Shown piece after piece: positions 1 to 64,000 of a stretch of DNA of 64,000 bases. Every line of letters starts with the position of its first letter. The first letter of the stretch is position 1. A program made the translations under genes and the position numbers. The notes under the pieces are model-generated. The model did not search any database and was not told the origin of the DNA. It was given only the letters and a program-made list of their open reading frames with translations. Source of the stretch: a bacterium (GTDB lineage Bacteria; Desulfobacterota; Deferrisomatia; Deferrisomatales; Deferrisomataceae). The stretch spans positions 1 to 64,000 of the forward strand of contig JALUTY010000114.1 of assembly GCA_027021615.1 (NCBI GenBank), written 5' to 3'.

Positions 1-330
<330 letters not shown>

Positions 331-369
331 GCTTCGCCTTTCCCCGGCGCATCTCCTCGGCTTCGAAGC

Positions 370-540
370 CTGAGCCCGGCCAGGGACGCGGCCGGGGAGG
401 ACATCCGGCAGGTTCTCTCCACCCTGACGAGCCTGCACATCCGGGGAGAGTACGACGGCTACCGGTGCCGGGGCGACCGCGACAACGTCGTGCTCGGCGC
501 ACCGCAGCCTTCGGGCGGGCGGATCCTGAACTTAGTTTTT
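370..540 (+). pseudogene. 3' fragment of an unidentified gene, abutting the insertion sequence
   Basis: A readable frame runs from about 370 and includes DIRQVLSTLTSLHIRGEY followed shortly by DNVVLGAP. This pattern resembles the end of secreted laminin-B-like or PEP-CTERM-type extracellular proteins, in which a strand near 'LEIRGEY' is followed by 'DNV'. There is no start codon with a ribosome binding site, and the frame runs into the insertion sequence without a clear stop. I read it as a leftover of a larger gene whose other part was lost near the transposon insertion. The family assignment is tentative. Confidence 0.35.
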
Positions 541-2270
541 GGAGCCGGGCGTTTTTACACTACACGGTGCCGCCCCATGGGGTCTTGGGGACCGGGGGGA
601 GGTCCAGGGTCCGGAGAATCTGCGCCTGCCCCCTCGTGGGCCGGGTCGCCATACGCGTCGTGGTGGCTCCCACCACGAGCTCCACCACCCTGCTCCGCTG
701 GAGGAGAGCCAGCGCGCGGGGCACCGACAGCCCCAGGGGCCGAAGCCGGTTTCGCATCCAGCGCTCCAGTTGCAGCGCCAGCACGCACACGAAGATGTGC
801 GCACGGATCCGACGCTCGGTCCAGTGGTACGCGGGTCGCACCTTCACCGTGCTCTTCAGGCACCGCCACCCCCGCTCGATCTCCGCCAGCTCCTTGTACC
901 GGGCGATGACCTCTTCGGGCGCAAGCTCCATGTCGGTGGTCTCCACCAGGAGCACCCCGTCGATCCTGGCCTCCCACAGCAGCGCCTTGCGGTTCTTGCT
1001 CACCTGGAGCCCCTCGGCCTCCGAGAGGGTGATGTCGTAGAACTTCAGGAGCCCTTTGTCCCGCAGGTAGTCCCGAATCCGATCGTACGTTCCCTGGGGG
1101 GTGGGCCGTTGGCCACGCCCCGACGGCCGAGCCAAGGCCTCCAGCCGTTGCCGGATCCATGCGTCGGCTTGGGCCAGCCGACGTTTGCGAGCCGCTTTCG
1201 TCTCCCGTGCGATCGTGGGAGAGTAGGCGATCACGAACCGCACCCCTTGCCGGACGTCTTCGAAGAACTGCTCCGTGTGTCCCTTTCGGTCGAACCGACG
1301 CCACAGCCGGCCGATCACCTCCCGCGCCACGGTGTTTCGGCGCAGGGGATGGGCCACGATGAAACCCACCCCTTCCGTGAGCAGACACTCCAGGTTGGCG
1401 TCCGTGAGCATGCCCCGGTCCCCCACGAAGATCACCCGCCCAATGTCGAAGCGCTTCTTCAGATCCCGCACCACCTCGGCCACCGTGGTCTTGTCCGCCG
1501 TGTTCCCGGGGAACACGTGGTGGCACAAGGGGATCCCCTCCCGGCTCATCACCACCCCGATCACCACCTGCCGCCGGTCCCCTCGACCGTCCCGGTGCAG
1601 GTCCTCCTCTTCCAGGGAACGGTCCCCCTCGAAGTAGGTGGACGTGATGTCGTAGAACACCAGGTCCTTAGCCTTGCCTTCCTCCAGAACCCGCCGGGCC
1701 ACGGCCCGCTCCACCTCGTCCTTCTGCTCGATCAACCGGTCCATCGCCCGGAGCAGGTGGTGGTACGACGGGGCCTCCCCCAGACCGAACACCCCGTCCA
1801 TCCAGTCGAGCAGCGCCCACTTGCTCGTGGGCTCACACAGACGGTTCACCACCAAGAGCCGAATCATCTCGGCAGCCCCGAAGGACGATCGGCCCACGAG
1901 GCCCGCTTCCCCCATGGCCTCGCTCAATCCCAACCGATCCCACACCCCGGCCACCGCGTAAACGTGGCCGAAATCCCAGGCCTTCAGAGCGGTAGCAAAG
2001 CCGGCCGCCCCGGTCTGGCCCTTCGCTCGCCCCTTGCCCGCCCCCCGGATCTCCAGGGCCGCGCGCAAGAACCCTTCGCCCAGCTTCTGCAGAGTGTCCG
2101 TCCCGAGCTTGTCCAGGGGGCCGAGGTTCAGCAGGACACGATTTCGGGGGGCATTGCCTTTCGCCGGATCCCGGTAGCTCTCGCATACCTGGACCGAGGT
2201 GTAGACCTTGCCGCGCTGCTTCTGGCGATGGAGCCGAACATACATAACCTACATGATACACCCACAAGCT
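541..2270. mobile_element. IS1634-family insertion sequence (ends approximate)
   Basis: A complete transposase gene occupies nearly all of this stretch. The boundaries are estimated from a weak inverted similarity: the left end near 546 begins GAGCCGGGCG and the complement of 2254-2263 begins GAGCTTGTGG. About half of the first 20 bases match, so the true ends are not proven. No target duplication was recognised. A related but degenerate copy lies at 16115-16424. Confidence 0.5.
560..2245 (-). CDS. IS1634-family transposase
   Basis: This 561-residue protein is a DDE transposase of the IS1634 branch of the IS4-like group. The three acidic positions are visible: D in YDITSTYFEG, D in FVGDRGMLTDANL, and E in ELAEIERGWRCLKS, followed by the typical RPAYHWTERRIRAHIF segment. 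The length is normal for the family and there is no internal stop, so the element is probably still active. The ATG lies just inside the right end of the element, as usual in these elements. A second copy of the family is broken at 16.1-16.4 kb. Confidence 0.9.
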   Translation of the reverse strand: MYVRLHRQKQRGKVYTSVQVCESYRDPAKGNAPRNRVLLNLGPLDKLGTDTLQKLGEGFLRAALEIRGAGKGRAKGQTGAAGFATALKAWDFGHVYAVAGVWDRLGLSEAMGEAGLVGRSSFGAAEMIRLLVVNRLCEPTSKWALLDWMDGVFGLGEAPSYHHLLRAMDRLIEQKDEVERAVARRVLEEGKAKDLVFYDITSTYFEGDRSLEEEDLHRDGRGDRRQVVIGVVMSREGIPLCHHVFPGNTADKTTVAEVVRDLKKRFDIGRVIFVGDRGMLTDANLECLLTEGVGFIVAHPLRRNTVAREVIGRLWRRFDRKGHTEQFFEDVRQGVRFVIAYSPTIARETKAARKRRLAQADAWIRQRLEALARPSGRGQRPTPQGTYDRIRDYLRDKGLLKFYDITLSEAEGLQVSKNRKALLWEARIDGVLLVETTDMELAPEEVIARYKELAEIERGWRCLKSTVKVRPAYHWTERRIRAHIFVCVLALQLERWMRNRLRPLGLSVPRALALLQRSRVVELVVGATTTRMATRPTRGQAQILRTLDLPPVPKTPWGGTV

Positions 2271-2439
2271 CATTTGGCAAGCCAGATAGACAGCATATTA
2301 TTCCCTACCTAGCTGACGGTGAAAATGCATTTCTGCCGCGATGGCAACGGGTTAGACTCCGCTTCTTGCTCCGGGGGTGTCAAGCTCGTTGGGGGCAATT
2401 CAAAATTACGAATGACAAACGGCTGTGCGTCGGCAGGAA

Positions 2440-2489
<50 letters not shown>

Positions 2490-2767
2490 CAAATATTTGA
2501 AAATCAACCAATATAAAATAGAAAAGTTTCTTTAGTATGTGTGGCGTCGTTTCGATAAGGACCCCAGCACTTGCGGTTGCTACAAAAAGCAACCTGGACA
2601 GGTGGGCGCCTGGCACATGTAGCTGGCACATGCTGGCAGACCTCTTCTCTCGGCTTGCGCCAGGGGGCGGTTTATAAGGCGCTTACGCATAGGCGTTTGT
2701 GCAACCTGAATATTCTAGATTTATAGTAAAAGCGTCGTTGTTTTTTTGGTAATGGAGAGGGAATCAG

Positions 2768-4093
2768 TTGCGTTTTGCCGCCGCCAATAACGAGGGAAAA
2801 CTTCGTTTCGAAGCAAGGGAACCTTTTCGGATCCTCGTGGTGGACGATAATGCCCGTTTTAGAGAGATGATGTCGCGATGCCTGAAGAGGTTGGGGCATG
2901 AGGTGGTCACCGCGGTCGATGGGTTCAGGGCATGGATGTGTTTCCGTGAGACACCTTTTCCGATCGTGGTGGCAGATCTTCGCATGCCGGGACTGAATGG
3001 GATCGAACTTTTGAAGAAAATCAGGCTCGAATGCCCTGAGACAGAGGTCATATTGGTGTCTGGACTCGCGGAAATATCCATCGTGATCGAGGGACTTCGG
3101 TGGGGAGTTGCGAATTTCATTGTGAAGCCCTTTACTGAGTCCGAGTTTGTCCGACAATTGGAACCCAGTTTCTACCGGCTGACTTTAGCGCTGGAGCGAG
3201 CAAAAGTCAAAGAGGAACTTTATAGTTTACAGAAAAGAGAGGAGAGAGAGTGCCGGATGCTAGCGCTCGGGCGCCTCATTTCGGGTTTGGTTCGTGAGAT
3301 CAACACACCGTTGGCCTTCGTTAGTACGAAGGCACAGTTGCTGCGGGGATTTTGCGATGAGATCTACAGGCAGGTGTCGGAGGGTGCTTCTCCCGACAAA
3401 CGGGCCTTAGAGGAAATGCAGGGATTGCTTAAAAACCTCTGCCGCGGGGTTGATCGGATCGAAGCATTGATCGAGTCCGTTCGCATCTTCGGGCGGGCGC
3501 CAAGGGGATATTGCCCCGAAACCGTGTTGGTTGAACTCATGCGGTCCGCCTTCCAGGAGTCGCTTGCGAGGAAACCTCGGGAAGTCAACGCCGAGTTTCT
3601 GCCTCCTCCGGAGAGTTTCCTAGTCGAGGTGCACAAGACGGAAATGATCGGTTGCTTCGTCAATCTGTTGGTGAATGCATTTGAGGCCGCCGGGTACGGT
3701 GGATCCACGGTCCGGTTCTTTACGCGGGAGATCCCCTACGGAACCCCTGCGTTCTTCGGTCTGGTGGAGGTGGTCATCGAGGACGACGGCCCAGGGATCC
3801 CTCAAGCGGTCCTCGACGAGATGTTCATCCCGTTTTTCACGACGAAAGAACAGGGAACCGGCCTTGGGCTCAGCATCGCGTATGAGGCGGCAAAGCGCAA
3901 TGGGGCCCAAATGGAAGTCGAAAGCAGGGAAGGAAGGGGAACCGTTATGACGGTCCGGCTGCCACTCCGATTCGCCGACAACGCCAACGTCGTCGGGGAG
4001 CGAAACAGAAAGATGAACAGCCCGGAGAAAAATCTCAGGGGGGCTGCTGACACAAGGTGTTCTGGCAAGGCCGATGCGCAAGACGTCGGATAA
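2768..4093 (+). CDS. Receiver-ATPase hybrid protein, histidine kinase-like but lacking the phospho-acceptor His
   Basis: This 441-residue protein has an N-terminal receiver domain (acidic pair D26-D27, phospho-acceptor D70 in VVADLRMPG, Lys in FIVKPF), a short coiled coil, a dimerisation-helix region and a C-terminal HATPase_c domain. N box [11 protein letters not shown]1 EDDGPGIP, F box FIPFFTTKE and G2 GTGLGLSI are all intact. The H box reads [14 protein letters not shown] where kinases have HEINxPL: codon 176 (3293-3295) is CGT, Arg, one transition away from His. A TTG start after GGAGAGGG is chosen because no upstream ATG fits. It opens the chemosensory cluster and may sense or bind phosphoryl groups without autophosphorylation. 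Confidence 0.8.
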
Positions 4094-4251
4094 AGTGGAT
4101 TCGCGCAGGTAGGGTGATTTTTTCAGTCACATCACGAGAAAGCCTTGCCTTCAAAGGCCATAATGGAGACAGGAGCTTTTGTGATCCAGCAAAAAGGTCG
4201 CGGACACAACTGGATCCCGCACGCCGTCACCTTCAGGAAGGAGCAATCGCA

Positions 4252-6165
4252 ATGGCACTGAAAAAGCACACTGCACTGGGTTCCGACACGGCGAGCAAGC
4301 CGAAGGTGACCTCTGAGCAGAGGCTGGAGGCTGAGGAGAAACGCCGACGCGCGCGTACCTTGGCCAAGAAGCAGCAGGCGGCCGAGCGGATTTCCGCGGC
4401 ATCGACCCAGCTGGCATCCGCAGTTTCCGAGGCCGTGGCCGCCCAAGAGGAACTGAACCGTTCCATGGAGCAGATCGCAGGAGGGGCCGAGCAAGCCGCC
4501 GGCGCATGTCAGGAGAGCCTGGCCGCGATGAACCAAGTGGACGGCCGGCTGCGACAGCAAGGCGAGGTGGCCGAGCTGGCGCGAAGAAAGAGTACCGAGC
4601 TCCAGGGGATGATGGATCGGGTAGGAAGCGAGATCACATCTCTGGTGGAGAACGTCAAGGTGGGGGCCAAGCGGCAGATGAAATCGGTGAAACGGATCGG
4701 CGAACTGGAGCAGCAGGCCGGCCGGATCACCGAGGCGGTGAAGGCGGTGATGCGAATCGCGGATCAGACCAACCTGCTTGCTCTGAATGCCGCGATCGAG
4801 GCGGCCCGGGCGGGGAAACATGGAAAGGGGTTCGCAGTGGTGGCCGACACGGTCCGGGGGTTGGCCGAGACCTCGGCCAAGAATGCGGCCAATATCGACG
4901 AGTTGATCCAGCAGGTACAGGAAAAGACGCAAGCGGTGTCCGGGGGGGTGCGGGCAGCGGCGGAGTCCGCCCGAGCCGAAGTGGAAAAGGGCGCAGCCGT
5001 TGCGGAGCAGCTCGCGAAGATCAAGTCTCAGACGGAGAAAATCCGGGCCGCCGCTGACGAGATCGCCCAGGCCGCCGCCGAGGCCTCCCTGGCGGGGGAG
5101 CAGGCCCAGAAAGGCAGCGAGCAGATCGCGGCGGCAGCGGAGGAACAGTCGTCGGCTTGTGAGGAGTGTCTCAAAAGCCTGGAGCAACAAGCGCAGGCGC
5201 TTTCCGAGAGCGAGAAGGCGGCCCAGGAGTTGGAGGAACTGGCCGACGAACTCAAGAGCAGCACCGACATTGCCAAGAGCGCGGAGGAAGTTGCTGCAGC
5301 CGCGGAGGAACTTTCGGCAGCGGTGGAGGAGATCAACCGGGCCTCAGCAGAGATCGTGACAGCGATAGACCAGATCAGCCGGGGTGCCGAGCAGCAGGCC
5401 TCCGCAGCGGAGGAGGCCGTGGCCGGAATCGCCCAGATCGAGAAAAGCGCCAACGTGGCGGAAGCAAAAGCTCGGGAAGGGGCGGACGCTGGCGCGGAGA
5501 TTGTTGAGCTCGTGGCAGAGAACAAAAAGCTCGTGGAGGAAATGATAGAGGGGATTCGGGAATCGGCTCGAACCGGACGGGCAAACCTGGAGGCGATCCA
5601 GGAGCTCGAGGCGTTGAGCCGCCGGATCGACAAGATCGTGGATGGGATCGCGACGGTAGCGATCCAGACGAGCATGCTGGCGGTTACGGGTGCGGTGGAA
5701 GCGGCCCGGGCCGGAGAGTTTGGGAAGGGGTTCGCCGTGGTGTCCACAGACATCCAGAACTTGGCCACGGACGCGGCCCAGAACGCCGAACAGATCAAGG
5801 ATCAAGTGAAAGCGATCCAAGATCACGTGGGGATCGTGCGTACCGAGCTGAACGAGATCGCAGACGTGTCCCTAGCCGAGGCCGAAAAGGCTGCCATCGT
5901 GAGCGAGAATCTGGTGGTGGCGGAGAAGGAGACCAAGGTGGTTTTGAGTGGGAACCGCGAGGTTCTGGAAGGCACCACAGAGATCGCGGCCGCGGTCACC
6001 CAAGCGAAGAAAGGGATGGAGCAGATCAGCGCGGCGGCAGAAGAGGCGAGCCAGGCGACGGCCCAGTCGTCGGCTGCAGCCCGGCAACTCTCTCAAGGGG
6101 CGACCGAGCTTGCAGCGGCGATCGAAGAGATCGCATCGACCGCCGACGAGCTCCAGGCCGGGTAG
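4252..6165 (+). CDS. Cytosolic methyl-accepting chemotaxis protein with two signalling tips
   Basis: This 637-residue chemoreceptor has no membrane segment and no recognisable sensor domain. It is almost entirely coiled coil. Two copies of the receptor hairpin tip are present: a canonical one near residues 165-215 ([26 protein letters not shown]) and a diverged one near 468-520 ([26 protein letters not shown]). I place the start at the ATG after AAGGAGCAATCGCA. A longer in-frame extension to 4057 overlaps the upstream gene and lacks conservation features. The protein would signal to the CheW/CheA encoded downstream, in the cytoplasm, somewhat like soluble FrzCD, but with two concatenated signalling modules. 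Confidence 0.85.
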
Positions 6166-6220
6166 ACGGTGCGTCCGGTCCTCCTCGACCACATCGCTTG
6201 CCTTGATGGAGAGTGGACCC

Positions 6221-7837
6221 ATGGATTCCATGACGAGCATTCCCGAGGAGCCCTCCCGGTCTCCGATACTCGCGGCCGACGGTCCCCTCGGGGAGGAGCA
6301 GGCCGTGGGCCAATATGTGACGTGCTACGTGGGGGACGAGTGCTTTGCGTTTCCCATGGAGTCGGTGCTGGAGATCATCCGCCTGCCCGACGCCGTGCGC
6401 GTACCCCTCGCCCCTTCGTGTCTTCGGGGGCTGGCAAATTTGCGGGGAGCGGTGCTGCCCGTGGTGGATCTTCGAATGCTTCTGGGGTTGGCCGTGGCGG
6501 AACCCACCGACGCCACCCGGGTGGTGGTGGTGGATTGCGGCCGGCCGATCGGATTGATCGTTGACCGGATGGAGCGGGTGATCGGCGTGGAACCCGAGCG
6601 GATTGAGCCCTCGGCGGACGTGCGAACCACGGTCGATACGGAGCTTCTGGCCGGGGTGATCAAACCGCCAGGGGGCGAGGGCGCATTGATCCAGCTTCTG
6701 GACGCCCAAGCCCTGGTCGCGCGGGAGTTCAGCCTGAACGCGCAAGGGCCCAACGGGGTTTCGGGTGGTCCGGGTGTGGAGGTGGGGGCCGATCGGCCTG
6801 GCACGAAAGATGAGGATGAGGTCGAAGGGCAGCAGTTGGTGAGTTTTGGAGTGGACCAAGAGACGTACGCGTTCGAGATCTCAGAGGTGCAGGAGATCGT
6901 GCGGGTACCGGACGAGATCAGCAGGGTTCCGGGAGCAGGGGACCACGTGCTGGGCATCATCGACCTCAGGGGGCGGGTTCTGCCCCTGGTGAGCCTTCGG
7001 AGGCTGTTTGGTTTGGGGGAGGTTCCTCTGGATGACAACCATCGGATTCTCGTGGTGAGCGTGGAAAGCGAGGCGGCCCGGGCCCCCACGGTGGGGGGGG
7101 TGGTGGTGGACCGGGTGTACGAGGTGTTCCACACGCCAGAGGAGGGTCTGGAGCCGGTTCCTGCTTTCTTGGAAAAGCAGGGTGTGGAGGGCGTTCAGGC
7201 AATTTGTCGGCTGGCGAACGACAACCGGCTTGTCTCGGTGCTGACCGGCCAGACGCTGTTCCGCCATCCGAGCGTACAAGAGGCGCTTCGCGCCCAGAAG
7301 GAGGGTGAGGAAGTGCACGTCGACAAGAGGCCCTCGTGCTCCGAGGCGGGGGGGGACGAAAATCTGCAGTTCGTTGTGTTTCGGCTCGCGGGTCAGGAGT
7401 ACGGGGTGGAAATCGGGTGTGTACAAGAGATCATCTGGGTGCCCGAGGAGATGAGCCGGGTGCCGAAGACCCCGGAGTTCATCGAAGGGGTGGTGAACCT
7501 ACGGGGAACGGTGCTACCGGTGATGGACATGCGCACGCGGTTCGGGCTGGAGAAAATGGAGAGGAACGACGGACAACGCATCTTGGTGCTCAACCTCGAA
7601 GGGACGCGCACGGGCTTCATCGTGGACGCCGTGAGCGAGGTGCTTCGGGTACCTGCGGACAGTGTGGAAGCTGCACCTCGGCTTTCCGAAGCGCAGACCC
7701 GCATCGTGGCACACGTGGTGAACCTCAAAGAGCACGGGAGAGTGATTCAGATCCTTGAGGCGCGGGAGCTACTGGCTGCCGGGGAACACGAGGCTGTGGC
7801 CTCTGCGATGGCGCAAGAAGCGGCAACGGACACGTGA
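6221..7837 (+). CDS. cheW: CheW-type coupling protein with three CheW domains
   Basis: The 538-residue product consists of three successive CheW domains, roughly residues 28-170, 203-345 and 381-530. Each shows the family pattern of a strand such as YAFEISEVQEIV followed by a GxxxLRGxVLPVxxL segment (LANLRGAVLPVVDL, IIDLRGRVLPLVSL, VVNLRGTVLPVMDM). CheW links receptors to the CheA kinase, so a triple protein may bridge several partners. The start at 6221 has GGAG seven bases upstream; an ATG at 6206 lacks this. It lies between the soluble receptor and cheB on the same strand and is probably cotranscribed with them. Confidence 0.92.
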   Translation: MDSMTSIPEEPSRSPILAADGPLGEEQAVGQYVTCYVGDECFAFPMESVLEIIRLPDAVRVPLAPSCLRGLANLRGAVLPVVDLRMLLGLAVAEPTDATRVVVVDCGRPIGLIVDRMERVIGVEPERIEPSADVRTTVDTELLAGVIKPPGGEGALIQLLDAQALVAREFSLNAQGPNGVSGGPGVEVGADRPGTKDEDEVEGQQLVSFGVDQETYAFEISEVQEIVRVPDEISRVPGAGDHVLGIIDLRGRVLPLVSLRRLFGLGEVPLDDNHRILVVSVESEAARAPTVGGVVVDRVYEVFHTPEEGLEPVPAFLEKQGVEGVQAICRLANDNRLVSVLTGQTLFRHPSVQEALRAQKEGEEVHVDKRPSCSEAGGDENLQFVVFRLAGQEYGVEIGCVQEIIWVPEEMSRVPKTPEFIEGVVNLRGTVLPVMDMRTRFGLEKMERNDGQRILVLNLEGTRTGFIVDAVSEVLRVPADSVEAAPRLSEAQTRIVAHVVNLKEHGRVIQILEARELLAAGEHEAVASAMAQEAATDT

Positions 7838-7857
7838 AGGTACGGAGCTCGATAAAG

Positions 7858-8958
7858 ATGGGCGCGAGATATAAGGTCCTCGTGGTAGACGACTCAGCGC
7901 TGATGCGCAAATACCTGCGTCAGATGCTGGAGACGCAAGAGGACTTCGAGGTGTACACGGCCCGCGACGGCGAGGACGCCCTTCGTCGGATCCAGGAGGT
8001 CGACCCGGATGTGGTGAGCCTGGACATCAACATGCCGGTGATGGACGGTCTCACCTGTCTGAGCCACATCATGACGGAGTCACCGCGGCCGGTGGTGATG
8101 GTTTCGTCCCTCACCGAGAAGGGGGCCCTGGCCACGTTCGAGGCCCTCGAGCTGGGCGCTGTGGACTACCTGGCCAAGCCGGACGGCACCGTGTCGCTCC
8201 AGATCAAAGACCAGGCCGACGAGTTGATCCGAAAGGTGCGGGCGGCGCTCGGGGCGAAACGCCGCCCGCGGCGCAGCTCTGGGGAGCGGGTCCATCCCCC
8301 TCCGGAAAGACTAAGGAAGCCTCTGGCCGCTCCAGAGCCGGCAGAGAGGGCCCCGGAGGGCCTCGTTCTGATCGGGGTGTCCACGGGCGGGCCCCGGACC
8401 CTGGAGGAGATCCTTCCGGATCTGCCGGCGGATTTCCCGCTGCCCGCACTGGTGGCCCAGCACATGCCGGGCCACTTCACGCGGGTGTTCGCGGAGCGGC
8501 TGGACCGCCGGTGCGCGCTGCGCGTGAAAGAGATTCGGGGTCCGAGCCTTTTGGAAGCCGGGACGGTGTGGATCGCCCGGGGGGACGCCGATGTGGTGCT
8601 GAGCCGCCGGCGAAAAGGGCTCGTCGCCCTGGGCGTGCCGGCGGACGAGCGGTGTCTGTGGCATCCCAGCGTGGATCGCATGGTGCGCTCGGCCTTAGAG
8701 CACGTGCCGGCCGACCGGCTGATCGCGGTGGAGCTCACGGGAATGGGGGACGACGGTGCCGAGGCCATGGCAGAGGTGCACCGTCGGGGCGGGCGCACGG
8801 TGGCCGAGTCGGAGGATACGGCCGTGGTTTTCGGGATGCCCAAGGAGCTGATCGAGCGGGGGGGCGCCGACAAGGTGCTCCCGTGCCATCGGATCGCCCG
8901 GCAGCTCGTGCAGTGGGCCTACGAGGGAAGTGGAACGGCCGAGGCGGCCAAAGGCTGA
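7858..8958 (+). CDS. cheB: Protein-glutamate methylesterase CheB
   Basis: CheB removes methyl groups from chemoreceptor glutamates and is activated by phosphorylation from CheA. The 366-residue protein has a receiver domain (D11-D12, acceptor D56 in SLDINMPVMDG) joined by a variable linker to the methylesterase domain. The catalytic triad is recognisable: Ser in GVSTGGPRTL, His in AQHMPGHF and Asp in LTGMGDDGAEAM. I prefer the ATG at 7858, close to the receiver domain, over a GTG at 7834 that overlaps the upstream stop. With cheR two genes later it provides receptor adaptation. Confidence 0.95.
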   Translation: MGARYKVLVVDDSALMRKYLRQMLETQEDFEVYTARDGEDALRRIQEVDPDVVSLDINMPVMDGLTCLSHIMTESPRPVVMVSSLTEKGALATFEALELGAVDYLAKPDGTVSLQIKDQADELIRKVRAALGAKRRPRRSSGERVHPPPERLRKPLAAPEPAERAPEGLVLIGVSTGGPRTLEEILPDLPADFPLPALVAQHMPGHFTRVFAERLDRRCALRVKEIRGPSLLEAGTVWIARGDADVVLSRRRKGLVALGVPADERCLWHPSVDRMVRSALEHVPADRLIAVELTGMGDDGAEAMAEVHRRGGRTVAESEDTAVVFGMPKELIERGGADKVLPCHRIARQLVQWAYEGSGTAEAAKG

Positions 8959-8971
8959 AACGAGGAAACCG

Positions 8972-9607
8972 ATGGGACTGGTCAAAGCGGACGGGAAGCC
9001 GGCGGCAACGTCAAAGCCGAGCCCCCGCAAGTACACACGGGATCTCACGGGCCTGCTGGCCGAGCTCAACGACCAGCAGCCCAAGGCCCGGAGGTGGGCG
9101 GCCCGGGACCTGGTGGCCTACGGCGAAGAGGCGGTGGGGGCCCTGTGCGAGCGGCTCCGGACCGAGCCCGAGCCTTCGGTGCGCGAGGCCCTGTTCGATG
9201 CCCTGCTGGCCATCGGGGGCGATGCCGTGGTCGAGGGCCTGATTCCCCTGCTGAGAGGGGAGGACGCGGGGCTGCGAAACGGTGCGGTGGAGGTGCTGGG
9301 GCAGCTCCCCGAAGCCGTGGGCCCCCGGATGGAAGTTCTGCTGGCCGACCCGAACCCGGACGTGCGGCTGTTCGGCCTGGACATCCTCCGAGACCTGCCC
9401 CACCCGGAGGCGCCCCGATGGCTGATGGGGGTGTTGGAGCAGGACCCCCACGTGAACGTCGTCACCGTGGCCCTGGACCGATTGGCCGAGGTGGGCACCC
9501 CCGAGATGACCCCGGCGGTCCGGGCGGTGAAAGACCGGTTTCCCGACGAGCCGTTCGTGGCCTTTGCGGTGGACACGGCGCTCGATCGGATCCTCGGGGG
9601 CGAATGA
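8972..9607 (+). CDS. HEAT-repeat protein of the chemosensory cluster
   Basis: The 211-residue product is made of alpha-helical HEAT/PBS-lyase-type repeats, for example ARRWAARDLVAYGEEAVGAL and LRNGAVEVLGQLPEAVGP. It has no catalytic motif, signal peptide or membrane segment. GAGGAA precedes the chosen ATG by about six bases; the 14-residue upstream extension overlaps cheB. It sits between cheB and cheR with very short gaps (13 and 3 bases), which implies translation in one operon. HEAT proteins usually act as protein-binding scaffolds, so a role in array assembly or regulation of CheB/CheR is a reasonable inference, not shown. Confidence 0.75.
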   Translation: MGLVKADGKPAATSKPSPRKYTRDLTGLLAELNDQQPKARRWAARDLVAYGEEAVGALCERLRTEPEPSVREALFDALLAIGGDAVVEGLIPLLRGEDAGLRNGAVEVLGQLPEAVGPRMEVLLADPNPDVRLFGLDILRDLPHPEAPRWLMGVLEQDPHVNVVTVALDRLAEVGTPEMTPAVRAVKDRFPDEPFVAFAVDTALDRILGGE

Positions 9608-9610
9608 GAG

Positions 9611-10477
9611 ATGGCCCGTGCGGCGGCGACGCAACCGCGCTGCGGCGAGCTCCATATCACCGATGCGGAGTTTGACCGGTTTCGAGACTTTTTCTATCGC
9701 AAAACCGGGATCCGGTTCGAGGATTCCAAGCGCTATTTCGTGGACAAGCGCCTGATCCAGCGGATCGAAGGAACGGGGCATAGGGGCTTCCGGGATTACT
9801 TCGCGTTCATGCGGTTCCAGGCATCTGGGGAGGAGTTCCAGGAGCTGGTGAACCTGATGACCGTGAACGAGACCTACTTTTTCCGGGAGGAGTATCAACT
9901 GAGGTGCATGGTGAGCGACCTGCTGGGCGAGGTGCTCCACTACAAACGGGCGGGCGAGACGGTGCGGATCTGGTCGATGCCGTGCTCCACCGGGGAGGAG
10001 CCCTACTCCATCGCGCTGTACCTCCTGGAGTACTGGGACCTGATCGACCGGGTGGACGTGGAGATCGTGGCCTCAGACATCGACACCCGGGCTCTGGAAC
10101 GGGCGAAGCAGGGGCTATTCTCGAAACGATCGGTGAGCCATCTGCCCCGCTGGATCTTGGGCAAATATTTTGAGCCCGCCCCGGGTGGGTATCATCGGCT
10201 GTGCGACGACCTGCGGGCCAGCGTGAACTTCCGGCGGATCAACCTGTGTGACCTCAACGAGACGAAGGGGATGCGCAACTTCGACCTGATCTTCTGCCGG
10301 AACCTCTTGATTTATTTCGACGAGGCGTCCCAGAGGCTGGCGGTTCAGACCCTGTACGACGCCCTCAACCCTGGGGGATTCGTGCTGCTGGGGCACTCGG
10401 AGTCCATGAGCCGGATCACCTCCGTGTTCAAGGTGCGCCGGTTCCGGGACGCGGTGGTGTACCAGAGGTCGGCCTGA
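9611..10477 (+). CDS. cheR: Chemoreceptor methyltransferase CheR
   Basis: CheR transfers methyl groups from S-adenosylmethionine to glutamates on chemoreceptors. The 288-residue protein has the small helical N-terminal domain and the Rossmann methyltransferase domain with VRIWSMPCSTGEEPYS (SAM-binding), VEIVASDIDTRAL and FDLIFCRNLLIYFD, all family hallmarks. Length is normal. The ATG is three bases after the HEAT gene. It acts with CheB in this cluster; no CheD gene is present. Confidence 0.96.
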   Translation: MARAAATQPRCGELHITDAEFDRFRDFFYRKTGIRFEDSKRYFVDKRLIQRIEGTGHRGFRDYFAFMRFQASGEEFQELVNLMTVNETYFFREEYQLRCMVSDLLGEVLHYKRAGETVRIWSMPCSTGEEPYSIALYLLEYWDLIDRVDVEIVASDIDTRALERAKQGLFSKRSVSHLPRWILGKYFEPAPGGYHRLCDDLRASVNFRRINLCDLNETKGMRNFDLIFCRNLLIYFDEASQRLAVQTLYDALNPGGFVLLGHSESMSRITSVFKVRRFRDAVVYQRSA

Positions 10478-10497
10478 ACACAGGGAGAAAACCGGGC

Positions 10498-10875
10498 ATG
10501 AGACGAGCGCTGATCGTGGATGACGCGGTGACGGTGCGCCTGTACCACCGCAAGATTTTGGAGGAGGCGGGGTTCCAGGTGGAGGAGGCGGAAAACGGTG
10601 TGGAAGCCCTGGAGAAGGCTCTGGTGACCCCCTACGACCTCCTGCTGGTGGACGTGAACATGCCCAAGATGGACGGGTACACCCTGCTGAGGGAGGTGCG
10701 CAGCACCCCGGAGCTCGAAGGGGTGCCGGCGATCATGATCAGCACCGAGTCCGAAAAGCACGACCGGGAACATGCCTACCGGGTGGGGGCCAACCTGTAC
10801 CTGGTGAAGCCGGTGCGGCCGGAGGCGTTCAGGCTGCTCGCGGCCCTGATGGCGCGGAACGGAGAGAGCCGATGA
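10498..10875 (+). CDS. cheY: CheY-type single-domain response regulator
   Basis: This is a 125-residue receiver domain with no output domain. The acidic pair is D8-D9, the phospho-acceptor is D52 in LLLVDVNMPKMDG, the conserved Thr/Ser region is IMISTES and the Lys is in LYLVKPVRP. It overlaps the following cheA by four bases (ATGA), which couples their translation. It is the likely phospho-output of CheA. No flagellar gene is nearby, so the target need not be a flagellar motor. Confidence 0.93.
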   Translation: MRRALIVDDAVTVRLYHRKILEEAGFQVEEAENGVEALEKALVTPYDLLLVDVNMPKMDGYTLLREVRSTPELEGVPAIMISTESEKHDREHAYRVGANLYLVKPVRPEAFRLLAALMARNGESR

Positions 10876-13586
10876 ACCCGTTGCTGGCCGAGTTCATCAC
10901 CGAGACCCGGGAGCTCCTGGAACGGGTGAGCCAGGGGTTCCTGGTCCTGGAACGCAACCCCGGCGACGCCGAGGCGCTGAACGGGCTGTTCCGGGGAATG
11001 CACACGATCAAGGGCTCGTCGGGGATCTTTGAGGAGCTGGGGTCGCTTACCCGGTTGGTGCACGCGGCGGAAGACGTGCTGGATGGGGTGCGACAAGGCC
11101 AGCAACAGCTTACCCCCGAGGGGGCGGACATCTTTTTCGAGATCCTGGACCAGGTGGCCACCTGGGTGGACGAGCTGGAAGCATCGGAAACCTTGGGGCC
11201 TGGTGCGGGAGAGGCCAGTGTCCAACTGGTGAGGCGGCTTCGGCAGTGGGCCTCCGGCGGGGGCGGCCGGGCGGAGGCGAAGCCCGGGCATGAAGCCCCA
11301 CGAGAAACCGACGCGCTGCCCTCGCAGGAGTCCGGGGAAAACAATGAGGGCGTGCGCGAGCTGCCGTGGGCGGCGGAGGTTCCGGAGGCACTGCGGAGGG
11401 AGTGGTTCCGGGCGGCTGCGGAGGGGGCAGGGCGGCCGGTGGTGGTCACCTACACGCCGGACGAAGCGTGCTTTTTCGCGGGGGACGATCCGTTTCACAC
11501 CGTCCGAAACGCGCCGGGTGTGGCGTGGGGCACGGTGCAGGCGAGGGAACCTTGGCCCGACCTGGGGGAGCTGGATCCGTACCGGTGCGTGCTGGAGTTT
11601 CGGCTGGTGTGTACCGCGCCGGAGGGGGAGGTGGAAGAGTGGTTCCGATACGTGGCCGACCAGGTGCGCGTGGAGACGGTGGTGCCGAGCGCGTGGGTGC
11701 GACCCACGGGAGAGCCTTCCGACCCGGAGCCCTTTGGTGCGTTCGTGCACGACGCCCGGGAGTGGGCGCGGGGCGGTCGGTGGGAGAATCTGCGGCGGGC
11801 CGTGGGTACCGCCCTGGGGGTGGCCGGCCCGGAGCTCCTGAGTGCCTCGGCCTTGCGGTGGCTCGACACCGTTCTGGCCACCTCCGATCCGGATCCAGGG
11901 CTCGTGGAGTGGCTCATCGAGTGCGTGGCCCGGGGCGAGGTGCCGCCCGAGGGACGGCAAGGGGAGGCGGGCCGCCCCTCCGGAGCCGGTGTCTCGGCCG
12001 GGGAGCCGGCGGAGACCGGGGGGAGCGGCACGTCCCCGGCTCCCTTGGGGGATGGCCATCCGGATCTCGTGGCGGCGGCGGTGGAGATCCTGGAAGCCCA
12101 GCGCACCCTGCTGGCGAGCCCTGTAGACCCGGGAATCCGGCGCGGCGTGTTGCGGTCGGTGGCCCGGGTGGCGGAATCGGTGCTGATCGGGGTGGGGCAG
12201 ACAGAGGTGGCTGCCCGGGTGTCGGCCGCCTTGAAGGCCTCCCAAACCCAGGGCGGGGGGGAACCGCTGCGGGAGGTGCTCCAGGACGCCCTGGCTCCCC
12301 TGGCCGCCGGCCTGGCCGGCCCGGAGGAGGACGAGGCCCCGTCCCAAACCCCGGCCAAGAAGCCGGAGGGCCCCGTCCCGGAGCCCGGGGGGAACGGCGG
12401 CCAGAAGGTACGGGTGCTCCGGGTGGACCAGGCCCGCATCGATGCCCTGATGGACTTGGTGGGGGAACTGGTGGTGGCCAAGAACGCCCTGCCGTTTCTG
12501 GCCCGAAAGGCAGAGGACGTGTTCCAGGTGCGGGAGCTGGCCCGGGAGATCAAGAACCAGCACGCGGTGATCAACCGGATCGCCGAGGAACTCCAGGGTG
12601 CGGTGATGCAGGTGCGGATGGTGCCCGTATCGCACACGTTCCAGCGGTTTCCCCGGCTCGTAAGGGATCTGTCCCGGAAGCTGGGCAAAAAGGTACGCCT
12701 GCTCATGGAAGGGGAGGAGACCGAGGCCGACAAAAACGTGGTGGAAGATCTGACCGAACCCCTTGTGCATCTGATCCGCAACAGCATGGACCACGGAATC
12801 GAGCCCCCGGACGAGCGCCTCGCGGCGGGGAAGACTGAGGAGGGAGAGATCCGGCTGCGGGCGGTCCAGCTCGACGACCAAGTGCTGATTGAGGTGATCG
12901 ACGACGGGCGGGGGATGGACCCGGAGCACCTGAAGCGAAAAGCCTACGAGAAAGGGATCCTCAGCGAGGAGCGGCTCGACACCATCACGGACCAGGAGGC
13001 GTTGCACCTCATCTTTGCGCCGGGGTTCAGCACGGCGCCGCAGGTCTCCAACGTGTCGGGCCGGGGGGTGGGCATGGACGCGGTGCGGGCCATGGTGGAC
13101 CGGGTCGGTGGCTCGGTGGCCGTGGAGAGCGAGCCAGGGCGCGGCACCTGCATTCGGTTGAGCCTGCCCCTGTCCATGGCGGTGACCCGGGTGATGATCG
13201 TGGAGGTGGGGGGCCAGATGCTCGGGGTGCCCATCGAAAGCGTCGTAGAGACCGTGCGGGTGCCGGCCGACGGGATCCACCGAATCAAGGGCCGGGAAAC
13301 AGTGGTACTCCGGGATCGGCTGGTGCCCTTGTGCCGGCTGGGGCGGGTTCTCGCCCTGGGGCGAGAGACCGCCGATGGGCGGGACGAAGAGGCGGTTCTG
13401 GTGGTGCAGGTGGGCGGGAACGAACTGGGCCTGGTGGTGGACCGGTTCCACGAGGGGGTGGACATCATCCTGAAGCCGCTCGAGGGCATCCTGGCCGGGT
13501 TCCGGTTGTACGCCGGCACGGCCCTGCTGGGAGATGGGCGCGTTCTGCTGGTGCTGAACCTGCGGGAGTTGGTGGCATGCCTATAA
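10872..13586 (+). CDS. cheA: Chemotaxis histidine kinase CheA
   Basis: The 904-residue kinase has an N-terminal Hpt domain with phospho-acceptor H44 in GMHTIKGSSGIF. Around residues 190-280 follows a P2-like segment (YTPDEACFFAGDDPF) seen in other CheA-type kinases. A low-complexity linker leads to the dimerisation domain (about 511-575), the HATPase domain (HLIRNSMDHGIEPPDERLAAGK, DDGRGMD, GRGVGMDAV) and a C-terminal CheW-like domain (about 765-904). All catalytic elements are present. It is longer than the enterobacterial protein because of the linker and an extra helical region near residues 395-465. It should phosphorylate the two CheY proteins and CheB of this cluster. Confidence 0.95.
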   Translation: MNPLLAEFITETRELLERVSQGFLVLERNPGDAEALNGLFRGMHTIKGSSGIFEELGSLTRLVHAAEDVLDGVRQGQQQLTPEGADIFFEILDQVATWVDELEASETLGPGAGEASVQLVRRLRQWASGGGGRAEAKPGHEAPRETDALPSQESGENNEGVRELPWAAEVPEALRREWFRAAAEGAGRPVVVTYTPDEACFFAGDDPFHTVRNAPGVAWGTVQAREPWPDLGELDPYRCVLEFRLVCTAPEGEVEEWFRYVADQVRVETVVPSAWVRPTGEPSDPEPFGAFVHDAREWARGGRWENLRRAVGTALGVAGPELLSASALRWLDTVLATSDPDPGLVEWLIECVARGEVPPEGRQGEAGRPSGAGVSAGEPAETGGSGTSPAPLGDGHPDLVAAAVEILEAQRTLLASPVDPGIRRGVLRSVARVAESVLIGVGQTEVAARVSAALKASQTQGGGEPLREVLQDALAPLAAGLAGPEEDEAPSQTPAKKPEGPVPEPGGNGGQKVRVLRVDQARIDALMDLVGELVVAKNALPFLARKAEDVFQVRELAREIKNQHAVINRIAEELQGAVMQVRMVPVSHTFQRFPRLVRDLSRKLGKKVRLLMEGEETEADKNVVEDLTEPLVHLIRNSMDHGIEPPDERLAAGKTEEGEIRLRAVQLDDQVLIEVIDDGRGMDPEHLKRKAYEKGILSEERLDTITDQEALHLIFAPGFSTAPQVSNVSGRGVGMDAVRAMVDRVGGSVAVESEPGRGTCIRLSLPLSMAVTRVMIVEVGGQMLGVPIESVVETVRVPADGIHRIKGRETVVLRDRLVPLCRLGRVLALGRETADGRDEEAVLVVQVGGNELGLVVDRFHEGVDIILKPLEGILAGFRLYAGTALLGDGRVLLVLNLRELVACL

Positions 13587-13822
13587 CCTTCAAAAAAACG
13601 GTGGCAGTGCTGGAGGGGGTGTGCGCCGTGGAGGATGCCGAGGGACTGCTGGCGTGGCTCCAGTCCCACCCCAGAGGCAAAGTGAACCTGAAGCGGTTCG
13701 AGCACCTGCACACCGCCGTGCTCCAGGTGCTGATGGCTGCCTCGCCAACCATCTCGGCCTGGCCCGAGGATCCGGATCTGGTGCAGTGGTTGCGGTGTGT
13801 AGGGATTCCCGGCGGCACGTGA
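13577..13822 (+). CDS. Small STAS-like protein following cheA
   Basis: An 81-residue product starts inside the end of cheA (10-base overlap), which suggests translational coupling. The core KVNLKRFEHLHTAVLQVLMAA resembles the anti-anti-sigma (STAS) helix region where a strand is followed by 'HLHTAALQ'. The Ser/Thr that would be phosphorylated in a SpoIIAA-type protein is not clearly present. Small STAS-like proteins occur next to cheA in other chemosensory clusters. A regulatory binding role is inferred; no enzymatic motif is visible. Confidence 0.6.
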   Translation: MPITFKKTVAVLEGVCAVEDAEGLLAWLQSHPRGKVNLKRFEHLHTAVLQVLMAASPTISAWPEDPDLVQWLRCVGIPGGT

Positions 13823-13832
13823 GAGGGCACGG

Positions 13833-14172
13833 ATGAGAGGGGTCACCGCCCTCGTGGTGGCGGTGGCCAACCCCCAAAAGGGGAGCACCGGAAAAGGTGG
13901 CCATCGTGGTCAACCTGGCCGTCGAGTGGGGTCGGAGGAGGTACCGCACCCTGGTGGGGGACCTGGACACCCAGGCTCACGCAAGGATCGGGGTGGGCTG
14001 CGGGACCTGCGACCGATCGGCCCCCGCGTGCCACGGGGTCTTCCGGGATCCGGGGTTCCGGCTGGCCGAGGCGCTCGAGGCGGGGAGACCCGTGTGCGGG
14101 TTCGCGCTCCGGAGCGGAGGAGCGCTGGGATACCGGATCTTTGCAGAGGGAATCGAAGCCCTGTGGACCTGA
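13833..14172 (+). pseudogene. parA: Decayed ParA/MinD-type ATPase gene
   Basis: The first 21 codons read VTALVVAVANPQKGSTGK, which aligns with the N-terminal strand and deviant Walker A motif of ParA proteins (NQKGGVGKTT). The reading then continues only in the +1 frame with VAIVVNLAVEWGRRRY and VGDLDTQAHA (normally 'DxDxQ' after the Walker A helix), and ends with YRIFAEGIEAL. There is therefore a one-base frameshift inside the P-loop, loss of the TT pair, and a product of under half the usual 250 residues. ParA proteins position chemosensory arrays in other bacteria. Here the gene appears dead, unless a sequencing error and a deletion are both involved. Confidence 0.7.
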
Positions 14173-14200
14173 AGGGGGAGCCGAAACCTGGGAGGGAGCC

Positions 14201-14572
14201 ATGAAGACGATCCTGTTGGTGGACGACTCGAGCACGATGCGGATGAGCATCGCCTCGGTTCTTTCCAAGGCGGGGTACCAGGCCGAGGATGCGGCTGACG
14301 CCGAAAAGGCCCTGGCCAAGCTCAAGGGGGGCCTGAAGCCCCACCTGATCATCACCGACCTCAACATGCCCGGCATGGACGGGATCAACCTAATCCGGGA
14401 GGTGCGTAAGGTGCCGGGCTTTCGGTTCGTGCCGATCCTCATGCTCACCACCGAGTCTCAGCAATCCAAACGCCAAGAGGCTCGGACGGCCGGTGCCACG
14501 GGATGGCTGGTGAAACCGGTTTTGGCAGATGATCTCTTGAAGGTTATCAAACAGGTCGTTCCGGGCGCCTAA
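14201..14572 (+). CDS. cheY: CheY-type single-domain response regulator (second copy)
   Basis: A 123-residue receiver domain with D8-D9, phospho-acceptor D53 in LIITDLNMPGMDG, Thr in LMLTTESQ and Lys in WLVKPVLADD. GGGAGGG lies six bases before the ATG. It differs clearly in sequence from the other CheY at 10498, so it is not a recent duplicate. Two CheY proteins with one CheA often divide the work between output and phosphate sink, which is possible here because no cheZ or cheC is visible. Confidence 0.93.
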   Translation: MKTILLVDDSSTMRMSIASVLSKAGYQAEDAADAEKALAKLKGGLKPHLIITDLNMPGMDGINLIREVRKVPGFRFVPILMLTTESQQSKRQEARTAGATGWLVKPVLADDLLKVIKQVVPGA

Positions 14573-14726
14573 TGTCAGGATGTGATCCTCCGGCTAAGTT
14601 CCGGTGGTGGGCCATCGTTTTCAAGGGAGAGACCAGCTGCGTCGCCGAAGGCTTTGCATGAGGATATAGATTGGCGAAAAAAAAAGAGGTTTTTGTGCGA
14701 TCGCTGTTTTCTACAGGCCTTTTCAC

Positions 14727-14757
14727 CTTCTTCTCCCTAGCACGCGGGGAGAAGGGG
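14727..14757 (+). promoter_or_regulatory. Hairpin that includes the ribosome binding site of the membrane MCP
   Basis: CTTCTCCC at 14730-14737 pairs perfectly with GGGAGAAG at 14747-14754, and two G-U pairs plus one G-C pair extend the stem to 14727 and 14757. The right arm is the Shine-Dalgarno region of the gene starting at 14764. If the hairpin forms in the mRNA it would block ribosome access. No T tract directly follows, so a terminator is less likely. Confidence 0.45.
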
Positions 14758-14763
14758 CAAAAA

Positions 14764-16014
14764 ATGGATGCTTCCAGGTACCTACTTCTGACCCGTCGTT
14801 TCGCCAGATTTGTCGGCGGGGTGCTCCTGCTGGTCTCCGCGGGTAACCTGGGGTTTCTGGCCTGGGAGGGCACGGAAACGATGGGCCTCGGAGGGGGGGA
14901 CGCCCTTTTGGGGGCGCTTTTGGAGGCTGGCCTTGCCGGAGCCCTGGGAGCCGCTTTCTTGGTGCTCTCGGCACGCCGCTTCCCCCTGCTGGAAGGTCTC
15001 GCGCGCGACAGCGAAGAGTTGTCCGAAACCAGGGAGGCCAGCCAGGCCGCAGCGGATGCCCTGGAGGGATACACCAAGGTCATGGAGGTGCTGCGAGGCC
15101 AGCTCTTGGGGGTTGCCGGGGTTACCGAGGTGGCGGCCCGGGACATTGCAGAACGCCTAAAAGGTCTGGATGCCCTAGTGGGGGTGATGACCAACAACAT
15201 CTTCGCGGCCATGGAGGAGATCCAGACCCTCTCGCGCAGGATGCGAGAGGATCGGGAGAAAAACATTCAAGCTGTGCAGGGCTTGGAGGCCTATTTGGCT
15301 AACCGCCAAACCGCACTGGAAAAGGAGTGGCGCCATATCGAGGAGGTACTGGATCGAGCCGAGGATCCGCGCAATTTCACAGAGGTGGTGGAGGACATTG
15401 CAAGCCAGACGAACTTGCTGGCCCTCAATGCGGCCATCGAGGCAGCCAGGGCCGGAGACGCTGGGAGGGGTTTTGCGGTGGTGGCGAAAGAGATTCGGGA
15501 CCTATCCCAGAAATCCGCCAAGGCGGCGCAGCGGATCGAACGGGGGCTTTCCGAGCTGGTGGCGACGGTGCGCACCAAGTTTGGGCATCAACTTCAGGAC
15601 GAAGGGCGGAACGAACAGATCCGTGGGTTGAGGAAGGCCGGCGAGATGCTGCGGGGGCTAGGTGAGGTCGCCTCCGAGGTGCCATCCGTCGTCCAGGAAG
15701 TCCTCGCAAGCACACGAGAAGCCAACAGGGAACTGGGGCGGCAGGTGATGGAAGGGCTTGCAAGTATCCAGTTCCAGGACATCGCCCGCCAACGGCTCGA
15801 GCAGGTGGACGGAGCGCTGGATGAAATGAGCAAGCACGCGGATCGGTTGCTCAGGCGGTTGCGGACCGGTGGTGGGGACCCTGTTCCCCCCTTCGCCCCG
15901 GATGGCCTGGTTTTGGGCTACACGATGGAAGAGCAACGTGTAATTCACGACCGAGCCACGGGGGTTGCCGGGGCAAGCCCGGCTGAAGAGGGGCCCAATA
16001 TTGAACTGTTTTGA
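14764..16014 (+). CDS. Membrane methyl-accepting chemotaxis protein with minimal sensor part
   Basis: The 416-residue receptor has two hydrophobic segments near its N-terminus (about residues 15-40 and 50-75) separated by only a few residues, so there is no periplasmic domain of useful size. A coiled coil follows, with the canonical signalling tip [17 protein letters not shown] and [18 protein letters not shown]. The segment [16 protein letters not shown] near residue 340 occurs in a subset of such receptors. No C-terminal CheR-binding pentapeptide is seen. The ATG at 14764 has GGAGAAGGGG upstream; a TTG at 14671 would add 31 residues. Confidence 0.88.
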
Positions 16015-16114
16015 CAGTAGGTTGCGTTTAAGTTGAGTTCAAATCTGGATTTTAGCGGCTCAAACACTCGTGTCCAAGCAAGAACCCTCCCGAGCGAAAG
16101 CCTGGGCGAGGTCT

Positions 16115-16424
16115 CTGGTCGGCAGCGTGTCTCCATGGGATCCACGTGGTGGCACAAGGGGATCCCCTCCTGGGTCATCCCCACCCCGATCACCACCTGG
16201 CGTCGGCCCCCTCGGCCGTCCCGGCTGTACCCGTACCGGCGAAGGTCGTCCTCGCCGTTCGAGGATCGGTTCCCCTCGCGGTTCACCACCAGAAGCCGGA
16301 TCATCTCCGACGCCCCGAAGGAGGACTGGCCCTCCAGGCCACTCTCCCGCGGGGCCTCCGTCAACCCGAGGCGATCCCACAACTCGCCCACCGCGTACAC
16401 ATGACCATGATCTCAAGCGCTTAG
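16115..16424 (-). pseudogene. Degenerate IS1634-type transposase fragment
   Basis: Reading the minus strand, VGELWDRLGLTEAP, SSFGASEMIRLLVVNR and GRRQVVIGVGMTQEGIPLCHH match parts of the intact transposase at 560-2245, but the parts are joined by an internal deletion and both ends are missing. The copy is related to, not identical with, the intact element. Similarity at the nucleotide level continues to the base where the MITE at 16425 begins, so the MITE inserted into this remnant. Confidence 0.85.
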
Positions 16425-16602
16425 CCCGCATGATTCATGAGCGTTCGTCGCGAAACCGTCGAGTGTGCGTCAGATCGGGGCAAGCACGAGCACACGAGGG
16501 GCGCAGGCGTACGGGACGGTACGTCGAGCCCCGAGGCACGAGCACGCCCCGAGATGGCGTGCAGTCGGCGGTTGCAGCGGAAGGCTTCATGAATAATGCG
16601 GG
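16425..16602. mobile_element. 178-bp MITE, copy 1, with TTAG target duplication
   Basis: The ends are CCCGCATGATTCATGA (16425-16440) and TCATGAATAATGCGGG (16587-16602), inverted repeats of 16 bases with one mismatch. TTAG flanks both sides (16421-16424 and 16603-16606). A second copy in the opposite orientation at 39174-39351 has the same length and about a dozen differences. There is no transposase gene; an open frame in the interior is shared by both copies but has no start signal. Four-base duplications are known for the IS1380 family, which could supply the transposase, but that is inference. Confidence 0.85.
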
Positions 16603-16701
16603 TTAGGGCAAGAGCTTCTCCGGCAGGCTTCCTCTCCCCCACCTTCAAGAAGTGTCAAATCCGAGGTGCTCGCCCATCGCCCGGCTCTTTGAACCCTGGC
16701 G

Positions 16702-17982
16702 CTACCCGCCGAACGCGGCGTTGGGCAGGAACAGGGCGATCTGCGGGAACACGACCAGGAGCACCGTGACCAGGAGCAGGATCAGGATGAACGGCGGGGT
16801 GTGCCGTATGACCTCCAGGTACGGTCGACGAAAGATGAGCTGGGCCGTGAAGATGTCGCACCCGAACGGGGGCGTCGCCGACCCGATGGCGGCCTGGAGG
16901 GTCACCAGGGTGCCCAGGAGCACCGGGTCCACCCCGGACTGGACCACGTAGGGCTGGAAGATGGGGCTCAGGACGTAGATCGCCACGATGGGGTCCACGA
17001 ACATGCAGGCAACGAAGTACGAGACCACCACGACCACGATGACCCGCAGCACCGAGGCATCCGTCCCGAACATCAGCGGCAGAAACGCCTGGGGGATGCG
17101 CAGGAAGCTGATCGTCCAGGAGAACGCCTGGCCGGCCCCCACCAGGATGAACACCACCCCGGTGATCACGCCGGTCTGGAGGAAGGCATCCTTGACGGCG
17201 TCCAGGGTGAGGCTTTTGTAGAGCAGGGTTTCCAGGGCAAGGGCGTAGGCCACTGCGGCGGCCGCCGCCTCCGTCGGGCTGAAGATCCCCGAGTAGATCC
17301 CCCCCACGATCAAGATCGGAAACCCCATGACCGGAAAGGCGTCCTTGACGGCAGCGATCCTCTCCGCGCGGCTGGCCTTGGGCAGCCGACCCACGTTCCG
17401 CTTCTTGGAGTAGAGGTAGCAGTAGAGCGAGAAGAGGAGAAAGATCAGGATGCCCGGCCCGATGCCGGCGAGAAAGAGCTGCCCGATCGACGTGCTCGTC
17501 GCCACCCCGTACACGATGAACCCGATGCTCGGGGGGATCAGAAACGCGATGTCGCTCGCATTGATGATCAGCCCCAGGGTGAAGGGGCTCGTGTACCCCG
17601 CCTCCAACAGCATCGGCCGCATCGTCCCCCCGATGGCGGCGACCGTGGCCTGGGTGGAGCCCGACACGCTGCCGAACAACGTGCAGCTGGCGTTCGTGGT
17701 GATGGGGAGGCCGCCGGGGATGTGGCCCACGAAGGCCTTGACCATGCGGATCAGCTTCCCGGCCGCCTCGCCCGCGGTCATCAGGCTGGCGGCCAGGATG
17801 AACATGGGCACGCAGACCAGGGCGGGGGGCGTGACCCCGGTGAGTACCTGCTGCACGAGCACGGTAAAGGGCATGTGCGGCATGTACAGGGTCATGTACA
17901 GGATCAGCGACCCCAGCAGCACGACCATGAAAGGAAACCCGAAGAGGAGCATGAAGACCAGGCTGAACCCCAAGACTTTCAC
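16702..17982 (-). CDS. dctM: TRAP transporter large permease subunit (DctM type)
   Basis: The 426-residue integral membrane protein has about twelve hydrophobic segments and the family pattern of the DctM subunit, for example FGSVSGSTQATVAAIGGTM and GGIYSGIFSPTEAAA. It forms the solute channel of a sodium-driven tripartite transporter together with DctQ and DctP. A GTG start preceded by GAGGAGG is chosen. It is the last gene of the minus-strand operon that begins near 27.4 kb and lies 106 bases after dctQ. Confidence 0.95.
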   Translation of the reverse strand: MKVLGFSLVFMLLFGFPFMVVLLGSLILYMTLYMPHMPFTVLVQQVLTGVTPPALVCVPMFILAASLMTAGEAAGKLIRMVKAFVGHIPGGLPITTNASCTLFGSVSGSTQATVAAIGGTMRPMLLEAGYTSPFTLGLIINASDIAFLIPPSIGFIVYGVATSTSIGQLFLAGIGPGILIFLLFSLYCYLYSKKRNVGRLPKASRAERIAAVKDAFPVMGFPILIVGGIYSGIFSPTEAAAAAVAYALALETLLYKSLTLDAVKDAFLQTGVITGVVFILVGAGQAFSWTISFLRIPQAFLPLMFGTDASVLRVIVVVVVSYFVACMFVDPIVAIYVLSPIFQPYVVQSGVDPVLLGTLVTLQAAIGSATPPFGCDIFTAQLIFRRPYLEVIRHTPPFILILLLVTVLLVVFPQIALFLPNAAFGG

Positions 17983-18088
17983 GATGCGCCTCCTCTGACG
18001 TCCCGGGCCGGGATCCTGATGCGCCGGGCGGGCACGGTGTCCGGAACCGACCCGCCTCCTGACCGTGCAGTCGTTGCGCCGCGCTGCT

Positions 18089-18658
18089 CTACGTTTCCGG
18101 AATGTCTTCGTACTCGCTCTGCTGGTCGGCCGACATCCAGGTCTCCCGGTGGGTCAGGTTCTTGATGATCGTGCGGACGTACTGGACCCCGGCCAACGCA
18201 AAGCCGACCGGGATAACGGCGTAGAAGGTCCAGTACGGCAGCTGGAGAGCCGGCGTAAGATGACCGCGGTTCTTGGCCATCATCAGGTATGTGTAGGACT
18301 CCTTGGCCATCACGAACATGACGAGCGCGCTGACGACCGAGATGACGATGATGAAGATCTTCTCCACCCAGCCCGGCATGATGTCCAGGAAGGCCCCCAT
18401 CCGGATGTGCCGGGCCTTGCGCACCCCGTGGCTGAGGCCGACGAAGGTGGTGAGGATGACGAGAAACTCGGAGATCTCCTCCGCGAAGTAGATGCTGGTG
18501 AAGAAGTCCCGGGCGATCACGTTGGCCACGAGAAGGATGGAAAGGGCTGCCACGCACAGGATCAGGGTCCACTCCTCGAAGGAGTTGACGACCTGCCCGG
18601 CGAGGCGCGCCGCCTTTACGACCCCGGTTCGGCCCGGCTCCTGCCCTGCTGCGTTCAT
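18089..18658 (-). CDS. dctQ: TRAP transporter small permease subunit (DctQ type)
   Basis: The 189-residue membrane protein has the four hydrophobic segments of DctQ subunits, with EEWTLILCVAALSILLVANV as the first and EEISEFLVILTTFVGLSHGVR as the second, and the typical family motif around ARHIRMG. The start was placed at the ATG that follows GGAAGGAGCAAGC; an upstream TTG extension is hydrophilic and lacks support. It bridges DctM and the binding protein in the transporter. Confidence 0.92.
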   Translation of the reverse strand: MNAAGQEPGRTGVVKAARLAGQVVNSFEEWTLILCVAALSILLVANVIARDFFTSIYFAEEISEFLVILTTFVGLSHGVRKARHIRMGAFLDIMPGWVEKIFIIVISVVSALVMFVMAKESYTYLMMAKNRGHLTPALQLPYWTFYAVIPVGFALAGVQYVRTIIKNLTHRETWMSADQQSEYEDIPET

Positions 18659-18747
18659 CGGCTTGCTCCTTCCCCGGAAGGTACCCGCTACGGGGAGTTC
18701 CCCCCGTAGCGGGTATCCCTGGCAACTGCGTCGGTGCAACCGGCAGC

Positions 18748-19800
18748 TCAGTGCCGGATGCCGAGGGCCTTCCTGGCCGACGCGAAGTCCTGGAGGAGGG
18801 CGTCCAGCACGTTCTGGGCGTCCGCTCCGCCCATCTCCACGTACTTCGGGTAGACCGTCTTGGCCTTCTCCTTGAACGGCTCGATCTGCGCATCGGTGAG
18901 CTCGACGAACTTGACGGTGGGGCGCTCCTTTTTGATCTTCTCCATGTCACTCTCGTTTCGCTCGTCGATCCACCTCGCCGCCGGGATGACCGCATCGATC
19001 CAGAACCGCCTCATCTTCTCCTGGGCATTCTTCGGCAGAGCGTCGAAGAACGCCGCGTTCACCGTGGGGATGCCGACAAAGGGCTCCGCCCAGATCTGGG
19101 TGAAGTAGTCCTGGACCTCGAAGAACTTCATGCTGTAGTCGGCGAAGATGGGGTTCACCTGGGCGTCGATCAGACCTGTCTGGAGCCCGCCGTACACCTC
19201 TCCGTAGCTCATCGGGGTCGGGCTGGCGCCGTAGGCCTTGTAGTTCTCCACCAGGATCTTGGAGGACATGAGGCGGAGCTTGAGGCCGCGCAGGTCCGAC
19301 ATCTCGTTGATCGGCTTCTTGGAGGTGATCCACTGCCAGCCCTCGTACAGGATCCCCAGGGGCACCAGGCCGTTCTTCCGGAACTTTTCTTCCAGCAGGG
19401 GCATGAACTTGCCGTTCTCCAGCACCCAGGCCAGCGCCTCCGGGAACCGTTCCCGGGGCGCCCAGTAGTGCAGAGCCAACGCCTGGGCCTGGGGCACGAA
19501 GGAGCTGATCCATGCATAGTCGGAGAACACGAACTCCACCACGCCGAGCTGGCACAGCTCGTTGATGTCACGGGTGTCTCCGAGGGACCCGTAGGGGTAC
19601 ACGGTGATGTCGATCTTGCCGTCGGACCACTTCTTCATCTCCTCGGAGAACTTGTTGGCCCACACGGTCATGAAGTCGCCCTCGATCTCCTCGGAGGCAA
19701 GCTTCGCGTGGACCTTCCCCCCGGTGTACTCCCCCGCCGCGGCTACGACGACCGAACTGGACAGCAGCACAGCGATGGCGAGGCTCCAGAGCTTTCTCAT
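18748..19800 (-). CDS. dctP: TRAP transporter substrate-binding protein (DctP type)
   Basis: The 350-residue periplasmic protein starts with a Sec signal peptide (MRKLWSLAIAVLLSSSVVV, cleavage probably after AAA). It has the DctP-family core: EMKKWSDGKIDITVYPYGSLGD near the N-terminus and GLKLRLMSSKILVENYKAYGASPTPMSYGEVYGGLQTGLIDAQ, where the conserved Arg of 'LR' normally binds the carboxylate of the solute. The ATG has AAAAGGAG upstream. The ligand is therefore likely an organic acid or amino-acid-like compound used by the enzymes of the same operon. Confidence 0.93.
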   Translation of the reverse strand: MRKLWSLAIAVLLSSSVVVAAAGEYTGGKVHAKLASEEIEGDFMTVWANKFSEEMKKWSDGKIDITVYPYGSLGDTRDINELCQLGVVEFVFSDYAWISSFVPQAQALALHYWAPRERFPEALAWVLENGKFMPLLEEKFRKNGLVPLGILYEGWQWITSKKPINEMSDLRGLKLRLMSSKILVENYKAYGASPTPMSYGEVYGGLQTGLIDAQVNPIFADYSMKFFEVQDYFTQIWAEPFVGIPTVNAAFFDALPKNAQEKMRRFWIDAVIPAARWIDERNESDMEKIKKERPTVKFVELTDAQIEPFKEKAKTVYPKYVEMGGADAQNVLDALLQDFASARKALGIRH

Positions 19801-19881
19801 GGCACTTCTCCTTTTGGTGGACGTTGCACAACGAGCCGTTCGTTCCCACGGCCGACCTGACTCTGCAGGGATGCCACCTCC

Positions 19882-21093
19882 TCAGCAGCGCTTGGAGGGA
19901 AAAGAAAGGTCGCTTGCCTGCTCGAAAAACCGAAGGGCGCTCCGCACCAGCAGCTCCACGCCCACGGGAAGGGCGTCCTCGTCCAGGTCGAAGCGCGGGT
20001 GGTGGTGGGGAAAGTCGGTACCCTTCTCCGGGTTGCCAGCGCCCACGAAGCAGAAGACCCCGGGTGCGCGGGAGGCGAACTCCGAGAAGTCCTCCCCGGC
20101 CAGGGTCGAAAAGGACACGATCTCCGGCGCCGGGCTGAGCTCGGTCGAGGCCACCGAGCGGGCGAGAGCGACCATGCCTGCGTGGTTCACGAGGGTCGGA
20201 TGCCCGTAGAGGAAGGAGAGCTCGTGCCCGGCCCGGTGGGCTGCGCAGGTGCGCGAGACGACCCGCTCCAAGCGGCGCTTCGGGTGGTCCTGGCTCTGGG
20301 CCTCTCCCGTGAAGAAGTAGCGCATGGTGCCCGACAGGGTGACGGTGTCGGGGATGATGTTGGAGGCCGTGCCTCCGGCGATCGTCCCGAACATGATGAC
20401 CGTCGGCTCCCGGAGGACGTCGACCTCGCGGGTCTGGATGCTCTGGACCGCCAGGACCACGGCGGCGGCCGCGAGAATCGGGTCGATCGCGGTCTGAGGG
20501 GTGGCCGTGTGGCCGCCGCGGCCCTTAACGATCAGCTCGAAGTGCTCCATGCCCGCCATCACCGGCCCCTCGGTGATCCCGAGCTGGCCGGTGCGAAGGG
20601 GCGTCCAGTAGTGAAGGGCCATGCAGGCGTCCACGCGGGGGTGGTTCATCACCCCCGACTCGATCATGGCGAGGGCGCCGACATGCTCTTCGTTGGGCTC
20701 GAACACGAACTTCACGTTGCCGGCCAGCCGCCCCTTCAGGCCGGAGAGGATGCGGGCGGCCACGAGAAGCGTCGCGGTGTGGGCGTCGTGGCCGCAGGCG
20801 TGCATCACGCCGTCGTGCACCGAGCGGTAGGGGACGTCGTTCTCCTCCTGGATGGGCAGGGCGTCGAGATCGGCACGGAGCAGCAGGGTCGGCCCCGGCC
20901 GAGCCCCCCGCAGCAGGCCCACCACCCCCGTGCCGGTGACCCGGTGCACCTCGAGCCCGCAGGCCTGGAGGTAGCCGGCCACCCGCTCGGCCGTGCGGAA
21001 CTCCTGCGTGCCGAGCTCGGGGTGGCGGTGGAAGTCCCTCCGGAGCTCCACCACCTCGCGGCTGCGCTCGGAAACGAGCCGGGAGAGATCCAT
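19882..21093 (-). CDS. M20-family metal-dependent amidohydrolase
   Basis: The 403-residue enzyme belongs to the M20D group (hippurate, N-acyl amino acid and IAA-amino acid hydrolases). Metal-site motifs are visible: RADLDALPIQEE, MHACGHDAHTA, EPNEEHVGA and the C-terminal FPHHHPRFDLDE; GEDFSEFA is also typical. These enzymes hydrolyse the amide bond of N-acylated amino acids. The ATG preceded by AGGAGACAAGGG was chosen over one six codons upstream. In this operon it may release an acyl or acetyl group from an imported compound or intermediate. Confidence 0.9.
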   Translation of the reverse strand: MDLSRLVSERSREVVELRRDFHRHPELGTQEFRTAERVAGYLQACGLEVHRVTGTGVVGLLRGARPGPTLLLRADLDALPIQEENDVPYRSVHDGVMHACGHDAHTATLLVAARILSGLKGRLAGNVKFVFEPNEEHVGALAMIESGVMNHPRVDACMALHYWTPLRTGQLGITEGPVMAGMEHFELIVKGRGGHTATPQTAIDPILAAAAVVLAVQSIQTREVDVLREPTVIMFGTIAGGTASNIIPDTVTLSGTMRYFFTGEAQSQDHPKRRLERVVSRTCAAHRAGHELSFLYGHPTLVNHAGMVALARSVASTELSPAPEIVSFSTLAGEDFSEFASRAPGVFCFVGAGNPEKGTDFPHHHPRFDLDEDALPVGVELLVRSALRFFEQASDLSFPSKRC

Positions 21094-21153
21094 CCCTTGT
21101 CTCCTGTGCATCGGGCCCCGGCGGTCCTGGGACCCGCGGCGGTGACGAAGACG

Positions 21154-21909
21154 CTACATGAATCCGCGGAAGGGCCGGCGGACCACCGCGGAGAAGACGT
21201 GGTTGATCATGGTGATGTAGTCGTACACCGGCAGCCCCACCGCTTGCTGCACCGCAGCCGCGTAGGGCGGCAGGAGGCTGCACTCCAGGAGGATCGTCCG
21301 TACCGCGGGATCCCGCCGGACCAGATCCCGGGCAGCCCGGACCACCTCCTCCTCCACCGCCGGGGCGTCGAGCACCCCGGTCTCTTCGATGGCGAAGCTG
21401 CGGAACCGCTCCCGGCCCTGGAGGCCCTCGACGGCCACCCGGTGGGGGTCCCCGATGCCCAGGGATGACAGCATCGCGTCGTCCAGGCTCCGGGAGTCGG
21501 CGGTCAGCACGCCCACCTTGGCGGACCTCCCGATGGTGCTCAGGATGAACGGGATCTGGAGGAGGCTGGAGAGGAACACGGGCACGTCGAGCTCGTGCGC
21601 CAGCCGCTCCTGGTGCACCGCCATGAACCCGCAGTCGCCCGTGACCGCCCGCACCCCCTGGCCCGCCACGTCCCGGGCCGCGGCCAGGAGGGCGACGAAG
21701 ATCGAGGGGTCCTTGCCGATGGCGCGGGCCACGGTGAACCCCTCCACCTTCCGAAACCGCACCGGGAAGTCGTACGTGGTGGCGTTGGCCACGTCCCCGG
21801 GGATGAAGGGCACCGAGGTGTCCAGCAGGAGGATCCCGATGGCTTCTCCCCCGCTCACCTGGCCCGGTCTCGCCTTGTGGATCATCGTCGCCCCGTGGCG
21901 CCCGCTCAT
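21154..21909 (-). CDS. Aspartate/glutamate racemase family protein
   Basis: The 251-residue product shows the two-domain racemase pattern with one cysteine in each half: AVTGDCGFMAVHQ and LLECSLLPPYA. These cysteines act as acid-base pair in Asp/Glu racemases and, in modified form, in decarboxylases and isomerases of the same superfamily. The N-terminal IGILLLDTSVPFIPGDVANA is typical of a poorly characterised subgroup. Start at 21909 is uncertain; ATG at 21885 is an alternative. In ectoine-utilisation clusters a member of this superfamily (EutA) sits beside the M24 enzyme, as here. Confidence 0.8.
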   Translation of the reverse strand: MSGRHGATMIHKARPGQVSGGEAIGILLLDTSVPFIPGDVANATTYDFPVRFRKVEGFTVARAIGKDPSIFVALLAAARDVAGQGVRAVTGDCGFMAVHQERLAHELDVPVFLSSLLQIPFILSTIGRSAKVGVLTADSRSLDDAMLSSLGIGDPHRVAVEGLQGRERFRSFAIEETGVLDAPAVEEEVVRAARDLVRRDPAVRTILLECSLLPPYAAAVQQAVGLPVYDYITMINHVFSAVVRRPFRGFM

Positions 21910-22082
21910 GCGGGCCTGGCAGGATGCTGAGGAACCCCCTCCGTGGGGTGCGAGGCTGGGGACATCGCCGGCGCCGAGCGTTTCGCGTGGGGCCCGAGCG
22001 GGGTCGCGCCTCGCCAGGGGCCGCGCCCCCCGCTCGCCGCGGCCCCGGTAACGGCGGACGCGGGTGCTCGCGCTTGGTCCAT

Positions 22083-23258
22083 CTAGCTCTTCACGAAGAG
22101 CTTTCGCGGCACGTCCGCAAAGGTCTCGTGCCCCGTCTCGGTCACCCGGAAGGACTCGCTGCACTCGAAGCCCCAGTCCTCCATCCACATGCCCAGGATC
22201 ATGTGGAAGGTCATGTTCGGCTCGAGAACCGTTGTGTCCCCGGGCCGCAGGCTGGCGGTGTGCTCACCCCAGTCGGGGGGGTAGTTGAGCCCCATGGAGT
22301 AGCCGATGCGGGACTCCTTCTCCAGGCCGGCCCGGGAGATGACCCGGCGCCAGGCCAGCTCGACCTCCTCGCAGCGCACCCCGGGCCGCACGGCGTCGAG
22401 GGCGGCATGCAGGCCCTCGACCACGATCTCGGCCGTCTCCGTCAGCTTGCGGGGCGGGCGCGAGCCGAGGTACACGGTGCGGGCCAGGGGGCTGTGGTAG
22501 CGGTGCCGGCAGCCGGCCAGCTCGAGGTTGACCGCGATCTCGGTGCCGTACGGCTCGTCGGTCCACGTGAGGTGGGGCGTGGAGGTCTTCTCTCCGGCGG
22601 GCATCATGGGCACGATGGCCGGGTAGTCTCCGCCGCAGGCTTCGGTGCCCCGGATCTGGGTCCGGTACACCTCGGCCACGGCGTCGCACTCCCGCACGCC
22701 GGGAGCCACCGCGTCGAGGGCCGTGTTCATGACGCGCTCCACGATCTTTCCCGCCTGCCGCATGTACTCGATCTCCTGGGGGGCCTTCACGATGCGCACC
22801 CAGGAGACGAGGAGGTTGGCGTCCTTGATGGTGGCCTTCGGGAGGTTCTTCCGGAGCGCGGCGAACGCCCGGGCGCTGAAGTAGTAGGCATCCATCTCCA
22901 CGCCCACCGCCTTCGTGTCCCAGCCTCGCCCTCTCAGAACGTCCGCGACGAAGTCCATGGGGTGCTGCGCCGGAGAGTGGACGTAGCGGTCCGGGTACCC
23001 CACGATGCTTTCCTCGCTGAGGAAGGTGGTGTGGCGGGCACCGTTGGCATCCATCCCCCGCCCGATCCACACCGGCTCCCCGGCATCCAGGCTCACCACG
23101 ACCACCTGGGGCACGTAGAACGACCACCCGTCGTAGCCGGTGAGGTAGTTCATGTTCGCCGGGTCGGAGACGATCAGGACCTCGATGCCCTGGGCCTCCA
23201 TCCGCTGCTTCGTGCTGGCGATCCTGCGCAGGTACTCCCCCGTCTCGAACAGTGCCAT
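22083..23258 (-). CDS. M24-family protein resembling ectoine hydrolase (DoeA/EutD)
   Basis: The 391-residue protein has the creatinase-type N-terminal domain and the pita-bread C-terminal domain. The segments NYLTGYDGWSFYVPQ, GRGMDANGARHT, GEKTSTPHLTW, CRHRYHSPLARTVYLG and NYPPDWGEHTASLRPGD match what I know of DoeA, which opens the ring of ectoine. The metal-binding aspartates of true prolidases (Asp in 'IDxGA' and 'SDxTR') are replaced by Glu and Pro, as in creatinase, so a metal-free hydrolase is expected. The ectoine assignment is plausible, not proven, since other ectoine genes (EutB/EutC, EutE/DoeB) are absent. Confidence 0.75.
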   Translation of the reverse strand: MALFETGEYLRRIASTKQRMEAQGIEVLIVSDPANMNYLTGYDGWSFYVPQVVVVSLDAGEPVWIGRGMDANGARHTTFLSEESIVGYPDRYVHSPAQHPMDFVADVLRGRGWDTKAVGVEMDAYYFSARAFAALRKNLPKATIKDANLLVSWVRIVKAPQEIEYMRQAGKIVERVMNTALDAVAPGVRECDAVAEVYRTQIRGTEACGGDYPAIVPMMPAGEKTSTPHLTWTDEPYGTEIAVNLELAGCRHRYHSPLARTVYLGSRPPRKLTETAEIVVEGLHAALDAVRPGVRCEEVELAWRRVISRAGLEKESRIGYSMGLNYPPDWGEHTASLRPGDTTVLEPNMTFHMILGMWMEDWGFECSESFRVTETGHETFADVPRKLFVKS

Positions 23259-23309
23259 CGCTTCCGCTCCTCAAGAAGGGCCCCTCAGCGGACCGAACCG
23301 GCGGTCCGG

Positions 23310-24554
23310 TCAGCCCCAGCCGCGCAGCCGGACGGCCTTGCCGATCTTCCGCAACGCCTTGATCCAGGCCCCGCTGCGGACCGAGTCCGTGCCGGCCTCC
23401 TGGGCCGTGGCGACCGCCTCCCGATAGGCCCCGAGAATGCGCGTCTCCAGGCGGGCGTTCACGGTGTCGAGATCCCAGTACTCGTCGGTGAGCCCCTGGG
23501 TCCGCTCGAACGAGCAGACCAGGGCGCTGCCGCAGTTGGCGACCACGTCGGGGACGATGAAGACCCCCCGCGCCAGGAGCGCCTGTTCGGCGGCAGGGGT
23601 GACGGGGCTGTTGGCCGCCTCCACGATGAGCCGGGCCTTGACCGCGTCCGCGTTGCCCTCGTGGACTACGCTCTGGACCGCCGCAGGGATCAGGATGGCG
23701 CAGTCGACCCCGAAGAGCTCCTCGTTGGAGACCGGCCGGGCTCCGGCGAAGCCCACCACCGACCCGGTCTCGGCCACGTGCTCCTTCAGCCGGGGGATGT
23801 CGAGCCCCTCGTCCCGCAGGATCCCCCCGTGCACGTCGCTCACGGCCACGACCTTGGCTCCGGCGCGGTGGAGCAGCTCCGCTGCCGCAGAGCCCACCTG
23901 GCCGTAGCCCTGGATCACCACCTTCGCCCCCGCCACCTCGATGCCGTTGTCCTCGGCTGCCGCGCACAGGGTGTGGTACACGCCCCGGGCCGTGGCAGCC
24001 TCTCCCCCGAGGGAGCCGCCCAAAACGGGTGGCTTGTCGTTGACGGCCGCCGGCATGTGGTGGCCCGCGATCTGCTCGTACTCGTCGAGCATCCAGGCCA
24101 TGGTCTGCTCGTTTGTGCCGATATCCGCCCCCGGAACATCGGTCCAGGGCCCCTTGGAGGGGAGGCAGCGCACGTAAGCGCGGCACAGGCGCTCGAACTC
24201 CCAGGCCGAGAGCTGCCGGGGGTCGGCCTGGATCCCGCCCTTGGAGCCGCCCCCGGGGATGCCGGCGACGGCGTGCTTGATGGTCATGAAGAAGGCGAGC
24301 GCCTTGACCTCGTCCAGGGACAGCGACGGCCGGATGCGCGTGCCGTCCTTGCACGGTCCGAGGGCGTCGTTGTACTGGACCCTCCAGGCGGTGAAGAACC
24401 GGACCGCTCCGTCGTCCATCCGGAGGGGGATCCGGAACTCGAAGATCCGTTTCGGGGCCGACAGCAGTTCCACGACGGTCGGGTCGATCGAGCCCAGACG
24501 ACCGGCGGTCCTCAGAGCGTGTATTGCGGTGTCGAAGATGTTGTGCTCGCTCAT
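23310..24554 (-). CDS. Glu/Leu/Phe/Val dehydrogenase
   Basis: The 414-residue enzyme oxidatively deaminates an amino acid to a 2-oxo acid with NAD(P). It shows the substrate-site Lys segment HAVAGIPGGGSKGGI, the active-site region DVPGADIGTNEQTM and the Rossmann motif GYGQVGSAAAELLHRAGAK. Length fits glutamate dehydrogenase. The ATG at 24554 has GGAATCGAG upstream; an ATG ten codons earlier lacks a binding site. Its position between the M24 gene and the U32-like gene suggests that it handles glutamate or another amino acid produced by the pathway. Confidence 0.92.
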   Translation of the reverse strand: MSEHNIFDTAIHALRTAGRLGSIDPTVVELLSAPKRIFEFRIPLRMDDGAVRFFTAWRVQYNDALGPCKDGTRIRPSLSLDEVKALAFFMTIKHAVAGIPGGGSKGGIQADPRQLSAWEFERLCRAYVRCLPSKGPWTDVPGADIGTNEQTMAWMLDEYEQIAGHHMPAAVNDKPPVLGGSLGGEAATARGVYHTLCAAAEDNGIEVAGAKVVIQGYGQVGSAAAELLHRAGAKVVAVSDVHGGILRDEGLDIPRLKEHVAETGSVVGFAGARPVSNEELFGVDCAILIPAAVQSVVHEGNADAVKARLIVEAANSPVTPAAEQALLARGVFIVPDVVANCGSALVCSFERTQGLTDEYWDLDTVNARLETRILGAYREAVATAQEAGTDSVRSGAWIKALRKIGKAVRLRGWG

Positions 24555-24618
24555 CTCGATTCCGTTTCTCAGGAGAGGGGGCATGTCGGCCCGACAGGCG
24601 TCTCGGGCTGAAACGACC

Positions 24619-25554
24619 TCAGGGCTTCGGCACGGAGAGGTCCGCCTTATAGTCGTTCATGACGATGTCGAAATCGCTTCGGTCGATCCAGTCCATGGCG
24701 ATCTCGGCGAGGCGCACCCGCTCCGCCATCAGCCCGTCGAGCATCGCCCGGTCCACCCACGGGTTGTACAGGGCGGCCTCGGAGGGGCCGGGCTCGATCT
24801 TGAAGTAGACCGGCGCCGCCACGCGGGCGATATCCGCGGCCTCGTGCATCCGCTGGAACCCGCCCATGGACTCCACGAGGCTGATGTAGACATCCAGGGG
24901 GATCCTTACGCCGCTCCGGATGGAGGCGAGCATCGGCAGGGTGAGGTCGGCCAGGGGGTTGAAGCTGTCGGCCCCCAGCTCCTCGAGGAGCTGTCCGCTT
25001 GCGGCGGTGCCGTGGCCCGCAAACACCGACACCTTGAACTTGACATCCGGGGGGAGAACGCCGTCGGCGCGCATCTTCGCGGTGAGCCGGAGGATGCCTT
25101 CGTCGGTGGTGAGAAACCCTCGGATGCCGGCCTCGATGCACCGGTCCATCTCCTTGAGGAAGTAGTACATCATGTCGTGACCGCGCAGGCGCATCCCGGA
25201 GACGTACCCTTCCTTCGTCAGGTACTGCCGCCCGTTGTCCCAGCCCCGGGCCGCCATGGGGTTGACCAGGATCTCCAGCCGGTTGTCGGCGCCCATCTGG
25301 GCAAAATCGCGCAGCTCCTGCTTGTCCATCAGGGTGGTGCCCTTCACCACCGAGATGACCCGGTGCACCGTGACGTTGCGGCGTTGGGCCTCCCGGATCA
25401 TGACCTCCAGGTTCGAAACCGTCTCGGCGCCGGAGATCTCGATGCGCGCGTGGGCGCCTCCCGGGAACCGGTGGGGGGACTCGGGCAGATCGTACCGTTC
25501 CCGGGGGGACAGTCCGGCCTCTTTCAGAAACCCCTCGATCTCGTGCCAAGCCAT
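24619..25554 (-). CDS. TIM-barrel protein, possibly peptidase U32-like
   Basis: A 311-residue soluble protein with alternating strand and helix pattern. Features such as EILVNPMAARGWDNG, GFLTTDEGILRL, LLEELGADSFNPLADLTLPML and IPLDVYISLVESMGGFQRMHEAADIAR look like the barrel of U32-type peptidases and related proteins. The zinc-binding or catalytic cysteines of canonical U32 members are not recognisable. It has no signal peptide and lies within the operon with about 65-base gaps on each side. I do not know its reaction; an enzyme acting on a small pathway intermediate is as likely as a peptidase. Confidence 0.5.
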   Translation of the reverse strand: MAWHEIEGFLKEAGLSPRERYDLPESPHRFPGGAHARIEISGAETVSNLEVMIREAQRRNVTVHRVISVVKGTTLMDKQELRDFAQMGADNRLEILVNPMAARGWDNGRQYLTKEGYVSGMRLRGHDMMYYFLKEMDRCIEAGIRGFLTTDEGILRLTAKMRADGVLPPDVKFKVSVFAGHGTAASGQLLEELGADSFNPLADLTLPMLASIRSGVRIPLDVYISLVESMGGFQRMHEAADIARVAAPVYFKIEPGPSEAALYNPWVDRAMLDGLMAERVRLAEIAMDWIDRSDFDIVMNDYKADLSVPKP

Positions 25555-25622
25555 CGGCTACTCCCTTTCCCGGAATGGGCCCGGGGGCCGCACCGGCTGT
25601 CCGGCCCGTCATCCGACGCGTG

Positions 25623-26471
25623 CTACCCCCTGAGCGCCTCCGTGAGCTTGGGCAGCTCCCCCTCCACCATGGTGTAGGTGTGCTCCTCGGCGGGGAACCG
25701 CTGCTCCCGCACATCCACCACGTAGGCCCTGAAGGCCTCCACCACCACGCCGGCCACGTCGGCGTAGCGCTTGACGAACTTGGGGGTGAACGCCTGAAAG
25801 ACGCCGAGCAGGTCGCTCGAGATCATGAGCTGCCCGTCGGCTTCGGGACCCGCGCCGATGCTGTACACCGGGATCGTGAGGTCGTCGCGGATGATCCTAC
25901 ACACCTCGGGAGGAACCGCCTCCACCAGCAGGGCGAAGGCCCCGGCATCCTGAATCGCCCGGGCGTCCCCGATGAGCTCCAGGGCGGCGTCGGCCGTCCG
26001 GCCCTGGGCCTTGAAGCCGCCCTGCTGGCCCGAACTCTGGGGTGTGAGGCCGATGTGCCCCATGACCAGCATGCCGCCGTCGGCGATGGCCCGGATCTGC
26101 GGGCAGACCCGGCGGCCCCCTTCCAGCTTGATCGCGTCCACCGACGCTTCCTTGAAGAACCGGCCGGCGTGTCGCACCGCCGCCTCCACGCTCACCTGGT
26201 ACGACAGGAAGGGCATGTCGCCGATCACGAAGGTGTTGGGCGCGGCCCGGCGCACGGCCTCGGAGTGCACGATGCACTGGTCCATGGTCACGGGTACCGT
26301 CCCCTCGTACCCGTAGATGCACATGCCCAGGGAGTCGCCCACCAGGATCATGTCCATTCCCGCCTGCTCGGCGAACTGGGCCGTGGGGTAATCGTAGGCG
26401 GTGATCCACACCACCTTCTGGCCAGATTCCTTCATCTTCTGAAGATCGAAACGGGTCAGCTTGCGCTTCAT
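25623..26471 (-). CDS. panB: Ketopantoate hydroxymethyltransferase (PanB) family protein
   Basis: The 282-residue protein has the PanB barrel with ITAYDYPTAQFAEQAGMDMILVGDSLGM (metal-binding Asp), HIGLTPQS, VEAVPPEV and YSIGAGPEADGQL. PanB transfers a hydroxymethyl group from methylene-tetrahydrofolate to 2-oxoisovalerate. No panC or panD is adjacent; instead the gene sits in a catabolic operon next to an amino acid dehydrogenase. It could run in reverse on a branched 2-oxo acid, or act on a different acceptor. A purely biosynthetic role is possible but the context argues against it. Confidence 0.85.
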   Translation of the reverse strand: MKRKLTRFDLQKMKESGQKVVWITAYDYPTAQFAEQAGMDMILVGDSLGMCIYGYEGTVPVTMDQCIVHSEAVRRAAPNTFVIGDMPFLSYQVSVEAAVRHAGRFFKEASVDAIKLEGGRRVCPQIRAIADGGMLVMGHIGLTPQSSGQQGGFKAQGRTADAALELIGDARAIQDAGAFALLVEAVPPEVCRIIRDDLTIPVYSIGAGPEADGQLMISSDLLGVFQAFTPKFVKRYADVAGVVVEAFRAYVVDVREQRFPAEEHTYTMVEGELPKLTEALRG

Positions 26472-26532
26472 CGGTGTCTCCTCTGGGTGGGTCGCTTCGA
26501 GCTCTGCAGCGGGTCACGCCGGGCTGCCTACC

Positions 26533-27312
26533 TCAGCGCCCCAGCTCTCTTGAGATCTCCGCGCAGATCCGTCGCAGGTCGCTCTGGGCGCTCTGCATCT
26601 TCTCCGGCGTCATCCTCTGGGCCGGGCCGGACATGCTCATCGCATAGGACGGGTAGGGGCTGGAGTCGAAGATCGGCACCGCGACGCACCGCAACCCCTC
26701 GCACAGCTCCTCGTTGTCCGTGGCGTAACCTTCCGCGCGAACCCGGTCGATCTCCTCGGCGAGGCGCTCCGCCGTGGTGATGGTGTTCGGGGTCCTCGCC
26801 TCGAAGGGCGCCTTCTCCAGGTACATGCGCCGCTCGTTCTCGGGCCGAAAGGCCAGCAACGCCTTGCCCAAGGCCACGCAGTGGGCCGGGGCCCGGCTTC
26901 CGATGGGCGAATCGACCCGCAACACCTCCCGGCTCTCAGCCTTGTCGATGTGCAGCACGTAGCGGCCGTCCCACTTGCCGAGGTTCACCGTCTCCCGGTA
27001 CTTCTCGACCAGCTCCATCATGTACGGGCGGGCCACCCGCCGGACCTCCACGATGTTCGAGACCTGGTTGCCCAGCTCAAAAAGCTTCAGGGTCAGCTGG
27101 TACCGGGAGTGGGAGTCCTGGGAGACGTAGCCGAGGTCGCGCAGGGTGGCGAGAAACCTGTGGGCCGCAGTTCGATTCAGCCCGAGTTCGGCGCCCACCT
27201 GGGTCACGGAGAGCGCTCCTCTCACTGCCAGGATCTCAAGGATCCGCAGCCCTTTTCCCAGCGAACCCACCCAATAGTAGGGCTTCTTGTGGTCGGGTCC
27301 GTCGTCTTGCAT
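26533..27312 (-). CDS. IclR-family transcriptional regulator
   Basis: The 259-residue protein has an N-terminal winged helix (LRILEILAVRGALSVTQVGAELGLNRTAAHRFLATL) and a C-terminal IclR effector-binding domain (about residues 90-255). IclR proteins control catabolic operons in response to small molecules. It is the first gene of the minus-strand operon and is followed after about 60 bases by the panB-like gene, so it probably regulates its own operon. The start at 27312, preceded by GGCAGGAGCG, is preferred; a 26-codon extension upstream lacks a binding site. Confidence 0.92.
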   Translation of the reverse strand: MQDDGPDHKKPYYWVGSLGKGLRILEILAVRGALSVTQVGAELGLNRTAAHRFLATLRDLGYVSQDSHSRYQLTLKLFELGNQVSNIVEVRRVARPYMMELVEKYRETVNLGKWDGRYVLHIDKAESREVLRVDSPIGSRAPAHCVALGKALLAFRPENERRMYLEKAPFEARTPNTITTAERLAEEIDRVRAEGYATDNEELCEGLRCVAVPIFDSSPYPSYAMSMSGPAQRMTPEKMQSAQSDLRRICAEISRELGR

Positions 27313-27407
27313 CGTGCGCTCCTGCCTGCCCTGCCGGAGTTGGACCGATGTCCCAGGGGCGAGGGGGGTGCAAACACCCTTGGTGTTCATTATTTGTGAT
27401 GATGTCC

Positions 27408-27449
27408 TGTTATACGAACATACTCTAGACGATCCCAGGCGTATGTCAA
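27408..27449 (-). promoter_or_regulatory. Predicted sigma-70-type promoter and operator of the iclR-dctM operon
   Basis: On the minus strand, TTGACA (27444-27449) and TAGAGT (27422-27427) are separated by 16 bases and point toward iclR. Just downstream, TGTTCGTATAACA (27408-27420) has inverted arms TGTT/AACA and would overlap the transcription start. That arrangement suits an autorepressing IclR protein. The -10 match is only 4 of 6. Confidence 0.45.
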
Positions 27450-27785
27450 CGGCTTTTCCTGTTTGGGGGGCAAAAAACTCAGGAAGTTTTGGGCGCTCTT
27501 CCCTGCTATTGTCATTAACGGACTGAAATCACAGAGGAAGGCAAGGGGGGCTCGGCTTGGTGATCGGCGTGTCGGCGCCGTGCTTCACGCGTGGCCTCGC
27601 AGGATGGGAGGGGTGGGCCACGCATCTTGCGGGGTGCCGAGGGCATGGGGGCCTCGTACCCGAGAGCCTTACGGGAGGAGCCCAAGAAGTCCGCGGTTGC
27701 AACCCTCCCGGCCTTGCAGGTCTGGCGGGGCGGTGTAGAGTCGGTTCCGACTCGCACAGTCCACTGCAGACGAGGAGGGCCCATC

Positions 27786-28379
27786 ATGGCAACCGTCGCG
27801 ATCGTTTATCACTCCCAGTACGGCCACACCGAGCTGCAGGCCAAGGCCGTGGCGCGGGGCGCCGCCGCCGTCGACGGCGTGGACGTCCGGCTCTACACCG
27901 CCGAAGAGGCCGTCGAGCGCATCGACGAGCTGGACGCGGCCGACGCGATCGTTCTTGGCACCGCCACGTACATGGGCAACATCTCGGCCGGCATGAAGCG
28001 GTTCATGGAGGCCTCGGTGTCCAAGTGGTTCGCGGCCGCCTGGCGCAACAAGATCGCCGGGGCGTTCACCAACTCCAGCTCGTTCAGCGGCGACAAGCTC
28101 AACACCCTCCAGGGCCTGGTGGTGTTCGCCATGCAGCACGGCATGATCTACGTGGGCACGGGCATGTTCCCGGCGGAGAGCGACCCGGACTCCATGAACG
28201 CCGTGGCAGGCCCCGGCCCCGAGGTCACCAACCGGGTCGGCTCGTTCATCGGGCCCATGGCCGCCAGCTTCCAGGTGGATCCGCCCGAGGCTCCGGGCCC
28301 GGGCGACATCGCCACGGCCGAGCGCTACGGCCGGCGGGTCGCCGAGGTGACCGTGCAGTTCCTGCGCGGCCGGGGCTGA
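27786..28379 (+). CDS. WrbA-like flavodoxin-fold NAD(P)H:quinone oxidoreductase
   Basis: The 197-residue protein has the flavodoxin FMN-binding start AIVYHSQYGHTELQAKAVA and the WrbA-like segment VLGTATYMGNISAGMKRFME followed by KIAGAFTNSSSFSGDK. Such enzymes reduce quinones by two electrons in the cytosol and so prevent semiquinone stress. CGAGGAGGG precedes the ATG. It is transcribed divergently from the iclR operon, and its neighbours downstream include a MarR-pirin cluster with a probable electrophile-stress role. Confidence 0.8.
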   Translation: MATVAIVYHSQYGHTELQAKAVARGAAAVDGVDVRLYTAEEAVERIDELDAADAIVLGTATYMGNISAGMKRFMEASVSKWFAAAWRNKIAGAFTNSSSFSGDKLNTLQGLVVFAMQHGMIYVGTGMFPAESDPDSMNAVAGPGPEVTNRVGSFIGPMAASFQVDPPEAPGPGDIATAERYGRRVAEVTVQFLRGRG

Positions 28380-28426
28380 GGGGAGGGCAGAGGTTCCCCC
28401 TGGGGCTTGGCGAACGTCTTGTCGCC

Positions 28427-29635
28427 TCAACCGGCGGGAAGCCCCAGGGTGAACACCGCGAAGCACGCCACGGCCAGGCCCGCGAACCCGGCGGCCCTCA
28501 GGCGGTGCCGGGGCAGGTCCCGCGCCTCCCACGCCACGATCACCGCCACGATGCACTGGAGCGTGTAAAAGAGGGCGAACGCCCGCGATGCGTACGCGAT
28601 GATGCCGTTGACGTCGGTGCTCCACGCCAGAGCCACCGTGACCAGCAGGATCAGCAGGTACGCGTACCGCACCGGCACCCGGCGGTGGGTGATGTCCTCG
28701 ATCAGGCCGCCGGCCCCCTCGGTGTCGGCCACGGCCGCGCTGAACTGGCTGCCGATCGCGGCCACCGACAGCAGGATCGGCAGCACCGCGGCCACCGGCC
28801 GGGTCATGCCCACGATCGCGGTGACGTCCGCGCCCAGATCGGGGTGGAACAGCACCGTGACCAGCGCGATGAACACCAGGTAGATCGCCGCCGACAGGAG
28901 CTGGGCGGTCCGCATGGTGGCGATCCGGAGGGCGGCCGGGTGCTCGCCCCCCAGGTACCGGGACGTCTCGAACCCCTGCACCACGATCAGCAGGCCCAGC
29001 AGGACCCGGGCGTCGTGCAGGTCCACGTCCGAGGGCACGGCGGGCAGCGCCCACCGGCCGTGGATCAAGAGGCCGGCGTTGTACACCGCAAGCCCCACCA
29101 GAAGAGCCCCGATCATCCCCAGGTTCAGCGCCACGGCGTACTTCTCGAGCCCCTCCAGCTCCCCCAGCCCCCGCCACATGCCGACCCCGCCGATCGCCAC
29201 CAGCAGGGCGGTGGTGATCGCGTGTCCGGCCGTGGGGCTGTGGACGCCGAGCGCGTTGAGAAGGAAGGCGGCCAGGAGCTGCAGGTAGTAGGTGACCGAG
29301 ATGAAGTACGCCCCGGACAGCACGATCCGGGACAGCTCGCCGATCACCTGGGCCGGGCCGTGGCCCCGGTTCTCCAGGGGTTCGAAGTAGCGGATGTTGA
29401 ACCGGATCGCGCCGCCCACCGCGTAGGCCAGGACGAGCAGGACCGCCATGAACCCCACGGCCAGGTTCCCCACGATCCCCCCGAGCAGCGGCGCGCTCAC
29501 CAGAAACCCGCTGCCCATGATCGACGCCAGGGGGGTGACCGTGGCCTTCCACCGGGCTGATCCGGCCAGGCGCCGCGAAAACGCCAGGTACGCGCCGAGC
29601 GCCAGGGCCACGGCAACGATCAGGGCACTCAGCAT
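28427..29635 (-). CDS. Multi-spanning permease of the APC/LeuT-like type
   Basis: A 402-residue integral membrane protein with about eleven hydrophobic segments. ASIMGSGFLVSAPLLGGIVG near residue 38 resembles the broken first helix of LeuT-fold amino-acid and metal permeases, and SQFSAAVADTEGAGGL near residue 270 resembles their sixth helix region. I do not recognise a subfamily or substrate. It converges with the WrbA-like gene, 47 bases from its end. Confidence 0.6.
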   Translation of the reverse strand: MLSALIVAVALALGAYLAFSRRLAGSARWKATVTPLASIMGSGFLVSAPLLGGIVGNLAVGFMAVLLVLAYAVGGAIRFNIRYFEPLENRGHGPAQVIGELSRIVLSGAYFISVTYYLQLLAAFLLNALGVHSPTAGHAITTALLVAIGGVGMWRGLGELEGLEKYAVALNLGMIGALLVGLAVYNAGLLIHGRWALPAVPSDVDLHDARVLLGLLIVVQGFETSRYLGGEHPAALRIATMRTAQLLSAAIYLVFIALVTVLFHPDLGADVTAIVGMTRPVAAVLPILLSVAAIGSQFSAAVADTEGAGGLIEDITHRRVPVRYAYLLILLVTVALAWSTDVNGIIAYASRAFALFYTLQCIVAVIVAWEARDLPRHRLRAAGFAGLAVACFAVFTLGLPAG

Positions 29636-29934
29636 CGCATCTCCCGGCGGTCGCAGCCCCGCGGCTCACCCCCCACTCGGAGGGTGAGGGGGCACTGCCG
29701 CGCGGGCCCGAAACAGGGCCGCAGCACCGTTCCCTCCTGCCCTCCGACGCGTTCGCTCACAGGGGCTCCTCCTCCGGCGGGTCGCGGTGTTAGTGTACTG
29801 CGGTGGGGAATGTCGCAACAACGGCGGGCCCCGCCCGGTTTGGGAGCGAGGGCATGGGGCCGGCGGAGAGGAGAGCGGGAACGATGTGCGATCATGGCGA
29901 CGCGGGTCAAGAACGCCCCGGTCGGAGGGCTGTG

Positions 29935-30038
29935 ATGCCGGGCCGGGACGAGGCCGGCCTGGTGGTGATCGACGTGCAGCCGGGGCTCCTCAAGGCATAC
30001 CCGCCCCGGCGGGCCCGGCGGGTGGTCGAGTCCGCGGC
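29935..30038 (+). pseudogene. N-terminal fragment of an isochorismatase-type hydrolase, interrupted
   Basis: The ATG at 29935 opens DEAGLVVIDVQPGLLKAYPP, the typical first strand of cysteine hydrolases of the isochorismatase/nicotinamidase group, with the catalytic Asp in VIDVQ. After about 35 codons the sequence runs into the inverted-repeat element starting at 30039 and no continuation is found beyond it. The upstream 300 bases (29636-29934) contain nothing else I can support. Confidence 0.55.
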
Positions 30039-30189
30039 GGGGCACGGGTTTCAGGAACCGGAATTCAGCGGACAGGAGACAGGAAATCCCGAAAAGCGTT
30101 TGGGTTCCTGGGGGTATCCTCTCGAGGCACCGAAGAGCCTTCTCCCTGTCCACCGACTTCTGAATCCTGGCCCCTGAAACCCGTGCCCC
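30039..30189. mobile_element. 151-bp MITE-like element with 30-bp inverted ends
   Basis: GGGGCACGGGTTTCAG (30039-30054) is repeated exactly and inverted at 30174-30189, and the similarity extends to 30 bases with four mismatches (30039-30068 against 30160-30189). The interior has no gene. Neither the ends nor the interior resemble the 178-bp MITE found elsewhere in the window. No flanking duplication was recognised. The left end lies exactly where the isochorismatase fragment stops making sense. Confidence 0.6.
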
Positions 30190-30247
30190 CCGGACCATAA
30201 GGTGGAGGCGAAGAGGCATGGCAATGCCTAGAACGCGTGGAAAGGGG

Positions 30248-31117
30248 TCACGGATGGGGGCTCGACTTGAGGAAGGTCCCGTTACGATACTCCCGGAAGG
30301 CGAGGTCCAGCTCCTCCTCGGTGTTCATGACGATCGGTCCTCGCCACGCCACCGGTTCGCCCAGGGGGGCGCCGGCCAAGAGCAGGAACCGGACCCCACC
30401 GGCCCCGCCCCGAACGGTGACGAGGTGGCCGGGGCCGTACAGGACGACGTGGTCGGCCGGGGTCTCCCGGGACGATCCGGGACCGAAGAGCCCCTCGCCC
30501 TCCAGGGTGTAGGCGAGCACCGTGTGGCCCGGTACCGTGGCGTGGGTGAACTCTCCGCCCGGGGACACCTCCACGTCCAGGTACTCCGGTTTTCGCACGA
30601 TCTCGGCCACCGGGCCCTCGCAGCCGTTGCAGCGGCCGGCGATCACCCTCACGATGGCGCCCCCATCGAGGCGGCACTCGGGAACGGAGGCGGCGGTCAC
30701 GCTGCGGTACCGCGGGGGCATCATCTTGTGGCTGGCCGGCAGGTTCACCCACAGCTGCAGCCCGCGCATGACCCCCGGGAAGCGTCGCGGCATCTCCTGG
30801 TGCACGATGCCGCTGCCGGCGGTCATCCACTGCACGTCGCCCGAGCCGATCACGCCCTGGTTCCCGAGGCTGTCCCCGTGGGCCACCTCGCCGCGGAGCA
30901 CGTAGGTCACCGTCTCGATGCCCCGGTGGGGGTGCCACGGAAACCCCGCCAGGTAGTCGTCCGGGTCGCTGGCGTGGATGTCGTCGAGGAGCAGGAAGGG
31001 GTCGAAGCGGGGGATCAGCCCCCGGTCGTGGCCGACGCTGCGCCGGAGCCGTACGCCGGCCCCGTCCACGGTGGGACGGCTGGCAAGGATCTGTTGCGGC
31101 TCTCGTGTCCGGTTCAT
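30248..31117 (-). CDS. Pirin family protein
   Basis: The 289-residue bicupin has the pirin motif PWHPHRGIETVTYVLRGEV and SGIVHQEMP, which carry the three His and one Glu that bind a metal in the N-terminal cupin. Bacterial pirins include quercetinases and redox-sensitive regulators of central metabolism. The ATG has GAGGAGAGCG upstream. It is the last gene of the minus-strand series isochorismatase, ABM protein, pirin under the MarR gene at 32859. Confidence 0.92.
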   Translation of the reverse strand: MNRTREPQQILASRPTVDGAGVRLRRSVGHDRGLIPRFDPFLLLDDIHASDPDDYLAGFPWHPHRGIETVTYVLRGEVAHGDSLGNQGVIGSGDVQWMTAGSGIVHQEMPRRFPGVMRGLQLWVNLPASHKMMPPRYRSVTAASVPECRLDGGAIVRVIAGRCNGCEGPVAEIVRKPEYLDVEVSPGGEFTHATVPGHTVLAYTLEGEGLFGPGSSRETPADHVVLYGPGHLVTVRGGAGGVRFLLLAGAPLGEPVAWRGPIVMNTEEELDLAFREYRNGTFLKSSPHP

Positions 31118-31263
31118 GTTCGCTCTCCTCTCGGCCGTTCGGCGCGAGTGGTGCGGCAGCGGGGGCTGAGGGTCAACCTCCACGCCCCGAGGCCGGATGG
31201 GTGTATGTGCGGGGGCTTCGTGCCCCGGCAGCGACCCGTCGGGCGTTCCGCTCCCAGGGGACG

Positions 31264-31827
31264 TCAGCCCGGTGGCGTCTCGGCGGAAGCGGGGTCGCTC
31301 AACCAGGGCCGAAAGCACCGGGTCATGATGGGCATCACGCCCCAGGCAAGGGCCAGCACGACCAGCAGGGTGACCACCCCGGTGGCGGCCCACCGGGGCC
31401 AGCCCTGGAGCAGCCGTGACACCCCCATTGAGACGAGGTAGACGGTCGGCCACACCCCGAGCCAGGTCAGCGCGGCCATCTTCCAGCGCGGAGGGGGACG
31501 GTCCGTCCCGGTCGGTTCGAAAAAGGCTTCCAGGCCGTGTAGGTTCCGGCGCGAGTACCCCTCTTCCACGAGCGGACCCACGGTCTCCTCCCAACGACGG
31601 AAATGCTCGGACGCGTAGAACGCATCGCGCTCCTCCTCGTTGGCGAAGGACCGCAGGATCCCGTAGGTACGATCTTTTCGTCCGGGCAGGGGCCGCAGCA
31701 GCTGCGCGCCGAGGGTCGAGATCTCGCCCATGGACGCCACGAAGAACGCGCGGATGGCGTCCTCGAAGGCGGCCTCGCATCCCGGCTTCACCGTGCGGGT
31801 GACGGCGACATGGATGGGGTCTTCCAT
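31264..31827 (-). CDS. ABM-domain protein with C-terminal membrane segments
   Basis: The 187-residue protein has an N-terminal antibiotic-biosynthesis-monooxygenase-like ferredoxin fold (HVAVTRTVKPGCEAAFEDAI, LRSFANEEERDAFYASE, about residues 1-105). Two hydrophobic segments follow (near WLGVWPTVYLVSMGVSRLL and AATGVVTLLVVLALAWGVM). Cofactor-free ABM proteins oxidise or degrade quinone-like compounds; the membrane anchor is unusual for them and would place the domain at the inner face of the membrane. GAGGAGGCAACGGA precedes the ATG. Confidence 0.75.
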   Translation of the reverse strand: MEDPIHVAVTRTVKPGCEAAFEDAIRAFFVASMGEISTLGAQLLRPLPGRKDRTYGILRSFANEEERDAFYASEHFRRWEETVGPLVEEGYSRRNLHGLEAFFEPTGTDRPPPRWKMAALTWLGVWPTVYLVSMGVSRLLQGWPRWAATGVVTLLVVLALAWGVMPIMTRCFRPWLSDPASAETPPG

Positions 31828-31886
31828 TCCGTTGCCTCCTCGCGGCCGGCGGTCCGGTGGGGGACCGCCGGCCGGCTCGGTTGCTC

Positions 31887-32567
31887 CTAAGGGCTGACCA
31901 CGTGCGGGTGGATCGCTGCCTGGGGAGCCTTGTGCACCATCGAGTAGGCGTACTCGATGCCGCTGCCGTACGCTCCGGCATGCTCCCGGAGGAGATCCAT
32001 CAGGGCGTCGTAGTGGTCCCGGTTGGCCCAGTCTCTCTGGAGCTCGAGCACCGTGGCGATGGTGGTCATCGGCACGGCCCCGGCCTGTACGGAGCGCCGG
32101 AGCGCCGCATCGTGGGCCGCCGAGGAGGTGGCACCGCAGGCGTCCTCCACGATGTACACGTTGTAGCCGGCATCCAGCATGTTCAGCGTGGGCCAGGTCA
32201 CGCAGACCTCGGTCCACAGCCCAGAGACGACCACGTTCCTGCGCCCCGAGGTCTCGATCGCCCGGCGGAACGCGGGGGCGTCCCAGGAGTTCATGCTGGA
32301 GCGCTCGATGGGCTGCTGGTCCGAAAGGACGTCCATCAGCTGGGGCCATACGTAGCCGCTGAACGACTCCGTCTCCACGGCGGTGAGAACGGTGGGGACC
32401 CCGAACTCCTTCGCCGCCTTGGCGAGCAGGACGACGTTGTTCACGAGCTGCTGGCGCTCGATGTTGGCGACGCCGAACAGCATCTGCGGCTGGTGGTCGA
32501 TGAAGACGACGACCGAGGTCTCCGGGGTGATCAGGCCGGCATCGGTGTGGGGCAGGATGTTCTTCAT
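31887..32567 (-). CDS. Isochorismatase-family cysteine hydrolase (YcaC-like)
   Basis: The 226-residue protein is a full-length cysteine hydrolase. The catalytic Asp is in VVVFIDHQPQM and the nucleophilic Cys in GLWTEVCVTWPTLNM. The pattern around IERSSMNSWDAPAF is typical of the YcaC subgroup, whose substrates are unknown. It is the first gene after the TTCAA-type palindrome at 32823 and is followed by the ABM and pirin genes. Confidence 0.88.
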   Translation of the reverse strand: MKNILPHTDAGLITPETSVVVFIDHQPQMLFGVANIERQQLVNNVVLLAKAAKEFGVPTVLTAVETESFSGYVWPQLMDVLSDQQPIERSSMNSWDAPAFRRAIETSGRRNVVVSGLWTEVCVTWPTLNMLDAGYNVYIVEDACGATSSAAHDAALRRSVQAGAVPMTTIATVLELQRDWANRDHYDALMDLLREHAGAYGSGIEYAYSMVHKAPQAAIHPHVVSP

Positions 32568-32822
32568 GGCTGTAGTCCTTTCGTTTTATGGTTCGCCAAA
32601 AGTTCGGAGGGGGAGTCGGCGCGGCCCGAGGGACCACGGACGCCAGGAGCACCGGTCTTGCCGCGATGGTACCGGAGGATCGGCGCCGCTCCCCGCAGCA
32701 GCCAGGCGCGCGTGAGCCGGCTTGCCGCGTCGGATGAGGTGGACACGCTCTCCATGGTCGGGCTGTCTCCTTCACATTGGGTTCGTGCTCGGCCTGAGGG
32801 AGCAGGGCTCCGCTCCATATGT

Positions 32823-32834
32823 TTCAATGTTGAA
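32823..32834. promoter_or_regulatory. Palindrome TTCAATGTTGAA, candidate MarR operator
   Basis: Five-base inverted arms TTCAA and TTGAA are separated by two bases in the 291-bp gap between marR (ends 32859) and the isochorismatase gene (starts 32567). The location fits an operator for the three-gene series. The rest of the gap holds no supported gene. Confidence 0.4.
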
Positions 32835-32858
32835 CTAAATCTCCGAGAAAAACTCCCA

Positions 32859-33311
32859 TCACTCGGCTGCCCGCTTTCCAACGATGCGGCACAGCCGCGC
32901 TAGCTCCTGCTGCTCGGAAGGGTCGAGAACGCTCAGGGCCTCGACCACGCCGGCCACGTGTCGGGGAAAGGTCCGTCGGATCAGCTCTCGGCCCTCGTCG
33001 GAGAGGTGAACCATTACGTAGCGTCGGTCCTTGGCATCTCGCCGGCGCTCCACCAGCCCCCGCTTCTCCAGGTTGTCCACGACGAGGGTGATGTTCCCGT
33101 CGGTCTTGAGAATCTTCCTTCCCAGGTCCTTTTGGCAGAGGGGGCCGAGATGGTACAGCGCCTCCAGCGCACCGAACTGGCTGATCGTGAGCCTCTCCTC
33201 CGCCAGGTGACGGTGCACGCGAGCCGTCAGCGCGTTGGCCGCCCGCATCAGCTTGATGTAGGCGTCCAACGCCCGCACTTCTTCTTCGGTTCCTCGGTGG
33301 CGGGTGCCCAT
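32859..33311 (-). CDS. MarR-family transcriptional regulator
   Basis: The 150-residue protein has the MarR winged helix: LTISQFGALEALYHLGPLCQKDLGRKILKTDGNITLVVDNLEKRGLVERR and the wing DRRYVMVHLSDEG. MarR proteins often respond to phenols, quinones or oxidants. A cysteine in the recognition region (GPLCQKD) may be relevant for redox sensing. The downstream isochorismatase, ABM and pirin genes form a plausible regulon. An AT-rich palindrome lies just upstream of its start. Confidence 0.93.
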   Translation of the reverse strand: MGTRHRGTEEEVRALDAYIKLMRAANALTARVHRHLAEERLTISQFGALEALYHLGPLCQKDLGRKILKTDGNITLVVDNLEKRGLVERRRDAKDRRYVMVHLSDEGRELIRRTFPRHVAGVVEALSVLDPSEQQELARLCRIVGKRAAE

Positions 33312-33329
33312 GCTGCCTCCAGTATGTAA

Positions 33330-33341
33330 TTTAATATTAAA
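33330..33341. promoter_or_regulatory. Perfect palindrome TTTAATATTAAA upstream of marR
   Basis: A 12-base perfect palindrome lies 19 bases before the marR start, within a short AT-rich stretch that is unusual for this genome. The position suits autoregulation of the MarR gene. It differs from the palindrome at 32823, so it may belong to the promoter or to another regulator. Confidence 0.4.
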
Positions 33342-33510
33342 ATAATAGCAGATGGGTTATTTTTGTCAAGGACATTTTCTCTGGCACGGTTGGACGCCCT
33401 GCTTCGCCATCCCTGGCTTCATTATGAAGAATTCAGAAGCCCTTCACGGTTCTCTCACGGCCCGGCGGCTGCGCTGGGGCGCGGATCGATGGTGACCCCG
33501 GTGCGCCGGG

Positions 33511-33660
33511 TGCTCCCACGCCGCGACCATCGACGCCGACGGCCAGCTGGAGCCCGAGCAGATCCCGGAGCTCCTCGCGGTCGCACGGTCCCGGCCCCGG
33601 GACCTGCTGGTGGTGGGCCCCCGGGACGTGCGCTTTCTCTCCTGCCCGGACCAAGGGCTC
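33511..33660 (+). pseudogene. Fragment of a family 2 glycosyltransferase
   Basis: The frame beginning near 33511 reads AATIDADGQLEPEQIPELL and DLLVVGPRDV, matching the nucleotide-sugar-binding DxD region and following strand of GT2 enzymes ('TIDADGQHDPxDIP'). The N-terminal third and everything after about 33650 are missing or out of frame. The remaining 33661-33981 contains only short frames that I cannot assign. Confidence 0.55.
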
Positions 33661-33981
33661 ACCGCGTGCCTGCTCGCGGGAGGCGGGCCGCTGGTGGGGG
33701 GCCTGACCGCCGAGCTCCGGGCCTGGCGTCCCACGCTCCTCGTGACCCCCGCGCTGGAGAACCGTCACCCCCGCCACCACAGCGGGGAAGCAGGGGGGAT
33801 CCAGCCCTTCGGGCCGGTTCACCCTGCGCCTGGTCGGGGTGCGCCCGGGCGGCGCGATCGAGTCTCGCACCGTTCGAGCGGCGGCCTCGGCGCCTCGTCC
33901 CCCGCCCTGGGTGGCGCCGGACCCTCGGGCCTGCTGGTTCGCCAAGGTGGAACGGCGGTACGGCTTCTTCGATAGGGCCGG

Positions 33982-34562
33982 ATGGCTTCGGTTCGTCCCG
34001 GAGCCCACCCGGCGGGTCGGAGCGGAGGGGCCTTGTCCCTCGGCCTCATCCTGCTCGGTGCCGGCGCCGCGGCAGAGCCGGGCTCCCCCGGGGGCGTCCC
34101 TGGGGCCTGGAGGAGGGCCCGCCGCATCCTCCGGGAAGGGTGCACGGGCCTGTACCTCTCGGGCTATGCCTACCACGGCCGGGGGACGTACGATCGTGCG
34201 AGGCTCGACGACCCGAACAAGCATGCCTGGGGCATCGGGGCCGGCCGATCCCTAGACAGCGGCCCCCGCCACCACGAGGGCCTCTCTACGTGATCGCCAC
34301 CCGCGACTCCCACGGCGAGATCCAGGCAGCCGCCGGGTACGTGCGCACGTTTCTGCCCGTGGGTCACCCCGGGGCTCGGTTTCACGCCGTTCCTGCGGTC
34401 CCGGGCGGACGTGCTCGGCCGCCTCGCGTTCCCCGCGGTGCTCCCCGTGGGCACCCTCGAGCTCGGCCGGGCGGCTCTCGTGATCTCGTACCTGCCCCCC
34501 GTGCCGGGCAGGCGAACTTCGCCGACGTGCCTAGCGTGCTCGTCCGGCTGAGCCTTCGGTAG
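33982..34562 (+). pseudogene. pagP: Frameshifted lipid A palmitoyltransferase gene
   Basis: A signal-peptide-like start (GGALSLGLILLGAGAAAEP) is followed in frame by TGLYLSGYAYHGRGTYDRA, NKHAWGIGAGRS and HHEGL. These match PagP, the outer-membrane enzyme that adds palmitate to lipid A; the active-site His is in YHGRG. A two-base insertion (CTCTCT) shifts the frame to LYVIATRDSHGEI, which has the catalytic Asp-Ser pair. Further shifts lead to GLGFTPFLRSRADVLGRL and finally NFADVPSVLVRLSLR before TAG at 34560. At least three frameshifts are needed, so the gene is not functional as written. Confidence 0.7.
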
Positions 34563-34727
34563 CGCCTCGCAAGCCGGGTGCCTCACCGGCCCCCCGATCT
34601 TCACGCCTTCTTCAGAGTCCGTTCACGCCCCCTTCAGAGTCCGTTTCCTACCCTGTCTCCAGTCCCTTCCCGCAGCACTCGCCAGCCCGCCGCCTGCCGT
34701 CCCGGCGGCGAAGACCAGGGGCAGCGC

Positions 34728-37379
34728 ATGGTCTCGGTCATCGTGCCCACCCGGAACGAGCGCGAGAACATCGAGGAGCTTCTCGGGCGGACCTTGGCGG
34801 CCCTCCCGGCCGTGGCCGAGCCCTCCGAGGTGGTCGTGGTGGACGACGACTCCCCCGACGGCACCGCCGCCGAGGCCCTGCGGGTGGCGGAGGCCCTGGG
34901 GGCCGGGGAGCGGGTGAGGGTGATCGTCCGGCGGGGCGACCGGGGCCTGGCCCGGGCGGTGGCCCGGGGGATCCGGGAGGCCCGGGGCGACCTGCTGGTG
35001 ATCATGGACGCCGACCTCTCCCACCCTCCGGAGCTCCTGCCCCGGCTGGTGGCCGAGGTCCGCCGGGGCGGCTCGGACTTCGCTGTGGCCAGCCGCCGCG
35101 TGCCCGGGGGAGGGGCCGCCGGGTGGCCCCTGGGGCGCCGGGCCGTGTCGTGGGCGGCCGGGCTCGCGGCCCGCCCCCTGGTTCCGGTGCGCGACACCAC
35201 CTCGGGGTTCATGGCGTTTCGCCGGTCGCGCCTCGACGGCGTGCCCCTGGCGCCCCGGGGCTACAAGATCGTCCTGGAGATCCTGGCCCGCACGGGCGCC
35301 CGGCGGGTCGCGGAGGTCCCGTTCGTGTTCCGGGACCGACACCGGGGCACGAGCAAGCTCTCCGGGCGGGTGGCCGGCGCGTACCTCGTGCAGCTCGCCG
35401 GCCTTTACCGCCACCGCTTCCCCACGGCGGTGCGCTACCTCCAGTTCTGCCTGGTCGGCGTGGCCGGGGTGGGGCTGGACTGGGCCGTGTTCCACGCCCT
35501 GTACCGGGGCGCCGGGCTCGACCGGTTGGGCGCGGCCGCCGGGGGGCTCGCCGCCCAGGCCCTGTCGTTCCTCGCCGCCGTGGGGGTCAACTTCGCCCTG
35601 AACGCGGCCTGGACCTTCCGCGATCGCCGGGAGGGCGCGCGCTTCGGCGCCTTTCTCGCCGTGTGCGCCGGGGGCCTGGCCCTGCGGTCCGTGGCCTTCG
35701 CGGCCGTGGTGCAGGCCTTGCCCGGCCCGGGGGGGGCCGGGCCGGGCCTTCCCGTGGCGCGCCTGGCCCTGGTCGCCGGCATCGTGGTGGCCAGCGCCTG
35801 GAACTTCGCGGGCAGCATCCGCTGGGCCTTCCGGGCCGGCCCCCGGCCTCCCCGCAGCCCCGGGGGCCCTGAGAATCCGGACCGCCGGGCCCTGGCCCTG
35901 GTGCTGGGGCTGCTGCTCGTCCGGCTGGCCTTCGCGGCCGTGATCCCCCTGTCCGGGGACGAGGCCTACTACTGGCAGTGGTCCCGGCACCTCGCCTGGG
36001 GCTACTACGACCACCCCCCGATGATCGCCTACCTCATCGCCGGGGGGGTGCGCCTGGCCGGGGACACCCCCCTCGGCGTGCGCCTGGGCGCCGTGGTGCT
36101 CTCCTCGGCGGCCGGCTGGCTCCTCTACGTGCTGGCGCGGGACCTCTGGGGCTCGGCGCGGGCCGGTCTGTGGGCCGTGGGGGCCGCGAGCGCGGCGCCC
36201 CTGCTGGCCGCTGGGGCCCTGATCGCCACGCCGGACACGCCCCTAGTCTTCTTCTGGACGGCGTCGATCGCCCTCGCCCTGGGGGCCCTCCGCTCCGGCC
36301 GGCCCCGCGACTGGGCCCTTGCCGGCGCGGCCGTGGGCCTGGGGCTCCTGAGCAAGCACCCCATGGTGCTGCTTCCCCCGGCCCTCCTGGCGGGGCTGGC
36401 CGCGTCGCCCCGGGGGCGCAGGGCCCTTCGGGGCCCCGGCCCCTGGATCGCCGCCGGGGTGGCGGTGCTGGTGAGCCTGCCCCTGCTCCTGTGGTACCTC
36501 GGCCAGGGGGGCGCGCCGGTGCTGTACCAGCTCCGCCACGGCCTGGGCCCGGCCGCCGGCGCCCCGAAGGCGGCCACCGGGGTGCGCACCTTCGCCAGGT
36601 TTCTGGCCGGCCAGGCCGGCGTGGTCACCCCGTTGCTCTTCGGCGTGCTGGTGTGGGCCGTGTGGTGGAGCGCCCGGGCGTGGAGGCAAGGCCTCCCGGG
36701 CCGGGAGGAGGCCGGGCCCGCCGTGCCCCTGCTCCTCTGCTCTGCCCTCCTCCCGTTCCTCGTGTTCGCCGCGGCCAGCTGGCTTGCCCGGAGCGAGCCC
36801 AACTGGGCTGCCCCCGCCTACCCGGCGGCGTTCGTCCTGCTGGGGGGCGGGCTCGACCGGCTCTCCCGCCGCCCGTCCCGCCGGGCCCGGGCCCTGGCCT
36901 GGGCGGCCCTGTCGACCGCAGCCCTGGTCACGGCGGCCGCCCAGGTGGAGCTGGCCGCGGCCGTGCTGCCCCTGCGGGCGGGGCCCGTGCGGAAGCTCCA
37001 CGACCGGTCCGGGGTCATGGCCTGGGCCCAGCGGCTCCGGCAGCAGGTCGATCCCGGGGCGCCGGTCCTGGCGTCGGGCTACCGCCTGGCCAGCCTCCTG
37101 GCCTTCCACCTCCCGGACCACCCCGAGACCGACTCCCCCTTCGAGACGGGCTCCGGGAGCGCGTACCTGGCCTGGCGCACCCCCCGGCGCGGGGGGCACA
37201 GCGCCTGGTTCTTCACCCCGGACGCCTCCCCCGACGAGCCCGAGCGCCTGTTCACCCGGTACGAGCTTGTCGGCGCCCGAGACGACGTGCGCAGGGGGGT
37301 GCGGCTCGAGACCCTCCGGGCCTACTACGGCCGGCTCCGACCCGGGCCGGGGGAAGCGGTGGCGGAGGCCCGGCAATGA
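34728..37379 (+). CDS. Fusion protein: GT2 polyprenol-phosphate glycosyltransferase, GtrA domain and GT39/ArnT-like transferase
   Basis: The 883-residue protein has three parts. Residues 1-230 are a dolichol-phosphate-mannose-synthase-like GT2 domain (VSVIVPTRNEREN, VVVDDDSPDGT, IMDADLSHPPELL). Residues 233-370 are a GtrA-type four-helix membrane domain (RYLQFCLVGVAGVGLDWAVF). Residues 386-883 are a multi-spanning GT39/PMT_2 transferase with the ArnT-like DEAYYWQWSRHLAWGYYDHP motif carrying the catalytic Asp-Glu. The parts would make a polyprenyl-phosphate sugar, move it across the inner membrane and transfer it in the periplasm. I chose the ATG at 34728, directly before the GT2 motif. The acceptor is unknown; lipid A is one option. 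Confidence 0.88.
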   Translation: MVSVIVPTRNERENIEELLGRTLAALPAVAEPSEVVVVDDDSPDGTAAEALRVAEALGAGERVRVIVRRGDRGLARAVARGIREARGDLLVIMDADLSHPPELLPRLVAEVRRGGSDFAVASRRVPGGGAAGWPLGRRAVSWAAGLAARPLVPVRDTTSGFMAFRRSRLDGVPLAPRGYKIVLEILARTGARRVAEVPFVFRDRHRGTSKLSGRVAGAYLVQLAGLYRHRFPTAVRYLQFCLVGVAGVGLDWAVFHALYRGAGLDRLGAAAGGLAAQALSFLAAVGVNFALNAAWTFRDRREGARFGAFLAVCAGGLALRSVAFAAVVQALPGPGGAGPGLPVARLALVAGIVVASAWNFAGSIRWAFRAGPRPPRSPGGPENPDRRALALVLGLLLVRLAFAAVIPLSGDEAYYWQWSRHLAWGYYDHPPMIAYLIAGGVRLAGDTPLGVRLGAVVLSSAAGWLLYVLARDLWGSARAGLWAVGAASAAPLLAAGALIATPDTPLVFFWTASIALALGALRSGRPRDWALAGAAVGLGLLSKHPMVLLPPALLAGLAASPRGRRALRGPGPWIAAGVAVLVSLPLLLWYLGQGGAPVLYQLRHGLGPAAGAPKAATGVRTFARFLAGQAGVVTPLLFGVLVWAVWWSARAWRQGLPGREEAGPAVPLLLCSALLPFLVFAAASWLARSEPNWAAPAYPAAFVLLGGGLDRLSRRPSRRARALAWAALSTAALVTAAAQVELAAAVLPLRAGPVRKLHDRSGVMAWAQRLRQQVDPGAPVLASGYRLASLLAFHLPDHPETDSPFETGSGSAYLAWRTPRRGGHSAWFFTPDASPDEPERLFTRYELVGARDDVRRGVRLETLRAYYGRLRPGPGEAVAEARQ

Positions 37380-38908
37380 GGCCCTGGCGTGCGCCGGGCC
37401 CCGCGGCGCGGCGGGCATGGGTGTGGATCGGCCTATGTGCCCTGACGCTCGTCTCATTCCTCCCGGCCGATCCCCAGGGGCCCTTCGACGCCCGCGACGG
37501 GTCCCCGGTGCCCGGGGTCCACCTGGAGATGCCCCTGTCCGCCGTCCTGGCGGAGCCCCTGGCCGCCCCGGTCCACGTGCTGGCCGGGGCCCCCGACTTC
37601 CGCCGGGCCGGCATCGCGACCCTCCTGTGGGCGGCGCTGGGGGCGGCCGGGCTCCGGCTCGTTCGGAACCGGGGCACGAGGGGGGGGCGCAGGGTCCTGG
37701 GGGCTGCCGGGGCTGGGCTCGCCGCCGCGGGGGTCCTGGCGGCGTGGCTGGGGTTCGGCGTGGCGGTGCGCCTGCCCGGGTGGCGCCTGGTGTGCGACGA
37801 CCCGGCCTGGATCGTCGCGGACCTCCAGACCCACACCTACGGCTCCCACGACGGGCTCGTCTCCGGGGCCGCCAACCTGGCGGCCCACGCCGCCTCCGGG
37901 TACGACGTGGTGGCCGTCACCGAGCACAAGCGCCCCGACGGCGCTTTTGCGGCGCTCCGCGCGAGCCGGTCGGGCGCCCGGCCTGGTCCGGGCGCGATCT
38001 CCGGGGTGGAGGTGCGAAGCCCCCGGGGCCCCTACCTCCTGGGGATCGGGCTGCGTCCCGGCATCGGCCTGCCCGGCCGCAACGGCCGCCGCGACCCCAC
38101 GTTCGAGCGTCGCTTCGTCCGGGCGGTACACCGGGACCACGGCGGCGCCGTGATCGCCCTCTCGTACCGGCTCTCCCCGGCCGACGTGGGCCGCCTGGCC
38201 TCCCTGGGGGTCGACGCGTTCGAGATCGCCAACCAGGGGCACCCGGCGCTGCGACCCGAGGTGCGGGGGGCCCTGCTGGCGGCGTCCCGGGACCGGGGCA
38301 TCCCCCTGGTGGCCTCCACCGACTGGCACGGGTGGGGCGGGCTGTTGCGCACCTGGACCTTGGTGCGGCTGCCCCGGCCCGGGGGGGAGCGGGCCGGGGG
38401 GCTCCTCCGACTCCTGCGCCGGCACCGCCGGGACGCCTTCGTCCCCGTGGTCGCCGGGGCCGTCAGCAGGCCGGGGTGGCTCCGCACCCTGACCGCACCC
38501 CTCACCGAGACGGTGCGCTACGTCCTGGAGCTCTCCCCCCTCCGGGTCCTGGTCTGGTGGGCCTGGGCAGGGACCGTGACCCTGCTGGCGGCCGGGCTGG
38601 AGCGAAGGGGGGCCCGGCCCGGCCGCTGCCTGCTCGGGCTCTCGCTGTGGGTGTTCGCCGCCGGGCTCGGGTACCGGGGGGCCCGGTGGCTCGCCGCCTG
38701 GGCCGCCGGAGCGACCGCCTCCTCGTTCCCCGCCGGGGTCGGGGTCGCTACGACCGGTCTGGCCCTGGCGTGCACTGCCGCGGGCGCTGGCCTCGTCCTT
38801 CCGGAGCTCAGGGCCCTCCACCGGAGCCGGGGGGGCCGCCCCGCAGCCGGGCACGCCCCCGAGCTCCTGGCCCCGGCCGTGGCAGAGGACGCACGAGCAC
38901 CCGGGTGA
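37376..38908 (+). CDS. Membrane protein with PHP phosphoesterase domain
   Basis: The 510-residue product overlaps the upstream gene by four bases (ATGA), so the two are translationally coupled. About three hydrophobic segments fill residues 15-140. A PHP metal-dependent hydrolase domain follows (about 146-345) with VADLQTHTYGSHDG, VVAVTEHKRPDG, GVEVRSPRG and STDWHGWG. Further membrane segments lie at about 390-490. The first motif has Gln where PHP enzymes usually have His (DLHTH). The domain probably faces the periplasm or cytosol face next to the membrane. Function is unknown; coupling suggests work on the glycolipid made by the upstream fusion. Confidence 0.75.
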   Translation: MRPWRAPGPAARRAWVWIGLCALTLVSFLPADPQGPFDARDGSPVPGVHLEMPLSAVLAEPLAAPVHVLAGAPDFRRAGIATLLWAALGAAGLRLVRNRGTRGGRRVLGAAGAGLAAAGVLAAWLGFGVAVRLPGWRLVCDDPAWIVADLQTHTYGSHDGLVSGAANLAAHAASGYDVVAVTEHKRPDGAFAALRASRSGARPGPGAISGVEVRSPRGPYLLGIGLRPGIGLPGRNGRRDPTFERRFVRAVHRDHGGAVIALSYRLSPADVGRLASLGVDAFEIANQGHPALRPEVRGALLAASRDRGIPLVASTDWHGWGGLLRTWTLVRLPRPGGERAGGLLRLLRRHRRDAFVPVVAGAVSRPGWLRTLTAPLTETVRYVLELSPLRVLVWWAWAGTVTLLAAGLERRGARPGRCLLGLSLWVFAAGLGYRGARWLAAWAAGATASSFPAGVGVATTGLALACTAAGAGLVLPELRALHRSRGGRPAAGHAPELLAPAVAEDARAPG

Positions 38909-39173
38909 TCAAGGCCGGCCCGGGGGCCGCGGGCTCTGCTCGGCCTTGGACCTGCCACTCACCGCCGTGGCTGAGGACACACAGGCGTTCGTATGACGAG
39001 GCCAGGTCCACCCCGCCCTGCTGGGCCTTCAGGGGGATTGGGAAGTTGCCGAAAAGGCAGTTTGAGACCTCGTCGGATCGTACTCCGAGGCCGCGGTGAG
39101 CCAAGGGGCCACACCCGGTGCTCCGGTCGGCCCCTTGCCCCCCGACCCGGGGGAGGGAAACGCGCCTGCCTAA

Positions 39174-39351
39174 CCCGCACTATTCATGAAGCCTTCTACT
39201 GCAACCGCCGATTGCACGCCTTCTCGGGGCGTGCTCGCGCCTCGGGGTTCGATGTACCGTCCAGTACGCCTGCGCCCCTCGTGCGCTCGTGCTTGCCCCG
39301 ATCTGACGCACACTCGACGGTTTCGCGACGAACGCTCATGAATAGTGCGGG
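39174..39351. mobile_element. 178-bp MITE, copy 2, with CTAA target duplication
   Basis: The ends CCCGCACTATTCATGA (39174-39189) and TCATGAATAGTGCGGG (39336-39351) are perfect inverted repeats of 16 bases. CTAA flanks both sides (39170-39173 and 39352-39355), the complement of the TTAG seen at copy 1, in keeping with the opposite orientation. About 93 percent of positions match copy 1. The preceding 38909-39169 holds no gene I can support. Confidence 0.88.
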
Positions 39352-39354
39352 CTA

Positions 39355-39377
39355 ACCTGGATGAATGACATCCAGGT
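39355..39377. other. Perfect 9-bp stem-loop before the hemerythrin gene
   Basis: ACCTGGATG (39355-39363) and CATCCAGGT (39369-39377) form a perfect stem with a five-base loop, immediately next to the MITE end and 50 bases before the hemerythrin start. No T tract follows, so it is not a typical terminator. It could be a regulatory hairpin or a scar of insertion. Confidence 0.5.
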
Positions 39378-39427
39378 AGGAGAGAGCGGCTTGAGTGTTA
39401 AGGCAAGAAAGAAAGGGGCTTCAAGAC

Positions 39428-39829
39428 ATGCTTTACATCGTATGGGCAGAAAAAAACCACCTGGGAATTCCTATCATAGACGAACAGCACCGAGGGGTGG
39501 TGTCAACCATTAACTCGCTACACTACTTTACCTGGCACGGAGAGGGGGTAAAAGCCATAAAACCAACGCTGGGCATGCTAGAACAGTATACGTTTGTTCA
39601 TTTCGAGACCGAAGAAGAGCTGATGAGAAAAGCAGGCTATCCATATTTTAAGGACCATGAATTGCTACATAAGAAGCTCATGGCAAGAACGGTGGAGATC
39701 GCTCGCCAGTCCGTTTCTTGGAAGGATTCTGAGATAGTGCTGTCGTTTCTGAAGGAGTGGTGGTTGAGGCACATCAATATAGAAGACAGAAAGTATGCGC
39801 CACACGTAAGAACTCATCTGGGGATCTGA
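39428..39829 (+). CDS. Bacteriohemerythrin
   Basis: The 133-residue four-helix protein carries the ligands of a non-haem diiron site: His in IPIIDEQHRG, HFETEEE (His and Glu), HELLHKK (two His) and WLRHINIED (His and Asp). Such proteins bind oxygen and act in oxygen sensing or delivery. The ATG at 39428 has AAAGGGG about nine bases upstream. The gene is distinctly richer in A and T than its neighbours and lies next to a MITE, both signs of recent acquisition. Confidence 0.92.
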   Translation: MLYIVWAEKNHLGIPIIDEQHRGVVSTINSLHYFTWHGEGVKAIKPTLGMLEQYTFVHFETEEELMRKAGYPYFKDHELLHKKLMARTVEIARQSVSWKDSEIVLSFLKEWWLRHINIEDRKYAPHVRTHLGI

Positions 39830-40004
39830 CGACCGCGCGCTGGCCGCTGTCCCGTGGGAAGCTTGGGGGGGCTTGAACGGAGACCGGTCCGGCCAGGGAG
39901 CTCTCGGGCGTGAGAGCCGGCGGGCGGCTGGTACCGAGTTGCCCTTGGATGTGACGCCGGTTCGGCGTCGAGGGCGTGAACCTCGCTCCCGGCCGGCCAC
40001 GGCC

Positions 40005-40874
40005 CTACCGGCCCCGGCGCTCCGACAGGTAGCGGTAGGCCTCGTCCGTGGACATGCCGGTGAGCCGGGCCAGCTCCCGAGCCGCCCGGCGGGGGGGAAG
40101 GCCCAGGGCCTCCACCCGGGCGGCCGCCTCTGCCTCGCTGATCTCCGGAGGACGCCGGGAGTCCCTTCCCCGAACCCCCCAGCACACCTCGCCCCGGACC
40201 CGGTCCCGCCGTTCCAGATCCCCCCGGATCCGAGAGATCGTGCCCCACAGGAACTCCTCGTGAGGCTTCGTCATCTCCCGGGCCAGGGCGGCCTCCCGGT
40301 CTCCAAACTCCGCCAGCGCGTCGTCCAGGGCGGCCAGGATGCGGTGGGGCGACTCGTAGAACACCAGGGTCTCGGTGCGATCCCGGAGCTCCCGGAAGAA
40401 CGCCCGGCGCCGGGCCGCCCGCTTGGGCGGGAAGCCGTGGAACGAGAAGGCATGGGTGGGTAGCCCCGACGCGCTCAGGAAGGCGGCCACCGCGCTGGGC
40501 CCAGGCACCGGCACCACCCGGTGGCCGCTTTGGCGGGCGAGCCGCACCAGGTCGAACCCCGGGTCGCTGATGCCCGGGGTTCCGGCCTCGGACACCAGCG
40601 CGATCTGCTCCCCCCGTTCGAGCCGGCCGAGCAGCTGGCGGGCCCGGGCCTTCTCGTTCCAGTCATGGTACGAGATCAGGGGCTTCCTCAACCCGTGCCG
40701 GGCCAGCAGCCGGGCCGCGGTGCGGGTGTCCTCCGCTGCCACGCAGTCCACCTCGGCCATCACCCGCAGGGCCCGGCGGGTGATGTCGTCGGGGTTACCC
40801 AGCGGCACGGCCACCACGTACAGGCAGCCCTCAGCCGCCGTGGGGGTCGATTCGGGGTACCGGCTCTCGTCCAT
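40005..40874 (-). CDS. rsmI: 16S rRNA 2'-O-ribose C1402 methyltransferase
   Basis: The 289-residue enzyme has the tetrapyrrole-methylase fold of RsmI: LYVVAVPLGNPDDITRRAL, VAAEDTRTAARLL, ISYHDWNEKAR, VSEAGTPGISDPGF and FYESPHRI. It methylates the ribose of C1402 in the ribosomal decoding centre using S-adenosylmethionine. The ATG at 40874 is preferred over a GTG ten codons upstream, though neither has a strong ribosome binding site. Confidence 0.95.
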   Translation of the reverse strand: MDESRYPESTPTAAEGCLYVVAVPLGNPDDITRRALRVMAEVDCVAAEDTRTAARLLARHGLRKPLISYHDWNEKARARQLLGRLERGEQIALVSEAGTPGISDPGFDLVRLARQSGHRVVPVPGPSAVAAFLSASGLPTHAFSFHGFPPKRAARRRAFFRELRDRTETLVFYESPHRILAALDDALAEFGDREAALAREMTKPHEEFLWGTISRIRGDLERRDRVRGEVCWGVRGRDSRRPPEISEAEAAARVEALGLPPRRAARELARLTGMSTDEAYRYLSERRGR

Positions 40875-41080
40875 GGTCGGTAGGTCCTTGCCAGTGACTT
40901 TCACTGGAACGCTGGGAGGCCACGCGTTCGAACCCGTACTGTACCGCCCCCATTCTCCCCGGGGAAAGCCCGTCGCTCTCCCTTCCTCCGGCCCTTCAGC
41001 CCGTGCGGTCCGGCAAGGCCCCTTGCGGGGCGGCAGGGCCTTGGGTACCTTGGCGCGCTGGGGGGCAGGGGAGGTGGGCG

Positions 41081-42619
41081 TTGCTGGCTCGGGTGTTCTC
41101 GGCAGCGGTGTTGGGGGTGGACGCGTTCCGGGTGGACGTGGAGGTCGACGTGGCCCACGGCCTTCCCTCGTTCACGGTGGTGGGCTTGCCGGACGGGGCG
41201 GTCAAGGAGAGCCGCGACCGGGTGAAGGCGGCGGTGCGCAACGCCGGATACCGGTTTCCGCCGCACCGGATCACCGTGAACCTGGCGCCGGCCGACGTGA
41301 AAAAGGAGGGAGCCGCCTTCGACCTGCCCGTGGCCCTGGCGGTGCTGGGGGCAGATCCAGACCTGAAGCTGTCCACCCCCGCCGGCATGCTGTTTTTGGG
41401 CGAGCTGGCCCTAGACGGCACGGTCCGGCCGGTGCGGGGTGTTCTGCCCATCGCGCTGGAGGCCCGCCGGCTGGGGTTCGAGGCCTTGTGTGTGCCCCGC
41501 GAGAACGCGGTGGAGGCGGCCGTGGTGCAAGGGGTCACCGTGCACCCGGCCGACTCCATTGGGCAGGTGGTGGAGGGGCTGCGCACCGGCAGGCTCCCCC
41601 GGATCGATGCCGACCCGGCAGAGGTCCTGGCGGCCCGGGGGGTCTTCGACCTGGACTTCGCCGAGGTCCGCGGTCAGGCCCACGCCAAGAGGGCCCTGGA
41701 GATCGCGGCGGCCGGCGGACACAACGTGCTGCTGGTGGGGCCGCCCGGGTCCGGCAAGACCATGCTCGCCCGCAGGCTGCCCACGATCCTTCCCGAGATG
41801 AGCTGGGACGAGTGTTTGGAGACGAGCCGGATCTACAGCGCCATGGGGGTGCGGGACGGCGGAAGTGCGTTGGTGGTCCGGCGGCCGTTTCGGGCTCCTC
41901 ACCACACCATCTCGGACGCCGGCCTGATCGGAGGGGGAACGATCCCGCGCTGCGGGGAGATCAGCCTGGCGCACAACGGGGTGCTGTTCCTGGACGAGCT
42001 GCCCGAGTTCAAGCGCCACGTGCTCGAGGTTCTGCGCCAGCCCCTGGAGGACGGCGAGGTGACCATATCGCGGGCCTCAACGACCTTGACGTTTCCGGCC
42101 CGGTTCACGCTGGTGGCGGCCATGAACCCGTGCCCGTGTGGGTACTGGGGAGACCCGTACCGGGCCTGCTCCTGCTCGCCTTCGGCCCTGCGCAAGTACC
42201 GGGCCAGGGTGAGCGGGCCCCTGCTCGATCGGTTCGACCTCCAGGTGGACGTTCCGGCGGTGCCGTTCCGGCAGATCCACGGGCAGGGGCAGCCGGGGGA
42301 GCCGTCGGCCGAGATCCGGGCCCGGGTGGCCGACGCCCGGCGCCGCCAGGCCGACCGGTTCCGAGGAATGCGCATCACCACCAACGCCGCCATGACCGCC
42401 CGGGCGGTGCGGCGGTTCGCGGCACCGGCGGACGATGCCGAACCGGTGCTCCGTCACGCGGTGGAGCGGTTGGGGCTTTCGGCCCGGGCCTACACCCGGG
42501 TGTTGAAGGTGGCTCGCACGATCGCGGATCTGGCCGGGTCGGAGCGGGTGCTCCGGGAGCACGTGCTCGAGGCGCTCCAGTTCCGCACCACGGTGAGGAG
42601 CCTGGGCGGAACCGCCTGA
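41081..42619 (+). CDS. comM: YifB/ComM-family Mg-chelatase-like AAA+ ATPase
   Basis: The 512-residue protein shows the three expected parts: an N-terminal Lon-protease-like domain (AAVLGVDAFRVDVEVDV, LPSFTVVGLPDGAVKESRDRV), the AAA+ module with Walker A GPPGSGKTML and Walker B GVLFLDELPEF, and the C-terminal Mg-chelatase domain. ComM promotes branch migration during natural transformation. A TTG start preceded by GGGGAGGTGGG is chosen because family members begin exactly there (LARVFSAAV). Length is normal. Confidence 0.93.
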   Translation: MLARVFSAAVLGVDAFRVDVEVDVAHGLPSFTVVGLPDGAVKESRDRVKAAVRNAGYRFPPHRITVNLAPADVKKEGAAFDLPVALAVLGADPDLKLSTPAGMLFLGELALDGTVRPVRGVLPIALEARRLGFEALCVPRENAVEAAVVQGVTVHPADSIGQVVEGLRTGRLPRIDADPAEVLAARGVFDLDFAEVRGQAHAKRALEIAAAGGHNVLLVGPPGSGKTMLARRLPTILPEMSWDECLETSRIYSAMGVRDGGSALVVRRPFRAPHHTISDAGLIGGGTIPRCGEISLAHNGVLFLDELPEFKRHVLEVLRQPLEDGEVTISRASTTLTFPARFTLVAAMNPCPCGYWGDPYRACSCSPSALRKYRARVSGPLLDRFDLQVDVPAVPFRQIHGQGQPGEPSAEIRARVADARRRQADRFRGMRITTNAAMTARAVRRFAAPADDAEPVLRHAVERLGLSARAYTRVLKVARTIADLAGSERVLREHVLEALQFRTTVRSLGGTA

Positions 42620-42708
42620 GCCGGGCGAGGGCGGTCTTGCCAGAATGGTGCCTGGATGCTATGTTCCCGCGGCTTTACCGGCCTCGTGGCGGGGCGGAGG
42701 AGGGAGCC

Positions 42709-43041
42709 ATGCCCAAGAGGAAGATCATCTCCACCCTGGAAGCGGTCTACGACGACGAGGGGGTCGTCTTCTACCTGGACGGGGAGCCCGTGGAGGACAT
42801 GGAGTTCTCCTGGGACGACCTGTTCGACGAGGAGCTCCGGGCCGAGGCGGCCGAGGAGCTGGCGGAGTACGTGGAGGCGGAGGACCTGGAGGACGTGGAC
42901 CACCCCGTGCAGGCGATCCTGTCCGGCATCGGAAGACTCCTGAAGACCCCCGTGGCTCGCAGGGCCTGGGAATCGTTCCGGGATGATGATGATGAGGACG
43001 AGGACCTGGACGAGGACGGGCTGGAGGACGACGAGTACTGA
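42709..43041 (+). CDS. Small acidic protein of unknown function
   Basis: A 110-residue protein with a short basic start (MPKRKIISTLEAVYDDEG) and a strongly acidic remainder, ending in a run of Asp and Glu. It has no membrane segment or known motif. GGAGGAGGG precedes the ATG. It lies between comM and the transketolase-like gene with a 38-base gap to the latter and may be cotranscribed with it. The C-terminal acidic tail suggests interaction with a basic partner; nothing more can be said. Confidence 0.65.
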   Translation: MPKRKIISTLEAVYDDEGVVFYLDGEPVEDMEFSWDDLFDEELRAEAAEELAEYVEAEDLEDVDHPVQAILSGIGRLLKTPVARRAWESFRDDDDEDEDLDEDGLEDDEY

Positions 43042-43079
43042 TTTCCGGGCCCGCGCCGCGGGATGTGAAGGAGTCGTGG

Positions 43080-45029
43080 ATGCAGTTACCGAAGGGCTTC
43101 AAGCTGGAGGAGCTGTCGGCCGAGCAGGTGCGGACGCTGCGGGATCTGGCCCGGCAGGTCCGCGGCGACGTGCTCAAGATGATCCACCTCGTGGGCGAGG
43201 GGCACCCGGCCGGGTGCCTGTCCTGCGCCGAGATCCTGGTCACCCTGTACGCGGCGGCCAACGTGCGGCCGTCGGACCCGGACGAGCCGAAGCGGGACCG
43301 GATCGTGCTGAGCCCTCCCCATCTCACGGCGGCCCTGTACGCCACCCTGGGCCGGTTCGACTTCGTGGATCGGGATGACGCGGTCAGCCTGTTCGCCAAG
43401 GCCGGCAGCGTGTTCGAGGAGGCGCCGAACCGGGCCGTGCCCGGCGTCGAGTGGACCGGCGGGGTGCCGGGCGCCGGGCTTGCGGCCGCGTGCGGGTTCG
43501 CCCTGGCCGGGCGGCTGTCCGGCGCGAAGAACCAGGTGTTCGTGGTGGTGAGCGACGGGGAGCAGCAGCGGGGCATCGTGGCCGAGGCCCGGCGGTTCGC
43601 CAAGCGCCAGCGGCTGAACCAGATCACCGCGGTGATGGACGCCAACGGGGTGATGGCCACCGGAAAGGCGGCCGAGGCCTACCTCCAGAGCATCAAGTAC
43701 GAGTACATCGCCGACGGCTGGGACGTGATCGAGGTCAACGGCCACGACCCCGACGACATCTACCGGGCCATCCGGCGGGCCATCCAGATCCAGAGCGCCC
43801 CGGTGCTGGTGGTGGCCCGGACCACGTCGGGCCACGGGGTGTCGTTCATGGAGAACGATCCCCGGTACCACGAGATCCGGCTGACGGACGAGGAGTACCG
43901 GGAGGCCATGCGCGAGCTGCGCCAGGACCCGTCGCTGGACGAGGAGGAGGACTACCGGTCCGCGTTCGGGGAGTTCGACCTGAACCTGGAGGAGGAGCCG
44001 GAGGACCACCCGGTGCCGGCCGTGCCCCTGACCTACCGGGACTACCCGGCCGGGACCTCGGTCTCGGGCCAGGCGGCCCTGGCCGGGGTGCTGGCCGACG
44101 TGCTGGAGGCGGAGGAGGCCGAGGAATCCGGGGCGCCGATGGCCCTGTTCGAGGGGAAGGTGGTGGTGGGCGGGGCCGACGCGGCCAGCCTGCCCCGGCC
44201 CCGGGACCGGTTCTTCGAGGTGCGGGGCCAGGACGCCGCCGTGGGGGTGGCCCTGGGGGCGTTCAGCCTGGCCGGGGGGGTTCCGGTGTGGCTGGCTCGG
44301 GGGCCCGACGCCCTGGAGGGGGCGTTCCACTCCCTGCGCCTGAACGATCTCAACCGGACCCATGTGAAGCTGTTCGCGGCCGCCCTGGGGGTGGAAGGCG
44401 GGCGGCGGGGCCGGGCGGGGCTGTGCCTGGATTACGTGAGCCTGGTCGAGAACCTGCCCCGGTGCCGCATGGTGTTCCCGGCCGACGCCAACCAGATGGA
44501 CCGCGCGGCACGGGTCGTCCTGATGGAGCCGGGCAACTGGGTGGTGGGCGTGTGGCGCACCCCCACCGCGGTGGTGACCGACGTGGACGGCCGACCGCTG
44601 TTTGGGGGAGAGTACCGGTTCGAGTACGGCCGGATCGACCTCGTGCGGCCGGGGGACTCCGGGGTGATCCTCACCACGGGGCCCTTGGTGCTAGAGGCCG
44701 TTGCGGCGTGGGAGGCCCTTCACGATCGGGGCATGGAGCCGTCCGTGCTTCATGTGCCGTGCCCTGGGGCCTTGGTGGAGTCCGAGGATCCGGTGCTGCT
44801 GCAGAACCTGCGCAAGGGTCGGGTCATCACTTACGAGGACCACACGGTGCGCACCGGCCTGGGGGCCCGGGTGGCCGACGTGATCGCCACCCGAGGCATC
44901 TCGTGCCGCCTTCTCAAGCTGGGGGTGGAGGGCGAGGGTATGGCCGGGGAGCCCGGCGAGGTCCGCCGGCGTCTGGGCCTGGACGCCAGCGCCCTGGTGG
45001 CCCGGGCGGCCAAGTTTCTGAAGCGGTGA
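43080..45029 (+). CDS. Transketolase-like protein with altered catalytic residues
   Basis: The 649-residue protein covers both halves of transketolase. The N-terminal half keeps thiamine-diphosphate features (GEGHPAGCLSCAEILVTLY, VVVSDGEQQRG, VMDANGVMATGK, TTSGHGVSFME). In the C-terminal half the invariant Glu that activates the cofactor is absent: family 'GVREF' or 'GVAEQN' is VRGQDAAVGVALG here. The GxDGxTH motif is also lost (GVEGGRRGRAG). An acidic linker (residues about 280-335) joins the halves. The gene is intact and preceded by GAAGGAG, so it is expressed, but ordinary transketolase activity is doubtful. It overlaps the HD gene by four bases. Confidence 0.8.
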   Translation: MQLPKGFKLEELSAEQVRTLRDLARQVRGDVLKMIHLVGEGHPAGCLSCAEILVTLYAAANVRPSDPDEPKRDRIVLSPPHLTAALYATLGRFDFVDRDDAVSLFAKAGSVFEEAPNRAVPGVEWTGGVPGAGLAAACGFALAGRLSGAKNQVFVVVSDGEQQRGIVAEARRFAKRQRLNQITAVMDANGVMATGKAAEAYLQSIKYEYIADGWDVIEVNGHDPDDIYRAIRRAIQIQSAPVLVVARTTSGHGVSFMENDPRYHEIRLTDEEYREAMRELRQDPSLDEEEDYRSAFGEFDLNLEEEPEDHPVPAVPLTYRDYPAGTSVSGQAALAGVLADVLEAEEAEESGAPMALFEGKVVVGGADAASLPRPRDRFFEVRGQDAAVGVALGAFSLAGGVPVWLARGPDALEGAFHSLRLNDLNRTHVKLFAAALGVEGGRRGRAGLCLDYVSLVENLPRCRMVFPADANQMDRAARVVLMEPGNWVVGVWRTPTAVVTDVDGRPLFGGEYRFEYGRIDLVRPGDSGVILTTGPLVLEAVAAWEALHDRGMEPSVLHVPCPGALVESEDPVLLQNLRKGRVITYEDHTVRTGLGARVADVIATRGISCRLLKLGVEGEGMAGEPGEVRRRLGLDASALVARAAKFLKR

Positions 45030-45625
45030 GCGTCCCCGTGGCGGACCGGGAGGAAGGGGCCCAGGCCGTACCCGGGCCGACGGAGCAGGAACGTCTGCTG
45101 GACGACTGGGGGGTTCCGGCCCACATCCGGCGTCACAGCCGTCGGGTGGCCGAGGTGGCCCGGGTTCTGGGCGGGTGGCTCCGTCGGTATGGGGGACAGT
45201 CGCTGGATCCCGACCTGCTGGAGGCGGCCGCGGTGCTCCACGACGTGGCCAAGGCCCGCTGCTTGGGCTCGCTTCAGGACCACGCCAAGGAAGGGGCCAA
45301 GATCCTCCGGGGCTCAGGCTACGCTCCGGTGGCCGAGCTGGTGGGGCAGCACGTGGAGCTGTGGGGCATCCGGCCCGACGGCCGGGTGGACGAGGCCGAG
45401 GTGCTCAACTACAGCGACAAGCGGGTTCGCCACGAGGAGGTGGTGAGCCTGGCCGAGCGGTTCGAGGACCTGCTTGAGCGCTACGGTCGGGGCAACCCCG
45501 AGGCCGAGGCCCGCATTCGCGCAAACTGGGAGCGGACCCGCAGGCTGGAGGAGAAGCTGTTCCGGCACCTTCCGTTCACCCCCGAGGACCTCACCCGGGC
45601 CGTGCGGTGCGGAGAGGCGTGCTGA
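45026..45625 (+). CDS. HD-domain metal-dependent phosphohydrolase
   Basis: The 199-residue protein has an HD domain with HSRRVAEVARVLG, AAAVLHDVAKARC (the His-Asp pair) and DHAKEGAKIL. Family members hydrolyse phosphate esters of nucleotides. A GTG start overlaps the stop of the transketolase-like gene (GTGA), indicating translational coupling. No RelA/SpoT synthetase or c-di-GMP phosphodiesterase signature is present. The function may be tied to the upstream protein. Confidence 0.82.
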   Translation: MSVPVADREEGAQAVPGPTEQERLLDDWGVPAHIRRHSRRVAEVARVLGGWLRRYGGQSLDPDLLEAAAVLHDVAKARCLGSLQDHAKEGAKILRGSGYAPVAELVGQHVELWGIRPDGRVDEAEVLNYSDKRVRHEEVVSLAERFEDLLERYGRGNPEAEARIRANWERTRRLEEKLFRHLPFTPEDLTRAVRCGEAC

Positions 45626-45695
45626 GCCCCCGGGGGTTTGGCGGTGGGGCAAGGGGCCTGGTTCCGGCCGTGCGTGAGTGCAGCATCCGACGTAC

Positions 45696-45930
45696 GCTGC
45701 ATCCGGCACTCCATGCACGGCGGTGGATCGGTCCGTGAGAACACTTCAGAGCCCACTGCCGGGGCGAGCCTCGGCTGGGTGCTGGATGCAGCGACTGTGG
45801 GAGCCACGCCCGGCGCTCAGGCCCCACGCCCCCCCAAGGGCTCGGGGGCGGCTCGAAAGCCGCCCGGCCGCCCCGGTGATCCCTGGCTCTTCGACCAACG
45901 ACCAGCGACCAACGACCGAAGCTGCCAACG
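45696..45930. repeat. Intergenic region with inverted repeat, strong hairpin and GACCAACGACC tail
   Basis: The 440-bp gap 45626-46064 has no gene. GCTGCATCCGGCAC (45696-45709) is inverted at 45779-45792 with one mismatch. GGGCGGCT (45846-45853) pairs with AGCCGCCC (45858-45865) around a CGAA loop. Then follow short GACCAACGACC/GACCAGCGACC repeats at about 45894-45921. A similar arrangement (GC-rich hairpin, GACCG repeats) occurs before rng at 49.1-49.24 kb, suggesting a dispersed repeat family. Confidence 0.5.
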
Positions 45931-46020
45931 CGACCATGACGCAGGGCCGGGCCGATCGGACCCGGTTTTTTTGTGCGGGGGGGCGGCCGCTTGTGGCGGC
46001 GGGGCCGGTGTGTTTGAATC

Positions 46021-46042
46021 CGGTCCGCCCTTCGGCGGACCG
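46021..46042. other. 9-bp perfect hairpin before the zinc-ribbon gene
   Basis: CGGTCCGCC (46021-46029) and GGCGGACCG (46034-46042) form a perfect stem with a four-base loop, 22 bases before the start of the next gene. There is no T tract, so termination is unlikely. It may influence translation or end a repeat unit. Confidence 0.45.
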
Positions 46043-46064
46043 ATCCCTGGTGAGGACGACGGGA

Positions 46065-46358
46065 ATGTCCCAGTGCGACCGGTGCGGGGCGGAACTGCCC
46101 CCGGGCAGCCTCAAGTACCTGATCACGATCCACGTGACGGCCGATTTCGACGGCGTGCTCCCCGACCGGGGGGACATGGACGACCTGGAGACGTTCATGC
46201 GCACCCTCGACGGCGTCGATCCGGGCTCTGCCGGCCGGGACGTGTACCAGGCCCAGGGGTTCCTGCTGTGCCCGGCCTGCAAGGCGTTGTTCCTGGCCGA
46301 TCCGTTGGGGAGGTCCCGGGCCGGTGAGCCGCCGGGGCCGGGCGGCCGGATGCACTGA
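46065..46358 (+). CDS. Small zinc-ribbon protein of unknown function
   Basis: A 97-residue protein with two CxxC pairs, CDRCG at the N-terminus and CPACK near residue 70, which probably bind one zinc ion. The intervening region (LKYLITIHVTADFDG) is strand-like. GAGGACGACGGG precedes the ATG. It is not part of an obvious operon; the radical SAM gene starts 133 bases downstream on the same strand. No function is recognised. Confidence 0.65.
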   Translation: MSQCDRCGAELPPGSLKYLITIHVTADFDGVLPDRGDMDDLETFMRTLDGVDPGSAGRDVYQAQGFLLCPACKALFLADPLGRSRAGEPPGPGGRMH

Positions 46359-46491
46359 CCCGCACCCGGCTCTCCGGCAAGCCCCTTGCCCTTCCGGATC
46401 AGGGGGATGGGGGGGCCATTGATTCGCCGGGTCCATGACTTTCGATCCCGAAACGACACCCGGCCCGCCGGGCCGGTCGGAAAAGGACGGC

Positions 46492-48999
46492 ATGAGGTAC
46501 GGACGCGCACTGCTCGACGTGGAGAAGCCCGGCCGGTACGAGGGGCTCGAGGTCGGCGCCGTGGTCAAGGACTGGGGCGGGGCCGGGGTGCGGGTGGCCC
46601 TGTGCTTCCCCGACGTGTACGAGATCGGCATGAGTCACCTGGGGCTCCAGATCCTGTACCACGCCTTGAACCGGGAGGAAGGAGTTCTGGCCGAGCGGGC
46701 CTTCGCCCCTTGGCGCGACATGGAGGCCCTGCTGCGGCGGCGGGGATGGCCCCTGGTCACCCGGGAGTCGGGCCGGCCGTTGGTGGAGTTCGACCTGGTG
46801 GGGTTCACCCTGCCCTACGAGCTGTCGATCACCAACGTCCTGCTGATGCTCGATCTGGGGCGGGTGCCGCTCCGGGCTGCCGACCGGGGGCCAGGACACC
46901 CCCTGGTGATCGCGGGGGGGCCGGTGTGCGCCAACCCCGAGCCGTTCGCCGACTTTTTCGACGCGTTCTTCGTGGGCGACGGCGAGGAGGGTATCGTTGA
47001 GATCGCCCGGGCCTTGGAGGCGGCTGGGCCGGACCGAGCGGCCCGCCTGGAGGCCCTGTCGCGGGTGGAGGGGGTGTACGTGCCGGCCCGGACGCAGCCG
47101 CGATTCGAAGCCGGCCGGTTCGTGGGGTTCGACCCCTCGATGCGGGTGGGGCGGCGGGTCCTGCCGGATCTCGCGGCTTGGCCGCCGCCGACCCGGCCGG
47201 TGGTGCCGTTCATCTCCACGATCCACGACCGGCTCGCCGTGGAGGTGTGCCGAGGCTGCACCCGGGGGTGCCGGTTCTGCCAGGCTGGGTTCTACTACCG
47301 GCCCGTGAGGGAGCGGCCGGCCGAGCAGGTGGCCCGGGCCGTGGCCGGGGGCGTCGAGCAGAGCGGGTACGACGAGGTGGGGCTGCTGTCCCTGTCCACC
47401 GGGGACTACTCGTCGATCGGGCCGCTCCTGGTGCGGCTCATGCGCGAGCACGGCGGGCGGCAGACCGCGGTGAGCCTGCCGAGCCTGCGGGTCGACAGCC
47501 TGGACGACCGGGTGCTCCAAGAGATCCGGCGGGTGCGCAAGACGGGGTTCACCCTGGCCCCCGAGGCCGGGTCCGAGCGGCTGCGGCGGGTCATCAACAA
47601 GAACATCACCGAGGCCGAGATCTTCGGGGCGGTCCACAAGGTGTTCGCGGCGGGCTGGAAGGGGCTGAAGCTCTACTTCATGGTGGGGTTGCCCACCGAG
47701 ACCCCCGACGACCTGCAGGCCATCGTGGAGCTGGTGCGCCGGATCGCCAAGGCCGCGCCCAAGGGCCGGGGTCGGGTGGGCGTGAGCATCTCGAACTTCG
47801 TGCCCAAGCCCCACACGCCGTTCCAGTGGGCCCGGCAGATCGGGGTGGCCGAGATCGAGGAGATCCAGGCGTTCTTCAAGAAGAACCTGCGGCGGGGCGC
47901 GGTGGACCTGCGTTGGCACGACGCCCGGATGAGCGTGCTCGAGGGGGTGATCGCCCGGGGCGACCGGCGCCTGGGCCGGGTGATCGAGGCGGCCTACCGC
48001 AGCGGATGCCGCATGGACGCCTGGACCGGCGAGTTCCGGTGGCAGACCTGGGAGACCGCGTTCCAGGAGGCCGGGCTGCGGGTCGAGGAGTTCCTGGCCG
48101 AGCGGGATCCTGCCGCGCCCCAGCCCTGGGACGTGGTGGACCTGGGCGCGGACCCCGCGTTCCTGCGGACCGAGTGGGAGCGCGCCCTGCGGGCCGAGCC
48201 CACCCCGGACTGCCGGGGCGGCCGGTGCCAGGGGTGCGGCCTGTGCGACTTCGACCGGGTGAAGCCCCGGGTGGCTGACCCGGTTCCCTACCCGCCGCCG
48301 GCCGAGCCTGCGCCGCCGAAGCCCGAGGACCTGTCGCAGGTCCCCCGGATCCGGTTCCGGTTCTCCAAGCAGGGCCCGGCCTCGTTCCTGGCCCATCTGG
48401 AGACGGTGACCGCGCTGCACCGCGCACTCCGGGCGGCCGGGGTGGACGTGGTGTACTCCCGCGGGCACCATCCCCAGCCCCGGATCGTGCTGGGGCCGGC
48501 GCTTCCGCTGGGCACCGAGAGCCGGGCCGAGCTGGCGGACCTGAAGGTATGGACCGTGCCGCCCCTGGCCGAGACCCAGGCCCGCGTGAACGCCAGCCTG
48601 CCCGAGGGGCTGCGGGTGGAGGCGATGTGGGTGATCGGCCCGGACACCAAGGGGCTGACCGGGGGGGGGACGGTGGAGGAGTACGAGGTGGTGCCCACGG
48701 CCGAGGCGGCCGCGGCCGTGGGGGAGCGCTCCGGCTGGCGGGAGCGGATCGGAGCGTTCTGGGCCGCGGCCGAGTTCCCGGTGGTCAAGCACCGCAAGAA
48801 CAAGGCCGATCGGGTGCTGGACGCCCGGCGGTACGTGGAGGGGCTGTGGGAGGAGGGGGGGCGGCTGCACGTGCGGATCCGCCGGGCCGACAACGGCACC
48901 GCGGTCACGCCCGAGGATCTGGTGCACCGCCTGGCAGGCCTGGCCGAGGATGTGCGGGCTTGCGACCGGATCGTCAAGGTGCGGATGCGGCTGAGTTGA
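46492..48999 (+). CDS. TIGR03960-type radical SAM protein fused to a DUF2344 domain
   Basis: The 835-residue protein has an N-terminal B12-binding-like domain (CFPDVYEIGMSHLGLQILY), a radical SAM core with the iron-sulfur motif CTRGCRFC in VCRGCTRGCRFCQAGF, and a C-terminal TIGR03936/DUF2344 domain from about residue 615 (IRFRFSKQGPASFLAHLE). The two halves are separate neighbouring genes in many bacteria. The gene lies immediately before rng, a conserved neighbourhood that suggests a role in RNA or ribosome modification. An ATG at 46492 with AAGGACGG is preferred; another lies 19 codons upstream. Confidence 0.88.
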   Translation: MRYGRALLDVEKPGRYEGLEVGAVVKDWGGAGVRVALCFPDVYEIGMSHLGLQILYHALNREEGVLAERAFAPWRDMEALLRRRGWPLVTRESGRPLVEFDLVGFTLPYELSITNVLLMLDLGRVPLRAADRGPGHPLVIAGGPVCANPEPFADFFDAFFVGDGEEGIVEIARALEAAGPDRAARLEALSRVEGVYVPARTQPRFEAGRFVGFDPSMRVGRRVLPDLAAWPPPTRPVVPFISTIHDRLAVEVCRGCTRGCRFCQAGFYYRPVRERPAEQVARAVAGGVEQSGYDEVGLLSLSTGDYSSIGPLLVRLMREHGGRQTAVSLPSLRVDSLDDRVLQEIRRVRKTGFTLAPEAGSERLRRVINKNITEAEIFGAVHKVFAAGWKGLKLYFMVGLPTETPDDLQAIVELVRRIAKAAPKGRGRVGVSISNFVPKPHTPFQWARQIGVAEIEEIQAFFKKNLRRGAVDLRWHDARMSVLEGVIARGDRRLGRVIEAAYRSGCRMDAWTGEFRWQTWETAFQEAGLRVEEFLAERDPAAPQPWDVVDLGADPAFLRTEWERALRAEPTPDCRGGRCQGCGLCDFDRVKPRVADPVPYPPPAEPAPPKPEDLSQVPRIRFRFSKQGPASFLAHLETVTALHRALRAAGVDVVYSRGHHPQPRIVLGPALPLGTESRAELADLKVWTVPPLAETQARVNASLPEGLRVEAMWVIGPDTKGLTGGGTVEEYEVVPTAEAAAAVGERSGWRERIGAFWAAAEFPVVKHRKNKADRVLDARRYVEGLWEEGGRLHVRIRRADNGTAVTPEDLVHRLAGLAEDVRACDRIVKVRMRLS

Positions 49000-49039
49000 C
49001 CGGCGGCCGCTCCGTTCTGTTGCCGGGGCATGGGGCCTG

Positions 49040-49240
49040 CTTCCGGCAAGGCCAGAGACCAGAAACCAGAGACTAGAAACTAGAGAAATTCCGGCTAGAT
49101 CGGCCCGTTAGACGGGCGGGCGCTCCAGCAGACCCCATGCCCCCGGGCTTGGCGTCGGGGCTCAGGAGCCGCCTGGCCGCCCAGCAGGACGAAGGCCCCA
49201 GACCGACGGCCGTTGACCGGAGACCGTTGACCGGAGACCG
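49040..49240. repeat. Short tandem and dispersed repeats before rng
   Basis: The 259-bp gap has degenerate ACCAGAAACCAGAGACTAGAAACTAGAG repeats (about 49050-49085), a hairpin-rich GC stretch and two exact tandem copies of CCGTTGACCGGAGA (49210-49223 and 49224-49237). The last copy ends about 20 bases before the rng start. Similar short ctag-type runs occur at 50918-50960. Confidence 0.6.
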
Positions 49241-49258
49241 AAGTTACATGGAGCAGAC

Positions 49259-50791
49259 ATGTCCGAGGTGGAAGCGGCGCCCAGCCTGTCGAAAGAGATC
49301 ATCATCAACGCCACGCCCCAGGACACCCGGGTGGCCCTGCTGGAGAACAAGGTCCTGGCCGAGCTCTACATCGAGCACGTCAAGGACCGAAGGGTGGTGG
49401 GCAACATCTACAAGGGCCGCGTGGTGCGGGTGTTGCCGGGCATGCAGGCCGCGTTCGTGGACATCGGCCTCGAGAAGGCGGCGTTCCTGTACGTGTCGGA
49501 CGTGTACTCCGACATCCAGGAGTACGCGGAGATGTTCGGCCTGGACGAGGACGGAGACGTCCCCCTGCGCCCCCCCAAGCCCGTGGCCCCCATCGAAGAA
49601 CTGCTCCACGAGGGCCAGGAGGTCCTGGTGCAGGTGGCCAAGGAGCCCCTGGGGCGCAAGGGCGCCCGGATCACCCAGTTCGTGAGCCTGCCGGGCCGCA
49701 ACGTGGTGTACCTGCCCCACGTGAACCACATCGGGGTGTCTCGCCGGATCACCGATGAGGAGGAGCGGGTGGCCCTGCGGGAGATGGTGGCCGGGCTGCG
49801 CAGCGGGCCGGGCGGGTTCATCGTGCGCACCGCGGCCGAGGGGTGCACCGCCGAGGACCTGAAGCCCGAGATGGAGTTCCTGACCCGGCTGTGGGACGAC
49901 GTGGTCCAGCGGGCGGCCCGGGTGTCGGCCCCGAACCTGCTCCACTGCGACCTGGACATCTCGTTTCGCGCCATCCGCGATCTGTACACTCCCGAGGTGC
50001 GGCGGATCGTGGTGGACTCGGCCGAGGAGTACAAGAAGATCCTGGAGTTCGTCGGGACCTACGTGCCCCAGGCCCGTCCGCTGGTGGAGCTCTACAACCG
50101 GCCCGAGCCGATCTTCAGCTTCTACGACATCGAGATCGAGATCTCCAAGGCCCTGGAGCGGCGGGTGTGGCTCAAGAGCGGGGGCTACATCGTGATCGAG
50201 CGCACCGAGGCCCTGACGGCCATCGACGTGAACACCGGCTCTTATGTGGGCAAGCGCAACCTGGAGGAGACCATCCTGAAGACGAACCTGGAGGCGGCCC
50301 GGGAGATCGCCTACCAGCTCCGGCTCCGGAACATCGGGGGCATCATCATTATCGACTTCATCGACATGGAGGTGGAGGAGAACCGTCGCAAGGTATTCGA
50401 GACCCTGGAGACGGAGCTGCGGAAGGATCGGGCCAAGACGAACCTGCTCCAGATCTCCAGCCTGGGCCTGGTGGAGATGACCCGCAAGAGGGTCCACGAG
50501 GACCTGGGCCGGATGCTGTGCGAGCCGTGCCCCTACTGTGAGGGCAAGGGGTACGTGCGGTCCCGCTCCACGGTGGCCTACGACGTGTTCCGCGAGATCC
50601 GGCGCCGTCGTCACGGGATCGCATCGGACACGATCGTGGTGGAGGCTCACCCCGACGTGGTCCACTACCTCTACGACGAGGAGCGCTCGGGGCTCGAGGC
50701 CCTGGAGCAGACTCTGGGCAAGCAGATCGTTCTCAAGGCCCGGCCCCACCTGCACCAGGAGGAGTTCCGGGTCGGGGAGGGGAAAGGCTAG
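49259..50791 (+). CDS. rng: Ribonuclease G
   Basis: The 510-residue endoribonuclease of the RNase E/G family has an S1 domain (VVGNIYKGRVVRVLPGMQAAFVDIG) and the catalytic DNase-I-like part with magnesium-binding Asp residues in TAIDVNTGSYVGKR and GGIIIIDFIDM. The zinc-link CEPCPYCEGKGYV follows. The length fits RNase G, which matures 16S rRNA and degrades mRNA; the long C-terminal scaffold of RNase E is missing. The ATG follows GGAGCAGAC. Confidence 0.95.
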   Translation: MSEVEAAPSLSKEIIINATPQDTRVALLENKVLAELYIEHVKDRRVVGNIYKGRVVRVLPGMQAAFVDIGLEKAAFLYVSDVYSDIQEYAEMFGLDEDGDVPLRPPKPVAPIEELLHEGQEVLVQVAKEPLGRKGARITQFVSLPGRNVVYLPHVNHIGVSRRITDEEERVALREMVAGLRSGPGGFIVRTAAEGCTAEDLKPEMEFLTRLWDDVVQRAARVSAPNLLHCDLDISFRAIRDLYTPEVRRIVVDSAEEYKKILEFVGTYVPQARPLVELYNRPEPIFSFYDIEIEISKALERRVWLKSGGYIVIERTEALTAIDVNTGSYVGKRNLEETILKTNLEAAREIAYQLRLRNIGGIIIIDFIDMEVEENRRKVFETLETELRKDRAKTNLLQISSLGLVEMTRKRVHEDLGRMLCEPCPYCEGKGYVRSRSTVAYDVFREIRRRRHGIASDTIVVEAHPDVVHYLYDEERSGLEALEQTLGKQIVLKARPHLHQEEFRVGEGKG

Positions 50792-50964
50792 GCTGGGACG
50801 CCGAAAGGCGGCCGCCGTGCTCCGGGGTGGCCCGAACCGGAGACGCGACGAGAGATCCTTTCGCGAAGGGAAGGACGTTCTCGCAAGGGCGGAGTTCCCG
50901 AGCTGGAGCCAGAGGGGTTAGAGCTTTCTAGCTTTCCAGCTTCCTGGCCTCCCAGCCTCCCTGC

Positions 50965-51672
50965 TCACACCTGCTCGCGCTCGGCGAGCCGTAGGTACAT
51001 CAGGGCCTTGGGGTTGTCGGGCGAGCGCTCCAGCACCCCGTTCCACTCCTCCACCGCCAGATCCACCTGCCCCCGGCTGTAGTAGGTGATGCCTAGCTGG
51101 ATCCCAGCCTCGGTGTAGTGGGGGTGCTCCTTCTTGACCCGCCGGAACTCGGCCACGGCGTCGTCGTAGCGGCCCATGTCCCGGAACAGCACGCCCACCC
51201 GGGTCCGCAGATCCGGGAAGGTGGGGCCCAGGGCCAGGGCCTTGCGGTACTCGGTCTCTGCCTCGGCCAGCATGCCCAGGCTGTGGTAGATCTCGCCGAT
51301 GTCGGCGTGCACGTTGGCCAAGCGGCCCTTGATGTACGGATCCACCGCCCCCTGGTCCAGCCGGGAGGCCCTCCGGGCCTTCTCGAAAACCCGTTCCGCC
51401 TCGTCGTACCGCCCCAGGTCGTTCAGGGTCACGGCAAGGTTCAGAAGCGCCTCGGTGTAGTGGGGGTTGATGTCCAGGGCCTCCTGGAACAGCCCCACCG
51501 CCCCCTCCCGGTCGCCTTTCTGGAACGCGATGGCCCCCAGCATATTGAAGATGTCGGCGAACCGGCAGTCCAGGTCGAGAAGTTTGCGCAGGTAGCGTTC
51601 GGCCTCTTCGTACCGGCCGTCGTTGAACGCCTCGCGTCCCAGGTGGGTGAGCTCCACGATCGCCGAGTCCAC
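50965..51672 (-). CDS. Tetratricopeptide repeat protein
   Basis: A 235-residue soluble protein made of about five to six TPR units, such as GRYEEAERYLRKLLDLD, GDREGAVGLFQEALDINPHYTEALLNLA and GRYDDAVAEFRRVKKEHPHYTEA. No signal peptide is present. A GTG start with AAAGGAGG upstream is chosen. TPR proteins mediate protein interaction; the partner is unknown. It lies downstream of bamD but a strong terminator separates the two. Confidence 0.88.
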   Translation of the reverse strand: MDSAIVELTHLGREAFNDGRYEEAERYLRKLLDLDCRFADIFNMLGAIAFQKGDREGAVGLFQEALDINPHYTEALLNLAVTLNDLGRYDEAERVFEKARRASRLDQGAVDPYIKGRLANVHADIGEIYHSLGMLAEAETEYRKALALGPTFPDLRTRVGVLFRDMGRYDDAVAEFRRVKKEHPHYTEAGIQLGITYYSRGQVDLAVEEWNGVLERSPDNPKALMYLRLAEREQV

Positions 51673-51726
51673 GGGAACGCCTCCTTTCCGGTTTGCGGCC
51701 GTCCCTTCCCCAAAGACACAATCAAC

Positions 51727-51770
51727 AAAAAACGTAAGGGTCCGCCCCTATCGGAAAACGGACCCTTACG
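51727..51770 (-). terminator. Rho-independent terminator after bamD
   Basis: On the minus strand a 12-bp perfect stem (CGTAAGGGTCCG, 51759-51770 pairing with 51733-51744) is followed by TTTTTT at 51727-51732. It lies three bases after the bamD stop and ends the gatC-gatA-gatB-mtnA-bamD series. Confidence 0.9.
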
Positions 51771-51772
51771 GG

Positions 51773-52444
51773 CTATTCATCCTCCCCCGCCTTCTCCCTC
51801 TCGGACTTCGGTTGGATCTCCAGTGCCAGTGCCAGGGCCTGGTCGCGCAGGGGCGAGTCGGGGTACGAGCGCACCAGCTCCTGGAGCCGCCCCAGGGCCG
51901 CGGAGTATCGCTTCTTCCGCAGGTAGTACCGGGCCACGTACATCTCGTGCTCGGCCAAGCGCTGGCGCAGCTCCTTCACCTTGCTCTGGGCCTCGGCCGC
52001 GTATTGGCTCTTGGGGCGGGCGTACAGCAGCTTCTGGAACGCCTCCAGGGCCCGGTGGGTGGGCTCCTGGTCCCGGTCCGGGGGCTGGCTCAGATTGTAG
52101 TAGCACAGGCCCCGCCGGAAGATCACGTAGTCCAGCCTCGAGTAGGTGGGGTGGAGTTCCTCGAACCCCCGGTAGGCCGCGGCCGCCTCCTCGAACTTCT
52201 CCTGGCGGAACAGCATGTCCGCCTCCAGCAGGTCAGCCTCGGTGGCGAACTTGGAGAAGGGGTGGTCATCGCGGATCCGGTCGATGAGCTTCTGGGCCTC
52301 CTCGTACCGATACTTCTCCACGGCCCTCTGGGCCATGGCGTAGATCTCGGCCGGGGAGAGGTCCTCCAGCCGCTGGGCGCCCCAGCACCCCGCGAGGGCA
52401 ATGCCGAGAACGAGGCAGAGGAGTGTACGGACGGATCGGATCAC
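51773..52444 (-). CDS. bamD: Outer membrane protein assembly factor BamD
   Basis: The 223-residue lipoprotein has a signal peptide with lipobox LAGC and five TPR-like helical pairs (AVEKYRYEEAQKLIDRI, FEEAAAAYRGFEELHPTY, AEHEMYVARYYLRKKRYSAALGRL). BamD is the essential lipoprotein of the BAM complex that folds beta-barrel proteins into the outer membrane. The HEMYVARYYLRKxxYxAA segment is diagnostic. It starts with GTG and follows mtnA by 49 bases. Confidence 0.93.
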   Translation of the reverse strand: MIRSVRTLLCLVLGIALAGCWGAQRLEDLSPAEIYAMAQRAVEKYRYEEAQKLIDRIRDDHPFSKFATEADLLEADMLFRQEKFEEAAAAYRGFEELHPTYSRLDYVIFRRGLCYYNLSQPPDRDQEPTHRALEAFQKLLYARPKSQYAAEAQSKVKELRQRLAEHEMYVARYYLRKKRYSAALGRLQELVRSYPDSPLRDQALALALEIQPKSEREKAGEDE

Positions 52445-52493
52445 GTGGGCCTCCCGGAAAGGAAAGAACCGTAGCCGGAAACGCCTCCCGACG

Positions 52494-53521
<1,028 letters not shown>

Positions 53522-53525
<4 letters not shown>

Positions 53526-54970
53526 GGTCCGGCCCCCAGCTTCTCGCGCACCAGCCGGTTCACCGCCTGGGGGTCGGCCTTACCCTTGGTGGCCCGCATC
53601 ACCTGGCCCACGAAGAACCCCAGGAGCTTGGTCTTCCCGGCCCGGTACGCTTCCACCTCCTTGGGGTTCCGGGCCAGCACCTCGTCCACCAGGGCCTCGA
53701 TGGCCGAGGTGTCCGTGATCTGCCTGAGCCCCTTCTCCTCCACCACGACCTCAGGGGGCTTACCCGTCGCCCACATCTCGTCGAACACGGTCTTGGCGAT
53801 GTTGGTGGAGATCTCGCCTTTCCTCACCAGGTCGAGCATGCCGGCCAGGTGCTCGGGAGTCACCGGCGCCTCGGTGATCGGCGGGGCCCCCTCCTTGTTC
53901 AGCTCCCGGAGCACATAGCCCATGATCCAGTTCGCCACGGCCTTGGGGTTGTGGTGAAGCCGGACCGCGGCCTCGAAGTAGTCGGCCAGGTCGCGGCTCT
54001 GGCACAGGAGGTCGGCGTCCTGGGCGGGCAGCCCGTGCTCGTCCTGGAACCGGCGGCGTTTGTCGTCCGGAAGTTCGGGCAGGTCGGCCTGGACCCGCTC
54101 GATCCAGGCCGGGTCGATCACCACGGGGGGCAGGTCCGGGTCCGGGAAGTACCGGTAGTCGTGGGCCTCCTCCTTGGACCGCATGGACAGGGTGATGCCC
54201 TTCTGGGTGTCGAACAGCCGGGTCTCCTGGACCACCTCGCCCCCGGTCTCCAGCAGGTCGATCTGGCGCTCCGCCTCGTAGGCAAGGGCCTGCTCCAGGA
54301 ACTTGAACGAGTTGAGGTTCTTGATCTCGGTGCGGGTGCCGAGCCGGGTCTCCCCTTTGGGGCGCACGGACACGTTGGCGTCCACCCGCAGGCTGCCCTC
54401 GTTCATGTTGCCGTCGCACACCCCCAGGTACACCAGGATCTCGCGGAGCCTGCGCACGTACTCCGCGGCCTCCTTGGGGCTTCGGATGTCCGGCTCGCTC
54501 ACGATCTCGATGAGCGGCACACAGGCCCGGTTCAGGTCCACCAGGCTGTAGTCGGCTCCGGGGGTCTCGGGGTGGAGGAGCTTGCCCGCGTCCTCCTCCA
54601 TGTGGATCCGGGTAATGCCGATCCGCTTGGCCCCGCCGTCGGCGCCGGTGACCTCGAGCCAGCCGTGCTCGAGGATCGGCAGCTCGTACTGGCTGATCTG
54701 GTAGCCCTTGGGAAGGTCGGGGTAGAAGTAGTTCTTCCGGGCGAACCGGCTGAACGGGGCCACCCGGCAGTGGGTGGCCAGGGCCACCTTGAGGGTGTAC
54801 TCCACCACCTTCCGGTTCAGTACCGGAAGCGCGCCCGGAAGCCCCATGCACACGGGGCACACCTGGGAGTTGGGCTCGGCCCCGAACCGGGCGGAGCACC
54901 CGCAGAAGATCTTGGTGTCGGTCAGAAGCTGCGCGTGGACCTCGAGGCCCACAACCATTTCCCACGCCAT
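53522..54970 (-). CDS. gatB: Aspartyl/glutamyl-tRNA amidotransferase subunit B
   Basis: The 482-residue subunit activates misacylated Glu-tRNA(Gln) or Asp-tRNA(Asn) by phosphorylation. [49 protein letters not shown] and the C-terminal YqeY-like tail domain ([16 protein letters not shown]) are typical. Length is normal. With gatA and gatC upstream it forms the GatCAB complex, which indicates that this organism makes Gln-tRNA or Asn-tRNA indirectly. Confidence 0.97.
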
Positions 54971-55030
54971 CGTCGGCTCCTGGGTGCCGTGAGTCTAAAA
55001 GTCATACTTCCTGCGCGGTTCGAACCCTCC

Positions 55031-56485
55031 CTACCCGAGGGCCGGCTTCGGCCGTTTGATCCCGGCGGCCTGCTCGTAGGCGTAGGCCGCCCGCAGCAGG
55101 ATCTCCTCCTCGAACGGGCCCGCCAGCAGCTGAAACCCCATGGGCAGGCCCTGGGCCGTGAACCCGCACGGCACGTTGATACCGGGCAGGCCGGCCAGGT
55201 TCGCCGGGATCGTGAAGATGTCGTTCAGGTACATCTGCAGGGGGTCGTCCACCTTCTCGCCCAGCCGGAACGCCGGGGTGGGGGTGGTCGGGCAGGCGAT
55301 CACGTCCACCTGCTGGAACGCTCTGCGGAAGTCCTCGGCCACCCGGGCGCGGACCTTCTGGGCCTTGAGGTAGTACGCGTCATAGTACCCGGCCGACAGG
55401 GCGTAGGTGCCCAGCATGATCCGGCGCTTCACCTCGGGCCCGAACCCGGCGGCCCGGGTCTTGCGGTAGGTGTCGATCAGGTCCTCGCCGGCCACCCGCA
55501 GGCCGTACTTCACTCCGTCGTACCGAGCCAGGTTCGAGCTCGCCTCGGCCGGCGCGATGAGGTAGTAGGTGGCCACGGCGTAGCCCGTGTGAGGCAGGCT
55601 CACCTCCCGCACCTCGGCGCCCAGGTCCTCCAGCACCCCCACGGCCCGGCGCACCGCCGCCTCCACCTCGGGATCGAGCCCCTCGATGAAGTACTCCCGG
55701 GGAACCCCCACCCTGAGGCCCCTCACCTCCGGCTGCAGGTCTCGCAGGGCCGGCACCGGCCGGTCGATGCTGGTGGAGTCCAGGGGGTCGTGGCCGGCGA
55801 TCGCCTCCAGCACCCACCCCGCGTCGGCCACGTCCGCGGTCAGCGGGCCGATCTGGTCCAGGCTCGAGGCGAACGCCACCAGCCCATACCGGCTCACCCG
55901 GCCGTAGGTGGGCTTGAGCCCCACCACGCCGCACAGGGCTGCGGGCTGGCGGATCGATCCGCCGGTGTCCGACCCCAGGGCGGCCGCGGCGAGGCCGGCG
56001 GCCACGGCCGCCGCGCTCCCCCCGCTCGATCCCCCCGGCACCCGCTCGGGGTCCCAGGGGTTGCGCACGGGGCCAAAGGCCGAGGTCTCGTTGGACGAGC
56101 CCATGGCGAACTCGTCCATGTTCAGCTTGCCCAGGAACACCGCCCCGGCCTGTCGGAGCCGGGCCACCACTGTGCCGTCGTAGGGGGGCACGAAGCCCTC
56201 CAGGATCCGGGAGCCGCACGTGGTGCGCACCCCCTCGGTGATCAGCAGGTCCTTGAGCCCCACCGGGATCCCCGTGAGGGGACCGGCCTGGCCGCTACGG
56301 ATCCGGCGGTCCGCCGCCCGGGCCATCTCGAGGGCGAGCTCGGCCGTGACCGTGATGTAGGCGTTGATCCGCGGGTTCCACCCCTCGATCCGGTCCAGGT
56401 AGGCCCGGACGAGGTCCTCGCTGGTGACCTCGCCCCGGTCCAGGAAGGCCCGCAGCTCTCGTATGGTCCGTCCAACCAGGTCCAT
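55031..56485 (-). CDS. gatA: Aspartyl/glutamyl-tRNA amidotransferase subunit A
   Basis: The 484-residue amidase-signature enzyme supplies ammonia from glutamine to GatB. The catalytic Ser-cisSer-Lys set is visible: Lys in [14 protein letters not shown], the serines in [16 protein letters not shown] and [11 protein letters not shown]. The ATG after GAGGGAGACGACC is preferred; one five codons upstream overlaps the gatC stop. It is followed by gatB after 60 bases. Confidence 0.97.
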
Positions 56486-56496
56486 GGTCGTCTCCC

Positions 56497-56787
56497 TCAT
56501 GCCTCGATCACCTTGGGCACCCGGAAACAGCCGTCCTCCGCCTCGGGGGCGTTGGCCAGCACCGTCTCCTGCCCGAGGGGCGGCCGGACCCGGTCCTCCC
56601 GGAAGGCGTTCACGGCCTCGTGCACGTGGGCCATGGGCTCGGTATCCGAGAGGTCGAGCTCGTCCAGCTTGGCCACATAGTCGAGGATCGCGGAGAGCTG
56701 ACCCGCAAACCCCTTGATCTCCTCGTCCGTGAGATCGAGCCGCGCCAGTCGTGCCACGTGCAGGACGTCTTCGCGTGGGATGCCCAT
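56497..56787 (-). CDS. gatC: Aspartyl/glutamyl-tRNA amidotransferase subunit C
   Basis: The 96-residue subunit wraps around GatA and GatB and stabilises the complex. It has the standard start [21 protein letters not shown] and the C-terminal region with [25 protein letters not shown] precedes the ATG. It opens the minus-strand series gatC-gatA-gatB-mtnA-bamD. Confidence 0.95.
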
Positions 56788-56970
56788 GGAACCGCTCCTA
56801 TCAGATCGTTTGCGTGCGATCACCCTCGGGAAGCCCGCAAACCTAGCACGAGGGTTTCGGGTGGGGCAAGGCGCTGCCGGAGAGGGGAGGGGCGCAGCAG
56901 GAGAAGATCGGGGGTGCAGCAGTGGCCCGTGCGTGTTACACTACACAGCAGTAGGGGTGGGCCCTCAGAG

Positions 56971-57090
56971 GTTGCGATTCTGGTGGAGCGTTTTTCTCGG
57001 TTCTGGAAAGTCTTGCGGACGGGGTGGTGGTCGGAGCCGACGGAAGGGTGCAACTGCCCGGATGGGGGCGGTGGCAAAGAGGAGGCCCCG
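56971..57090 (+). other. Possible PAS-domain relic in the gap before the sensor operon
   Basis: The 357-bp gap 56788-57143 has no gene I can call. In it, VAILVERFSR in one frame is continued in the next by VLESLADGVVVGADGRVQL, which resembles the start of a PAS domain in sensor kinases ('LESLPDGVxVxDxxGRV'). A one-base shift would join them. The similarity is short and could be chance. Confidence 0.25.
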
Positions 57091-57143
57091 TTTCATCCGC
57101 TTCCGGAGAGCCCCGGTTCGTCGCAGGCAGGGGGAGGTGACGG

Positions 57144-58070
57144 GTGCGCCGGTGGTGGTTCGTAATCCTTTTGCTGGTTGTGGGGTCGGGTGGGGTTGCT
57201 CGGGCCTCCGAGGTCGTCATCGTGCAGAGCGCGAGGATCCGGCCCTACGAGGAGGCGCGGCAGGCCTTTCGAGAGGCGTTGTCCCGCCAGCCCGCGGTCT
57301 CCGGGGCCAAGACCCTCCACCCCCACCAGTTTACCGAGTTCGTGCTTACGGATGGCGGAGGGCGTGAGGCCGCGGCTCGGTTTCTTGTTTCCCACCCTGT
57401 CGATCTCATCCTGGCGATCGGGGGGAAGGCCCTCTCTTTTGCCGACCGGTTCCGCCAGATTCCCCTGGTGTACACCATGGTACCGGACGCGGGCTCCCGA
57501 CTGGTCTTTCACGACCGAGCTGCGGGGGTCCCGTTCTCCGTGCCGCCCAGGCGTTGGGTCGAGGTCACCGAGAGGTGCCTGCCCAGGGCGAGGCGGATCG
57601 GGGTGGTCTTCTCCCCAGGGGAGACCGGAGGGTTTGTGCGGGAGGCACGAGCCTTGAGCCGGGTGCAAGGGATGCAGATCGTGGGCACGGGGGCCCGCTC
57701 CGCCCGTGAGGTCCGGGCGCGGCTGGAGGAGCTTCGGGGGCAGATCGACGTGCTCTGGATGCTTCCCGACCTGAGGGTGCTCACCCCCCAGACGGCGGAG
57801 GCGATGCTGCGGTTCTCTATGGAAGAGCGGGTTCCCGTGGTCACGTTTGCAGAGAAGTACCTCCGCCGGGGCGCCATGATCGCCCTCGTGCCCGATTATC
57901 GGCGAATGGGAGAGGCGGCAGCCGCGTTGGCCGAGAGGCTGCTGCGGGGGGGAAGCTTGAAAACGGGTCGACGCGAGGTGACCCGGCGCACCAGGGTTCG
58001 GGTGAACGCCGGCATCGCAAAGAAGCTCGGCGCGTTCCTCGACACCGCCTGGCTGGGCGGTGGCGACTGA
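57144..58070 (+). CDS. Periplasmic binding protein of the ABC_sub_bind type, likely sensor partner
   Basis: The 308-residue protein has a signal peptide (WWFVILLLVVGSGGVARA) and a type-1 periplasmic-binding fold: VVIVQSARIRPYEEARQAFRE, DLILAIGGKALSFADRF, IPLVYTMVPD, PRARRIGVVFSPGETGGF and RGQIDVLWMLPDLRVL. Genes for an ABC permease or ATPase are absent; the next genes are a histidine kinase and its regulator. A role as ligand receptor for the kinase is therefore more likely than transport. A GTG start with GGGAGGTGACG is used. Confidence 0.8.
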   Translation: MRRWWFVILLLVVGSGGVARASEVVIVQSARIRPYEEARQAFREALSRQPAVSGAKTLHPHQFTEFVLTDGGGREAAARFLVSHPVDLILAIGGKALSFADRFRQIPLVYTMVPDAGSRLVFHDRAAGVPFSVPPRRWVEVTERCLPRARRIGVVFSPGETGGFVREARALSRVQGMQIVGTGARSAREVRARLEELRGQIDVLWMLPDLRVLTPQTAEAMLRFSMEERVPVVTFAEKYLRRGAMIALVPDYRRMGEAAAALAERLLRGGSLKTGRREVTRRTRVRVNAGIAKKLGAFLDTAWLGGGD

Positions 58071-58099
58071 TCCCGGCGCCGGACGCGAGGGTTCCCTCC

Positions 58100-59758
58100 G
58101 TGTCGGCCGAGCCCGCCGGCTTGACCTTCCGCACGAGAGTCCTGTTCTACCTCCTGACGTTTGTCCTGCTTCTCACGGTTGCTCTTGCCGCGCTGCTGAT
58201 CCAGGCCCAGCGGACCTCCCTGCGCACGCAGTTCGAGGAGGAAGGGCGGACTCTCGTCCACCTGCTCGCCAACAGTGTGCGGCTGGACGTGTTCGCGGCC
58301 GACCAGAAAGCCCTGCTGCGCAGTGCGACCCCCGTGCTCCAGAACCGGAACGTGGAGAAGGTGGTGGTCCTGGACGCGACGGGAGAGGTTCTGATGAACA
58401 CGGGGGGAGGGCAGGAGGTCTCCCAGGGGGCACCGGTCCTAGGGATGGGCACGACGGGCGCCGCACCGGGCGGGGGGGCTGCGGGGGGGCTGCCGAGGGT
58501 GGTGCTGCAGGAGGACGGGGAACGGATCGTGTTCTGGCGGGAGGTGCTCGACCGGCTGGCCTACGAGACCCCTGAGGATCTGTACTTCGATGGTCTGGGA
58601 GGGAGTGCGAGCAGGCCGTCCGTCCTGGGGTACGTCGCCGTGGTCCTGTCCAAGGAGGGGCTCCGCCGGGAGACGAGGGCCGTCGTGGGCCGCGTGGCGG
58701 TGGTAGGGGGAGGGTTCTTCCTACTGGGAGGGGTTCTCGCTTTTCTGGTCTCCCGGGAGGCTGCAAAGCCCCTGGCCCGACTGGTGGGGGCGTTTCGGGA
58801 GCAGGGGATCATGGTGGAGTCCCACGACGAGCTCGGTGCCCTCCGGGACACCTTTTCCTCGTTGGTCACGCGGCTGGAGCACGCGTTCGCCACGATTCGG
58901 GAGCTCAAGGAGGGGCTGGAGCAGAAGGTGGACGAGCGAACCCAGGAGCTCGCCCGGGCCAACGACGAGCTGCGACGGGCCCGGGACCTCCTGGAGGAGA
59001 GGGTCCGGGAGCGGACCGCCCAGCTGGAGGCGATGCACCGCCATCTTCGGCAGACCGAGAAGCTCAGCGCCGTGGGGAAGCTGGCGTCGTCGCTGGCCCA
59101 CGAGATCAACAACCCTGTCTTCGGGATCAGAAACGTGCTCCAGGAGCTCCATAGAAAACTGGATCTCGAACCGGAGGACGCCGAGCTGGTGGCCCTGTCG
59201 ATCGAGGAGTGCAACCGGATCGCCAAGCTCGTGCGGAGCCTGCGGGAGTTCAACCGGCCGAGCACCGAGACCCCCGAGTGGGTCGATGTCCATCGCAGCA
59301 TCGACACCATGCTTATCCTGTGTAAAAAGCGGTTCGCGCGGCAGCGGATCCGGGTGGAGACCTCGTACTCGGCCGAGGTGAAGCGGATCTTCGCGGTGGA
59401 GGATCAGCTGAAGCAGGTGATCTTGAACCTGCTGACGAACGCGTCCGAGGCCTTGCCCGAAGGGGGGGGGACCATCCGGGTCTCCACCGCGGCGTCGAAC
59501 GGTATCGTGAAAGTCCGAGTCGAGGACACGGGCTGCGGCATTCCCGAGGAGCACCTGGAGCGGGTTTTCGAGCCGTTCTTCACCACCAAGTCCGCGGCGT
59601 CGGGCACCGGCTTGGGGCTGTCGGTGTGCTACGGGATCGTGGAGCGACACGGAGGTCGGATCCAGGTGGAGAGCAGGGTGGGAGAGGGGACCGCGTTTAC
59701 GGTGGAGCTGCCGATCGGTGAGGGTGAGGATGAGAGGCCGGATCCTGCTGGTGGATGA
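58100..59758 (+). CDS. Membrane sensor histidine kinase
   Basis: The 552-residue kinase has a first membrane segment (VLFYLLTFVLLLTVALAALLI), a periplasmic region to about residue 190, a second membrane segment (VAVVGGGFFLLGGVLAFLV), a HAMP-like region and a long coiled coil. The kinase core has phospho-acceptor H334 in SSLAHEINNPVFGI, N box NLLTNASEAL, EDTGCGIPEEHLERVFEPFFTTK and GTGLGLSVCYGI. It probably receives the signal from the binding protein encoded 29 bases upstream. The end overlaps the response regulator gene by 29 bases. A GTG start is used. Confidence 0.93.
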   Translation: MSAEPAGLTFRTRVLFYLLTFVLLLTVALAALLIQAQRTSLRTQFEEEGRTLVHLLANSVRLDVFAADQKALLRSATPVLQNRNVEKVVVLDATGEVLMNTGGGQEVSQGAPVLGMGTTGAAPGGGAAGGLPRVVLQEDGERIVFWREVLDRLAYETPEDLYFDGLGGSASRPSVLGYVAVVLSKEGLRRETRAVVGRVAVVGGGFFLLGGVLAFLVSREAAKPLARLVGAFREQGIMVESHDELGALRDTFSSLVTRLEHAFATIRELKEGLEQKVDERTQELARANDELRRARDLLEERVRERTAQLEAMHRHLRQTEKLSAVGKLASSLAHEINNPVFGIRNVLQELHRKLDLEPEDAELVALSIEECNRIAKLVRSLREFNRPSTETPEWVDVHRSIDTMLILCKKRFARQRIRVETSYSAEVKRIFAVEDQLKQVILNLLTNASEALPEGGGTIRVSTAASNGIVKVRVEDTGCGIPEEHLERVFEPFFTTKSAASGTGLGLSVCYGIVERHGGRIQVESRVGEGTAFTVELPIGEGEDERPDPAGG

Positions 59759-60272
59759 CGAAACGCTGCTGGTGGTGACCCTGGGGAGGGCTCTCTCGGC
59801 ATCCGGGTTCGAGGTCGATACGGCAGGCACGGGGGAGGAGGCCTTGGCATCCTTGGATCGACAGGAGTACGACGTGATCGTGACCGACCTGCGGATGGAG
59901 GGGGAGGACGGCTTTGCCGTGCTTCGCGAGGCCAGGTCCCGGGACCCCCAAGTCTGCGTGGTGGTGATTACGGGGTACTCCAACGAGGAGGCGGGCCTGG
60001 AGGCCCTGCGTCAGGGCGCGGACGATTACCTGTTCAAACCGTTCCAGCCGGAGGAGCTGGTGCTTCGGGTCACTCGCCAGGCAGAGAAGCGGGAGCTTCG
60101 TAGAAAGGTGCGACGATACGAGAGCCTGCTTGGTGTCTGCCCCCGGTGTGGCCGGTTCCGCTGGGTCCCGGGGCCGGAAGGGGGGAGGTGGACCGCGTTC
60201 TCCGAGCCCGTCGGCTTGGCCCCGGCAGAGCGCATCCGACCCACCCTCTGCCCCGGCTGCGAACACGCCTGA
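59730..60272 (+). CDS. Response regulator with C-terminal zinc-ribbon-like tail
   Basis: The 180-residue protein has a receiver domain (D9-D10, acceptor D53 in VIVTDLRMEGEDG, Lys in YLFKPFQPEE). After residue 125 follows a short tail with CPRCGRFRW and CPGCEHA, two CxxC pairs spaced about 35 residues apart that could bind zinc. There is no DNA-binding or enzymatic output domain. The tail may bind a protein or nucleic acid. The start inside the kinase gene has GGTGAGG upstream. It is the cognate regulator of the preceding kinase. Confidence 0.88.
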   Translation: MRGRILLVDDETLLVVTLGRALSASGFEVDTAGTGEEALASLDRQEYDVIVTDLRMEGEDGFAVLREARSRDPQVCVVVITGYSNEEAGLEALRQGADDYLFKPFQPEELVLRVTRQAEKRELRRKVRRYESLLGVCPRCGRFRWVPGPEGGRWTAFSEPVGLAPAERIRPTLCPGCEHA

Positions 60273-60366
60273 TCCTCTGCCGGGGTTGCCCTCCACTCGT
60301 CGGGTTTGATAGCTTTCCGCCGCCTTTGAGGTCTCGCCCGATGGTTTTCGACACCCGATTTTCTGG

Positions 60367-62373
60367 ATGGTGGGGCAGGAGACGCAATACGTGGGTAACC
60401 CTTCGCTTCGCGCGCTCGTCCTCCTGGTGCTTGGGATGGCCTGGGCCCACCCGGCCGGGGCCACCCCTGTTGCCGGTGCTCCCTTGGTGGCCAGCAGGGA
60501 TCCGGAGACCGCGTTCGTGCGGCTGTACTTCGACCCCGAGGACCTCGTGGTGTCGGCCACCCGCGCCCCCAAACCGATCGACCAGGTGGCCGAGAACGTG
60601 ACCGTGGTCACCGCGGACGAGATCCGCGACATGAACGCCCACACCCTGGGGGACGTGCTCAAGCGGGTTCCCGGCGTGTTCACCTACACCTTCGGCAACC
60701 ACTTCGGGGCGACCCCCCTGGCCCACATCCAGGGCTCGGGCGAGCCGAACCCGTTCCGTTACGGCCACGAGGACCGCCACGTGCTGGTGCTGCTGGACGG
60801 GGTGCCCTGGAGCTCCGAGACGGCCGGGCCGTTCCTGAACACGATCCCGGTGGGGCCCATCGAGCGGATCGAGATCATCAAGGGGCCCGCGTCGTCCACC
60901 TGGGGCTCGTCGCTGGGCGGGGTCATCAACGTGATCACCAAGGAGGCCGGCGCCGCGAGGCGCATTCGAGGGGAGCTGGCCGCGAGCTACGGCGAGCGCC
61001 GCTCCTGGGACACCCGGGGGGAGGTGGCGGGAGCGGCCGGGCCGGTGGGCTACTACGCCCAGGCCCAGGCCCAGAACGCCGAGTGGGACCAGCCCGGCCC
61101 CGCCGGGTTCGAGGAGACCAGCGCCTTCGCCAAGGTCGAGGTGCCGGTGACGGGAGCCTCGACCCTGGACCTGGCGGCCGGTACCGCGGACGTGGACATC
61201 GACGCCGGCCGGCTGGCGAGCCAGTTCGCCCTGGCCCAGAGCGAGGCCCGGGCCGCGTTCGGCCGGGTGGGGTGGAGCCTCCGGGCCTCGGACCGCCTGG
61301 GGCTGCGGCTCGAGGCGTACCGGCTCGAGCAGCGTCTCGAGCAACACAACCAGGAGGACGGCACCTTCGCGCCCCGGGGCGATCTGCTGATTAACACCCT
61401 CTACGACGAGGAGCACACCGGCGTGCAAGCCCGGGCCACCTGGGCCCAGGGCCGGCACGTGGTCGTGGCCGGGGTGGATTACCGGCACACGGACCTCCGG
61501 GCCCGCACCGACTCGGGCGAGTTCTTCCAGAGCCTCGGCAACCCGGCCCGGTTCGAGGTGGAGCCGGGCATCGACCGGTGGGGCGTGTACCTCAACGACA
61601 CGGTCCGGGCCGGCCGGTTCACCCTGGTGCCGGGCGTCCGGTACGACGATAGCTCCCGCACCGACCCGTTCTGGAGCCCCAGCCTGGGGCTCACCGTGGG
61701 GTTGGGGCGGGGTACCCTGCTCCGGGCCGACGCGGCCCGGGGGTTCAGCGCGCCGCCGCTCACATACCTCGCCAGCGGGGGGATCGACTTCGACCCCAAC
61801 CCGGACCTGGCCCCGGAGGAGATCTGGTCTTACCAGGTGGGGCTCGAGACCGCGGCCCTGCCCGGCCTGTGGCTCAAGCTCACGGGGTTCCGCCACGAGG
61901 TGGGCGGCGCGATCCGCACCGCCTCCTCGGCCGGGTCCAACCCGAACACCTGGGAGAACCGGGGCACGATCTGGCGCACCGGGTACGAGCTGGAGGCGGA
62001 GACGGCCCGCCTGGGAGGGGTCACGCTGCGGGGCGGGTTCGCCTGGGTGCGGATCGAGGTCTCGGGCCGGGACCGGGACCAGGACCAGCACCAGGCCGTG
62101 GTGGGCGTGTACTACGACCCCGATCCCGGCCTCCACGCCGAGGCCGTGGGCCGGTACGTGTGGTGGGATTACGGCCCCGGCGCGAGCGAGGGGGACCACA
62201 ACGACTTCCTGTGGGACCTGAACCTGCGCAAGACCCTGACGCTGACGAGGACGGTCACGGCCGACCTGTTCGCCACCGTGCACAACCTGTTCAACGGCGA
62301 CGCCATGTACAGCACGGACCGGGGCCAGGAACCACGATGGGTGGAGGCCGGGGTGAGGATGCGTTTTTACTAA
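60367..62373 (+). CDS. TonB-dependent outer membrane receptor
   Basis: The 668-residue protein has a signal peptide (ALVLLVLGMAWAHPAGA), a TonB-box-like DLVVSATRAPKP, the plug domain (ENVTVVTADEIRDMNAHTLGDVL, LVLLDGVPWSS, IERIEIIKGPASSTWGS) and a beta-barrel ending in VEAGVRMRFY with the terminal aromatic residue of outer-membrane proteins. It imports a siderophore, cobalamin, haem or a similar ligand. No cobalamin-riboswitch box or Fur-type site was recognised upstream. It starts 94 bases after the two-component genes and may be under their control. Confidence 0.92.
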   Translation: MVGQETQYVGNPSLRALVLLVLGMAWAHPAGATPVAGAPLVASRDPETAFVRLYFDPEDLVVSATRAPKPIDQVAENVTVVTADEIRDMNAHTLGDVLKRVPGVFTYTFGNHFGATPLAHIQGSGEPNPFRYGHEDRHVLVLLDGVPWSSETAGPFLNTIPVGPIERIEIIKGPASSTWGSSLGGVINVITKEAGAARRIRGELAASYGERRSWDTRGEVAGAAGPVGYYAQAQAQNAEWDQPGPAGFEETSAFAKVEVPVTGASTLDLAAGTADVDIDAGRLASQFALAQSEARAAFGRVGWSLRASDRLGLRLEAYRLEQRLEQHNQEDGTFAPRGDLLINTLYDEEHTGVQARATWAQGRHVVVAGVDYRHTDLRARTDSGEFFQSLGNPARFEVEPGIDRWGVYLNDTVRAGRFTLVPGVRYDDSSRTDPFWSPSLGLTVGLGRGTLLRADAARGFSAPPLTYLASGGIDFDPNPDLAPEEIWSYQVGLETAALPGLWLKLTGFRHEVGGAIRTASSAGSNPNTWENRGTIWRTGYELEAETARLGGVTLRGGFAWVRIEVSGRDRDQDQHQAVVGVYYDPDPGLHAEAVGRYVWWDYGPGASEGDHNDFLWDLNLRKTLTLTRTVTADLFATVHNLFNGDAMYSTDRGQEPRWVEAGVRMRFY

Positions 62374-62437
62374 AACATCCAAAAGTATTACCTGATGTGA
62401 TGCTAAGACTTTCAAGATTATTGCCAGATGTGCTGGC

Positions 62438-62572
62438 ATGAGTGCATGGAATGCAAACGAAGAACAGACGACCGAGGACATCAGTCCGAGTGCGATCTTC
62501 GCTGGACCGAACGCTTCCATTACGGAAGCGAGGAGACGCTTCGAAACAAGCCCAAGACGGGCCGGCCTCTGA
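62438..62572 (+). CDS. Possible small ORF before the MFS exporter
   Basis: An ATG opens a 44-codon frame (MSAWNANEEQTTEDISPSAI, then FAGPNASITEARRRFETSPR) that ends in TGA 40 bases before the exporter gene. The peptide is polar with no signal sequence. A ribosome binding site is not evident. The region is less GC-rich than its surroundings. A leader or precursor peptide exported by the next gene product is conceivable; non-coding chance is equally possible. Confidence 0.25.
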   Translation: MSAWNANEEQTTEDISPSAIFAGPNASITEARRRFETSPRRAGL

Positions 62573-62611
62573 GGCGAACGGCTGCGCAGATGGAGAGGAT
62601 GTTTCTGATAT

Positions 62612-63931
62612 ATGCCCCCCCATACTCGCCTCCTAAACCGAAACTTCGTCCTTTTTTGGCAGGGGCAGTTCGTGAGTCTGGCTGGCTCCTCCCTGAGCAG
62701 CATGGCCCTTTCGTTGTGGGTGGTGGATGCCACCGGTTCAGCCACCTTGCTCGGTACCCTCGCTATGGCGACCTCGACGGTCAACCTAGTGATAGGGCCC
62801 TTCGGGGGAGCCGTGGCCGACCGTTTCTCCCGAAGGACGATCCTGGTGTTGAGTGATGTGGCTTACGGCGCCCTTGCCTTCATCCATGTCGGCCTGTTTT
62901 CGCTCTATGCGATCCAGCCTACGGCGACCGTAGTGCTCCTGTTCACCGCACAAATGACGGCAGCCGTTGTAACTGGCTTCTTCAATCCCGCCGCATGGGC
63001 GATAACCCCGGATCTGGTGCCCTCGGCGAAGGTGCCCGCAGCCAACGCCTTGGCTGCGGGCTCGGCCCAAACTGCCGTTTTGATCGGTCGGGGGGCAGGA
63101 GGGCTTCTATATCGGTTGATCGGGGCCCCGGCTCTCTTCTTGCTGGATGGCGCCACATTTCTTTTCAGTGCAGGGAGCGAGATCTTCATTTGCACCTCAC
63201 AGCGTCCTAGGAGCATAGGCACCTCTGGGAGGCGTTTGGCAGACCAACTGGTGATGGATATCCGGCAGGGACTTCGGTACGTATGGAGCCGGCCTGAGCT
63301 GCGGGCTGCAGTGGTGTTGAACGCAGGAATGGTCCTGTTCCTAGACCCCGTGATCATGTTGCTGCCCTTTTTCGTAAAAGATCCGCGGTTTCTCGGCGTT
63401 CCGGACGATTGGCTTGGGTACCTGACGATGTCCATGGGGTGCGGTTCTTTGGTCGGCGCGGCCGTAGCCGTACGATTGCAAACCAAAGACCGGGATCTTG
63501 CCACCCTGTTCACGGCAGCCTCCGTGGCCATCGGCCTGGGTTACAGCAGCCTCGGGTTCCTGCGTTCACCCTGGGGGGCGGCGGTGTTACTCATGGGCAC
63601 CAGCGCGATCCAAGGTTTGACTGGCAACGTGCTTCTGTCCAGGCTTCAGACTCGGGTTCCGGAGGGGCTGAGATCCCGAGTGCTGACCACCCAGCAAACG
63701 CTGACCATGCTTGCCGCGCCGCCGGCTCTTGCCGTGGCTGGTGTGGCCGCAGACGCCTCGGGCCGGCGTTTAGACGTGCTTTTCTTGGTATGCGGGCTCG
63801 GCGCTGCTCTAGCGGGCCTATACGCTTCGACCCGTTCGGGATTCCGGCGGCTTCTGAGCACTCACGTACCTTTGAAGTGCAGCGGTCGAACCCAGGGAGA
63901 CACGCCTATCGGCGAGGGCGCGTGTCCGTGA
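62612..63931 (+). CDS. MFS exporter of the EntS-like (MFS_3) group
   Basis: The 439-residue protein has about twelve membrane segments. NRNFVLFWQGQFVSLAGSSLSSMALSLWV and FGGAVADRFSRRTILVLSDVAYG (the conserved loop between helices 2 and 3) are typical of MFS_3 transporters, many of which export siderophores or peptides. A central loop (about residues 195-225) divides the halves. The start is the ATG at 62612; the Shine-Dalgarno match (GAGAGGA) is rather far upstream. Base composition is lower in GC than the preceding receptor gene. The remaining 63932-64000 holds nothing I can call. Confidence 0.85.
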   Translation: MPPHTRLLNRNFVLFWQGQFVSLAGSSLSSMALSLWVVDATGSATLLGTLAMATSTVNLVIGPFGGAVADRFSRRTILVLSDVAYGALAFIHVGLFSLYAIQPTATVVLLFTAQMTAAVVTGFFNPAAWAITPDLVPSAKVPAANALAAGSAQTAVLIGRGAGGLLYRLIGAPALFLLDGATFLFSAGSEIFICTSQRPRSIGTSGRRLADQLVMDIRQGLRYVWSRPELRAAVVLNAGMVLFLDPVIMLLPFFVKDPRFLGVPDDWLGYLTMSMGCGSLVGAAVAVRLQTKDRDLATLFTAASVAIGLGYSSLGFLRSPWGAAVLLMGTSAIQGLTGNVLLSRLQTRVPEGLRSRVLTTQQTLTMLAAPPALAVAGVAADASGRRLDVLFLVCGLGAALAGLYASTRSGFRRLLSTHVPLKCSGRTQGDTPIGEGACP

Positions 63932-64000
63932 GAAGAATACCGGATCCTGTTGGCAACCCACAAAACGGCCTCTCTCTGGTCTAGTCCAGTCCAGCCCAGT

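Follow-up and report, generated by a model that had tools for sequence, protein, structure and literature searches.

The dolichylphosphate mannose synthase (DPMS) of Pyrococcus furiosus (PfDPMS; structures 5mlz and 5mm1), whose donor is GDP-Man, carries a GT2 catalytic domain followed by four transmembrane helices in one chain (PMC5526996), and ends after this transmembrane domain with no GT-C transferase attached. ArnT, whose structure is known from Cupriavidus metallidurans (5ezm/5f15), is a separate protein with a GT-C fold that uses a polyprenyl-phosphate sugar donor. In GtrA-GtrB-Gtr(type) systems, and likewise in PP0035-PP0033 of P. putida, which is under the control of ColRS, three functions are distributed over three genes. 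The P. putida operon, in which the GtrA-family gene PP0035 is accompanied by ArnC-like and ArnT-like genes, contributes to zinc tolerance (PMC4074579), and PP0035 showed the strongest response to ColR over-expression, at 30-fold (PMC2689224). Footprinted ColR sites in this organism consist of TTCAC/TTCA at 11-bp spacing (PMC2689224). For the GtrA-related protein GtcA, residues R95 and N132 are required for wall-polymer glycosylation, and F74, F91, and K121 also matter (PMC7389260). PMC11127046 states that, for the exporters it covers, flippase activity lacks direct evidence.

Here we describe a gene predicted to combine the same three functions in one chain of 883 aa, found in a 64,000-nucleotide stretch of DNA from a member of the Deferrisomataceae (GenBank assembly GCA_027021615.1, contig JALUTY010000114.1, positions 1 to 64,000; hereafter the window). 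No description of a three-domain fusion of this kind was found in the openly accessible literature. As detailed below, the fusion is a variant of three-component glycosylation systems that consists of a single chain; it is undescribed yet occurs widely, and is not unique to this organism.

Results

A single reading frame joins GT2, GtrA, and GT-C domains

The fusion gene occupies positions 34728..37379 of the forward strand, with an ATG at 34728 and a TGA at 37377-37379 bounding a single unbroken frame of 883 codons. Judged against curated Pfam cut-offs, its product contains Glycos_transf_2 at residues 3-167 (111 bits against a cut-off of 23.3), GtrA_DPMS_TM (PF04138) at residues 239-368 (63 bits against 26.1), and PMT_2 at residues 428-589 (117 bits against 26.1). 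These scores and coordinates confirm the proposal, made earlier in a sequence-only reading that had suggested a domain search as a check, that GT2, GtrA, and ArnT-like parts are united in one 883-residue chain. The accompanying statement that two to four proteins normally share these functions is only partly correct, because GT2 and a four-helix membrane domain are already united in one chain in PfDPMS.

The GT2 (GT-A fold) domain (34734..35228, + strand), whose fold reaches to about residue 229, contains the DxD motif (D94/D96) as well as H99, K180, R204, and S209-K210. It is followed by a four-helix transmembrane domain of the GtrA/DPMS type (35442..35831, +), defined by both Pfam and the structural model, and by a GT-C membrane domain (35883..37049, +; residues 386-774), recognized from Pfam, from a Foldseek match to ArnT, and from a profile match to ArnT. 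Motifs in the latter include DE (411-412), YDHPP (427-431), TPD (501-503), and SK (542-543). The chain closes with a soluble region (37050..37376, +; residues 775-883) in which the models show mixed alpha/beta secondary structure.

In the fusion frame, GC at third codon positions is 0.94-0.98 from ~34800 to ~37200, and the phase shifts only at the next gene. Because this signal stays in one frame with no internal phase switch, it is very unlikely that the ORF contains a frameshift or was created by an assembly join.

Both catalytic parts retain expected folds and residues

An AlphaFold2 model of the whole chain, built from 49 sequences, had a mean pLDDT of 87.2 and a pTM of 0.78, and placed the helices of the GtrA part at residues 234-261, 269-296, 304-330, and 341-367. 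When the model was compared with the PDB by Foldseek, the N-terminal half matched PfDPMS (5mlz; E 5.6e-20, TMt 0.75) and the C-terminal half matched ArnT (5f15/5ezm; TMt 0.59-0.60). Modeled alone, the GT-C half reached a pLDDT of 89 and a pTM of 0.91, and ArnT was its top match (E 3.4e-9), with OST, PMT4, and ALG9/ALG12 among the further matches. A sequence profile of the family also found ArnT, at 7.8e-6.

PfDPMS is the nearest solved protein by sequence as well, with 35-36% identity over ~379 aligned columns, and the two proteins have metal- and phosphate-site residues in common. Mapping of the PfDPMS active site onto the window protein showed that five of seven residues are identical (D39, G68, A90, H94, and K178, corresponding to D40, G73, A95, H99, and K180), while Y10 is replaced by R9 and F177 by Y179. 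Identity to ArnT is 17-18%; the PP and D motifs align in periplasmic loops, with the KPP of ArnT represented by HPP in the fusion, and the ArnT equivalog model NF009784 gave only 27.3 bits against a cut-off of 567. In an alignment of 41 fusions, comprising the window protein and 40 fused relatives, the DxD motif, H99, and R204 of the GT2 half and E412, D428-H429-P430-P431, D503, K543, and W693 of the GT-C half were invariant or nearly so, and this extended to the whole YDHPP and SK motifs. The sequence-only reading had raised the prospect that one of its parts might lack catalytic residues in close relatives, and for the two catalytic halves this was not the case. The first part thus combines a GT-A fold with a DxD motif and DPMS active-site residues, as in DPMS-type (GT2) enzymes, and the last combines a GT-C fold with a PMT_2 domain; given the kept residues and the fold matches, both catalytic parts look active.

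The fusion architecture is widespread

Among the best 80 loci from GTDB species genomes, at least 34 named genomes carry all three domains in one ORF. These single-ORF fusions, all uncharacterized, are mostly 860-920 aa long, keep a constant domain order in unrelated assemblies, and are ~27-36% identical to the window protein. They were found in Nitrosomonas/Nitrosospira and relatives, Acetomicrobium and another member of the Synergistales, Pararhizobium, Rhizobium, Shinella, Ancylobacter, Methyloceanibacter, Desulfoprunum, Desulfonema, Planctomycetota, and others. The fusion had been presented as unusual, with a survey of its frequency proposed, and this distribution, from ammonia oxidizers to Synergistota, contradicts that view. 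In a further 19 of the best 80 loci, a GT-C gene comes almost immediately after a GT2-GtrA gene; such adjacent split pairs occur in Bradyrhizobium, Roseibium, Stappia, and Acetobacteraceae. Across 395 genomes from the phylum of the window genome, we detected at least three further full fusions and at least one GT2-GT-C protein without GtrA, counts that are lower bounds, as two candidates were scored per genome.

In trees of the GT2 half and of the GT-C half, most fusions formed one clade, and the window protein and the fusion from genome G068 (L021) fell outside it in both. AU tests did not reject topologies in which the window protein joins the main clade (p 0.33 and 0.24 for the two half-trees), so that a single origin and multiple origins of the fusion are both compatible with the trees. 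One fusion, L038 (325-2466, 713 aa), in which GT2 is joined directly to GT-C with no GtrA domain, grouped inside the split-pair relatives in each of the two half-trees, making at least one independent fusion event likely.

The GtrA part is the most variable

GtrA is the least conserved part among the fusions. The domain scores only 20-27 bits in L074 and L084, and in L095 and L106 the GtrA model no longer matches, though a stretch between GT2 and GT-C remains. Since GtrA is degenerate in these fusions and absent from L038, a flippase role for this part is unproven and should be considered a reasonable hypothesis, not a result. There is close to an even chance that the GtrA part does no more than provide a DPMS-type synthase with its membrane domain while another protein carries out the crossing, which would make the fusion functionally two-component. 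This reading gains support from PfDPMS, the closest solved relative, in which four comparable helices constitute the synthase's own transmembrane domain, and from the fact that both catalytic halves are intact in the fusions with a missing, unmatched, or weak GtrA domain. The comparison with GtcA points the other way, provided that its residue placement, made by spacing only, is correct: the putative equivalents of R95 and N132 are mostly kept, as R320 in 38 of 40 sequences and N359 in 30 of 40. By the same spacing, F297 is kept, and no lysine matching K121 was found. L038, as a naturally occurring fusion without this domain, offers a way to test if GtrA is required.

A leader box predicts two-component control

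The leader of the fusion gene, in the portion shared with congeners, contains four TTCA motifs at 11-bp spacing, arranged as two 22-bp direct repeats (34600..34643, +), which represent a candidate site for an OmpR/ColR-type response regulator. With respect to its TTCA half-sites and their 11-bp spacing, this box resembles the ColR sites of P. putida. It is the one perfect site in the window, where no chance match is expected, and a perfect box occurs only twice in the genome: in the fusion leader and upstream of a lipoprotein gene adjoining a two-component pair (response regulator and histidine kinase) that resembles CzcRS/CopRS. The same box lies upstream of the corresponding lipoprotein gene in the congener G002, again adjoining that two-component pair, whose CzcRS/CopRS-like family assignment in G002 rests on scores below the models' cut-offs. 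This predicted lipoprotein (L141 11424-13061 and L148 5554-8353), with the TTCA box upstream and the two-component pair adjoining, has an internal duplication. Two-component genes also directly adjoin the fusions L045, L065, and L067.

The 16-bp ColR core, (T/C)(T/C)NA(C/G)NN(T/C)TTTTT(C/G)AC (consensus from PMC2689224), was unmatched in the leader, where the best half-site has two mismatches, and the TTCA box was found in none of the leaders of the other fusions examined. Given the unmatched T-tract core and the lack of the box in other fusions, metal/envelope-stress-type two-component control of the fusion is a prediction.

Candidate acceptor and sugar

LpxC is present in the window genome, and this, together with the apparent metal/envelope-stress-type two-component control, would make LPS/lipid A or another envelope glycan the likeliest acceptor. 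A protein or a glycan other than LPS is also conceivable as acceptor, but in our judgment rather unlikely; in that case, the PMT_2 part would resemble a protein mannosyltransferase in its action, serving protein O-glycosylation or the side-branching of a surface polysaccharide. The Pfam family is named after such enzymes, PF02366 PMT also scores above its cut-off in the fusion protein (30.5 against 22.7 bits), and the Foldseek matches described above extend to OST, PMT4, and ALG9/ALG12; however, ArnT is the best match by fold as well as by profile, and the predicted regulation resembles that of LPS-modification regulons.

Aminoarabinose was considered as the sugar and rejected as unlikely because no ArnA, an enzyme of Ara4N supply, was detected above cut-off in the window genome (best score 136 bits against 777). 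Fusion neighborhoods across lineages contained no consistent genes and none naming a sugar. Depending on the lineage, the neighbors include a GalE-like epimerase, a heptose-phosphate kinase, a dTDP-glucose dehydratase, and, judged from sequence reading, fatty-acid genes, and since they differ between lineages, we do not infer a sugar from gene context. The window genome additionally encodes a separate GT2-GtrA gene (C30) and a separate PMT_2 gene (C34), so that different systems could draw on common parts. At C34:117569-119200, it contains a second, closely spaced pair of GT2 and PMT_2.

Congeners carry a remnant of the fusion gene

Downstream of the fusion lies a gene for a membrane-anchored PHP/CehA-McbA-like metallohydrolase of 510 aa (37376..38908, +). 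Its start codon overlaps the fusion stop codon in the sequence ATGA at 37376-37379, which makes translational coupling of the two genes probable. After the G068 fusion, this overlapping position is taken by a gene for a calcineurin-like phosphoesterase.

The fusion gene is absent from the congeners G001 and G002. The congener copy of the downstream gene is 73% identical and has the same leader in front, and in G002 the downstream protein begins with MASITVPTR, resembling the MVSVIVPTR of the fusion, before continuing with its own sequence; the DNA of G001 shows the same junction. The congeners therefore conserve the leader and first nine codons (34588..34753, +) with the rest of the gene missing (34754..37403, +), codon 9 of the fusion being joined to the N-terminus of the next gene. 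The simplest reading of this junction is a deletion of ~2.65 kb. Because the downstream gene of the congeners opens with the first nine codons of the fusion, comparison of these loci indicates that the fusion was present in the ancestor of the genus, and the nine-codon scar, together with the conserved leader, makes it very probable that translation does begin at ATG 34728. Recent acquisition by the window species, suggested by the lack of the gene in congeners, was rejected on the basis of the same nine codons.

The sequence flanking the window locus matches, at 93-98% identity, a region of G002 that lies 1.1 Mb from G002's copy of the downstream gene, indicating that the fusion cassette has moved in one lineage. 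In this matching region, ~2.1 kb replaces the 6.6 kb between the flanks (33416-39991). Within positions 34001-38000, the fusion and downstream gene have a GC content of 76-78%, compared to ~68% around them. On the 3' side of the cassette is a 184-bp element (39171-39354) with 19-bp terminal inverted repeats (TAGCCCGCACTATTCATGA), a member of a MITE-like family with another copy at 16422-16605. The genome contains ~70 ends of this kind, and many of them form pairs with this spacing. Upstream of the leader, positions 33416-34560 hold a decayed-looking coding region with fragments in different frames, which is absent at the matching G002 locus. Pieces of this region were judged by eye to be GT2-like (DADGQLEPEQIPELL) and deacetylase-like (RAWRPTLLVTPALENRHP), and two pieces that were tried gave no Pfam match.

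The deletion in the G001/G002 lineage, with nine codons left behind, might be taken to mean that the genus can do without the fusion or that it has lost its function there; with the frame and all conserved residues intact in the window genome, we regard this as quite improbable. That two genes were joined into this ORF by an error of assembly or annotation, a concern of the sequence-only reading for which one could cite the congeners without the gene and the 134-contig draft state of the genome, is ruled out for practical purposes by the uniform third-position GC in one frame, the identical architecture in 34 other named genomes (among the best 80 loci), the conserved start region in congeners, and the 36% identity to the G068 fusion across residues 3-853.

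Discussion

The protein is probably a single-chain, stress-regulated, polyprenyl-phosphate-dependent envelope glycosylation enzyme, that is, the single-chain form of a three-component extracytoplasmic system. Its fold and kept residues suggest that the cytoplasmic GT2 part would charge polyprenyl phosphate with a sugar taken from a nucleotide donor, as do DPMS, ArnC, and GtrB. The four-helix GtrA/DPMS domain would anchor the synthase at the membrane and bind the polyprenyl chain, and it may also aid membrane crossing of the lipid-linked sugar. The C-terminal GT-C part would then act at the periplasmic face, as ArnT does, and pass the sugar to an acceptor from polyprenyl-phosphate-sugar, the type of donor known for ArnT and inferred for the fusion.

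That the fused domains might channel the lipid-linked sugar, as had been suggested earlier, is plausible. A more specific version, in which the GT2 product passes via GtrA straight to GT-C with no release into the lipid pool, all under ColRS-like metal/envelope-stress control, strikes us as doubtful. If true, this arrangement would constitute a minimal self-contained Arn/Gtr pathway and would allow a direct test of GtrA flipping.

Flipping by the GtrA family is widely assumed, yet not directly shown in the literature examined, and a lone chain that holds synthase, GtrA, and transferase could be reconstituted, making it directly testable. The family offers a ready comparative series for this, consisting of fusions with GtrA, fusions with a degenerate GtrA, fusions without GtrA, and adjacent split pairs. 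Moreover, the predicted two-component link suggests inducible envelope modification outside the well-studied Gammaproteobacteria.
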